Assembly: GCA_024763035.1 (NCBI GenBank)
Contig: JANTGG010000013.1
Coordinates: 1 to 41,035, forward strand
Source of the DNA: Desulfocapsa sp.
GTDB taxonomy: Bacteria; Desulfobacterota; Desulfobulbia; Desulfobulbales; Desulfocapsaceae
Length of the DNA: 41,035 nt
Reading direction: 5' to 3'
Part shown: positions 1-41,035 of the stretch, piece by piece
How positions within the stretch are numbered: the first letter of the stretch is position 1
How the letters are laid out: each line of letters starts with the position of its first letter
Notes under the pieces: model-generated
Database searches by the model: none
Seen by the model: only the letters and a program-made list of their open reading frames with translations
What the model was told of the DNA's origin: nothing
Program-made: the position numbers and the translations under genes

Positions 1-142
1 CTTCATTCAGATCCTCAAGACATATATTGGCTGCCCGATTTCTTGCATTAAACCTGTCCAGACCGCAGTAAACAGCATCTGCTCCGGCTGCAACAGCCGC
101 CTTTATCGAATCGATATCTCCACCGGGTGCCAAAAGCTCCAT
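1..142 (-). CDS. Peptidase U32 family protein (N-terminal fragment)
   Basis: Only the first 47 or so codons are in the window; the gene runs off the left edge. The translation begins MELLAPGGDIDSIKAAVAAG and continues with GADAVYCGLDRFNARNRAAN. This is the conserved opening of the U32 collagenase-like family (YegQ/YhbU/RlhA group). Members of this family act in tRNA or rRNA hydroxylation, ubiquinone hydroxylation, or are called proteases; the fragment cannot separate these. The ATG at 142 puts the family motif right at the start but has no clear Shine-Dalgarno. A TTG at 166 in the same frame would add eight residues (LNISPNKQ) and lies close behind GTGAGGA. The gene follows the beta-helix protein gene by 13-37 nt on the same strand, so the two are probably cotranscribed. 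Confidence 0.8.
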   Translation of the reverse strand, partial: MELLAPGGDIDSIKAAVAAGADAVYCGLDRFNARNRAANICLEDLNE

Positions 143-179
143 CTGTTTGTTCGGGGAAATGTTCAATTCCTCACCCCGA

Positions 180-1610
180 TCATGGAGATGTTTTACTCCC
201 CTTTATAATCGCAGGCAGAAAGATATAGATACTTTTATCCTGAACAGGAAACTCATAGGCACCGATCTCATATCCGCCCCCCTGCGGTCTGCTTACTTCA
301 TCCCTGTCGGTATTCGCGACCATCGTCACGTCTGCCGTATCGATGCAGGGGGAATCTGCAATGAGATGATAATCATCACTGCTGCTGTCCACGAATCCGG
401 GAGTCTGCCCTGTAAGAGTATCCGCACTGCTCAAAGTTCCGTTGATTCCTGATTCATGGGTGGTACGCCACCCTTCCGGCAGCCAGTTGCGTACAAGGCT
501 GACCACGCCCTCACTCCCCATGATGGCAAGGCTGCCGGTCACTGCAGTCAGGTAAACAATATTGTTATAGGCAGAGACACTTTCATCGTTGGTGGAGATA
601 CCAAACAGTGTTGTTTTATCTGCACGATGCGAGACAACCGTATTGTTATAGAAGAGGAGCATCCCTTTTCGGTAGCGGCTGTAATCACCGGAATCACCAC
701 CATAATGCAGTACCTGCCCGTTTTCCTGCACATCGTATTTTATGAGCACATTGCCATATACATTTGTTTCCCGGTAATCAGGATCGGTCAGCAGGGCCTC
801 GTGGTCACTTTCTACAAGATCAATGGTCCTGCTGCCACCTTCTATCAGGTTATACCGGATAAGCGTGCCAGCTGAGCGGTCTTTTAAATTATTTCCCCGG
901 CATCCGGCACGAAGAGGACCAAAATGATTGAACTGAAAGGTTATATGGTCAACCTCGGTATAGTTGTTATGGTGATAGATGGATCCTTCTATTCCGTTGT
1001 CGTGGATATGATTATACTCAAGAAGCAGATCACTGCCGCCGGCACCGGCGAAAAAACCGTTCCCGCTGTCAGTCAGGATACAGTTACGGATGCTAATGTT
1101 CCTCCCTGCCTCCACATGGATTGCTGCCGCATTAGAGGAATATGTTTCCACCGTCCCACTATCGTTTGTAAAGGTATACGACGGTCTGCCGCTTCTGATT
1201 TCGAGATTTTCAACAGTGATAAAGGCGGGCTCTTCCCCGGGATGACTGGATCCTCCTATTTTCACCACCGAGCGGGATTCATTCCAGTAATCCAGCTGTC
1301 GGCGGGTGACTGCATTTTCCCCGTTTATAACAGGACGATTCCCGTTTTCATCCGGTACCCCGCGTACGACAACAGGGTTCTCAGCTGTGCCGGTTGTGGA
1401 AATCACCCATTTATTACGATACGGTTCCGCACGATAGTAAATGAGCACCAAAGTGGAAGCCTGAAGACTTTCCCAGGGGACGTCAGCAGGCGTGGGATAG
1501 GCTTTTCCCTCTCCCACTTCAAAAACATGCAGAAACCCGGCTGCCTGCAGTATTGCAGTCTGAAACAACAGAGCACAGAAAATCAGAGCTGTAATAACCA
1601 TACGTTTCAT
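180..1610 (-). CDS. Secreted right-handed beta-helix (NosD/pectate-lyase-like) repeat protein
   Basis: A 476-residue exported protein. I place the start at the ATG at 1610 because AGGAGAACAG lies directly before it and the resulting N-terminus (MKRMVITALIFCALLFQTAI, then LQAAG) is a typical signal peptide. An upstream in-frame ATG at 1661 would bury this signal. The body has the irregular ~22-residue rungs of a parallel beta-helix: ITVENLEIRSG, ISIRNCILTDSGNGFF, LLLEYNHIHDNGIEG, HITFQFNHFGP, TLIRYNLIEGG, LFYNNTVVS and SAYNNIVYL. Such folds bind or cleave polysaccharides in known cases, but I see no catalytic signature that fixes a substrate. The C-terminus holds IGAYEF, common at the end of beta-helix surface proteins, followed by the hydrophobic stretch IYIFLPAIIKG. 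The start of a U32 family gene lies just downstream. Confidence 0.8.
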   Translation of the reverse strand: MKRMVITALIFCALLFQTAILQAAGFLHVFEVGEGKAYPTPADVPWESLQASTLVLIYYRAEPYRNKWVISTTGTAENPVVVRGVPDENGNRPVINGENAVTRRQLDYWNESRSVVKIGGSSHPGEEPAFITVENLEIRSGRPSYTFTNDSGTVETYSSNAAAIHVEAGRNISIRNCILTDSGNGFFAGAGGSDLLLEYNHIHDNGIEGSIYHHNNYTEVDHITFQFNHFGPLRAGCRGNNLKDRSAGTLIRYNLIEGGSRTIDLVESDHEALLTDPDYRETNVYGNVLIKYDVQENGQVLHYGGDSGDYSRYRKGMLLFYNNTVVSHRADKTTLFGISTNDESVSAYNNIVYLTAVTGSLAIMGSEGVVSLVRNWLPEGWRTTHESGINGTLSSADTLTGQTPGFVDSSSDDYHLIADSPCIDTADVTMVANTDRDEVSRPQGGGYEIGAYEFPVQDKSIYIFLPAIIKGSKTSP

Positions 1611-1689
1611 CTGTTCTCCTCCCGTGGGAACCGATAGAAAAAAATTCAACATGCTTCCCACTGAAGCCCAGGTAAATGGAAAATGGACC

Positions 1690-1765
1690 TGTAGAAGCTC
1701 GCCCCTGTGAGCGATTTTCCAGGTCTGGCAACACCTTGTATCGCGCGCAGGGGCGAGCTCCTACA
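1690..1765. repeat. REP-like palindromic element
   Basis: Two inverted arms, TGTAGAAGCTCGCCCCTGTG at 1690-1709 and its near-complement ending CAGGGGCGAGCTCCTACA at 1765, flank an about 35-base centre. The centre contains a second inverted pair (GCGATTTTCC and TATCGCGC). The arm follows the GTAGGAGC...GCGA pattern of bacterial REP (repetitive extragenic palindrome) sequences, which are mobilised by RAYT/TnpA-REP transposases. It lies between divergent genes, so it is not a terminator for either. Only one copy is in this window, so repetition across the genome is inferred from the pattern. Confidence 0.6.
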
Positions 1766-1987
1766 TCCAATCCAGATTAGATGTGCTTTGATGGTAGTCA
1801 GCAAATTTAACACCGGTGATGAATGGGAAGCCGGCACGCTTTTCAGCCCCCCTTACAAGGGTATACGTACTTTGGTGATTGTTCCTGTGCTTTGCTGCCA
1901 GTCAGGTAATAGATCCGCATACTCTCTTTGTAGTTCATGGCTTCAGATCTTCAAAATCTTTTTTTTGCTTCTCCCTGCGTTCACTTC
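1766..1987. other. Intergenic stretch with no recognised gene
   Basis: This part of the 537-base gap between the beta-helix gene and ffh lies between the REP-like palindrome and the ffh promoter. I find no reading frame with a ribosome binding site or family resemblance, no tRNA-like cloverleaf and no strong terminator. It becomes T-rich toward the promoter. Confidence 0.4.
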
Positions 1988-2016
1988 TTGACAGGACACT
2001 TTTTTTTAAGTATTTT
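1988..2016 (+). promoter_or_regulatory. Sigma-70-type promoter for the ffh-rplS operon
   Basis: TTGACA at 1988-1993 is a perfect -35 box. After a 17-base spacer comes TATTTT at 2011-2016 (4 of 6 to TATAAT). The flanking sequence is T-rich. It lies about 130 bases before ffh in the right orientation, and nothing else in the gap competes with it. Predicted from sequence only. Confidence 0.55.
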
Positions 2017-2146
2017 TTTCGGTTTTTGGATTATGAATTCGTATTCTGCGGCTTTTTCCCCGGGAACACTGCCGGAATGCGCATTTGAGAAAACAGCAGA
2101 TCACTGCTCAACATACTGACAACAGACAGAAGTAACAAAAGAAATT

Positions 2147-3499
2147 ATGTTTGACAATCTTACAGACCGGCTGGAAGGCGTTTTCAAAACCCTTCGCGGC
2201 ACCGGCAAACTCAGCGAAGAAAACATCAAGGATTCCATGCGTGAGGTGCGTATGGCGCTTCTTGAAGCTGATGTTAACTTTCAGGTTGTCAAAGATTTTA
2301 TTGCAAAAGTCACTGAGAAAGCGGTTGGTATAAAAGTTACCAAAAAACTTTCCCCCGGTCAGCAGGTCATTAAGGTTGTCCACGAAGAGCTTGTTGAACT
2401 CCTCGGCGGCAGCACCGAGCAGATTCGGCTGGACGGTCGCCAACCGGTGACAATCATGATGGCAGGTCTGCAGGGTTCCGGTAAAACAACCACCTCCGGC
2501 AAGCTCGCCAAAATGCTGAAGAAGAAGGGGAGAAAGCCCTATCTTGTTCCAGCCGATATTTATCGTCCCGCCGCCATCGATCAGTTGACGGTACTTGGTG
2601 ATAAACTCGGAGTCCCCGTCCATCCGTCCACCACAGATACTAAACCTGTGGATATTTGCCGGCAGGCAATGGACACAGCAGCTGTCAAGGGATACGACAC
2701 CCTGATCTTTGACACAGCCGGTCGTCTGCATGTTGATGAAGAGCTCATGGGTGAGCTGAAAGAGATTCAGACATCGATTCAGCTCTCCGAGATACTGTTT
2801 GTTGCAGACTCCATGACCGGACAGGATGCGGTTACCGTAGCCGACAAGTTTAATCAGGATCTTGAAATATCCGGTGTCGTACTCACCAAGATGGAAGGCG
2901 ACGCCCGGGGCGGTGCAGCCCTCTCCATCAAGAGTGTAACCGGCAAACCCATTAAGTTTGTTGGTATCGGCGAAGGACTCGATGCCATAGAGGTCTTCCA
3001 TCCGGATCGTATTGCCTCCCGAATTCTGGGCATGGGTGATGTGCTCACCCTTATTGAGAAAGCCGAGTCCGTTGTTGATAAGAAAGAGGCTGCCCAGCTC
3101 GCTAAAAAATTACGGCAGTCCACCTTTACCCTGGAAGATTTTCTGGAGCAGATTCAGCAGATCAAAAAGATGGGATCCCTCGAACAGATTGTGGGGATGA
3201 TTCCCGGGATCAACAAACTGAAACAGTTAAAAGATGCTCCCAAGCCGGATGAGAAAGAGCTTGCCAAAACAGAAGCCATCATCCGCTCCATGACAAAAAA
3301 AGAACGTCAAAACCATAAAATCATCAACGGCAGTCGCAGGCAGCGTATTGCAAGCGGTTCCGGTACGGCAGTTGCCGACGTTAACCGTGTTATTAAGAGT
3401 TATGCCGCCATGCTGAAGATGATGAAAAAGATGCGCGGTAAGCCCGGGCTTGTCACCGGCAAGAAACGACGCAAAATGCCGAAGGGCATGCGCAGATAA
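2147..3499 (+). CDS. ffh: Signal recognition particle protein Ffh (SRP54)
   Basis: A 450-residue GTPase of the signal recognition particle. It binds 4.5S RNA and signal sequences of nascent membrane and secreted proteins and docks with FtsY. The N domain is at residues 1-95 or so. The G domain carries the P-loop GLQGSGKTTT (about 107-116), DTAGRL, and TKMEGDARGG. The C-terminal M domain is rich in Met and Lys (MLKMMKKMRGKPG near the end), as expected for the signal-sequence groove. Length is normal for the family. The ATG at 2147 has only a weak A-rich upstream region, but the N-terminus (MFDNLTDRLEGVFKTLRG) matches the family start. First gene of a 13-gene plus-strand run; rpsP follows after a 104-base gap. 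Confidence 0.97.
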   Translation: MFDNLTDRLEGVFKTLRGTGKLSEENIKDSMREVRMALLEADVNFQVVKDFIAKVTEKAVGIKVTKKLSPGQQVIKVVHEELVELLGGSTEQIRLDGRQPVTIMMAGLQGSGKTTTSGKLAKMLKKKGRKPYLVPADIYRPAAIDQLTVLGDKLGVPVHPSTTDTKPVDICRQAMDTAAVKGYDTLIFDTAGRLHVDEELMGELKEIQTSIQLSEILFVADSMTGQDAVTVADKFNQDLEISGVVLTKMEGDARGGAALSIKSVTGKPIKFVGIGEGLDAIEVFHPDRIASRILGMGDVLTLIEKAESVVDKKEAAQLAKKLRQSTFTLEDFLEQIQQIKKMGSLEQIVGMIPGINKLKQLKDAPKPDEKELAKTEAIIRSMTKKERQNHKIINGSRRQRIASGSGTAVADVNRVIKSYAAMLKMMKKMRGKPGLVTGKKRRKMPKGMRR

Positions 3500-3603
3500 C
3501 GTGTAATCAACAATTTTCAGCAATACCAGCTGAGAACGATACGGCATCAGCCGAATATGGAGTCCGAAACAGACTCTCCTATAACCAGAGGATATATCCA
3601 ACA

Positions 3604-3855
3604 ATGGCAGTTCGAATTCGCTTAACAAGACTTGGCAGAAAGAAGAAACCTTTTTATCGTATAGTTGTCGCCGACAGTGAAAACAAACGTGACGGCAAAT
3701 TTCTCGATATCGTGGGAACTTACGATCCTCTTCAGGATCCTGCTGTTATCAAAATCGACGACACCAAGCTGCAGGACTGGCTTGGCAGAGGCGCCCTGCC
3801 TACCACCACTGTGAAGAGCCTGATGAAGAAAGCTCCTGCAGCGGCTGCCGAGTAA
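3604..3855 (+). CDS. rpsP: 30S ribosomal protein S16
   Basis: An 83-residue small-subunit protein that binds 16S rRNA early in 30S assembly. The N-terminus MAVRIRLTRLGRKKKPFYRI and the following VVADSENKRDGKFLDIVGTY are nearly invariant in S16. The YDPLQ segment and the WLGRGALPT motif complete the fold, with an Ala-rich tail (APAAAAE). The start is preceded by AGAGGA at a rather long distance (about 12 bases). The gene sits in the conserved order ffh-rpsP-khpA-rimM-trmD, and the KH-domain gene begins 5 bases after its stop. Confidence 0.98.
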   Translation: MAVRIRLTRLGRKKKPFYRIVVADSENKRDGKFLDIVGTYDPLQDPAVIKIDDTKLQDWLGRGALPTTTVKSLMKKAPAAAAE

Positions 3856-3860
3856 ATGAT

Positions 3861-4091
3861 ATGCAGGAACTGATCACCTTTATTGCCAGGGCACTGGTTG
3901 ACTCGCCCGATGCCGTGCAGGTTACTGTAACAGAGGAAGATGATACCCTTATCGTTGATCTTGCCGTCGACAAGGATGATCTTGGCAAAGTGATCGGAAA
4001 ACAGGGCAGAACAGCTCGAGCCATGCGCTCCCTGCTATCTGCCGCTGCCGGAAAAGAAGACAAAAAATCCCGTCTCAACATCCTGGAGTAA
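3861..4091 (+). CDS. khpA: KH-domain RNA-binding protein KhpA
   Basis: A 76-residue protein consisting of one KH domain. The GxxG loop is visible in DLGKVIGKQGRTARAMRSLL (about residues 40-59), preceded by a short beta-sheet region with the acidic segment TEEDDTLIVDLAVDKDD. KhpA proteins (formerly YlqC/UPF0109) bind RNA, in Gram-positives together with KhpB, and are almost always found between rpsP and rimM, as here. It starts 5 bases after rpsP, so it is cotranscribed and probably translationally coupled. Confidence 0.93.
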   Translation: MQELITFIARALVDSPDAVQVTVTEEDDTLIVDLAVDKDDLGKVIGKQGRTARAMRSLLSAAAGKEDKKSRLNILE

Positions 4092-4105
4092 TCCCTGGGG
4101 AACTG

Positions 4106-4663
4106 ATGACAAAGCGTTTTTCTTTTCCAGCAGATAAGTATGTACTGATCGGGAAAGTTACCAAAGCCCACGGCATTAAGGGTGAGGTAAAGATGCTTTC
4201 CTTTTCCGATCAACCGGAAAACATCAGGCAGTATCGGCAGCTGACCCTTGTCTCACCCGCAGGGGAATTATCACCGCCCTGCTCTGTTGTGCGTGCCAGG
4301 ACCGGTGGCAAAGAGGCGATTATTGCCCTGGAAGGCATCACTGACCGTAATCATGCGGAGAAACTTGCCGGATACGGAGTGCTTGTTTTAAAGGAGAGCC
4401 TGCCGGAACTTGACGGAGACGAATTTTACCTCCATGAGCTCGAAGGATTACGCGTTGTCACAGAAGATGGGCGGATCATAGGTACGGTTCACTCTTTTTT
4501 CGACAACAGCGCCCAGGACATTCTTGTTGTCCTGAATAAAGGGGAGGAATTTCTGATCCCCCTTATTCCCGGCATGATTGTCAAACGGGATGCGACTGAA
4601 ATAATCATTGCTCCACCACCGGGATTATTAGATATCAACACCGGCGCCCAGGACAAGGGATAA
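4106..4663 (+). CDS. rimM: 16S rRNA maturation factor RimM
   Basis: A 185-residue assembly factor that helps mature the 3' head domain of 16S rRNA and contacts S19. The N-terminal RimM beta-barrel begins YVLIGKVTKAHGIKGEVKML. The C-terminal PRC-barrel includes DEFYLHELEGLRVVTEDG and the family-typical FLIPLIPGMIVKRD near the end. A GGGGA lies a few bases before the ATG at 4106. The gene follows khpA by 14 bases and precedes trmD by 3 bases. Length is typical (about 170-185). Confidence 0.96.
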   Translation: MTKRFSFPADKYVLIGKVTKAHGIKGEVKMLSFSDQPENIRQYRQLTLVSPAGELSPPCSVVRARTGGKEAIIALEGITDRNHAEKLAGYGVLVLKESLPELDGDEFYLHELEGLRVVTEDGRIIGTVHSFFDNSAQDILVVLNKGEEFLIPLIPGMIVKRDATEIIIAPPPGLLDINTGAQDKG

Positions 4664-4666
4664 GCG

Positions 4667-5425
4667 GTGGTGTATTTTGACATACTGACCATTTTTCCGG
4701 AGCTGCTCACATCGCCGTTAAACGAGTCCATTATCCGGCGGGCAAGGGAAAAAGAGCAGATCCAGATCTCAATCACCAATATTCGTGATTTTGCTCTGGA
4801 CAAACACTCCATGACGGACGACAGACCGTTCGGGGGTGGTGAAGGGATGGTGATGAAACCGGAACCTTTAACGGCAGCACTTGCATCTGTCAAAAATGAA
4901 TCGCAGAAGGAACGCGTTATTCTTCTCTCACCCCAGGGAAGGCAGTACAATCAACGTGTTGCCGAAGAACTGAGCGAGTTTGACCACCTCATTCTGGTCT
5001 GCGGACGGTACGAAGGAGTCGACGAACGGTTCAGGGCAGCCTCCATCGACGACGAAATCTCCATAGGTGACTTTATCCTCACCGGCGGAGAGCTGGCCGC
5101 CATGGTCATAATTGACTCGGTAACACGGTTGCTGCCCGATGTTTTGGGATGTGCTGATTCTGCGGACAGGGACACCTTCAGCAGACAGTTGCTGAAGCAT
5201 CCGCAGTACACCAGACCGAGAGATTTTGCAGGTGAAGAGATACCGGAGGTTCTTTTGTCGGGAGACCATAAACGGATTGAACAGTACCGTTTTCTGGAAT
5301 CCGTCAGGCGAACCATAAAACGGCGTCCCGACCTGCTGGCAAAAGAACGATTTACAGAGACAGAGAAAAAACTGCTGAAAAAGCACCGTCTCTGGCAGGA
5401 AGTGCAGACATTGCAACAGAGATGA
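4667..5425 (+). CDS. trmD: tRNA (guanine37-N1)-methyltransferase TrmD
   Basis: A 252-residue SPOUT-class enzyme that makes m1G37 in tRNAs from S-adenosylmethionine and so prevents +1 frameshifting. Motifs seen: [11 protein letters not shown] at the start, [16 protein letters not shown], the SAM-binding trefoil-knot segment [13 protein letters not shown], and [23 protein letters not shown]. The C-terminal domain has [12 protein letters not shown] and [10 protein letters not shown]. The start is GTG: two adjacent GTG codons (4667 and 4670) are both suitable, 6 and 9 bases after AAGGGA. The stop overlaps the start of the next gene by 4 bases (ATGA), indicating translational coupling. Confidence 0.97.
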
Positions 5426-6003
5426 TGAACGGACAGAGAAGCGGAATAGATGTTGTCCTTGTCCATCATCCTGTTGTCAATAAAACGGGAGAGACCATTG
5501 GTTCTGCAGTAACCAATCTCGATATCCATGATATTGCCCGTGCTGCAAAGACATTCGGAGTGGATAATTATTACATAGTTACCCCCTACGAGGACCAGCA
5601 GCTACTGGTCAATGAAATCATTGAGCACTGGAAAACCGGGCATGGTGCTTCGTATAATCCGGCACGGGGTGAGGCACTGGAACTCATCACTGTGGCAGAC
5701 AGCCTTGAGGCGGTGATTGCACTTGCCCGCAAAGAAAGGGGTGTCGCCCCCCGTGTTTATGTGACCAGTGCCAGAGAACAGGAAAACAGCCTCAGTTACA
5801 TTGAAGCACGGAAAAGAATCAGCAGCGACAAGCCCATTCTTCTCCTCTTCGGTACCGCTCACGGCCTGGCACCGCAGGTGATGGACATGGCAGATCATAT
5901 CCTGCCCCCTGTGGGAGCAGATACCGGATATAATCATCTCTCTGTTCGTTCAGCAGTATCCATTATTCTGGATCGACTGCTTGGCAACAGAGAAGAACAG
6001 TAA
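5422..6003 (+). CDS. Predicted SPOUT RNA methyltransferase (COG4752 / Methyltrn_RNA_4 family)
   Basis: A 193-residue protein encoded between trmD and rplS. It opens with [20 protein letters not shown] and [20 protein letters not shown], and ends with the SPOUT knot motifs [11 protein letters not shown] and [19 protein letters not shown], which resemble TrmL and other 2'-O-methyltransferases. This family is known as a predicted SPOUT methyltransferase beside trmD in Deltaproteobacteria and Aquifex relatives; its RNA target is not known to me. The ATG at 5422 overlaps the trmD stop as ATGA, and a second ATG follows at once at 5425. Two consecutive SPOUT genes in one ribosomal operon suggest a role in tRNA or rRNA modification. 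Confidence 0.85.
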
Positions 6004-6065
6004 CAGGAAAAGCTTACTTAACATACAATTTCACAACCATAACCGATAACTAACGGAAGACTATT

Positions 6066-6419
6066 ATGAGTACAATCATTGACAGAATTGAATTGGAGCA
6101 GATGCGTCAGGATCATCCTGAGTTTCGTCCCGGTGATACCGTGAAGGTTCACATACGCATCATTGAAGGAAGCAAGGAGCGTGTACAGATCTTCCAGGGC
6201 GTTGTTCTGAAACGCAAAAAAGGTCTGATGAACGCGTCTTACACCGTTCGTAAAATGTCCCATGGCGTGGGCGTTGAAAAAACATTTGCCCTGCACAATC
6301 CCCGTATCGAGAAGATCGAGGTTGTCAGCCGCGGTCGTGTTCGTCGCTCCCGCCTGTACTATCTCCGTGAGAGACGTGGTAAGGCTGCACGTATCCGCGA
6401 GCGCGGTCTTGTCCGCTAG
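6066..6419 (+). CDS. rplS: 50S ribosomal protein L19
   Basis: A 117-residue large-subunit protein at the 30S-50S interface. Diagnostic segments are [34 protein letters not shown], and the basic C-terminal half with [18 protein letters not shown] and [20 protein letters not shown]. The ATG at 6066 is preceded by GGAAG at a good distance. It follows the SPOUT gene by 62 bases. Its 3' end borders, and may overlap, the unusual start region of rnhB. Confidence 0.98.
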
Positions 6420-6459
6420 GAAGCAGAAAGCAGTTTCCCCCCGGCAGGGACAGAATCCC

Positions 6460-7098
6460 ATTCTCTCCCTGCCTGCTTCCCAGCAGGATGACAACTTCCA
6501 TCTCGAACGAATCCTGCATCAGCAAGCCTGTTCTGCTGTTGCAGGAGTTGATGAAGTCGGTCGCGGTCCCCTGGCAGGTCCCGTACTTGCCGCCGCAGTT
6601 ATCCTTCCCGAACAGTGTGCTCATTCCCTTTTTCTTGATTCCAAAAAGCTCTCTTTAAAAAAACTAAAAGAACTCTTTTCACAGATCCATGAGATCGGTG
6701 CGTTTATTGGTGTGGGCACTGTATCCCACGAGAAAATTGACAAAATCAATATTCTGCAGGCGTCTCTTATGGCCATGAAACGTGCCGTTGATGATCTGGG
6801 TGCCCAGGATCACCTGCCTGATTTTCTTCTTGTTGACGGAAAATTCCCCATCCCCCACCCTCTGCAGCAGCAGACCCTGATTAAGGGGGAAAGCCGCTCC
6901 GCCTCCATCGCCGCCGCTTCCATTATTGCCAAAGTAACCCGTGACAGGCTGATGGCAGAGCTGCACGAACAGTATCCCGTCTACAATTTTATTAAGAACC
7001 AGGGATACCCCACCAAAGAACATCGAAATGCCATCAAGGAGCATGGCATTTGCCCTTTTCACCGACACAGCTTTAAAGGGGTGAAAGAGTTTGTCTAA
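6460..7098 (+). CDS. rnhB: Ribonuclease HII (start uncertain)
   Basis: Endonuclease that cuts the RNA strand of RNA-DNA hybrids and removes misincorporated ribonucleotides. Motifs: AGVDEVGRGPLAGPV with the catalytic Asp-Glu, FLDSKKLS, FLLVDG, SIAAASIIAKVTRDRLM, and the C-terminal NQGYPTKEHRNAIKEHG and CPFHRHSF. There is no ATG, GTG or TTG in frame between the rplS stop (6419) and the first conserved motif (6541). I place the start at ATT 6460 because AGGGA lies 9 bases before it and the resulting N-terminus (ILSLPASQQDDNFHLERIL) looks natural. Alternatives are GTG 6376 inside rplS or CTG 6469. The enzyme body is clear; only the start is in doubt. It overlaps yraN by 8 bases at its end. Confidence 0.88.
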   Translation: MLSLPASQQDDNFHLERILHQQACSAVAGVDEVGRGPLAGPVLAAAVILPEQCAHSLFLDSKKLSLKKLKELFSQIHEIGAFIGVGTVSHEKIDKINILQASLMAMKRAVDDLGAQDHLPDFLLVDGKFPIPHPLQQQTLIKGESRSASIAAASIIAKVTRDRLMAELHEQYPVYNFIKNQGYPTKEHRNAIKEHGICPFHRHSFKGVKEFV

Positions 7099-7468
7099 GG
7101 CACGGATAACACTGGGCAGGAAGGGTGAGAATCTTGCAGCCGACTACCTGAAGCAACACGGATTTTCCATTGTCATGCGAAATTACAGGCAAAAAACCGG
7201 AGAAATTGATATTATAGCCCGTGATGGTGACTGTCTGGTTTTTGTTGAAGTAAAGACCAGAAACAGTGTGCAATACGGAATGCCCTACGAGGCAGTGACT
7301 CCCCGTAAACAGATGCAGATTTCCAGAACGGCACTGGATTATCTGACGCGCAATAAACTTGCAGATCAGGCGGCCCGCTTTGATATCATCTCCATACTCA
7401 TCAAAAAAGATGGAAAGGCGGATATAGAACACCTGCCGGACTGCTTTGAATTTTGCTGCAAGCAGTGA
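7091..7468 (+). CDS. YraN/UPF0102 family endonuclease-like protein
   Basis: A 125-residue protein with the restriction-endonuclease-like core of UPF0102. It has GRKGENLAADYLKQHGFSIV at the N-terminus, then GEIDIIARDGDCLVFVEVKTR with the acidic and lysine residues of a PD-(D/E)xK site. Next come EAVTPRKQMQISRTALDYL and a C-terminal ARFDIISI strand. Members are small predicted nucleases often next to rnhB, as here; their physiological job is poorly known. The start is TTG 7091, overlapping the rnhB stop by 8 bases, with AAAGGGG upstream. This suggests coupled translation. Confidence 0.9.
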   Translation: MSKARITLGRKGENLAADYLKQHGFSIVMRNYRQKTGEIDIIARDGDCLVFVEVKTRNSVQYGMPYEAVTPRKQMQISRTALDYLTRNKLADQAARFDIISILIKKDGKADIEHLPDCFEFCCKQ

Positions 7469-7496
7469 TTGTAACCCTGCCCTTACCTACCCCCCT

Positions 7497-8543
7497 ATGC
7501 CAACACCACCGCTTGCCATAACCATGGGATGCCCCGCAGGTATCGGACCTGAAATAATCCTCAAATATTTTTCCGATACCGCCACTGCCACTCGTCCGCC
7601 TGCCGTGGTCGTCGGTGATATATCCGTTCTTCGTTACTACGCTGACCGGTTCGATATTGATGTACAACTGCTTCCCTGGAAAGCCGGAGATAGAGCAGAG
7701 ACCGGAAGCGGGCGGATTTCCGTACTTGAGACATCGTCCCTTTCCCGTGAGGATATTTGCCCGGGACAGCCTTCAAAGAGTACAGCCCTTGCCATGGCAG
7801 ATGCGATTATCTGCGCCGCAAAAGGCATACAGAAAGGTATATTTTCAGGGATCTGTACCTGTCCGATTTCCAAAGAGGCACTGCAGGAGAGCGGTCACTG
7901 CTTCCCCGGTCACACCGAAATGCTTGCAGAGCTCACATCTTCGTCCACACCTGTAATGATGATGGCAGGCACAAGTCTGAGGGTGACCCTTGCCACCATC
8001 CACTGCGCAATCGCCGATGTCCCCGGGCTGCTGAAAGAAGAGTCACTTATCAGACTGTTTCAAACCACCCACCGGAGCCTGAGTATTGATTTTGCCATCT
8101 CGGCACCAAGAATCGCTGTGGCTGCCTTGAATCCCCACGCCGGTGAAAATGCAATGTTTGGTGATGAAGAACAGACCATCATCCGGCCGGCCATAGAAAA
8201 AGCCGTCACAAGCGGCATGAATATCCACGGCCCGTTCCCGCCTGACACTATTTTCAACAAGGCTGCACGCGGGGAATATGATGCGGTCATCTGCATGTAC
8301 CACGATCAGGGACTGATTCCTTTTAAGCTACTCCACTTTGCAGACGGCGTAAATGTAACCCTGGGACTGCCCATTGTCCGCACTTCTGTGGATCATGGAA
8401 CTGCATACGACATTGCGGGTTCCGGTGTCGCCGACATAAAAAGCCTTGTCGCAGCCGTAGAACTTGCATACACTATTGTCAATAATCGCCCAAAAAGCAC
8501 CCAATCAGACGCAGCTGTACAGCAGGAACAAAATGACACGTGA
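7497..8543 (+). CDS. pdxA: 4-hydroxythreonine-4-phosphate dehydrogenase PdxA
   Basis: A 348-residue NAD-dependent, metal-dependent dehydrogenase of the DXP-dependent pyridoxal phosphate pathway. Visible motifs: AITMGCPAGIGPEIILKYF at the N-terminus, CPISKEAL, FPGHTEMLAEL, LNPHAGENAMFG, CMYHDQGLIPFKLLHF, and VRTSVDHGTAYDIAGSG. These include the metal-binding histidines of the family. I chose ATG 7497 because it puts the family motif near the start; a TTG at 7446 inside yraN would add 17 residues. Neither has a clear ribosome binding site. The second residue of the GxPAGIGP motif is Cys here, where E. coli has Glu and many relatives have Asp. The gene overlaps tmk by 11 bases. Confidence 0.93.
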   Translation: MPTPPLAITMGCPAGIGPEIILKYFSDTATATRPPAVVVGDISVLRYYADRFDIDVQLLPWKAGDRAETGSGRISVLETSSLSREDICPGQPSKSTALAMADAIICAAKGIQKGIFSGICTCPISKEALQESGHCFPGHTEMLAELTSSSTPVMMMAGTSLRVTLATIHCAIADVPGLLKEESLIRLFQTTHRSLSIDFAISAPRIAVAALNPHAGENAMFGDEEQTIIRPAIEKAVTSGMNIHGPFPPDTIFNKAARGEYDAVICMYHDQGLIPFKLLHFADGVNVTLGLPIVRTSVDHGTAYDIAGSGVADIKSLVAAVELAYTIVNNRPKSTQSDAAVQQEQNDT

Positions 8544-9147
8544 ACGAACAGGACTACTAATTGTTTTTGAAGGAACAGACGGCACAGGGAAATCCACCCA
8601 GCTGCAGCTGCTTGCCCGTACCCTGACCGAAAAAGGCTGCACTGTCATCAGCAGTCGTGAGCCCACCGAAGGGCAGTATGGTCAGCAGATTCGAGCCCTC
8701 TACTCCAACCGTGACTCCGTCAGCCGGGAAGAGGAACTCGCCCTCTTTCTTGCCGACCGAAAGGAACATGTCGATACCGTTTTAAATCCTGGTCTGACAG
8801 CGGGCAGGATTATTCTCTGCGACCGCTATTTTCTCTCCACCATCGCCTACCAGGGCGCCGCCGGAATGGATACTGCTCAGATTCTGGAAAAGAATGCTTT
8901 TGCACCCGACCCTGATATCTGCCTGCTTTTTCAGGCATCCATACAAACCGGTGTGGATCGCATCACAGGGGGACGTGGAGAGGAGCTGAACGACTTTGAA
9001 AAAGCCGATTATCTGCAGAAGGTTGCCTCCATTTTTAACGAGATGGACTTTCCCTATATTCACAGGATCAATGCCGCTCAGAGCATTGAAGATGTCTCCC
9101 GTGATGTTCTCACTGCCATCGAACCTCTCCTGGAAAAGCTCACATGA
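8533..9147 (+). CDS. tmk: Thymidylate kinase
   Basis: A 204-residue kinase that phosphorylates dTMP to dTDP with ATP, essential for dTTP supply. The P-loop FEGTDGTGKSTQ sits at residues 12-23, followed by SSREPTEGQYG, the DRYFLSTIAYQGA segment, and a C-terminal lid region with TGGRGEELNDFE. The ATG at 8533 is preceded by AGGA with a 6-base gap; an ATG at 8464 in the same frame would lie far inside pdxA and is unlikely. The stop overlaps the next gene as ATGA at 9144-9147. Confidence 0.95.
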   Translation: MTRERTGLLIVFEGTDGTGKSTQLQLLARTLTEKGCTVISSREPTEGQYGQQIRALYSNRDSVSREEELALFLADRKEHVDTVLNPGLTAGRIILCDRYFLSTIAYQGAAGMDTAQILEKNAFAPDPDICLLFQASIQTGVDRITGGRGEELNDFEKADYLQKVASIFNEMDFPYIHRINAAQSIEDVSRDVLTAIEPLLEKLT

Positions 9148-10877
9148 CGTTACCGGTCCGCATCCCCGCTTTTCTCCTCTTTACTGCATCTCTGCTGATC
9201 TTCCTGCAGTGCTGTGCACCAATTAACAGTACGTCTTCTCAACCAGAGGAGATGACTGCAGAGAGCGATGACAGCTTTATCGCTGAGACCCCCGATCACT
9301 CCTGTTCCTATTTCTACTTTCTCTGGGCAAAGCATGCCGAGAACCGCAACGAATTCAGTGAAGCACAGCAGGCATACGAGAAGGCATTAATCTGTGATCC
9401 TCACTCCGCATACGTGCTTCGCAAGCTCCCGCTGCTTCTCATTAAAATGGGAAAGTACCAGGGGGCTGCAAAATGGCTGCGGGAGATTATTGCAGGCAAT
9501 CCTGACGACATCAACAACCGGATCCTGCTCGCCCAGCTTGATGTTCGAAATAATGAGATCGAGGAAGCGATCCAGCTCTATCGGGAAGTCATCGAACTCA
9601 AGCCCGACGATGAAACCACCTATCTGCGTTTAGGAGTAATCTACTCCCGACAGCTGCGGTACATCGAAGCGGAACAGCTCTTTAAGGAGGCACTCTCACG
9701 CAACAAAGATTCATTCTACTGTCGACTCTATCTTGCCCGCCTGAAAACAAAAACCGGCGATCGTAAGTCTGCCGAAAAGTGGTACAGGGAGGCACTGCAG
9801 CTTACCTGGTCCACTGAACTTGCCGTGGAAGTGGCAGAGTTCTACAGTTCTGCCAATGAACATGATTCTGCCGAGACCCTCTATCGGACTCTTTTCTCTA
9901 AAAATCCCGACAATGAACAGATAGGACTGGCACTGGTGCAGACCCTTCTTATCCGGAAAAAAGAGCAGGAAGCCCTGCAGGTTTTGCAAAATCTGCAGCA
10001 GATAAGTGAAGATCCCGAGCGTATCATTCTCATTATCTGCAGGATACATCTTCGTGACAACGAACTCGATAAAGCCGCCGAACTGCTGCAGACCATCCTC
10101 GACAATAATGAAGCCGCCTATATGCTGGCCGTGATCTATTACGAACAGAAGAAACGTGAAAAAACAGTGCAGACCCTGAAACTCATACCTTCCGGTTCTC
10201 CCTATTTCCAGGACAGCATCAGCCTGCAGGTTCGTATTTTCATGGAGGACAAAGAGGAAGAAAAGGCAATCTCCCTGCTCGAGAAGGTTGCTGCCGACAA
10301 GGTGGACAGCAGTCCCGCTCTCTATGCCCTGCTTGCCTCCCTCTATATGGAGCAGAAACAGAAAGCAAACAGCTACAAAACCCTGGATCGCGCACTGGAG
10401 ACATTTCCCGATAACCCGGAACTCTACTTTGAATACGGTCTGCTCCTGGAACAGGATCACAAACAGGCACAGGCAATAGAAAGTATGGAACGGGTTCTGG
10501 AACTGGAGCCGGATCATGCGGAAGCGTTAAATTATCTCGGCTACACCTGGGCAAACAACAACATCAATCTGGAGAAGGCACTTGAATACATCCAGCGTGC
10601 CATTTCCCTGAAACCCGATAATGGATATATTCTGGACAGTCTGGGATGGGTCTACTTCCGGATGGGGAAGCTTGACAAAGCTGTTGCCGAAATACTCGCA
10701 GCCCTGCAGCTGGAACCGAATGATCCGCATATCTATGAACATCTGGGCGACATTTACCTGGAAGATGGAAAAAAAGCCGAGGCCCTGAAGGCATATCAGC
10801 AGGCGGAAAAGCTCTTCGGCAATATTGCTAAAAAGAAACGTGTGGCCAAAAAAATTGACTCTATAAAAGGGGAGTAA
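9144..10877 (+). CDS. Exported tetratricopeptide-repeat protein
   Basis: A 577-residue protein with an N-terminal hydrophobic segment (RIPAFLLFTASLLIFLQCCA) followed almost entirely by TPR units. At least a dozen repeats of the W/Y-A-x-x-Y/F-A-P type can be picked out, for example EAQQAYEKALICDPHSAYVL, EAIQLYREVIELKPDD, EAEQLFKEAL, QAIESMERVLELEPDHAEAL, KALEYIQRAISLKPDNGYIL and KAVAEILAALQLEPNDPHIY. TPR arrays mediate protein-protein contacts; the location suggests an envelope scaffold or assembly role. Two adjacent Cys residues end the hydrophobic stretch, so it may be a lipoprotein, but the lipobox (FLQC) is poor. Its start overlaps the tmk stop and the next lipoprotein gene starts one base after its stop. 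The pair with the LolA/LolB-like lipoprotein is suggestive. Confidence 0.85.
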   Translation: MTLPVRIPAFLLFTASLLIFLQCCAPINSTSSQPEEMTAESDDSFIAETPDHSCSYFYFLWAKHAENRNEFSEAQQAYEKALICDPHSAYVLRKLPLLLIKMGKYQGAAKWLREIIAGNPDDINNRILLAQLDVRNNEIEEAIQLYREVIELKPDDETTYLRLGVIYSRQLRYIEAEQLFKEALSRNKDSFYCRLYLARLKTKTGDRKSAEKWYREALQLTWSTELAVEVAEFYSSANEHDSAETLYRTLFSKNPDNEQIGLALVQTLLIRKKEQEALQVLQNLQQISEDPERIILIICRIHLRDNELDKAAELLQTILDNNEAAYMLAVIYYEQKKREKTVQTLKLIPSGSPYFQDSISLQVRIFMEDKEEEKAISLLEKVAADKVDSSPALYALLASLYMEQKQKANSYKTLDRALETFPDNPELYFEYGLLLEQDHKQAQAIESMERVLELEPDHAEALNYLGYTWANNNINLEKALEYIQRAISLKPDNGYILDSLGWVYFRMGKLDKAVAEILAALQLEPNDPHIYEHLGDIYLEDGKKAEALKAYQQAEKLFGNIAKKKRVAKKIDSIKGE

Positions 10878-10878
10878 T

Positions 10879-11700
10879 ATGTATCCGCTCAGATTACTCT
10901 TCCTCTTTTTGCTTCTGCTGCCCCTTAGTCTTTTAAGCGGCTGTGCAAAACGGTACTGGGACACCACCCTTGAGGAAGAGGAAACAGCAGTACTTGCCGA
11001 AGTTATTCATGAAATGCAGGAGGCAGACAAGGCCTGTCCACAAAATTTTGATGCCGAGGTAAAGGCTTTTCTGAAGACTCCTACCGAGAAAATCGGGGTC
11101 CAGGGATACCTGCAGCTGCGCTCTCCCTCCTACCTGAAATTTGTCCTTTCCAACCCACTGGGACAGCCCATGTTCATCCTTGCCAGCAACGGGGATATGT
11201 TTCAGTCACTGGATATGACCGTACGTCGTCATATCCGCGGCAGTATTCGCTCCCTCGGGGTTCGAAACAACATTCCCCTGATTATCATGTATGGTGACTG
11301 GTATGGATTTTTCACAGCACGGCTGCCCAAACGCCCGATAACCGTAAAAAAAATCTATCGTAATGGTGAAGAAGAAAATATCTGGGTTGAATTGCCGGAA
11401 TCCATATCGCTGGAAGGAACTCCCGAATACACCTATGTCTCCGTAGATCCCCTGAAGCACAGGGTTCTCGGATATCTTTTTCTTGACGACAGGGGAGATA
11501 CCATAGCAGAAATTTCCTACAGTGAACCTGTTGCCCCCGGAGACAGGTGTGAAATAAGAAAACAGATTTACATTAAAGAACTTCCATGGGACTCAGAAAT
11601 TTCACTGGAACTCGATGCTGTGCAAACCGATATGCAGCTGTCAAAAGAGGATTTTATCCTTCCTGTCCCCAAAGACTTTTCCAAACAACTGCACCCGTAA
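10879..11700 (+). CDS. LolA/LolB-like envelope lipoprotein (DUF4292-like)
   Basis: A 273-residue lipoprotein with signal peptide and a good lipobox, PLSLLSGCAKRYW, with lipidated Cys22 predicted. GGGGAG lies before the ATG at 10879. The mature part has alternating beta-strands: VQGYLQLRSPSYLKFVLSNP, GQPMFILASNGDMFQSLDM, YTYVSVDPLKHRVLGYLF and DTIAEISYSE. This is the pattern of an open beta-barrel of the LolA/LolB/DUF4292 type that shelters lipid or acyl chains. The fold call is from sequence pattern only. It is the last gene of the long operon and ends directly against the convergent AMIN gene, with no bases between the stops. Confidence 0.7.
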   Translation: MYPLRLLFLFLLLLPLSLLSGCAKRYWDTTLEEEETAVLAEVIHEMQEADKACPQNFDAEVKAFLKTPTEKIGVQGYLQLRSPSYLKFVLSNPLGQPMFILASNGDMFQSLDMTVRRHIRGSIRSLGVRNNIPLIIMYGDWYGFFTARLPKRPITVKKIYRNGEEENIWVELPESISLEGTPEYTYVSVDPLKHRVLGYLFLDDRGDTIAEISYSEPVAPGDRCEIRKQIYIKELPWDSEISLELDAVQTDMQLSKEDFILPVPKDFSKQLHP

Positions 11701-12783
11701 CTACTTATTGCCTGTTTCTTTGGCAGCAGCTGCTGCGTCCTGTTCGTCATAGGAGTTAACGATTACAACAAAGAGGTTATCCTCTTTAAAGAACACCTGC
11801 TGCAGGTCATAATTCTTATTGGGAACGAGCTCAAGAATAACCTCAAGCTGATTTCTATCGGCAGACTGCACGACTCTGATCTGCTCAACAAACCTTCCCT
11901 GAGTCGTCTGGTCTTTTGCAACAGCACCGGACAACCTGGTACCGGGAAATTTGCAAACCACCCGGGGAGAGCCCGCTTCCTCCCCTGCCACTGTTGGAGG
12001 AAAAAAACCATTTAACTTGAACAGCACCATCTCACCGTTGTTTGTGGTGTTCTCAAAAGAGATATCCGAAAGAAGCGGATCTTCTGAATCGAAGGTCCCG
12101 GTCTGCTGTTGCGCTTCCTGAGCATTTTCCGGGGCAGCTTCAGCAGCCGCTGCGACAGGTTCGGCAACAGGTGGCGTCACACCTTCCTCCTTCACAGGCT
12201 CCTCTTTTTTCTCCGGTGCAGCCGGTTCCGGTTTTTCTTCAGCTGCTGCCACATTTTTTGCCTGGGAACCTGGAAAGACCTCTTCCCGTGCCGGGATAGA
12301 ATCCACCACCAGGATTGCCTCCGAAGCCTCAGCACGCGGAGGTGCAACGTCCTCTGCTTTCTCCTTTACAGGAGCAGAATCGGAGAAGAGGAGAATGGTC
12401 AGGATATTGTTGATCTCATCAAACTTCTGATCAAAGCGGTAACCGGTACTGGATCTGAGATCAATCACCACACGGGTTCTGTCGCCATGGCGCCCAAGAC
12501 GGATTTTTTTGACCACCTGTCCGTCGGCGGCAATACCAGTCGGCGATTTTTTATCCAGTAAGGTTTCAAAAAAATCAAAAACCACCCGCGGGCTGTCACC
12601 CTTGATGGCAAAAACTTTTGGCAAATACGCACCATTTAAATGAAAGGCAACCGACTCAAGCCCTTCCCCGCTATCTGTATACTCAACCTTTTGTATCAAA
12701 CCGTCTGCAGCACAGACAGATTTCACGAAAAGAAAAAGCAGCAGAATGCTGAAAAAAAACGGCTTGGAAGTGCGAGTATTCAT
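11701..12783 (-). CDS. Exported protein with two AMIN-like domains
   Basis: A 360-residue protein with a signal peptide (ILLLFLFVKSVCAADG). The N-terminal domain (about 27-135) has the AMIN pattern LESVAFHLNGAYLPKVFAIK, SPRVVFDFFET, VKKIRLGRHGDRTRVVIDL. A second similar domain (about 235-345) has GEMVLFKLNGFFPPTVAG, SPRVVCKFPGTRLSG, VEQIRVVQSADRNQLEVILEL. Between them is a low-complexity linker of Ala, Glu, Pro and Val (about 140-232). AMIN domains target amidases and secretin PilQ to peptidoglycan at specific sites. No enzyme domain is present, so a peptidoglycan-binding or scaffold role is likely. CGGAAAGG lies 7 bases before the ATG at 12783. Convergent with, and abutting, the lipoprotein gene. 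Confidence 0.8.
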   Translation of the reverse strand: MNTRTSKPFFFSILLLFLFVKSVCAADGLIQKVEYTDSGEGLESVAFHLNGAYLPKVFAIKGDSPRVVFDFFETLLDKKSPTGIAADGQVVKKIRLGRHGDRTRVVIDLRSSTGYRFDQKFDEINNILTILLFSDSAPVKEKAEDVAPPRAEASEAILVVDSIPAREEVFPGSQAKNVAAAEEKPEPAAPEKKEEPVKEEGVTPPVAEPVAAAAEAAPENAQEAQQQTGTFDSEDPLLSDISFENTTNNGEMVLFKLNGFFPPTVAGEEAGSPRVVCKFPGTRLSGAVAKDQTTQGRFVEQIRVVQSADRNQLEVILELVPNKNYDLQQVFFKEDNLFVVIVNSYDEQDAAAAAKETGNK

Positions 12784-12985
12784 GAAAAAACCTTTCCGTA
12801 AGATAACGTATTATTTTTTAAGGAACATTTAAGATATATTTCTTGAATACATCATCCTGTCTTGTAAAGTCAACTTTTTTTAAGTAAATGAGAATGGCTG
12901 AATTTTTTAGAAATTTGCAGAAATTCAAACAGTAAAATCCCTTACGCAGAATTTCCTTTTCCATAACAGATGGTACAAAACGTAT

Positions 12986-15529
12986 ATGACACGCACCTTT
13001 GAACAGAGAAAAATACTTCCTTTTGTCAACAAACCAGGACGTTACCTTGGCCTCGAACATAACTCCAGCACAAAGTCGTGGCAGAACACTGCACTGCGCT
13101 GTGCCCTTGTTTTTCCCGATCTCTACGAAATAGGCATGTCCCATCAGGGATTACAGATCCTCTACCATATACTCAACGGCAGGGAAAATATCCTCGCAGA
13201 ACGCTGTTACTGTCCGGATAAAGATATGGAGAGGGAGCTCCGGGAAAAAGGTCTTCCGCTCTGTTCACTGGAAAACGGTCGTTCGCTGCAGGACTTCGAC
13301 CTTGTGGGCTTCACCCTCCCCTATGAACTCTGTTACACCAATATCCTCACCGTCCTTGATCTCGCTGCCATCCCGCTGCGCGCTGAAAACAGAGCTGATG
13401 ATATGCCGATCATCCTGGGGGGCGGCTCATGCGGTCTCAACCCGGAGCCCATTGCCGATTTTTTTGATGCGATCCTTCTTGGAGACGGGGAAGAGGCAAT
13501 AGTGGAGATTGCCGCCTGTCTGCAGCAGTGCAAAAAAGACGGAAACTCCCGCCGGGAAGCCCTCAAACAGCTTTCCGGAATTGACGGCATGTATATCCCC
13601 TCTTTTTATAAACCTGCCTACGATAATAACACCATCGGTGCATTACAGCCTCTTCATGACGACCTGCCAGCCATTCAGCGGCGAATACTTGCCGACATCT
13701 CAACAGTTGACCATCTGCAGCATCCCCTTGTTCCCAACTCCAAAATCGTTCATGACCGCCTGGGAATAGAAATAGCCAGGGGCTGCACCCGCGGATGCCG
13801 TTTTTGTCAGGCCGGCATCATTTATCGTCCGGTGCGGGAGCGGAGCCCGGAACAAATCTTTGATCTTGCAACAAGAGGTATAAAAAATTCCGGATTTAAT
13901 GAACTCGCCCTGCTTTCCCTCTCCACCGGCGACTATTCTTGTCTTTCAACGGTTCTGCCAAAACTTATGGATCAGTTTGCCACAGAGGCAATTTCCGTGT
14001 CCATGCCTTCCATGCGTGTGGGAACATTGACCCAGGATGTTATGGACCAGATCAAACGTGTCCGGAAAACAGGGTTTACCCTTGCCCCGGAAGCGGGCAG
14101 TGAACGACTGCGAAGGGTCATTAATAAAGGCATTACGGAAGAAGACCTGATGAGCACCTGCCGTGATGCCTTCGGGCTTGGCTGGAAAGTTATGAAACTC
14201 TATTTTATGATAGGCCTTCCCGGGGAGACCCGGGAAGACCTTGATGCCATTGTGGAGCTTGCCAAAAAAACCAAACAGATTGGCAATGAAGCAGGCAGAG
14301 GACGGCTGCAAATCAATGTGAGTATCGGAACATTTGTTCCCAAACCCCACACCCCGTTCCAATGGGAAGAACAGATCAGTATGGACCAGAGCCGGGAAAA
14401 GATCGACTATTTAAAACGTACGATGCCCCGCAAGGGAATCAAGCTGAAATGGCACGATCCTGAGATGAGCTTTCTTGAAGGCGTCTTCTCCCGCGGTGAC
14501 CGAAGACTTTCCTATCTTCTGGAAACCGTATGGAATAACGGAGGCAGACTGGACGCCTGGTCCGAACATTTCAAGCTTGAACGCTGGCAGCAGGCGGCAG
14601 AGGAGTGTGATCTTGATCTGGACAGTTTTCTCCGAATGCGTGACGAAAAAGAGATCCTTCCCTGGCAGCATCTTAGCAGCGGTGTGGACAGCACATTTCT
14701 GCACGATGAACGTAAAAAAGCCGAACAGGAGATCTACACGCCGGACTGCCGGTATCACAGCTGTCAGAAATGCGGGCTCTGCGACTTTAAAACCATTATG
14801 CCCATCGTCCGGGACAGGAAAAAAGAGGCAAAACCAGCCCCTCTCAAAAACAGTCCTCCCCCTGTACCTGCCGGGCAGGAGCAGGAAGCAAAACACTTTC
14901 GCTACACCGTCACCTATTCACGCAGAGGGGATATCTGTTACCTTGGTCACCTGGAGATCCTGCAGCTTGTCTTCAGATGTCTGCGCCGGGCAGGTATCCA
15001 AACGAACTTTTCAAAAGGCTTCAACCCCTCCCCAAAGGTGTCCTTCGGCCCTGCCCTGCCGGTGGGGACCCAGAGTCTTGCCGAATTTTTTGTAATGGAT
15101 CTTCCCAAGCCCCTTACTGATCTGCACAAAACAAAAGAAGCGCTGAATGCTGAGTTGGTACAGGGGCTGCAGATTGAAGATATTACGTTACGTCGCAGCC
15201 CTGTCCCTCAGCAGCTGCTCTCCACATATGAGATCCACCTGGATCAACCGCTGACATCCCTTGAGACAGACACAATCAAACACTTTCTTGAGAAAAAACA
15301 CTTCAGCATCAGCAGGACACGGAAGCGAAAAACAAAGGAAATTAATATCCGGCCGCTGATCCCCTCCCTGACCATCCAGGGAACAAAGACCATCCATATG
15401 CATCTTATCAGCAGAGCCAGTGAAGCAGGTGTAAAACCTTTGGAAGCACTTGCCGCCATCCTGAAAAAAGAGCAACGGGAGCTGCTCTCTGCAGAAGTCA
15501 TTAAAACCCAATGGCAGGAACTTACCTGA
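12986..15529 (+). CDS. Radical SAM protein fused to DUF2344 (TIGR03960/TIGR03936 type)
   Basis: An 847-residue protein. Residues about 40-220 form a B12-binding-like region (ALVFPDLYEIGMSHQGLQIL, PIILGGGSCGLNPEPIADFF, AILLGDGEEAI). The radical SAM core follows with the cluster motif CxxxCxxC at Cys267, Cys271 and Cys274 (RGCTRGCRFCQAG), then GFTLAPEAGSERLRRVINKG. Near residue 590 a second cysteine group, CRYHSCQKCGLCDF, could hold another cluster. The C-terminal domain (about 635-845) is DUF2344, with YTVTYSRRGDICYLGHLEIL and FSKGFNPSPKVSFGPALPVG. Fusions of these two domains are known in Deltaproteobacteria; the reaction is not established to my knowledge. ATG 12986 has no evident ribosome binding site. 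Confidence 0.88.
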   Translation: MTRTFEQRKILPFVNKPGRYLGLEHNSSTKSWQNTALRCALVFPDLYEIGMSHQGLQILYHILNGRENILAERCYCPDKDMERELREKGLPLCSLENGRSLQDFDLVGFTLPYELCYTNILTVLDLAAIPLRAENRADDMPIILGGGSCGLNPEPIADFFDAILLGDGEEAIVEIAACLQQCKKDGNSRREALKQLSGIDGMYIPSFYKPAYDNNTIGALQPLHDDLPAIQRRILADISTVDHLQHPLVPNSKIVHDRLGIEIARGCTRGCRFCQAGIIYRPVRERSPEQIFDLATRGIKNSGFNELALLSLSTGDYSCLSTVLPKLMDQFATEAISVSMPSMRVGTLTQDVMDQIKRVRKTGFTLAPEAGSERLRRVINKGITEEDLMSTCRDAFGLGWKVMKLYFMIGLPGETREDLDAIVELAKKTKQIGNEAGRGRLQINVSIGTFVPKPHTPFQWEEQISMDQSREKIDYLKRTMPRKGIKLKWHDPEMSFLEGVFSRGDRRLSYLLETVWNNGGRLDAWSEHFKLERWQQAAEECDLDLDSFLRMRDEKEILPWQHLSSGVDSTFLHDERKKAEQEIYTPDCRYHSCQKCGLCDFKTIMPIVRDRKKEAKPAPLKNSPPPVPAGQEQEAKHFRYTVTYSRRGDICYLGHLEILQLVFRCLRRAGIQTNFSKGFNPSPKVSFGPALPVGTQSLAEFFVMDLPKPLTDLHKTKEALNAELVQGLQIEDITLRRSPVPQQLLSTYEIHLDQPLTSLETDTIKHFLEKKHFSISRTRKRKTKEINIRPLIPSLTIQGTKTIHMHLISRASEAGVKPLEALAAILKKEQRELLSAEVIKTQWQELT

Positions 15530-15785
15530 TGGATCTTCGATTCTCCACTGAAACCCTTCTTCGAAAACAACCTGCTCTCCTCCCAACACCTTGTATCTTT
15601 TGGATTATTTTCTCATTCATGCAATTATTGCGAAGAAACAGGCAATTTAAAACCACTTGACATCAGAAATGGCATTGCCCCGCTGCAGGTGTTTATGGTA
15701 GATATAGGCAACTCATTTGAACCTGCAGCCAAATTCTCCTGCAGGAAAACAGATTATGTCTTACAGACGTGAAAAAGGAGATCAT

Positions 15786-17132
15786 ATGACAACGAAAAAA
15801 ATCATCCTCCGAGATGATGAAATGCCCACCCAATGGTACAATGTAGGACCAGACATCCCCAATGGACTGCTGCCTCCCCTTGATCCGGAAACGAAGGAGC
15901 CCATGGGACCTGAAAAACTGGGGGCTATTTTTCCCATGTCACTCCTTGAGCAGGAGATGTCCGGCGAACGCTTTATTGATATTCCCGAAGAGGTGCTGGA
16001 CGTCTTGAAAATCTGGCGTCCTTCCCCCCTTGTCCGTGCCAGGAATCTTGAACAGGCCATCGGGACCAAGGCAAAAATTTATTTTAAGAATGAAGGGGTC
16101 TCACCGGTCGGCTCTCACAAACCAAACTCTGCCGTCCCACAGGCATACTACAATGCCAAGGAAGGGATTAAACGTCTTTCCACGGAGACAGGTGCCGGTC
16201 AATGGGGCAGTGCCCTCTCCTTTGCCACCCAGAAATTCGGACTCGACTGTAAGGTCTATATGGTTCGTGTCTCCTTTGACCAGAAACCCTACCGTAAATC
16301 CATGATGAAAACCTTCGGCGCCGACATTGTGGCAAGCCCCAGTATGGATACCCATATCGGGCGTCAGATTCGGGAGGAATACCCCGACACTGCCGGCTCT
16401 TTAGGTATTGCCATCTCCGAAGCCATCGAAGATGCCGCCGGACGTGAAGACACTAATTACGCCCTGGGCTCCGTGCTCAATCATGTTATTTTGCACCAGA
16501 GCATTATCGGACTTGAAGCAAAAAAACAGATGGAAATCGCCGGTGACTATCCCGACGTAATTGTTGGCTGCTGCGGCGGCGGATCAAACTTTGCAGGGCT
16601 TGCTGTCCCCTATATTCCCGATTACCTGGAGGGCAGAAAGATTCGCTTTGTGGGAACAGAACCTGCATCCTGCCCGACACTTACCCGCGGGAAACTTGCC
16701 TATGATTTCGGTGATGTTGCCCAGACCACTCCCCTTCTGAACATGTACACTCTTGGACACGACTTTATTCCTCCCGGAATCCATGCCGGTGGACTGCGGT
16801 ACCATGGAATGTCCCCCATCATCTCTGCGCTGGTACGGGAAAAAATCATTGATCCTGTCAAAGTCCATCAGATGGAATGCTTTGAAGCCGGTGTCCTTTT
16901 TGCCCGTGCTGAAGGTATTATACCAGCTCCTGAAACCTGTCATGCCATCCGTGGCGCTATTATTGAAGCCACCCGTGACAAAAATGATCCTAAAACGATC
17001 CTCTTCAACTTCTCGGGACACGGTCTTATCGACATGGCATCCTATGACAAGTATTTTTCAGGTGATCTCCACGATTACGATTACCCCAAAGAGGCCATCG
17101 AAGCATCCATGGCAAAACTGCCAAAGATCTGA
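15786..17132 (+). CDS. Tryptophan synthase beta chain, TrpB2 type
   Basis: A 448-residue PLP enzyme that joins indole and serine to make tryptophan. The PLP lysine is Lys112 in [15 protein letters not shown]. The phosphate-binding loop is [10 protein letters not shown], and [20 protein letters not shown] and [18 protein letters not shown] are typical of the TrpB2 branch, which has a longer N-terminus than TrpB1. ATG 15786 is preceded by AAAAAGGAG with a 5-base gap, which makes it preferable to an in-frame ATG at 15717. No trpA or other trp gene is nearby, which fits TrpB2, often separate from the trp operon and thought to salvage free indole. The carboxypeptidase gene begins 6 bases after its stop. 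The 256 bases before it hold no gene I can support. Confidence 0.92.
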
Positions 17133-17138
17133 CAATAT

Positions 17139-18383
17139 ATGTCTTTACCCTGCTTTTCCCGCCGGTTTCTGCCCAGATTTCTGGTTGCAGGAACCGGTAT
17201 TTTTTTGCTTTTTTTCCTTGCGCCAGGTCTTTTCTCACATGCCGCGCAACTGCAAGGGGCGGACAGATACATTACAAACGGCGGCTATGCCCTTGCTGAT
17301 TCCGAAAAAATTATCGCCGCCAAAAACCTCACAAGCCCTTTTATCCCAGCATCCACGCTGAAAATTCTCACAAGTCTGGCTGCTCTGGATATACTGGGTC
17401 CCCAGTATCATTTCACCACCAGTCTCTTTCTTGATAAAGAAAAGAATCTCTATATTTACGGCTCCGGCGATCCCTTTCTGACTTCTGAAAAGGTAATGGA
17501 AATCAGTGAAATACTGCGACACCAGGGAATTAGCAGACTAAACGATATCGTCCTGGACGATTCTAGATTTCACCTGGAACACCCCACCCCGGGAGCCGGG
17601 AAATCGCTTAATCCCTATGATGCCCAATGTTCTGCACTTGGGGTAAATTTCAACACTCTGCCCATTCGGGTTCTGCAAAAGGTGAAAATCCAGTCATCGG
17701 AAAGCCAGACACCCTATGTTCCCCTTATGGGGGAACTGGGAATATCCCAGGCAAGCGGCAGCTACCGTCTGAATATCAACGCCTTTCCGGATCAGCCATC
17801 ACTGCCAAACGCTCTACGTTACTGCGGACAGCTCTTTCGTGCCCAGTTTGAACAGACAGGTATCTCCATTAACGGGATGATACGAAAAGCCCGTGTACCT
17901 GAAGATGCCACACTTCTGCTTCGCTACAGAGCAGCGGAAACAGTGACTGATCTTATCCGTTCCTGCCTGCTCTCCTCCAGTAATTTTATGGCAAACCAGC
18001 TGTACCTTGCCATTGGCGTCAAACGATTCGGCGCTCCCGCCACCTGGGATAAAAGTAAGCGTGCCATAAAAGAATATATCCGTCACACCCTCCAGTTGTC
18101 GGCACATGATATTTCAATAACAGAAGGCTCGGGATTATCCACAAAAAACCGCATCACTGCAGCAGCCATGCTCGCAGTGCTTGAAAAATTCAAGCCCCAT
18201 GCTCACCTTCTTCCCGTAAAACTCGGTGTCAGGATGAAATCCGGCACACTTGCTAAATCCGGCGTATTCTGCTACGCAGGTTACTTCCTCAAAGGCAAAT
18301 CAACCCGCTTCTTTGTTATCTTCCTCAACCAGAAACAAAACAGAAGAGACCAGCTGCTTCGTCTCCTCTACACGCACCCGTGA
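17139..18383 (+). CDS. D-alanyl-D-alanine carboxypeptidase/endopeptidase, PBP4 (S13) family
   Basis: A 414-residue exported penicillin-binding protein that trims or cleaves peptidoglycan peptides in the periplasm. A signal peptide is present (FLVAGTGIFLLFFLAPGLFS). The active-site serine is Ser72 in PASTLKIL (SxxK, Lys75). The SxN motif is in LSSSNFMANQLYLAIG near residue 280, and the third motif is KSGTLAKSG near 366. Length is somewhat short of E. coli DacB (about 477), with a smaller insert domain. It starts 6 bases after trpB2, so the two are probably cotranscribed although functionally unrelated. Confidence 0.88.
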   Translation: MSLPCFSRRFLPRFLVAGTGIFLLFFLAPGLFSHAAQLQGADRYITNGGYALADSEKIIAAKNLTSPFIPASTLKILTSLAALDILGPQYHFTTSLFLDKEKNLYIYGSGDPFLTSEKVMEISEILRHQGISRLNDIVLDDSRFHLEHPTPGAGKSLNPYDAQCSALGVNFNTLPIRVLQKVKIQSSESQTPYVPLMGELGISQASGSYRLNINAFPDQPSLPNALRYCGQLFRAQFEQTGISINGMIRKARVPEDATLLLRYRAAETVTDLIRSCLLSSSNFMANQLYLAIGVKRFGAPATWDKSKRAIKEYIRHTLQLSAHDISITEGSGLSTKNRITAAAMLAVLEKFKPHAHLLPVKLGVRMKSGTLAKSGVFCYAGYFLKGKSTRFFVIFLNQKQNRRDQLLRLLYTHP

Positions 18384-18803
18384 TACCACCGGGTAGCATT
18401 GTCAGTTTATTTGACACCACACCGGCACCTGCCGAAGACAAACTTCCCTTTCAGCCCCTTCCTTCCCCCACCTCTCCTGCAAATTACGTTTTTGTACTCA
18501 AAGTACCCTCCCCAACACCCTACTTTACCTACAATTAAAGTAACTTGTGAAACACCTCCCCACAAGTAGTTATTTTCTACACACGATTATATTAAAAAAT
18601 GTTATATTGTTTTTTTTGCACCTGTTGCACAGAAAGCATATTACATACTCCTTAGTTATTTCAAACAATTAGCCCTGCAGTGAACAAATTGGCATGTTTA
18701 CTGCTTGCCTATACAGCACAATGCTTTACGCAAAGAATTTTGTCAGTCTACTGCAGCATCCTTATTTTTTGCTGCCTTTTACTTTTCTCTTTTCGGAGGA
18801 CCT
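18384..18803 (+). other. 420-base AT-rich leader region before the selenoprotein gene
   Basis: No gene can be supported here. An inverted repeat (ACTTGTG at 18543 and CACAAGT ending at 18567) could be a weak terminator for the trpB2-carboxypeptidase transcript but lacks a clean T run. The segment from 18570 to 18680 is strongly AT-rich, a likely promoter zone, but I find no well-spaced -35/-10 pair. GGAGGA at 18795-18800 is the ribosome binding site of the next gene. Confidence 0.4.
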
Positions 18804-20141
18804 ATGAAAAAAAACATAAGCAGACTCGTTCCTTTTCTCATCATGGCATCATTTCTGGTGTCAGGATGTAATCAGGATACCAGTTCCACTGTCACCACCG
18901 TAAAACCGGCGATTACAACCCAGGCTGAAAAGCCGCAGGGACCTGTGTACAAAGGAAAGGTTGTCGGCAGATCCAATAAGGCGAAACAGATCTCCATTGC
19001 CGTTGGCAAGGGAAAAGATGCGAAAACCATCATGGTCAGTTTCGATGAAAACACCACCGGCCTGGAACATGCGAAAAAAGGTCACGGAGCCATTATTGCC
19101 TACGAGATGCGGGACGGTGTACCTTTTGCCACGACTATCAAACAGAAACTTGCCAAACTTCCTCAAGGTGTCACGGTTATTTCTCCTCAGGATGTAAAGG
19201 CCCTTATTGATGCAGATAAAGATTTTCTCCTCGTTGACTCACGCCCGGGGAAACGCTATTCCGCATCCCATCTTCCAGGGGCTGTATCCATTCCGGTATG
19301 TGAAATGCAGGAACTTCTGCAGAATCTTCCAAAGCATAAAGACAAACTGCTTATATTTTACTGTGGAGGTCCCACATGAGGTATGAGTCCAAAGTCCGCC
19401 GGTCAGGCGGTCAAAGCCGGTTACAAAAACATTCAGGTAATGCTCGCAGGAGAACCCGCCTGGATTAAAGCAGGATACAGCACCTATGCCAACTACGGCT
19501 TTGTGTGCAGGGGTAACAACGTAATCATCGACCTGCGCAGTCCGGAAAAATCCGCTGCTGCCCGTGTTCCCCGTTCTGTCAACATGCCGTTTGCAAGCTT
19601 TGAAGATACCTACGACGAGATCCCCATAAAAGCCCCCATCGTTCTTTACTCCGATAATGAGGAGGAAACCATCGCTGCCCTGCGAATACTTCAGGCGGAA
19701 GGCTATAAAAAGATATCCCTGATTGAAGGCGGATTTCACGGCTGGAAACGGGTGGGCGGCAGGCTGGTCAAAGGACCGGTGGTCACAGATGTGCACTGGC
19801 AGCGCATCCTTGCCGAAGGTGAAGTCTCACTCGCTGAATTTGAAAAAGCAATGAAGGATCCCAATGAGGCCATCATTCTCGATGTCCGCACAAGAGACGA
19901 GGTAAGTGAAGGGAAAATCGAAATTTCCCAGCATATCCCCCTTGATGAGCTGTGCAAGGAGATGGATCAGTTCATCTGCAATATTAAAGATATGCAGAAA
20001 GGTCAGAAGATCTATATCCACTGCACCACAGGGGCTAGAGCCGAAATGGCATACAAAGAGCTGAAGAAACGTGGTTACAATGCGTCCTACCTTGTTGCAG
20101 AAGTCGAGTGTGACGGCAATGACTGCTCCATAGAAGAGTAA
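18804..20141 (+). CDS. Selenocysteine-containing triple-rhodanese lipoprotein (TGA at 19377 read as Sec)
   Basis: One frame of 445 residues with a single in-frame TGA at 19377-19379 (position 192). Both sides are one rhodanese domain: IFYCGGPT before the TGA and GMSPKSAGQAVKAGYKNIQV after it, where related rhodaneses read CGG-x-x-C-x-x-S-x-KSA. The TGA thus replaces a conserved Cys, and a SECIS-like hairpin follows. Layout: signal peptide with lipobox LVSGC (Cys22); a small beta-rich domain about 48-115; rhodanese 1 about 128-225 (Cys187, Sec192); rhodanese 2 about 238-318, whose active loop YSDNEEET has no Cys; rhodanese 3 about 341-435 with Cys407 in HCTTGARAEMA; and a C-terminal CDGNDC. 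Start chosen for the GGAGGA site and signal. Likely a periplasm-facing sulfurtransferase or persulfide carrier; substrate unknown. A gene caller would split it at 19379/19383. Confidence 0.87.
19377..19410 (+). promoter_or_regulatory. Bacterial SECIS-like element directing selenocysteine insertion
   Basis: The in-frame TGA (19377-19379) is followed by a hairpin: CCGCC at 19396-19400 pairs with GGCGG at 19406-19410, five GC pairs, and the apical loop is GGTCA. A G-C pair (19394/19412) beyond a T-T mismatch could extend it. The loop begins 22 bases after the TGA and opens with GGU, as in the E. coli fdhF SECIS loop recognised by SelB. Bacterial SECIS elements lie inside the coding sequence just after the UGA, as here. 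Structure drawn by eye. Confidence 0.75.
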
Positions 20142-20188
20142 ATTCCTCCTTCCTCCCGGTCCTTTTACACCACAGGACCACCTCCCGG

Positions 20189-20224
20189 GGAAGAGATGTG
20201 CCCGGCACATCTCTTCCTTTTTTT
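20189..20224 (+). terminator. Strong intrinsic terminator after the rhodanese selenoprotein gene
   Basis: GGAAGAGATGTGC at 20189-20201 pairs perfectly with GCACATCTCTTCC at 20205-20217: 13 base pairs with a 3-base loop, followed by seven T (20218-20224). It begins 47 bases after the stop of the selenoprotein gene and separates it from fapA. Confidence 0.93.
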
Positions 20225-20233
20225 ATCTCCATC

Positions 20234-20262
20234 TTTACTTCTTAATTTATTAACTATATCAT
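20234..20262 (+). promoter_or_regulatory. Possible promoter for fapA-sbcDC
   Basis: TTTACT at 20234-20239 and TATCAT at 20257-20262 are separated by 17 bases in AT-rich sequence just after a terminator, so a new promoter is expected here. The -10 matches 5 of 6 and the -35 matches 4 of 6. It would give a leader of about 120 bases. Confidence 0.4.
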
Positions 20263-20391
20263 ATAACTATTCAGACCATTATTCAGACCAGTGACTGCTG
20301 CAAATCACTGCTGTATGGTTCATAGCGCGTGGCTGCACGTACCCCCTGCGTTATGATTTTCATTTCACATTTAACTGTTGGCTCTTTTATC

Positions 20392-22137
20392 ATGGCGGAA
20401 ACCGACAAAGCTGCAAAAACAAAATACCTCGAACCCACCATCCACTTCAGTAGAAAACGGATTGTTGTGGGAGAAGAAGGCAGTTCGGAAAAAATCATTG
20501 TCTCAGAGCTGGTAAGAAAGGAGCAGCCCCTGCTCTCCTTCCCCGGCTTTGAAGTGCTTGCAGAAAAAGGCTACGAAAAAAGTCCCATACGGGCAGGAAA
20601 CAATACCCATTACAGCGAAGATGGGGAAATACTCCTGGCAAGCACCATCGGCTATCCCCGAATTGACATCATGGACTCTGCTGACGGTGAAGAACCCACC
20701 CTCCTGATCTCCCTGAAACCTCTTGTGGAAATCTCAAAAGACCGGATGAAAGCGACCTTGAAACTGCAGCCGCCTATCCCCAACGGGTACACAGCACAGG
20801 AAGACAGCATCGAAGAGCTGATCCAGGAAGCAGGTATACTTTTCGGTGTTGACCCTGCCGCTCTTGAAACGGCAAAAAAACATATAAGAGGAAAAAGAAA
20901 CGACAGCTTCGACATTCTTCTCGCTTCAGGACAGAAGCCGGAAGCAGGTGAAGACGGTCGCCTGGAACTTGCCATTGCAATCGGTCCAATTCCTGGTCGT
21001 ATGCTTGAGGATGGTACCATAGATTTCCGTGAACGCGGCATGATGGTTGCCGTGCACACAAGTGACCTCCTGGCAAAAGTCGTACCACCGATCCCCGGTG
21101 TTCCCGGCCGAAATGTGCTTGGCGAAGAAGTCGAACCCGAGGGTGGCGAGGAGATTGACCTGAAAGTCAAAAATGATGTCTCCTATTCAGAGGAAACAGG
21201 AGAAGTGAGTGCAAGCAACGACGGTATCTTCACCCTTGTAAACGGTTCCGAGATTAACGTTTCCGCAAAGTACGAGATAGACGGTGATGTGGACTACACC
21301 ACCGGCAATGTGGATTCCGGCAACTGTGTTATCGTTCATGGCGCTGTTCAGCCCGGCTTCAAGGTAATTACCGGTGGTGATCTGAAGGTGGATCAGGAGG
21401 TCATGTCCGCCACCATTGCTTCCGAGGGAAATGTCGTCATAAGCAGTGGAATCACTGGCGAAAAGACTGATATCCAGGCTGCCGGAGATGTGGACATCAA
21501 ATTTATCGAACAGGGAAAGATCCAATCAGGCGGAAATGTCATTATCCGCAAACAGGCATACTATACCGAAATTTCAGCTGCTGGTGATATTCTCTGCCCT
21601 GCGGGAACCAACATCGTCGGCAGCAGTCTGGTGTCAGGCGGGCGGATAACAGTGGCAAATGTCGGCTCGGACAGCAGTAAGCCGGTACTTCTGGCAGCAG
21701 GTGTCGATTTTGAACGACTGCGGCTACTCTATGAACTGAAAGAAAGCATCGTCCAACAGCAGGAGGAGATCATTCAGCGTCTGCAGCGACACGGTGGTAA
21801 CACCCGGCCCAAAAAGATCAGAAAAATGGAAGCTGCAGTGGACGAGACAAAACTGAAGCTATTGAAACTGAATCTTATCCCCGGCACGGCTCTCTTTTCA
21901 CGGGTTGGTGAACTCAAAGGACAACTGGAAGTCTCTGACAAGATAGGGAATGACGTAATCAAACGCACCAACATCGAGAAGATAACCATTGAGGCACACG
22001 GAACACTGCACAGCGGTACCGAACTTCGTATCGGCAACCGCCACCTTATCCTGAAACAGACCATCACCAAACGCCGTATCAAGCTGCAGAGCAACCTCAA
22101 ACAGATCATAGTTGTTCCGCTCACCGGAAGACCCTGA
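20392..22137 (+). CDS. FapA/DUF342 family protein
   Basis: A 581-residue protein of the DUF342 (FapA, flagellar assembly protein A) family. The N-terminal part contains the FapA domain, with RKEQPLLSFPGFEVLAEKGY upstream and later KVVPPIPGVPGRNVLGEEVE, the family's best-known motif. A beta-helix-like domain follows, GDVDYTTGNVDSGNCVIVHG, VQPGFKVITGGDLKVDQEV, and repeated short G-D-V units. A coiled-coil segment (residues about 445-500) and a small C-terminal beta domain close it. No signal peptide is seen, so it is cytoplasmic. No flagellar gene is nearby, so a flagellar role is not supported by context. ATG 20392 gives a natural N-terminus (MAETDKAAKTKY), but its ribosome binding site is weak; GTG 20329 is an alternative. 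sbcD begins 21 bases after the stop. Confidence 0.85.
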   Translation: MAETDKAAKTKYLEPTIHFSRKRIVVGEEGSSEKIIVSELVRKEQPLLSFPGFEVLAEKGYEKSPIRAGNNTHYSEDGEILLASTIGYPRIDIMDSADGEEPTLLISLKPLVEISKDRMKATLKLQPPIPNGYTAQEDSIEELIQEAGILFGVDPAALETAKKHIRGKRNDSFDILLASGQKPEAGEDGRLELAIAIGPIPGRMLEDGTIDFRERGMMVAVHTSDLLAKVVPPIPGVPGRNVLGEEVEPEGGEEIDLKVKNDVSYSEETGEVSASNDGIFTLVNGSEINVSAKYEIDGDVDYTTGNVDSGNCVIVHGAVQPGFKVITGGDLKVDQEVMSATIASEGNVVISSGITGEKTDIQAAGDVDIKFIEQGKIQSGGNVIIRKQAYYTEISAAGDILCPAGTNIVGSSLVSGGRITVANVGSDSSKPVLLAAGVDFERLRLLYELKESIVQQQEEIIQRLQRHGGNTRPKKIRKMEAAVDETKLKLLKLNLIPGTALFSRVGELKGQLEVSDKIGNDVIKRTNIEKITIEAHGTLHSGTELRIGNRHLILKQTITKRRIKLQSNLKQIIVVPLTGRP

Positions 22138-22158
22138 TCCCTGGGAAGGCACGTCCGG

Positions 22159-23388
22159 ATGAGATTCCTCCACACCTCCGACTGGCATCTCGGTCATAAG
22201 CTCTACGGCAGGAGCCGTCACCGGGAACACCTTGATTTTCTCAACTGGCTGTCCACTACCATAGAAAAACGGAACATAGAAGCCCTGCTGATTGCAGGCG
22301 ATATCTTCGACACCCAGACCCCCTCAAACAAAACGCTCACCCTCTACTACCGCTTCCTCTCCCTCATTGCCGGCTCCTCCTGCCGTCATGTCATCATTGT
22401 CGGGGGCAATCACGATTCTCCTGCCCTTTTAAACGCACCCCGTGAGATACTCGGATTTTTAAATATTCATATTATCGGCAGGGTTCCGGATTCCATAGAC
22501 GATGAGATTATCACCCTGAGAGACAGGGACAATCAGCCCCGGCTAATGGTACTTGCCGCCCCTTATCTCCGTGACAGGGACATCCGATCGACCCTTGCCG
22601 GAGAAACTCTTGAAGAAAAGGATCAAAAACTGCTGAACGGAATTGTCGATCATTACAGCAGCCTGTACGAACATGCCCGCAGTCAGCAGGCAGAACTGGA
22701 CAGCCCTGTGCCCATAGTCGCCATGGGGCATCTCTTCTGCCAGGGAGGACAGACAGTTGAAGGAGACGGTCTGCGTGATCTCTACATCGGCTCACTCGCC
22801 CATGTCGATAGCACAGCCTTTAATGATGATATTGCCTATCTTGCCCTGGGCCATCTTCATCAGATGCAGAGGGTTGGAAAAAAGGATAACAGACGCTACT
22901 CCGGATCCCCACTGCTAATGAATTTTCAGGAGGCACAGAGCAGAAAGTTCGTTCTGGAAGTGGAATGCACACAAAATACATGCGTAACGGAGATAGAGAT
23001 CCCCGTGTTTCAGAGGCTTGAAAAGATCAGCGGTAGCATGGAGGAGATCCTCACAGCAATTTCACTGCTGCGCGCAGAAAACCAATCCATTTTTCTCGAA
23101 ATCCACTACCTCGGCAAGGCACTTGCCGATGACCTGCAGGATCGCGTCTACTCGGCAGTCAAAGGAAGCAAGCTTGAAGTGCTTCGCATCAACAACAGGC
23201 AGATCTTTGACCATATCCTGCAACAAACCACTGAAATAAAAACTCTGGAAGAGCTCAGCCCGGAGCAGGTATTTCAGCAATGCCTGGACCTCCACGAGAT
23301 CCCCCCAATCCAGCAAAAAGAGATGCATACAGCCTTCGCAATTACCATGGCAGCCCTGCAGGAAGAAAATGATGCAGACGAAGAATAG
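22159..23388 (+). CDS. sbcD: Exonuclease SbcCD, nuclease subunit SbcD
   Basis: A 409-residue Mre11-type nuclease that with SbcC cleaves DNA hairpins and protein-blocked ends, limiting long palindromes. The metallophosphoesterase motifs are all present: RFLHTSDWHLGHKLYG (D-x-H), LLIAGDIFDTQTPSN (GD), IIVGGNHDSPALLN (GNHD), VAMGHLFC, and YLALGHLHQMQRV (GH). The C-terminal capping region is of normal size. ATG 22159 follows GGGAAGG by about 8 bases. It starts 21 bases after fapA and ends 18 bases before sbcC, so all three are likely one operon. Confidence 0.96.
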   Translation: MRFLHTSDWHLGHKLYGRSRHREHLDFLNWLSTTIEKRNIEALLIAGDIFDTQTPSNKTLTLYYRFLSLIAGSSCRHVIIVGGNHDSPALLNAPREILGFLNIHIIGRVPDSIDDEIITLRDRDNQPRLMVLAAPYLRDRDIRSTLAGETLEEKDQKLLNGIVDHYSSLYEHARSQQAELDSPVPIVAMGHLFCQGGQTVEGDGLRDLYIGSLAHVDSTAFNDDIAYLALGHLHQMQRVGKKDNRRYSGSPLLMNFQEAQSRKFVLEVECTQNTCVTEIEIPVFQRLEKISGSMEEILTAISLLRAENQSIFLEIHYLGKALADDLQDRVYSAVKGSKLEVLRINNRQIFDHILQQTTEIKTLEELSPEQVFQQCLDLHEIPPIQQKEMHTAFAITMAALQEENDADEE

Positions 23389-23406
23389 GAAGGAGCGTAG
23401 CAGAAT

Positions 23407-26400
23407 TTGAAAATCCTTCACATTCACTTTCAGAACCTGAATTCCCTTGCCGGTGCCTGGCACGTTGACTTCACTGACCCCGCATACACAGAGCACAGTC
23501 TCTTTGCCATCACAGGTCCCACAGGCGCAGGCAAATCTACCATCCTTGATGCTGTCTCCCTTGCCCTTTATGGTCGCACACCACGGCTTCCCCGTATTTC
23601 AAAGAGCAGCAATGAAGTGATGAGCAGACACACCGGTTTCTGCTCGGCGGAAGTAGAATTTGTAACCGTTAAGGGACGGTTCCGCTGCCACTGGTCTCAA
23701 CATCGCTCACGAAAAAAAGCAAGCGGTGATCTCCAGCCGCCAAAGCATGAAATAAGTGATGCAGCAGAAGGGACTGTCCTTGAGAGTAAGATAAAAAAGG
23801 TGGCAGTAAAAGTTGAAGAAGTAACAGGGATGGACTTTGACCGGTTTACCCGCTCGACCCTGCTTGCACAAGGTGGCTTTGCCGCGTTTCTGGAGGCTTC
23901 TGCCGACAACAGGGCTCCCCTCCTCGAACAGATTACCGGCACCAGGATATATTCGGAACTCTCAAGAAAAGTGCATGAACTCCGGACCATTGAGCTAAAG
24001 ACCCTGGCAGAACTGGAAAAAGATCTCCAACGAACAGAGCTGCTGCCCGAGGAGCAGGAACAGGAGCTGACGGATACAATAGGGGAAAACGAAAAAAAAT
24101 ATCAGGAGTTACAAGAGGCACTGCACGGAAAGACTCAGCACATACACTGGCTGCAGACCCTTCGCACATTACGCAAAGAACATCAGGCATACCAGCTGCA
24201 GCTGACGGAACTTGCCGGGGAGGAAAGGAGACAAAAAGAGGAAATTGACCAGCTGCAGCCCGCTCTGGAAGCAGAAAAAATCGTCCCCTTTCATCAGAGG
24301 CTCACAGAGCTGTCAGACAAGCTAAAGGTCAGCTCAGCAAGCCTTGCTGAACTGAAGAATACGCTTTCACACCATCTGCAGAAACAAAACTCCCTGCAGA
24401 AAAAACTGATACTGGCAGACAGCAATCTCATCCACCACGAAAAAGCAGAGGAGACAGGACTGCAGCGTATCAGGCAGGTCGAAAGACTGGATCAGAAAAA
24501 TGAAAACATTAGCAGACAGCTTGCCCAACACGGCAAGGAACTGAACATTCTGCGCAAACAGCAGCAGACAGAAAAAGAATCCATTCTGCTGCTGGAAAAA
24601 GAGCAAAGCAAAGAGAAAAAACTGAAAAAAACACTCACAGACTATCTCCAGGCCCACGCAGAAGAGGAACATCTTCATGAGGAACTCTCCGCCCTTAAAA
24701 TTGAGATCGACTCCCTGACCACCCTGCTCATCCGGGAGAAAGAATGTGCTGCAGCAGTGACAGAAGCTGAAGCAGCTGCTGCCGAAAAAAAAGAACAGGT
24801 TCTGCAACTGCAGAAACAAACCGAAATTCTGCAGGATCGCACACATGTCCTTACAGCAGAACATAAAAGTATCAACAAACAACTCACCGATCTGCTTCAG
24901 GGAAAAACCAACACAGCTGTTCGGGATGAACTGCTGCAGGTAAGCCTTGATATACGCAGCCATGGGGAGCTGCTGTCCCATTTGCAGGACGAGCAAAAAT
25001 CACAGAAGACAATCCGCCTGCAGGAATCGGCTCTTCTTGCCCAGACCCGTGAAGAGACTGAACTGCTGACAGAACTGAAGGAACTGCAGCAGCAGATCAA
25101 AGAAAAAAACAGAGAAGTTGAACTTCTTGAGCAGAATCTTCTCCTGCTCATACGTGTGCAAAATCTGGAACAGGACCGAAGACAGCTGCAGGAAGGCAGC
25201 CCCTGCCCGTTATGCGGATCTCTGTCACACCCATACAGCAGCGCTAAAACGCCCACCCCTTCCAAAGAGGAGGCAAAACTCCTAAAAGCAAAGACAAAAC
25301 TGAAGGGGCTGCAAAAAGCGATGCTCGCTGTCGAGAAAAAATTGAGTCAATGCAATGAACATCTGAAGACCCTGAAGAGACAGCACACCGACACAAAAGA
25401 GCTGCAAATAAAACAGATACAGATTGCGGAACAGCTGCTTTCCGATCTCAATCTGCCTTCGTTTGCAGAGTGTGATCCTGCAGCTGTGAAAGACAAAGAG
25501 AAGCAGTTAATAACACGGCAGGCAGCACTGCAGCAGCTGATTGACCAACTCGACACCTTACAGGAAAAAGAAAAAGACAGCGAAAAAAAACTCAGGGAAG
25601 ATACTGCACTGCTGCAGAAGAATGAAAAAGAACTCCTCACCCTCAGCCACCTTTTTTCAGCGGCAAAACAGCAGGCAGCACAACTGAAAACAACCCACGC
25701 ACAACTGCTTGCAGAAACTGAAAAGGCAACTACTCTCCTCTTTAGCAAACTGCAGGATTTACATATCGAACAGCCGGATCCTGCCTCCCTGCCAGAAATT
25801 TACCAGAACCTCAAAGAATCCGCCGCACTCTGGAGAAAAAACAAGAAAGCGGAAGCGGAAGCAAACATTGCGCTGAGCACCATAGAAAGCAATCTCCTGC
25901 ACAGCCGGGAAACAGCTGAGAAAACATGTCTAAAGCTGCAAAAAGAAGAACAGGAACACAAACACATCCAACAGGAACTGGATAAGATCAAGAAAGAAAG
26001 AACCGGACTCTTTGGTGATAAGGAAACCGGTCAGGAAGCAAAACGATTGAACGAAGCAGTTAAACACGCCCGGAAAGAGCGGGAAAACCTGCAAAAGGAA
26101 GATGCTGCCACCCGCAGCGACATTTCCGCCTCACGCAGCCTGCAGTCCCATCTTGATCGCGAGCAGCAGAGTCTGAATAAAGAAATCAGCGCACAGGAAG
26201 TACTGTTAAAAGAGGCAATAGACAGCTCATCCTTCACAGACCTGGATGATTTCTTAAAGGCAAAGCTCGATGCAGAGCGGATTAACACACTGCGAACTCT
26301 TACAAAAGAGCTGCATGAACGCAGGGTAAAACTGACAGCCCTACTCCAGGACAAGCAGAAACACATTGAACGGGAAGAAGCCAGACAGCTCTGTCAGGAA

Positions 26401-27081
26401 GATGAGAAAGAGCTGCTGCAGCATATTGCAAAAGACGAAGAAAACCTGGCAGAGCTGCAAAAAGAAATCATACGCTGCAGAGAACTGCTGCACATAAATG
26501 CGAAAAACAGGGAAAAGGCTGGCCTGCAGATTACCAGAATCAACAGACAAAGGGAAATTACCGGCAGCTGGAACAGACTGCACACGCTGATAGGATCTGC
26601 CGACGGCAAAAAATTCAGAAATTTCGCCCAGGGACTGACCTTTGAGATGATGGTCAGCCACGCCAATGCAAGTCTTGCAAAGATGAGCGACCGCTATATC
26701 CTGGTACGGGACAAGAACCGCCCCCTCGATCTCAACGTAATTGACAGCTTCCAGGGCGGCGAGATCCGCTCCACCAGAAACCTTTCGGGCGGTGAGTCGT
26801 TTCTGGTCAGCCTCGCCCTTGCCCTCGGCCTTTCCAAAATGGCAAGCAGCACAATCCGGGTGGACTCACTTTTCCTTGATGAAGGGTTCGGTACCCTCGA
26901 CGAAGATGCCCTGGAATCGGCCCTAGAAACCCTCAGCAGCCTGCATGAGGAAAACAAGCTTATCGGCATCATTTCCCATGTGGCTGCTCTCAAGGAACGT
27001 ATCCCTGTGCAGATTGAAGTTATTCCCGGTCAGGGCGGCAACAACCGCATCCGGGGTCCGGGGATATCAAAAACATCATAA
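23407..27081 (+). CDS. sbcC: Exonuclease SbcCD, ATPase subunit SbcC
   Basis: A 1224-residue SMC-like ATPase, partner of SbcD (Rad50 type). Walker A is GPTGAGKST at residues 37-45. Two very long coiled-coil arms, rich in Glu, Lys, Gln and Leu, flank the zinc hook CPLC (Cys600 and Cys603). Toward the end are the ABC signature LSGGESF (about 1126) and Walker B with the catalytic Glu in DSLFLDEGFGTLDEDAL. It uses a TTG start at 23407, with AGGAAGGAG about 10 bases upstream; there is no competing ATG. Somewhat longer than E. coli SbcC (1048), mainly through the coiled coil. The next gene is convergent, 7 bases away. Confidence 0.96.
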   Translation: MKILHIHFQNLNSLAGAWHVDFTDPAYTEHSLFAITGPTGAGKSTILDAVSLALYGRTPRLPRISKSSNEVMSRHTGFCSAEVEFVTVKGRFRCHWSQHRSRKKASGDLQPPKHEISDAAEGTVLESKIKKVAVKVEEVTGMDFDRFTRSTLLAQGGFAAFLEASADNRAPLLEQITGTRIYSELSRKVHELRTIELKTLAELEKDLQRTELLPEEQEQELTDTIGENEKKYQELQEALHGKTQHIHWLQTLRTLRKEHQAYQLQLTELAGEERRQKEEIDQLQPALEAEKIVPFHQRLTELSDKLKVSSASLAELKNTLSHHLQKQNSLQKKLILADSNLIHHEKAEETGLQRIRQVERLDQKNENISRQLAQHGKELNILRKQQQTEKESILLLEKEQSKEKKLKKTLTDYLQAHAEEEHLHEELSALKIEIDSLTTLLIREKECAAAVTEAEAAAAEKKEQVLQLQKQTEILQDRTHVLTAEHKSINKQLTDLLQGKTNTAVRDELLQVSLDIRSHGELLSHLQDEQKSQKTIRLQESALLAQTREETELLTELKELQQQIKEKNREVELLEQNLLLLIRVQNLEQDRRQLQEGSPCPLCGSLSHPYSSAKTPTPSKEEAKLLKAKTKLKGLQKAMLAVEKKLSQCNEHLKTLKRQHTDTKELQIKQIQIAEQLLSDLNLPSFAECDPAAVKDKEKQLITRQAALQQLIDQLDTLQEKEKDSEKKLREDTALLQKNEKELLTLSHLFSAAKQQAAQLKTTHAQLLAETEKATTLLFSKLQDLHIEQPDPASLPEIYQNLKESAALWRKNKKAEAEANIALSTIESNLLHSRETAEKTCLKLQKEEQEHKHIQQELDKIKKERTGLFGDKETGQEAKRLNEAVKHARKERENLQKEDAATRSDISASRSLQSHLDREQQSLNKEISAQEVLLKEAIDSSSFTDLDDFLKAKLDAERINTLRTLTKELHERRVKLTALLQDKQKHIEREEARQLCQEDEKELLQHIAKDEENLAELQKEIIRCRELLHINAKNREKAGLQITRINRQREITGSWNRLHTLIGSADGKKFRNFAQGLTFEMMVSHANASLAKMSDRYILVRDKNRPLDLNVIDSFQGGEIRSTRNLSGGESFLVSLALALGLSKMASSTIRVDSLFLDEGFGTLDEDALESALETLSSLHEENKLIGIISHVAALKERIPVQIEVIPGQGGNNRIRGPGISKTS

Positions 27082-27088
27082 CTGCCCG

Positions 27089-27748
27089 TCAGGTTCTGGC
27101 CTGCAGCCCCTCATGATCGAGCAGATATATGACCTTCCCCTCCACTCGAATCAGCCCTTCATCACTCATTTTAGCAAATATTCGAGACAGCGTTTCAGGG
27201 ATCGTACCCAGAAGACTTGCCAGTTGCCCCTTGGAGATCTGCAGCTCGACCTGCCCTTTTGTACCCTGCTCTTTTACCAGATAGAGAAGGTAACCGGCCA
27301 GTCGTGCCGGGACTTCTTTCAGGGAAAGGTTTTCAATCTGAGCAGCAAAATGACGCAGACGCATGGAAAGTTCAGCCAGCATATTTAAGGCCAGGGAGGG
27401 AATTGCATTGACAAGTGCCACAAAATCCTTTCTGGGAAAGAAAATAAGCGTGGTTTTTTCAAGGGCAGTGGCATTTGCCGGAAAGGGCTGTCCGTTAAAA
27501 ACAGGGACTTCTCCAAAGGGCTCGCCTGCCCCGAAAATATGGAGGATCTGTTCTTTCCCGGCAAGGGATGTCTTAAAGATCTTTACCTTACCGGCGGCAA
27601 CCATGTAAAAACCGTTGCCGTCATCGCCTTCAAAAAAAATCGTCTCACCCCGGCTGTACTTTTTCGTCACTGCTATTTTTTCTATTGCATCAAGATGTTC
27701 GGCTGCCATACCGCCAAACAATTTGCTTCCTTCAAGAATCCGACGCAT
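27089..27748 (-). CDS. Crp/Fnr family transcription regulator
   Basis: A 219-residue regulator. The N-terminal cyclic-nucleotide-binding-type beta-roll includes YSRGETIFFEGDDGNGFYMV and EQILHIFGAGEPFGEVPVFN, with a modified phosphate-binding cassette. A long helix with SMRLRHFAAQIENLSLKEV leads to the winged helix GQLASLLGTIPETLSRIFAK (recognition helix) and MSDEGLIRVEGKVIYLLD. There are no N-terminal cysteines for an Fe-S cluster, so it is not a classical oxygen-sensing FNR. ATG 27748 is chosen because AGGAG sits 6 bases before it; a longer frame starts at 27808. It is divergent from dinB (118-base gap) and convergent with sbcC. Target genes cannot be told from here. Confidence 0.9.
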   Translation of the reverse strand: MRRILEGSKLFGGMAAEHLDAIEKIAVTKKYSRGETIFFEGDDGNGFYMVAAGKVKIFKTSLAGKEQILHIFGAGEPFGEVPVFNGQPFPANATALEKTTLIFFPRKDFVALVNAIPSLALNMLAELSMRLRHFAAQIENLSLKEVPARLAGYLLYLVKEQGTKGQVELQISKGQLASLLGTIPETLSRIFAKMSDEGLIRVEGKVIYLLDHEGLQART

Positions 27749-27865
27749 CAACTGCTCCTGTTTCCTGTTCCAAAGTCCATGGATAATGCTTCCTTTCAAT
27801 TTCTGCACACTGTATCACACAATCTTCTCACATCCACACCTTTATTCTTTGCTTTTCCTGCAGCA

Positions 27866-28969
27866 ATGCGTAAAACTCGGTTTATGGATGACAATCGTTA
27901 TATTCTCCACATCGACATGGACGCCTTCTTTGCCTCTGTGGAGCAGTTGGATAACCCGAAATACGGTGGCAGACCGCTGATTGTCGGCGGCAATCCCGAG
28001 GGACGGGGTGTGGTGGCGGCGTGTTCCTATGAAGCCAGGCGTTACGGGATTCATTCCGCCATGTCCGGAGCAAAAGCCATTCGTCTTTGTCCCCATGCCG
28101 TTTTTGTCCGTCCACGAATCCCCCGTTACCGTGAGATTTCAAGCCATATTATGGAAATATTCAGACGATTCACTGCAGATGTGGAGCCCCTCTCTCTCGA
28201 CGAAGCCTTCCTCGATATCAGTGAGAATCACAGTAACATGGAGAGTGCCGCAAAAACCGCTGAAGAAATCCGCAGCACCATCTTCTCAGAGACCGGACTC
28301 ACGGCATCGGCAGGAGTTTCCTACAACAAATTTCTGGCAAAAACTGCATCTGATATCAACAAACCCGACGGACTCACCGTTATCACCTGGGAGGAAGCCA
28401 AAGAGTTTATTGCTGCCCTCCCCATCGGCAAATTCTTCGGCGTGGGACGGGTCACTGAAAAGAAAATGCATAAGCTTGGTGTGCGTTGCGGTAAAGACCT
28501 CCTTCGCTTTGACCAGGAGGAACTTACAGCCCTGTTCGGTAAAACAGGTACCTTTTTTTACATGATTGCCCGGGGCGTCGACAGGCGACCGGTACAACTC
28601 AGAAGATCTCGAAAATCAGTTGGCTCGGAAACGACTCTTGCCGAAGACACCTGTGATATGACACGGATACAGGAAGTTCTCACATTACTCGCCGAAAAAG
28701 TGGGCAGTGCCATACACAAAAAAAGGATGGCAGGACATACCTTGACCCTGAAGGTACGCTACCATGATTTTACCACTGTCACCCGCTCACTGAGCCTGCA
28801 CACCCCGATTCATTCAGCAGAAGAGATTCTACAACACACTCCCCATCTGCTCCGTACAACAGAAGCCGGCAGCATACAACTGCGCCTGCTCGGCCTGACG
28901 CTTTCCAATCTCACGTCACAAACAGACAGCAGACCGGTACAGTTGAGCCTGCCATTTGGAACCGGCTGA
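27866..28969 (+). CDS. dinB: DNA polymerase IV (Y family)
   Basis: A 367-residue translesion polymerase. Motifs: YILHIDMDAFFASVEQLDNP (first catalytic Asp), GVVAACSYEARRYGIHSAMS, VEPLSLDEAFLDI (the second Asp-Glu pair), TASAGVSYNKFLAKTASDIN, and the helix-hairpin-helix region IGKFFGVGRVTEKKMHKLGV. The little-finger domain contains SVGSETTLAEDT. The extreme C-terminus, QLSLPFG, looks like a beta-clamp-binding peptide. I use ATG 27866; ATG 27884, six codons later, is equally possible, and neither has a good ribosome binding site. I see no obvious LexA box upstream. Confidence 0.93.
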   Translation: MRKTRFMDDNRYILHIDMDAFFASVEQLDNPKYGGRPLIVGGNPEGRGVVAACSYEARRYGIHSAMSGAKAIRLCPHAVFVRPRIPRYREISSHIMEIFRRFTADVEPLSLDEAFLDISENHSNMESAAKTAEEIRSTIFSETGLTASAGVSYNKFLAKTASDINKPDGLTVITWEEAKEFIAALPIGKFFGVGRVTEKKMHKLGVRCGKDLLRFDQEELTALFGKTGTFFYMIARGVDRRPVQLRRSRKSVGSETTLAEDTCDMTRIQEVLTLLAEKVGSAIHKKRMAGHTLTLKVRYHDFTTVTRSLSLHTPIHSAEEILQHTPHLLRTTEAGSIQLRLLGLTLSNLTSQTDSRPVQLSLPFGTG

Positions 28970-29020
28970 TCCAGAACCGGCATCCGCCGCCTCCTTTTCC
29001 TTTACAAACGGAAAAGACTG

Positions 29021-29049
29021 TTTACAACTGTATATGAGCTTGCTATGAT
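29021..29049 (+). promoter_or_regulatory. Sigma-70-type promoter for sppA
   Basis: TTTACA at 29021-29026 (5 of 6) and TATGAT at 29044-29049 (5 of 6) are separated by exactly 17 bases. They lie in the dinB-sppA gap and give a leader of about 50 bases. Confidence 0.65.
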
Positions 29050-29104
29050 TTTTTTACCTTATGATTCTTACTTTTTTTAATCACTAGCCATACACAGACA
29101 CTCC

Positions 29105-30967
29105 ATGAAAGACCTTATCCGCTCCATTGCCGGTATCTTCCGCTGGGTTGGCAGGGCTCTAAATACCGTCAGGGTGCTTAGCCTGAACCTCGCCTTTCTC
29201 GCTCTGGTATTCTTCCTTGTCATAACACTTGTCGCCCACAACTCAGACACCGAGGTGAAAAGTTCCAGAAGCGGTGCACTTCTCCTCAGTCTTTCCGGCA
29301 ACGTGGTTGAGGAAAAGCAGCCAGCCGACCCCTTTTCCACAGTTCTCAATGAAAAAATGGGTCTGGACACCCTGCCTGATGAGATACTGTATCAGGATAT
29401 TCTCGATGCCATAAACGCCGCCGCATACGATCCCAATATCACAAGTATCGTCCTTGATCTGAAAGGCCTGGGGAATGTGGGACTCGATCAGTTACAGACC
29501 ATCGGCAAAACACTCAACATTTTCAAAAAAAGCGGCAAGAAAGTGATTGCTGCTGAAGATTATTACCAGCAGAAGGGGTACTACCTGGCAAGCTTTGCCA
29601 ACGAAGTCTACCTGAACCCCATGGGTGCTGTCGACCTGCACGGTATCGGAACATTTCGTCTTTTTTTTAAGGACGCCATCGAAAAGCTGAAAATCAACTA
29701 CCATATATTTCGGGTGGGCACATACAAATCTGCCATCGAACCCCTTATCCGTAACAGTATGTCCGAGGCTGCAAAAACTCAGAATCTTTCCTGGCTCAGC
29801 CCCCTGTGGAAAACCATCGCTGCAGATATCAGCCGTGAAAGGAAACTGGACGAAGAAAGCCTGAGCAGCTATACCGAAAACATCGCCTCCGAGCTGGCCA
29901 TTGTGGACGGTGACACCGCCCGTCTCGCCCTTGAAACGGGACTTGTGGATGCCTTAAAAACCAGGGAGGAACTCCGCAGCTACCTGATACAACTCAACGG
30001 CAAGGATGATGAAGGAAACTTCTCCAGAATACCCCTTGGCGAATATGTAAAAACGGTCCACCGCTCCTATGTCAATCACTCTGCCACCATGGATTCCATC
30101 GGCATCATCATCGCCCAGGGAGTTATCTTAAACGGTGAGCAGCCAATCGGCAGCATCGGGGGCGATACACTGGCACAACTGATTCGTGAGGCAAGGGAAA
30201 CAGAGAACATCAAAGGGCTGGTGCTGCGAATCGTCTCCGGGGGCGGTTCGGTTTTTGCCTCCGAGATCATCCGCCAGGAGTTACTGGAATTTAAGAAGAC
30301 AGAGAAACCGCTTGTTGTTTCCATGGGAACCATGGCAGCATCCGGAGGGTATTGGATCGCAGCCGATGCGGATGAGATATGGTCCTCTCCCGTCACCCTC
30401 ACCGGATCCATTGGCATCTTCGCCGCCATTCCCACCTTCGAAAACACCCTCTCCTCCATGGGCGTCTACAGCGACGGGGTGGGAACGACCAGTCTCGCGG
30501 CTGCCCTCAACGTCACCCAGTCACTGCATCCCTCCCTGAAAGAATCCATACAGATCAGCGTCAACCACGGCTACGACCAGTTTATCAACATCGTTGCCAA
30601 AGGCCGTTCCATGGGTCTGAAAAAGGTAAAAGATGTCTCCGAAGGAAGAGTATTTGACGGAGCAACTGCTCAGAAGGTGGGACTTGTGGATAAACTGGGA
30701 ACACTGGAAGATGCCGTGGCATCTGCTGCGAACCGTGCCGGACTTGAAGAGTATGATGCCTGTTATATCCGTAAGCCCCTCACCGTAAAGGACGAAATCA
30801 TACAGATTTTCACCAGGGGAACAGGAAAGATACTGACGGCAGCAGTTCTGCCCTCTTCGCTTATTTCCCGTTTGGCTGAGCTTTTCAACCCCCTTGGCGA
30901 ACTTGTCTTCTTTAACGACCCGAAGGGCTTATACGCACGCTGCCCCATTTACAGGCTTTCCTTTTAA
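29105..30967 (+). CDS. sppA: Signal peptide peptidase SppA, 67-kDa type
   Basis: A 620-residue membrane-anchored serine protease that degrades cleaved signal peptides. An N-terminal transmembrane segment is seen (LNLAFLALVFFLVITLVAH, about 32-50). It has the duplicated S49 architecture. The N-terminal half carries the general-base lysine, Lys208 in FRVGTYKSAIEPLIRN. The C-terminal half carries the nucleophile Ser413 in MGTMAASGGYWIAADADEIW, followed by GSIGIFAAIPTFE. The Lys/Ser spacing matches the E. coli enzyme (Lys209/Ser409). It has its own promoter. A solute-binding-protein gene follows after 75 bases. Confidence 0.95.
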   Translation: MKDLIRSIAGIFRWVGRALNTVRVLSLNLAFLALVFFLVITLVAHNSDTEVKSSRSGALLLSLSGNVVEEKQPADPFSTVLNEKMGLDTLPDEILYQDILDAINAAAYDPNITSIVLDLKGLGNVGLDQLQTIGKTLNIFKKSGKKVIAAEDYYQQKGYYLASFANEVYLNPMGAVDLHGIGTFRLFFKDAIEKLKINYHIFRVGTYKSAIEPLIRNSMSEAAKTQNLSWLSPLWKTIAADISRERKLDEESLSSYTENIASELAIVDGDTARLALETGLVDALKTREELRSYLIQLNGKDDEGNFSRIPLGEYVKTVHRSYVNHSATMDSIGIIIAQGVILNGEQPIGSIGGDTLAQLIREARETENIKGLVLRIVSGGGSVFASEIIRQELLEFKKTEKPLVVSMGTMAASGGYWIAADADEIWSSPVTLTGSIGIFAAIPTFENTLSSMGVYSDGVGTTSLAAALNVTQSLHPSLKESIQISVNHGYDQFINIVAKGRSMGLKKVKDVSEGRVFDGATAQKVGLVDKLGTLEDAVASAANRAGLEEYDACYIRKPLTVKDEIIQIFTRGTGKILTAAVLPSSLISRLAELFNPLGELVFFNDPKGLYARCPIYRLSF

Positions 30968-31042
30968 AGGGCCATACGATATATTGACAGGCTGACGACT
31001 GTACCAAGCATTTATTCTATTTCTTCTTTCCATTGAGGTTCT

Positions 31043-31954
31043 ATGAAAACCCTGTCCCTGATACTCACCTGCTGTCTTTTTCTTTCCATTTGGCTCTGCC
31101 CCCCTGCCCACGCTGAAACCTATATTGTCTCCGGTAACCCCAAAGCGCCTCCTGTCATGTGGGAACAATACAACAAACTGACGGGTGTGGGCCCCGACCT
31201 GGCAAAAGCCATCCTCACAGATCTCGGACTGGATTTTGATATCAGAGTGGAAGGCAACTGGGAGGAGGTTCAGAAAAAATGTAAATCCGGCAAGGTGGAT
31301 ATGATTGTTGCCGCCTATAAAAACGATGCCCGGGCAGAATACATGGACTATTCCATCCCCTACCTGCCTCAGCCCACTGTCATCGTCACAAAAAAAGAGT
31401 ATGCCTTCCCCTTTGGACGCTGGGAATCTCTTATCGGCAAAAAAGGAGTGAGTAATATCGGTGAAAGTTACGGGCAGGAGTTTGATTCCTTTATCAGGGA
31501 AAAACTCGACGTGCAGTTCGTTGCCTTTGAACGGGCCCTGGAACTTCTCCGATTCGGCAAGGCAGACTACCTGATAATCGATTTATATACGGCTCTTATC
31601 TATGCACGCCTGCTGCAGGGTGAGGATGCCATCAGCATCCTTGATCCTCCCGTAACGACCCAGACCTTCCATATCACTGTCAGTAAGAAATCATCCCTCA
31701 GCACACATATGAAAGGCATCAACGAAAAACTTGCCGCCCTCATCAAAGACGGAACCATGGAAGATCTGTTTTACAAACACTTTGAAGAATGGAAACAGCT
31801 GATCGCCAAACGCTCCAGATTCTTCAAAAAAGATTCAGCCATCCGGGGAAGAGAACATACAGAGTACCTGAAAGCCCAGGATGAATACGAAAAAGAAAAA
31901 CTCGGTTCCCTGCTGTTGGACGCCAGAGAAGGGCTGCCACTTTCAGCAGATTGA
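31043..31954 (+). CDS. Periplasmic amino-acid-type solute-binding protein (SBP_bac_3)
   Basis: A 303-residue exported protein. The signal peptide is MKTLSLILTCCLFLSIWLCP followed by PAHA, with cleavage before ETYIVSGN. The mature part shows the family-3 extracellular solute-binding pattern: KAPPVMWEQYNKLTGVGPDL, a hallmark GNWEEVQKKCKSGKVDMIVA, YMDYSIPYLPQPTVIVTKKE, then KKGVSNIGESYG and a C-terminal KLAALIKDGTMEDLFYKHFE. No permease or ATPase gene lies nearby, so it may serve a distant transporter or act as a ligand sensor. The C-terminus has an extra charged helix region (YLKAQDEYEKEKLGS). GAGG lies before the ATG. The next gene is convergent, 16 bases away. Confidence 0.85.
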   Translation: MKTLSLILTCCLFLSIWLCPPAHAETYIVSGNPKAPPVMWEQYNKLTGVGPDLAKAILTDLGLDFDIRVEGNWEEVQKKCKSGKVDMIVAAYKNDARAEYMDYSIPYLPQPTVIVTKKEYAFPFGRWESLIGKKGVSNIGESYGQEFDSFIREKLDVQFVAFERALELLRFGKADYLIIDLYTALIYARLLQGEDAISILDPPVTTQTFHITVSKKSSLSTHMKGINEKLAALIKDGTMEDLFYKHFEEWKQLIAKRSRFFKKDSAIRGREHTEYLKAQDEYEKEKLGSLLLDAREGLPLSAD

Positions 31955-31970
31955 AAAACAAGAGAACAGA

Positions 31971-32621
31971 TCAGCGAATGATGAGATCGTGCAGTTCGTT
32001 CTCATCATCTGCCTGTACGGGGAAATCCTTTTCCAGGATTTCCCCGATCCTGGAAACAGCCTGACAGATTGCCTGTGCCTGTTTCTTCTCTTTTATCCCT
32101 TGGGTCACCAGTGCCACAACCTCCTCCCACTCCCGTACGGGGATACGATCGTTTATTCCGCTGTCAGCAATGACCCATGCCTGACGCTCAAGAAGAGAGA
32201 TATAGAGCAGGACACCGTTTGCATCTCTGGTCTGATACAGCCTTTCGATAAAGAATGAGACATGGGCTGCCTCTTCCACCTCTGCCAGCATCTCCCCTTT
32301 AAAGAGAAAGAATCGTTTCAAACCGGGAATCGCCTGGATAACAAGAGAAATTCCGAAAAACAGAGGAAAGAAGAGCAGCAGAAAAACCCACATGTTCGTG
32401 GGAGTAAGCCAGAACATTCCGGCAACAGGGGCAGTGAGAAGAATTGCAAGTGGTAAGGCAAACACCATCCCCCCACGCATGGCAGCCATTGGATAGCTGT
32501 GACTCCCGGAGGTGATAAGGGGAACAATCTCACCTGAGGTACATCGCTCTGCAGCATGGACAGCATCCGTAATTTGCTTCTGCTCTTCAGGAGACAGAAA
32601 CTCCTGTGCTAAACTCTTCAT
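31971..32621 (-). CDS. TPM-domain membrane protein
   Basis: A 216-residue protein. The N-terminal region, FLSPEEQKQITDAVHAAERC and TSGEIVPLITSGSHSYP, resembles the TPM (TLP18.3/Psb32/MOLO-1) domain, which continues in the C-terminal half (TRDANGVLLYISLLERQAWV and GIKEKKQAQAICQAVSRIGE). Two transmembrane helices interrupt it (GGMVFALPLAILLTAPVAGM and MWVFLLLFFPLFFGISLVIQ). It starts at ATG 32621 just after the stop of the preceding TPM gene; an ATG at 32630 would overlap that stop. It is the last gene of a LemA-TPM-TPM operon. Biochemical role unknown to me; TPM domains are linked to membrane-protein turnover and assembly in other systems. Confidence 0.85.
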   Translation of the reverse strand: MKSLAQEFLSPEEQKQITDAVHAAERCTSGEIVPLITSGSHSYPMAAMRGGMVFALPLAILLTAPVAGMFWLTPTNMWVFLLLFFPLFFGISLVIQAIPGLKRFFLFKGEMLAEVEEAAHVSFFIERLYQTRDANGVLLYISLLERQAWVIADSGINDRIPVREWEEVVALVTQGIKEKKQAQAICQAVSRIGEILEKDFPVQADDENELHDLIIR

Positions 32622-32623
32622 AA

Positions 32624-33496
32624 TCACCATCCCCCCGAAGCACCGCCGCCGCCAAATCCGCCGCCACCACCGCTGAAGCCACCACCAAATCCACCCGAGG
32701 AACCCCCGAAGCCGCCACCGCCCATATAAAAACCGCCGCCACCCCGGCTGACACCGCCAAGGGAAAGTGACGCGGCAAAAAGCCCGCCCACTATCCCCAC
32801 CGGAATAAGCGATAAAAGCCACCAGCCCATCACGGGAAAGAACAGTGCCCCCACAATGGGTGAAACAATGCCGCCGGCGATGGCTGCAATCCCTTTTTTG
32901 GAATGAAAAATCCTGCCGACAAAGGAATAGACAAAAAACAGCAGAAACAGCAGTCCGGCAGGATCACTGCCATCCGACTGTCGTGTCGAAGCCGGAGGTG
33001 CCGTGAATTCACCTTTGACTGCCTGCATCATTGCCTGGATGCCGTCTGATATGCCCTGGTCAAACTTTCCCTCTTTAAAACGCGGCACGATAATTCTGCT
33101 GATAATCCTGCCCGCTGTCATATCTGTCAAACTGCCTTCGAGACCGTATCCAACTTCAATACGCATCTTTCTGTCATCACGGGAAACAAGGAGCAGTGCC
33201 CCGTTATCCTTCCCCTGCTGACCAATCCCCCACTTTTCTGCCACCTGCAGGGAAAATTCTTCAAGGACAGCCCCTTCAAGGGAGGGAATGGTGAGGAGAA
33301 CAATCTGTGTGGAATCACTTGCCTCAAACGCAACAAGCTGCTGCTCGAGATCAGCAGCACTCTGCTGTGAAAGCATCCCTGCCGTATCATTGATGTGTCC
33401 GGTAAGCGGTGGTACATCCAGGGCAACTGCTGAGCACACATAAAACAGACAAAAAACGATGGCAAGTGTCAGTAATGCTGTGAGACTTCGTTTCAT
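32624..33496 (-). CDS. YgcG-type TPM-domain protein with glycine-rich tail
   Basis: A 290-residue exported protein. After a signal peptide (ALLTLAIVFCLFYVCSAVA) comes the TPM domain: PLTGHINDTAGMLSQQSAAD, LEQQLVAFEASDSTQIVLLT, and KDNGALLLVSRDDRKMRIEV with GYGLEGSLTD. Then come transmembrane helices (LLFLLFFVYSFVG, IAGGIVSPIVGALFFPV, MGWWLLSLIPVGIVGGLFAA). The end is a Gly/Ser/Phe-rich tail of about 45 residues (GGGGFYMGGGGFGG and similar), typical of this family. ATG 33496 is preferred over an in-frame TTG at 33508 because it gives a proper signal peptide (MKRSLTALL). It lies 20 bases downstream of lemA. Confidence 0.9.
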   Translation of the reverse strand: MKRSLTALLTLAIVFCLFYVCSAVALDVPPLTGHINDTAGMLSQQSAADLEQQLVAFEASDSTQIVLLTIPSLEGAVLEEFSLQVAEKWGIGQQGKDNGALLLVSRDDRKMRIEVGYGLEGSLTDMTAGRIISRIIVPRFKEGKFDQGISDGIQAMMQAVKGEFTAPPASTRQSDGSDPAGLLFLLFFVYSFVGRIFHSKKGIAAIAGGIVSPIVGALFFPVMGWWLLSLIPVGIVGGLFAASLSLGGVSRGGGGFYMGGGGFGGSSGGFGGGFSGGGGGFGGGGASGGW

Positions 33497-33516
33497 AATA
33501 AAAAACAACTACACGT

Positions 33517-34101
33517 TTAGAATTTAACAGACGGTGCTGTTTTTGCCCGCTCTTCCGCCTTGAAATACTCTTTTCGTTCAAGGTGCAGGAGAAATTTATT
33601 GGTCAGGCTGGCAGGAAAGCGGCGAATTGCCCCGTTGAAATCCGAAACAGCAGCGTTGTACCGCTGTCTGGCAACGTTGATTCTGTTTTCAGTTCCTTCA
33701 AGCTGGTTTTGCAGATCAAGAAAGTTCTGATTTGCCTTCAGATCAGGATATCGTTCCACAACCACCATTAATTTTGACAGGGCTGAAGAAAGGCCGGACT
33801 GTGCAGCCTGCATCTGCTGCATGGCTGCAGAATTACCCAGATCAGAGGCAGAGACCTGGACAGATCCCGCCCTGGAGCGTGCATCCACCACAGCCTGCAG
33901 TGTTTCCTGCTCATGTTTTGCATAGCCCTTCACCGTTTCCACCAGATTGGGGATAAGATCAGCACGTCTCTGCAGAGTGGATTCCACATCCGCCCACGCC
34001 TTAAAAACATTCTCCTCCTTCATCTGCAGACTGTTATAGCCGCAACCTGAAAGAACAACAGAGACAATGACCAGTACTGCTGCCGTTACAATTCTTTTCA
34101 T
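33517..34101 (-). CDS. LemA family lipoprotein
   Basis: A 194-residue protein with an N-terminal signal and lipobox ([14 protein letters not shown]). The LemA core is clear: [65 protein letters not shown] and [20 protein letters not shown]. The C-terminus is [20 protein letters not shown]. The fold is helical and membrane-anchored; function is not firmly known. GAGGTG precedes ATG 34101 by about 7 bases; longer in-frame starts would remove the N-terminal position of the signal. LemA next to YgcG/TPM genes is a widespread arrangement, which suggests that the three act together at the membrane. Confidence 0.93.
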
Positions 34102-34187
34102 TCCCACACCTCTGCTAATAGTTATCTTCATGCTTCCACTATTCCATTTATCCATTTGACAATACGACATTCTACCCAACCGGCGAA

Positions 34188-35417
34188 TCATATTTCCCTG
34201 TCCCTGTCTAGGGGAACAAGCCCCGGCGATGCCCATGGCAGGATCAGACGAAGGAAGACCGGTGGAAATACAGTAGTCATAAAAGCAATAATAACAAGAA
34301 TTGAAAACAATGTATCGTCAATAATGCCAAGCTCCATCCCAACCGAGGCAATGATAAGTTCCACCGCACCCCGCCCGTTCATGATAATGCCGATAACAGT
34401 TGACTCCTTTCTGGTCAGTCTGCCCGCTGCAGCCCCAATATATACCCCGACAAATTTCCCTGCAACTGCCGCTGCAAAGAGCACAGAAATCATGAGCGGA
34501 TGGGTCTGTAAAATTGAAAAGGTCACATGAAAAGAGAGACTGAAAAAGAAGATCGGTCCGAAAAAACCGTAGGTCACCGAAACAAAACGATCGTTAATTT
34601 TAGCAAACAGCTCCCTGCCGGGGACACTCATCCGCACAAAGAGTCCGGCTATATACGCCCCGATAATGATATGTAATCCGGCAACCTCGGCACAGAAACC
34701 AAAAAGCAGAGCGGTGATAAGAGCAAAAGTAAAGCCCTTCGCCTCCCGCACTGCCAGATGCGGCCCCAGAAATGGAAAAGCCCAGAATCCCACACAGGCA
34801 ACCACTGCAAAGAAAAGAGCCGCCTTACCTACGGAGAGTAAAACAACAGTCAGGGAAAAACCGCTTCCTGCCGAACTCATATCAACCAGTGCCGTAAAAA
34901 GGGTGAGAGCGATGATATCGTCAATCACCCCTGCTCCCATGGCAACCGGAGCAACCCGATACCGGTTCAGACCAAGATCATGGAGAACGCGGGCACTGAC
35001 AGCTATGGCAGTAATGGAAAGAGCCTGCCCGATAAACAGTGCCTGAAGAAGAGAGAGACCAAAAGTAAGGGAAAGGAAGAATCCGACAATAAAGGGAACA
35101 AGATACCCGGCTACACCCACTTGCACAGCCTGGCGTTTCACCCGTCGTAAATGGGAGAAGTCGGACTCAAGCCCCGCATAAAACATAAGAAAAAAAACAC
35201 CGAGTTCTGCCAGCACATCAAGGGTTGCGTCCGGTTGGATAATACCAAGAAGGGATGGACCAAAGATAATTCCGGCAAGGAGCTCGCCAAGGAGGGGGGG
35301 CTGGCGAATACGGCGGCAGATAACGCCCGAACACCAGATTATAACCATCACCAGCAACAGATTCAGCGTTTCACTGCGATGAAAAACAATTTCTTCAACA
35401 AAGGGAGGAAGATTCAA
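34188..35417 (-). CDS. Cation:proton antiporter, CPA2/Kef type membrane domain
   Basis: A 409-residue integral membrane protein with about 11-12 hydrophobic helices. CPA2 features are [29 protein letters not shown], the discontinuous-helix segment [19 protein letters not shown], and the ion-binding pair Asp166-Asp167 in [14 protein letters not shown]. It has only the transport domain; no TrkA-N or TrkA-C regulatory domain follows. The paired aspartates are the pattern of electrogenic Na+/H+-type exchange in this superfamily, but the ion cannot be fixed by eye. It ends 86 bases upstream of lemA on the same strand and starts 31 bases after the response regulator. Confidence 0.9.
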
Positions 35418-35448
35418 ATTGATTCCTGCCTGCGATTGTTATTGGAGA

Positions 35449-36579
35449 TTAATCACCCCACTTTTCCTTGACCTGCTGAAACTTGTCAAGGTTGGCAAAA
35501 AAGGCATCCACCACCACCGGATCAAGGATATTTCCAGAAGCTTCCCGAATGATCTGCAGACATTCTTCCTCGGGAAAAGCGGACTTATACGGTCTGCTGC
35601 TGCCCACCGCATCGTAAATATCGACAATGGTGACAATACGGGCAGGCATGGGAATATTTTCACCCTTCAAACCATCCGGATACCCCGTGCCATCCCAGCG
35701 TTCATGATGGGAATAGGCGATAACTCTTGCCATCTGCAGAAGATCAGAATCGGACACGATCCCTTCAAGATCTCTACCGGCTTCCCCGGTAATCTCCCGA
35801 AGATCCTGAGTGTTCAAAGGATCAAGCAGCTCTTTTCCAAGCTGACAATGTTCCTTCATCTGTACCCACTCACCGGGTGTCAGGGCTCCGGGTTTCAACA
35901 ATATCTTATCGGAAATGCCAATTTTCCCCACATCATGCAGGGCTGAACTCAGTGCCATATTGTCAGCATCGACTTCGGAAAATCCGAGATACTTGGCGAG
36001 AATTTTGGTGTAACAGCTCACCCGGATAATATGGCGACCGGTTTCCTTGTCCCGTACCTCGGATGCTTTTCCCAGTCGCAGAATGACCTGCATCCGGGTA
36101 TCGCGCAGTAACTGATTGGAACGTTCGAGGGCAGCAGTTCTTCTGCGCACCTTCTCTTCCAGTTCAAGACGGTAACTCCGGTTTTCCTTGATAAGCCGTG
36201 CCTTTTCAAAGGCCTGTTCCACAGCAAAACGGAGATTCACAAAATCTTCAATGGGTTTTAACAGATAACTCCAGGCACCCCGGTTCATTGCCTCAACGGC
36301 GTCACCCACAAAGCCGGTACCGGAGATGACGATAATAGGGAGATCCGGGAAATTCTCATGCACATCCTGCAGTACATCCAGTCCATCAACCTCGGGCATG
36401 CGCAAATCAACCAGTACCATGTCAGGCAGGTCAGCATGTATCATTTCCAGCCCTACCCTGCCATTCTCTGCCTCCTGCACTTTATAGCCGCAGTCTTCGA
36501 GATACAGTCGATAGGAATGACGAATTAAACTTTCATCGTCAATGGTGAGTATGACAGGTGTCTGCTTATCCATGTACAT
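35449..36579 (-). CDS. Response regulator with HD-GYP phosphodiesterase domain
   Basis: A 376-residue REC-HD-GYP protein. REC: acidic pocket TIDDESLIR, phospho-acceptor Asp58 in LVDLRMPEVDG, and KPIED (Lys108). A coiled-coil linker (about 125-165) leads to the HD-GYP domain: GRHIIRVSCYTKILAKYLGF, His215-Asp216 in ALHDVGKIG, KEHCQLG, SHHERWDGTGYPDGLKG (GYP at 299-301), and IVDIYDAV. All metal and GYP residues look intact, so it should hydrolyse cyclic di-GMP (or cGAMP) when phosphorylated. No histidine kinase is nearby. ATG 36579 and ATG 36573 are both possible starts. Divergent from the giant membrane protein gene. Confidence 0.94.
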   Translation of the reverse strand: MYMDKQTPVILTIDDESLIRHSYRLYLEDCGYKVQEAENGRVGLEMIHADLPDMVLVDLRMPEVDGLDVLQDVHENFPDLPIIVISGTGFVGDAVEAMNRGAWSYLLKPIEDFVNLRFAVEQAFEKARLIKENRSYRLELEEKVRRRTAALERSNQLLRDTRMQVILRLGKASEVRDKETGRHIIRVSCYTKILAKYLGFSEVDADNMALSSALHDVGKIGISDKILLKPGALTPGEWVQMKEHCQLGKELLDPLNTQDLREITGEAGRDLEGIVSDSDLLQMARVIAYSHHERWDGTGYPDGLKGENIPMPARIVTIVDIYDAVGSSRPYKSAFPEEECLQIIREASGNILDPVVVDAFFANLDKFQQVKEKWGD

Positions 36580-36689
36580 TGTATTCAGGAACCTGGAAAA
36601 AGAGTTAAAGGAACGTATTCAGTTTCCGTCACTTAAATCCAAATGTCAAGCTCTGTATCACAGAAGCCTGAGAAATTCCTTTTCCAGGA

Positions 36690-36719
36690 TTGACAAATCT
36701 TTTTTTTGACCGGTATAGT
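36690..36719 (+). promoter_or_regulatory. Strong sigma-70-type promoter for the giant membrane protein gene
   Basis: TTGACA at 36690-36695 (6 of 6) and TATAGT at 36714-36719 (5 of 6), with an 18-base spacer. It fixes the gene start: a longer frame opening at 36690 would begin inside the promoter, so the ATG at 36765, about 40 bases after the predicted transcription start, is the real one. Confidence 0.75.
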
Positions 36720-36764
36720 GAAGGATGCGATACACCCATACCCTTTGAAAACGGACTGATATAC

Positions 36765-39700
36765 ATGAAAATATTTCTCCAGTTATGCCACAAAGAGAAG
36801 CGCCGCCCCTATGTTGTCGTATTCCTTTTAGCACTTATTCTAGCAGGCGGAATCAGCCGTAGCGTTTGTGCTCGGACAACCAGCATTCCGGAAGAACTGA
36901 AACAATGGATTCCGTGGGTGCTGTACGAACAGGAAGAAAACCTCTGCACCCTCACTGCCGCCGGCAATAGCCAGCGCTACTGCAGCTGGCCGTCCAGCCT
37001 CAATCTTGATGTGCTTGAAAACGGAGCGACTTTCAACCAGACCTTCACCATAGAATCAAAGACCCTCGTTTTCCTCCCCGGCAAATCACCCTTCTGGCCG
37101 GAAAACGTAAAAAGCAACGATAAAGCTGTCCTTGTCATTGAACACAAGGGGAAACCTGCGATCTGGCTCTCCCCTGGAAAGTACAGGCTGAGCGGCAGTT
37201 TTCGCTGGCAGAAAATGCCGGATTCCCTCTTCGTTCCCCCGGCAACCGGCATGATCAATCTCACCCTTTTCGGGAAAAAGGTCACCGATCTGCAGGTGGA
37301 CACATCCGGACGTCTCTGGCTGAGGAAAACAGGCAAGATAGTAAAAAGTCAGGAGGATGCTCTTAGCATACAGGTCTTTCGCAAGATCATCGACGGTGTC
37401 CCTCTTACCCAGCAGCTGCGGATTCTCTTTACAGTCTCGGGTATGCCGCGGGAAATCACCCTTGGCCTGAAGACGGACGATACATTCATCCCCCTGTCCC
37501 TGCGATCTCCCCTGCCCGTCCGTCTTGATGATCAGGGACGCCTGCAACTGCAGGTTCGTCCCGGACAGTGGCAGATACAACTGACCCTGCGCAACACCGG
37601 AGCCCTGTCTCCCAAAACACTCACCCGGGGGCAGATTGACGGTCCCTGGCCGGATCATGAAATATGGGTGTTTGCAGCAGATCCAAAACTTCGCCAGGTC
37701 GAAGTGAGCGGACTGACACCGGTTGATCCCTCCCGCACCTCCCTGCCCGAAGACTGGCAGGTATTTCCCGCATATATGCAGGAGGGCGATACACAGATGG
37801 TTCTTAGCGAAAAAAGCAGAGCCAATCCCAATCCCACCCCCAACCGCCTTGAAATCAGGCGAAAACTCTGGCTGGATGAAGAAGGAGGCGGGCTCACTGC
37901 CCTTGACCACATAAGCGGGACAATGGGTCAGGGATGGCGGTTGAACGCCGCCCCGCAGCAGCTGTTAGGAAAAGTTGAAGTTGAAGGAAATTCAAGACTT
38001 ATCACCCGGATTCCGGGATCTGACAAGACAGGCGTGGAAGTGCGGCAGGGTAAGCTGCAGCTCACTGCAGAATCCAGAATTGAACAGATGGTCAAAAGCG
38101 GACAGTTGACCATTCCCGCCCTTGGCTGGGATCACAGCTTTCAAAAACTCTCGGCAGAGCTTAACCTGCCGCCAGGCTGGCAGCTTTTTACAGCTTCCGG
38201 CATCGACCGCGTACCCACCTGGTTGAACCACTGGACCCTTCTCGACATCTTCCTGGTTCTTATTATCTCCCTTGCCGCCGGCAGGATTCTTGGTCTCGGC
38301 TGGGGAGCACTCACCCTGCTCACCCTCATCCTCACCTACCACCAGCCCGGTTCCCCGCGATATCTGTGGCTTCCGCTTATTGCCCTTGTCGCCATCCAAA
38401 AACTGATCACTGTAAAAAGTGGTGAACGGATACTGCGAATCTCCATTTTTCTGATCCTGGGCATAATCATTATCACTGCCATCCCCTATATGGTCAATGA
38501 AATCCGTACCGGACTCTATCCGCAGCTTGGATACGGCAAATATCATCGCATAATCCCCCGGCAGGATCAGGATTATCAGCAATCACAAGTAAATGGCGAT
38601 ATGACAGATGGTGTGATGGAACAGGAGGCAGCCAGCCCACGCAGGCTGATGGCAGCAAAAAGCAAATCAGGGACTGCAGTCAGCAGCTACAGAATGTTAC
38701 CGGAACCGGTTTCACCAAAGCCCATCCAGATTGATCCACAGGCAATGATCCAGACAGGTCCCGGACTACCCACCTGGCAATGGAAAAAACTGCAGATGAC
38801 CTGGAACGGACCGGTACGCCCGGAGCAGCAGATTCGGCTTGTGCTTATTCCACCCGTGCTGAACACTGTCCTCGCCTTTGTACGGGTAATGCTGCTTGGT
38901 CTAATGATTCTCGGATTCCTGCGCGGCTGTCTGAACTTTGCGAAAAGATTCAATGGTTCAAGCATCTCCCCTGCACTCCTGATTTTTCTGCTTTCACTCC
39001 TGACAGTTACGTCTTTTTCAGGCAGGCAGGCACAGGCAGAGATCCCGCCTCCTGAACTCCTGCAGGAACTGCAGGACAGGCTGCTTGCCCCACCCGAATG
39101 CGGCAACAGCTGCGTCTCCCTTAACTTTTGTGAAATCAGTGTAGACAACGATCTCCTCCAGCTGACGCTGAAGGTCGATGTTGTCAATCAGACAGCAATC
39201 CCACTGCCTGGAAAAAACCGTTTCTTTGATACGATCCAACTGGACAATAAAGACGCCGGAGTTCTACGCGTTTCCAAAAAGGGAAACACCCTTATTCGCC
39301 TGCAGCCTGGAAGCCATTCGATACGTCTCTCCAAAAACCTGCAGCAGCTGAGTAAAGTCTCCCTCTCCTTTCCCATGCTGCCAAAACAGACAAGGAGCAG
39401 CCTGCGGGATTGGTCCCTCATCGGTCTGCGTGAAAACGGTGCTCTTGACAAACAGATCACCCTGACAAAAATCGTGCAAGCCCCGGGAGCAATCAGAAAG
39501 GAAAATAAAGGGGATCTGAACTCCATCAGCATCGTTCCCTTTGTGCAGATACAAAGAACAGTACATATGGGACTGAAATGGAATATGGAGACAACCGTTA
39601 TCAGACGCAGTCCAAAGAGTGTTATCGCCCTCAACATCCCCCTTTTCCCCGGCGAACGGGTTATTACAGACCACCTGCAGATACAGGACAACAGTGTCAA

Positions 39701-41033
39701 AGTGAACATGGGTGCAGGACAAAATCGTTTTCAATGGCACTCTTCCCTTGAACCCGTCGACACCATGACCCTCACGGCTGCCAAAACAGACAGCTGGACA
39801 GAAATATGGTTTCTGGACGTCAGCCCGATCTGGCATGTTCAGGCAGAAGGGATACCCGAAATCAACCAGACCAATCCCGCCGGCATGCGCTATCCCGAAT
39901 ACCATCCCTATCCGGGAGAATCCCTGCATCTCAACATCAGCAGACCCGAGGGCGTTCCCGGTAAGATCCTTACCATCAGCAGAAGCAGGATTACTGTCAA
40001 GCAGGGAAAACGGGCAGCAGATATGACCCTTCGCTTCACCCTCACTGCAAGCCGGGGCCTTCGCCATACCATCACCCTGCCTGCGGATATCGACCTGCAG
40101 AAAACAATGATAGACCTGAAAGAAGTTCCCCTGCAGTATGAAAACAATCAGATTATCATTCCCGTGCATCCGGGATCACAGGAGATAGCTGTCAGCTGGC
40201 GCAGTGAGGGAGAGATTCCATACAAATTGATTACGCAATCGGTGGATCTTGGCGCTGACAGCGTAAACCACTCCACCGAAATCAGTCTGCCGTACTCCCG
40301 CTGGATTCTTCTGACAGGCGGTCCACGCATTGGTCCTGCAGTGCTCTTCTGGGGTGAATTGCTGGTAATCATCCTCTTCGCCCTGCTCCTTGGCAGGATT
40401 CGATTTACCCCGCTGTCTACCCTTCAATGGCTGCTGCTCAGTCTCGGGCTGAGTCAAGTTCCTGTATTTCTTGCTGCGATTGTTGTCATCTGGCTGCTTC
40501 TTCTCGGACTGCGTAAGGAGAGGGGAAAGAAAATACCGCAGCCTGCCACCTTTAATGTGGTTCAGGTTCTCCTGGTTTTTCTCACCCTTATCGCCCTTGG
40601 AGTGCTCTTTTTTGCCATTCAGCAGGGTCTGCTTGGAAGCCCTGATATGCAGATCAGCGGTAACGGCTCAAACAACCATCTTCTACACTGGTATCAGGAC
40701 AGAAATGAATCTCTTCTGCCCACCGCCTGGGTGATCTCCGTGCCACTTTTTGCCTATCGGATCAGCATGCTCCTCTGGGCATTATGGCTCGCCATGGCAC
40801 TGCTTAAATGGCTGCGCTGGGGATGGGACTGTTTCACAGAAGCCGGTGTCTGGAAGCACACTGTGCGCAAACAGAAGAAAAAACCTGTGACGAAGCCGAA
40901 AAAGAATCTCAGAAAAGAAACCACCACAGCTAAAAAATCCATTCCGGCCACCAACAGTGGAGCTGTGAAAAAAACACCGGAAAAACAATCCGCTGTTGTC
41001 GAAAAGAAGACCAAAGGAACTCAAAAAGAATAA
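36765..41033 (+). CDS. Giant multi-pass membrane protein of unknown family (1422 residues)
   Basis: I do not recognise the family. A first hydrophobic segment (VVVFLLALILAGGISRSVCA) works as signal or anchor. A periplasmic region follows, about 40-485, rich in beta-strand patterns. A helix cluster lies at about 489-590 (LLDIFLVLIISLAAGRILGL and others), then a linker, then single helices at about 700-722 and 736-757; the latter ends FSGRQAQAE like a second signal. A second periplasmic region spans about 759-1185, with four or five more helices at about 1191-1350. The tail (1355-1422) is highly Lys/Thr-rich. The two periplasmic regions share short matching blocks in the same order. GGA lies about 10 bases before ATG 36765. 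It ends just inside the window, so its downstream partner is not seen. Confidence 0.8.
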   Translation: MKIFLQLCHKEKRRPYVVVFLLALILAGGISRSVCARTTSIPEELKQWIPWVLYEQEENLCTLTAAGNSQRYCSWPSSLNLDVLENGATFNQTFTIESKTLVFLPGKSPFWPENVKSNDKAVLVIEHKGKPAIWLSPGKYRLSGSFRWQKMPDSLFVPPATGMINLTLFGKKVTDLQVDTSGRLWLRKTGKIVKSQEDALSIQVFRKIIDGVPLTQQLRILFTVSGMPREITLGLKTDDTFIPLSLRSPLPVRLDDQGRLQLQVRPGQWQIQLTLRNTGALSPKTLTRGQIDGPWPDHEIWVFAADPKLRQVEVSGLTPVDPSRTSLPEDWQVFPAYMQEGDTQMVLSEKSRANPNPTPNRLEIRRKLWLDEEGGGLTALDHISGTMGQGWRLNAAPQQLLGKVEVEGNSRLITRIPGSDKTGVEVRQGKLQLTAESRIEQMVKSGQLTIPALGWDHSFQKLSAELNLPPGWQLFTASGIDRVPTWLNHWTLLDIFLVLIISLAAGRILGLGWGALTLLTLILTYHQPGSPRYLWLPLIALVAIQKLITVKSGERILRISIFLILGIIIITAIPYMVNEIRTGLYPQLGYGKYHRIIPRQDQDYQQSQVNGDMTDGVMEQEAASPRRLMAAKSKSGTAVSSYRMLPEPVSPKPIQIDPQAMIQTGPGLPTWQWKKLQMTWNGPVRPEQQIRLVLIPPVLNTVLAFVRVMLLGLMILGFLRGCLNFAKRFNGSSISPALLIFLLSLLTVTSFSGRQAQAEIPPPELLQELQDRLLAPPECGNSCVSLNFCEISVDNDLLQLTLKVDVVNQTAIPLPGKNRFFDTIQLDNKDAGVLRVSKKGNTLIRLQPGSHSIRLSKNLQQLSKVSLSFPMLPKQTRSSLRDWSLIGLRENGALDKQITLTKIVQAPGAIRKENKGDLNSISIVPFVQIQRTVHMGLKWNMETTVIRRSPKSVIALNIPLFPGERVITDHLQIQDNSVKVNMGAGQNRFQWHSSLEPVDTMTLTAAKTDSWTEIWFLDVSPIWHVQAEGIPEINQTNPAGMRYPEYHPYPGESLHLNISRPEGVPGKILTISRSRITVKQGKRAADMTLRFTLTASRGLRHTITLPADIDLQKTMIDLKEVPLQYENNQIIIPVHPGSQEIAVSWRSEGEIPYKLITQSVDLGADSVNHSTEISLPYSRWILLTGGPRIGPAVLFWGELLVIILFALLLGRIRFTPLSTLQWLLLSLGLSQVPVFLAAIVVIWLLLLGLRKERGKKIPQPATFNVVQVLLVFLTLIALGVLFFAIQQGLLGSPDMQISGNGSNNHLLHWYQDRNESLLPTAWVISVPLFAYRISMLLWALWLAMALLKWLRWGWDCFTEAGVWKHTVRKQKKKPVTKPKKNLRKETTTAKKSIPATNSGAVKKTPEKQSAVVEKKTKGTQKE

Positions 41034-41035
41034 CT

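Follow-up and report, generated by a model that had tools for sequence, protein, structure and literature searches.

An in-frame TGA in a triple-rhodanese lipoprotein gene of Desulfocapsa sp.: a probable selenoprotein with a possible role in sulfane-sulfur relay

Five forms of rhodanese selenoproteins have been catalogued, among them form 1, which carries the motif UxxS and is represented by WP_010941598.1 (PMC13188914, Table 1), an entry credited to Zhang and Gladyshev (2005) in a 2022 review (PMC9312934), and TsoB, which carries the motif UxxxxU and is listed as rhodanese/DsbD fusion-like (PMC13188914, table). The Psr operon of Desulfurivibrio dismutans, described as upregulated in sulfur disproportionation, encodes RS06465, a triple-rhodanese protein predicted to be a lipoprotein (PMC12142623); the word selenocysteine does not occur in the consulted text of that paper. 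In D. alkaliphilus, the rhodanese DaAHT2_0417 is located beside the psr operon, and the passage dealing with it cites the suggestion that it passes sulfur to PsrA (PMC5016858). Furthermore, a Geobacter cluster was reported to contain the rhodanese-like lipoprotein ExtH, and loss of extI was found to affect selenite and tellurite reduction (PMC5877670, PMC6148476). For the SseA rhodanese-like proteins, which belong to another family, the consulted part of a survey saw no apparent link to sulfur disproportionation (PMC12998232). In a search of titles and abstract openings, which left subscription papers and supplements outside its scope, no description of a triple-rhodanese selenoprotein was found. 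The adjacent rhodanese tags UWK_03368 and UWK_03369 of Desulfocapsa sulfexigens, which appear in the consulted part of PMC3739170, could be halves of one such gene.

The gene analyzed here lies on the forward strand of a window of 41,035 nucleotides from Desulfocapsa sp., the window being the whole stretch of DNA that was analysed. A preliminary description had proposed a hidden selenoprotein encoded by one frame that is split by a single TGA, and this reading of the frame proved correct: the TGA at 19377–19379 (residue 192) is the sole break in the frame 18804–20141, which comprises 445 residues, ends with TAA and aligns over residues 1–445 with the closest homologs. A likely ribosome-binding site, GGAGG (18795–18799, + strand, identified by eye), is found 4 nt 5′ of the ATG. 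Simple gene calling, however, yields two ORFs of 224 and 252 aa, one ending at 19379 and one spanning 19383–20141, which is what would be seen if the TGA were a true stop that either separates two adjacent genes or marks a decayed pseudogene. The same reading is favored by 13 other TGAs in the window that are also flanked on both sides by open stretches of at least 90 codons, those at 17130 and 22135 being the end of a gene before the next one. Long open frames around a TGA are therefore not rare by themselves, and what exceeds chance is the conservation. A true stop would, on the other hand, cut the first rhodanese domain of the protein in half.

Three stretches of the protein match the Pfam Rhodanese model, the best of which (residues 127–222, E 4e-40 with Cys put at 192) spans the TGA. 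Rhodanese domain 1 (19170–19487), delimited by Pfam, alignment and model, contains the loop C187-GGPT-U192-GMS, so that the TGA falls inside the active-site loop and the domain continues behind it (YCGGPT-U-GMSPKSA), just as had been described beforehand. Cys187 (19362–19364) occupies the canonical position of the rhodanese catalytic Cys and is present in every TGA-bearing loop of the homologs from protein searches; the residue encoded by the TGA follows five residues past this likely sulfur-accepting Cys, again in agreement with the preliminary description. Alignment and model also support the earlier statement that the second domain (19494–19778, Pfam, alignment and model) has no catalytic Cys, showing VLYSDNEEE instead, and that the third (19821–20093) carries C407-TTGA-R412, a CX4R loop with invariant residues in the alignment. 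The general rule for rhodanese active-site loops is CX4R, and when the three domains are held against it, domain 1 has the C but U in place of R, domain 2 has no C and domain 3 has both; Sec192 aligns with the Arg of the CX4R loop of the protein's own domain 3. At the C-terminus, the alignment reveals a C436-x4-C441 pair (20109–20126), which is shared by many homologs and replaced by CDC or missing in others, and whose two Cys could possibly act as resolving thiols.

Upstream of the rhodanese domains, the gene encodes a signal peptide with the lipobox VSGC (18804–18869, motif by eye), for which the lipobox rule predicts lipidation at Cys22; a VSGC-like ending of the signal peptide is common in close homologs and absent from several distant ones. 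It is followed by an N-terminal OB-like β-barrel (residues 48–114; 18945–19145), seen in AlphaFold2 models and matched in the PDB. That the protein combines a lipoprotein signal with three rhodanese domains is thus highly probable, and the mature product, including the OB-like domain, is predicted to be lipid-anchored in the envelope. The assumption that such a three-domain, lipid-anchored architecture is unusual did not hold, as the same layout turned up under many Desulfobulbales titles and outside this order as well. Just 3′ of the gene (20180–20225), an inverted repeat rich in G+C precedes a run of T and looks terminator-like by eye.

Relatives were compared at the position of the TGA. Among 50 homologous loci, which include the window copy and 20 selected stretches from matches without a locus, the aligned column contains TGA in 42, Cys in seven and Ala in one, four of the eight non-TGA loci having a different loop and aligning poorly. 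Matches to the protein at E ≤0.001 were obtained in 51 of 56 related genomes, the weak ones being other rhodaneses, and in a sample of the phylum a match at 1e-20 was present in 52 of 394 genomes; the phylum-sample loci examined (part of the 52 genomes) contain a C-x4-U or C-x4-C loop except for L206, L219, and L223. A TGA-specific DNA pattern, which requires the TGA and fixes C187, G188, G189, T191, U192, G193, and M194, retrieved 109 stretches from GTDB genomes. Of the 80 that were fetched, 79 hold a frame that is homologous to the gene and carries the Sec motif, with contig ends truncating some of them. The titles of the carriers include Desulfogranum marinum, D. mediterraneum, Desulfofustis glycolicus, Desulfopila aestuarii, Desulfosediminicola flagellatus, Desulfoprunum benzoelyticum, strain NaphS2, and Nitrospirae MAGs. 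In a search of plasmids, 71 records were matched, none of which had one place covering 80% of the protein. That so many independently sequenced genomes share this TGA excludes a sequencing error, as the preliminary description had left to be checked. Its statement that the TGA is located at a conserved Cys stood in part: relatives do contain Sec or Cys in this column, but Cys at position 192 is found only within this subfamily, and the usual sulfur-accepting residue is Cys187.

For 83 proteins, 70 with U and 13 with C at this position, a quick tree requires at least eight changes between the two residues, five of them forced by starred branches, while 20 of its 80 inner branches are open. The tree omits L037, L042, L057, L065, L066, L068, L069, L070, and the loci above L223, as well as the loci from the DNA pattern, rows without the motif C.G..[UC]..[STC], and identical rows. 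In 12 ortholog pairs, several of them with saturated dS, uncorrected pN/pS amounted to 0.15–0.31 before the TGA and to 0.15–0.22 after it; since the ratio after the TGA is as low as before, the downstream half is kept as protein. Such purifying selection, alike on both sides, speaks against a true stop, and so does the occurrence of the same TGA across many genera and its exchange with Cys.

Published rules for the bacterial SECIS element (bSECIS) ask for a loop of 3–9 nt with a G in its first two positions, located 16–37 nt from the UGA, and for an energy of ≤-7.5 kcal/mol (PMC13188914). The hairpin CCGCC-GGUCA-GGCGG (19396–19410, + strand) of the window gene lies within these rules, with a 5-nt loop (GGUCA), the apical loop 21 nt past the UGA, and an energy of -9.0 kcal/mol. 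At gathering scores, Rfam gave no match in the window. As the fold of the single sequence was not significant (z -0.17) and therefore uninformative, a comparative test was used. A hairpin of ≤-4.5 kcal/mol at 19–23 nt was present in all 127 distinct Sec 60-mers, with a bare hairpin of ≤-7.5 kcal/mol in only 52 of them, and in none of the 13 Cys versions (one of originally 14 Cys rows, L038, is a Sec mis-hit); the same hairpin criterion was found after 42 of the 1480 TGAs of the window, counted in any frame on both strands and including the Sec codon itself. None of the 127 Sec sequences lacks any of the four core stem pairs, the outermost of which is CG in 112, TA in seven, GC in six and TG in two, whereas in the Cys sequences the outermost pair is formed in four of 13, the innermost in six and the middle two in 12; the middle two pairs also encode conserved residues. 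For a stem of six pairs, 106 Sec genes showed 4.88 pairs compared to 3.45 after codon shuffling (sd 0.07), whereas four Cys genes showed no excess (3.25 observed, 3.33 expected). L041 (Sec) and L180 (Cys) form a sister pair from two genomes of the same genus, and here the hairpin changes along with the codon. SelD, a known selenoprotein, has only a weak hairpin by the same measure (-3.0), so this measure is not universal.

Termination at residue 192 is difficult to reconcile with a hairpin that follows each of the Sec codons examined and none of the Cys codons. Based on selection, the U/C tree, and the hairpin evidence, pseudogene and true stop were rejected, and we assign this reading hardly any probability. 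Judged from the comparative sequence data, TGA 192 can be taken with near certainty to encode selenocysteine.

The genome from which the window originates (92% complete) was checked for the selenocysteine machinery, and selA, selB, selC, and selD, which the preliminary description had named as genes to look for, are all present. One Rfam match to tRNA-Sec exceeds the cut-off with 74.8 bits and is called tRNA-SeC with the anticodon tca (UCA) by ARAGORN, while 11 weaker matches stay below the cut-off; five of 14 control genomes pass it as well. SelB, SelA, and SelD yielded one match each above cut-off, compared to two, one, and two of the 14 controls, respectively, and the SelD gene has its own in-frame TGA. 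Among 54 genomes chosen from the homolog lists, SelB was above cut-off in 52, and was not above cut-off in the Sec-form genomes G017 and G029 (88% and 94% complete). The idea that Cys forms are due to loss of SelB was rejected, because all 11 genomes picked as Cys-form keep it. Both the retention of SelB by Cys forms and the two Sec-form genomes below the cut-off count against the reading proposed here.

Four candidate rhodanese selenoproteins are encoded in the source genome; they differ in where Sec is located, and a bSECIS-like hairpin accompanies each of them. A second C-x4-U rhodanese gene, on contig G000:C11 (L245, approximately 35055–35693, - strand), encodes two rhodanese domains with FYCMGPR-U-PYS and has its hairpin at 22 nt. 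On G000:C31 (L253, 15371–15652), a LYCAU-type rhodanese, form 3 by motif, contains an in-frame TGA with a hairpin at 22 nt. A rhodanese joined to a region that is ferritin- or rubrerythrin-like by eye is encoded on G000:C14 (L246, L250; 23129–23407, - strand), with Sec at the position of the catalytic Cys (VY-U-HSGVRS) and a hairpin at 19 nt; near it, a protein that is ArsC-like by eye contains RKG-U-KSC with a hairpin at 23 nt.

AlphaFold2 with a 39-row alignment returned a model with a mean pLDDT of 86 and a pTM of 0.76, in which a five-stranded barrel (48–114) precedes the three rhodanese domains and a hairpin that carries C436 and C441 lies at the C-terminus. As 38 of the rows stem from the TGA pattern, C187, G188, G189, T191, U192, G193, and M194 are invariant by construction; C407, G410, and R412, which the search pattern does not fix, are invariant as well. 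Single rhodanese folds match the PDB well (3ilm, rmsd 1.5 over 95 columns). For the whole model, the 50 matches listed comprise only multi- or single-rhodanese proteins at low global TM, which means that no template supports the relative arrangement of the domains. Neither the window protein nor any of the three relatives that were scanned reached the cut-off of an NCBIfam model.

When modelled alone, the barrel had its best PDB match in CusF (3e6z, E 6e-4, TM 0.67), and SilF was matched too. This similarity would fit a role in metal(loid) handling, for example of selenite, tellurite, mercury or copper, in which the OB domain with its likeness to CusF would be the metal module, and the ExtH cluster of Geobacter, with the effect of extI loss mentioned above, points in the same direction. 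However, the match reflects a common fold at a modest score, and the invariant or nearly invariant residues of the OB domain (Gly, Phe, Thr, Pro, Ser, Lys, Ala, Val) form no evident metal site, which makes such a function improbable.

A link to sulfur metabolism had been suggested in the preliminary description; it receives support from the neighborhoods of some relatives and from published psr operons, but not from the window's own neighbors. By eye, the latter are trpB-like, D-Ala-D-Ala carboxypeptidase-like, DUF342-like, sbcD-like, and sbcC-like, and no Psr or other sulfur-related genes were seen next to the gene in the window. Of the relatives, the neighborhoods of L073, L217, and L142 were analyzed with Pfam and the others were judged by eye. 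The Sec form L073 is preceded by genes for a member of the NarJ/TorD family (PF02613), a molybdopterin enzyme that is nearest to PhsA (441 bits, below the cut-off of 694), and an FeS subunit, and L138 has similar genes by eye. At the Cys form L217, genes for a LysR regulator, an outer-membrane barrel (DUF3373), the triple rhodanese, a PhsA-like enzyme (520 bits, cut-off 694), and NrfD are found, a neighborhood that L221 and L222 resemble by eye. L142 is accompanied by DsrE, an FAD/FeS protein (HdrA-like by eye), and a Sulf_transp protein. At many other homolog loci, none of these sulfur-type neighbors was seen. In genome G038, PsrA-, PsrB-, and PsrC-like genes are followed by a three-rhodanese lipoprotein (L264; all by eye). 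Domain 1 of L264 reads CGGLAU and domain 2 CGGHHC, and the gene has a hairpin of its own (-9.0); L268 shows the same layout. These Psr-linked homologs are only 27–28% identical to the window protein over the first matched piece. A second triple rhodanese of G038 (L263) has Sec in domain 2 instead of domain 1. The rhodanese next to psr may have been annotated in truncated form in the published record. Second rhodanese genes were also observed beside the triple rhodaneses L052 (G054:C38, same strand) and L226 (G036:C6, opposite strand, CKGPKC).

According to comparative genomics, UGA 192 is almost certainly decoded as Sec by SelB, tRNA-Sec, and the downstream bSECIS hairpin. In a working model of the function, polysulfide or thiosulfate would donate a sulfane sulfur to Cys187, which would carry it as a persulfide, and Sec192, a fast nucleophile in the same loop, might either pass this sulfur on or release it as sulfide while a selenylsulfide forms between Cys187 and Sec192. 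A partner might then receive sulfur or electrons by way of domain 3 and/or the C-terminal Cys pair; in some related operons, this partner could be a Psr/Phs-like molybdoenzyme. Overall, the protein would serve bacteria that reduce or disproportionate sulfur, capturing and relaying sulfane sulfur in their envelope. Given its residues, the neighborhoods of its relatives, and the published operons, we consider capture and relay by the Cys187/Sec192 pair the reading to be preferred, with some reserve, as the selenocysteine claim is shared with functional rivals. One of these holds that C187 and U192 form a thiol-disulfide or persulfide reductase acting on partner proteins or envelope thiols, with no sulfur relay involved. 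In line with this, C-x4-U and C-x4-C replace each other like a redox pair, TsoB with its UxxxxU motif weakly matches domain 1 (51.7 bits, cut-off 805), and the consulted part of PMC13188914 states that most uncharacterised selenoproteins are thought to be redox proteins. Nevertheless, the canonical loop is kept in domain 3 and some neighborhoods of relatives point to a sulfur-compound substrate, so that a reductase is possible and distinctly less probable than sulfane-sulfur relay.

Extending the relay model, we tentatively propose that the replacement of the loop Arg by Sec or Cys could turn a sulfurtransferase into a selenium-dependent module that cleaves persulfides or polysulfides, serving as a lipid-anchored auxiliary of Psr/Phs-type sulfur respiration in parts of the phylum and in Nitrospirae MAGs, although we regard this as doubtful. 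If it were true, part of environmental polysulfide/S0 reduction and disproportionation would depend on selenium, by way of a family that stays below the NCBIfam cut-offs. The relay model itself would tie selenium to the handling of sulfane sulfur in the envelope, a step of sulfur disproportionation. The family occurs in many Desulfobulbales genomes, including several cultured species, and its genes come out of plain gene calling as two apparent rhodaneses each, as was demonstrated for the window gene and for L243; counts of sulfurtransferases in sulfur disproportionators could consequently be wrong and the key residue missed. L041 and L180 provide a natural experiment with Sec and Cys versions, in which the hairpin is gone where the codon changed.

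Compared to the known systems, the window protein seems to fit form 1 of the rhodanese selenoproteins as far as motif and description go: like this form it is a PF00581 rhodanese with one Sec, here as U192-G-M-S195 (UxxS). NF041203 (rhodanese_LYCAU, form 3) is likewise a rhodanese model with Sec in the loop region, but its catalogued motif is CxU, whereas the window protein has Sec at C+5 and scores 80.1 bits against a cut-off of 115. The same holds for NF045694 (TsoB, form 5), a further rhodanese model with Sec in the loop region, as its UxxxxU differs from C187-x4-U192 and the score given above is far from its cut-off. ExtH of Geobacter (GSU2940, 49 kDa), compared by description, resembles the window protein in size and in being a rhodanese lipoprotein, and has LysR and outer-membrane barrel genes nearby as at the Cys form L217; unlike the window protein, it is not described as a selenoprotein in the consulted parts of PMC5877670 and PMC6148476. 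The psr-linked L264 also has Sec at C+5 of domain 1, but differs in its identity of 28%, in a match that starts at residue 131 with no matching OB-like domain, in a C-x4-C that is also present in domain 2, and in the position of its gene in a psr operon. RS06465 of D. dismutans, as described in the consulted part of PMC12142623, shares with the window protein the lipoprotein signal (here assigned by eye) and the three rhodanese domains.
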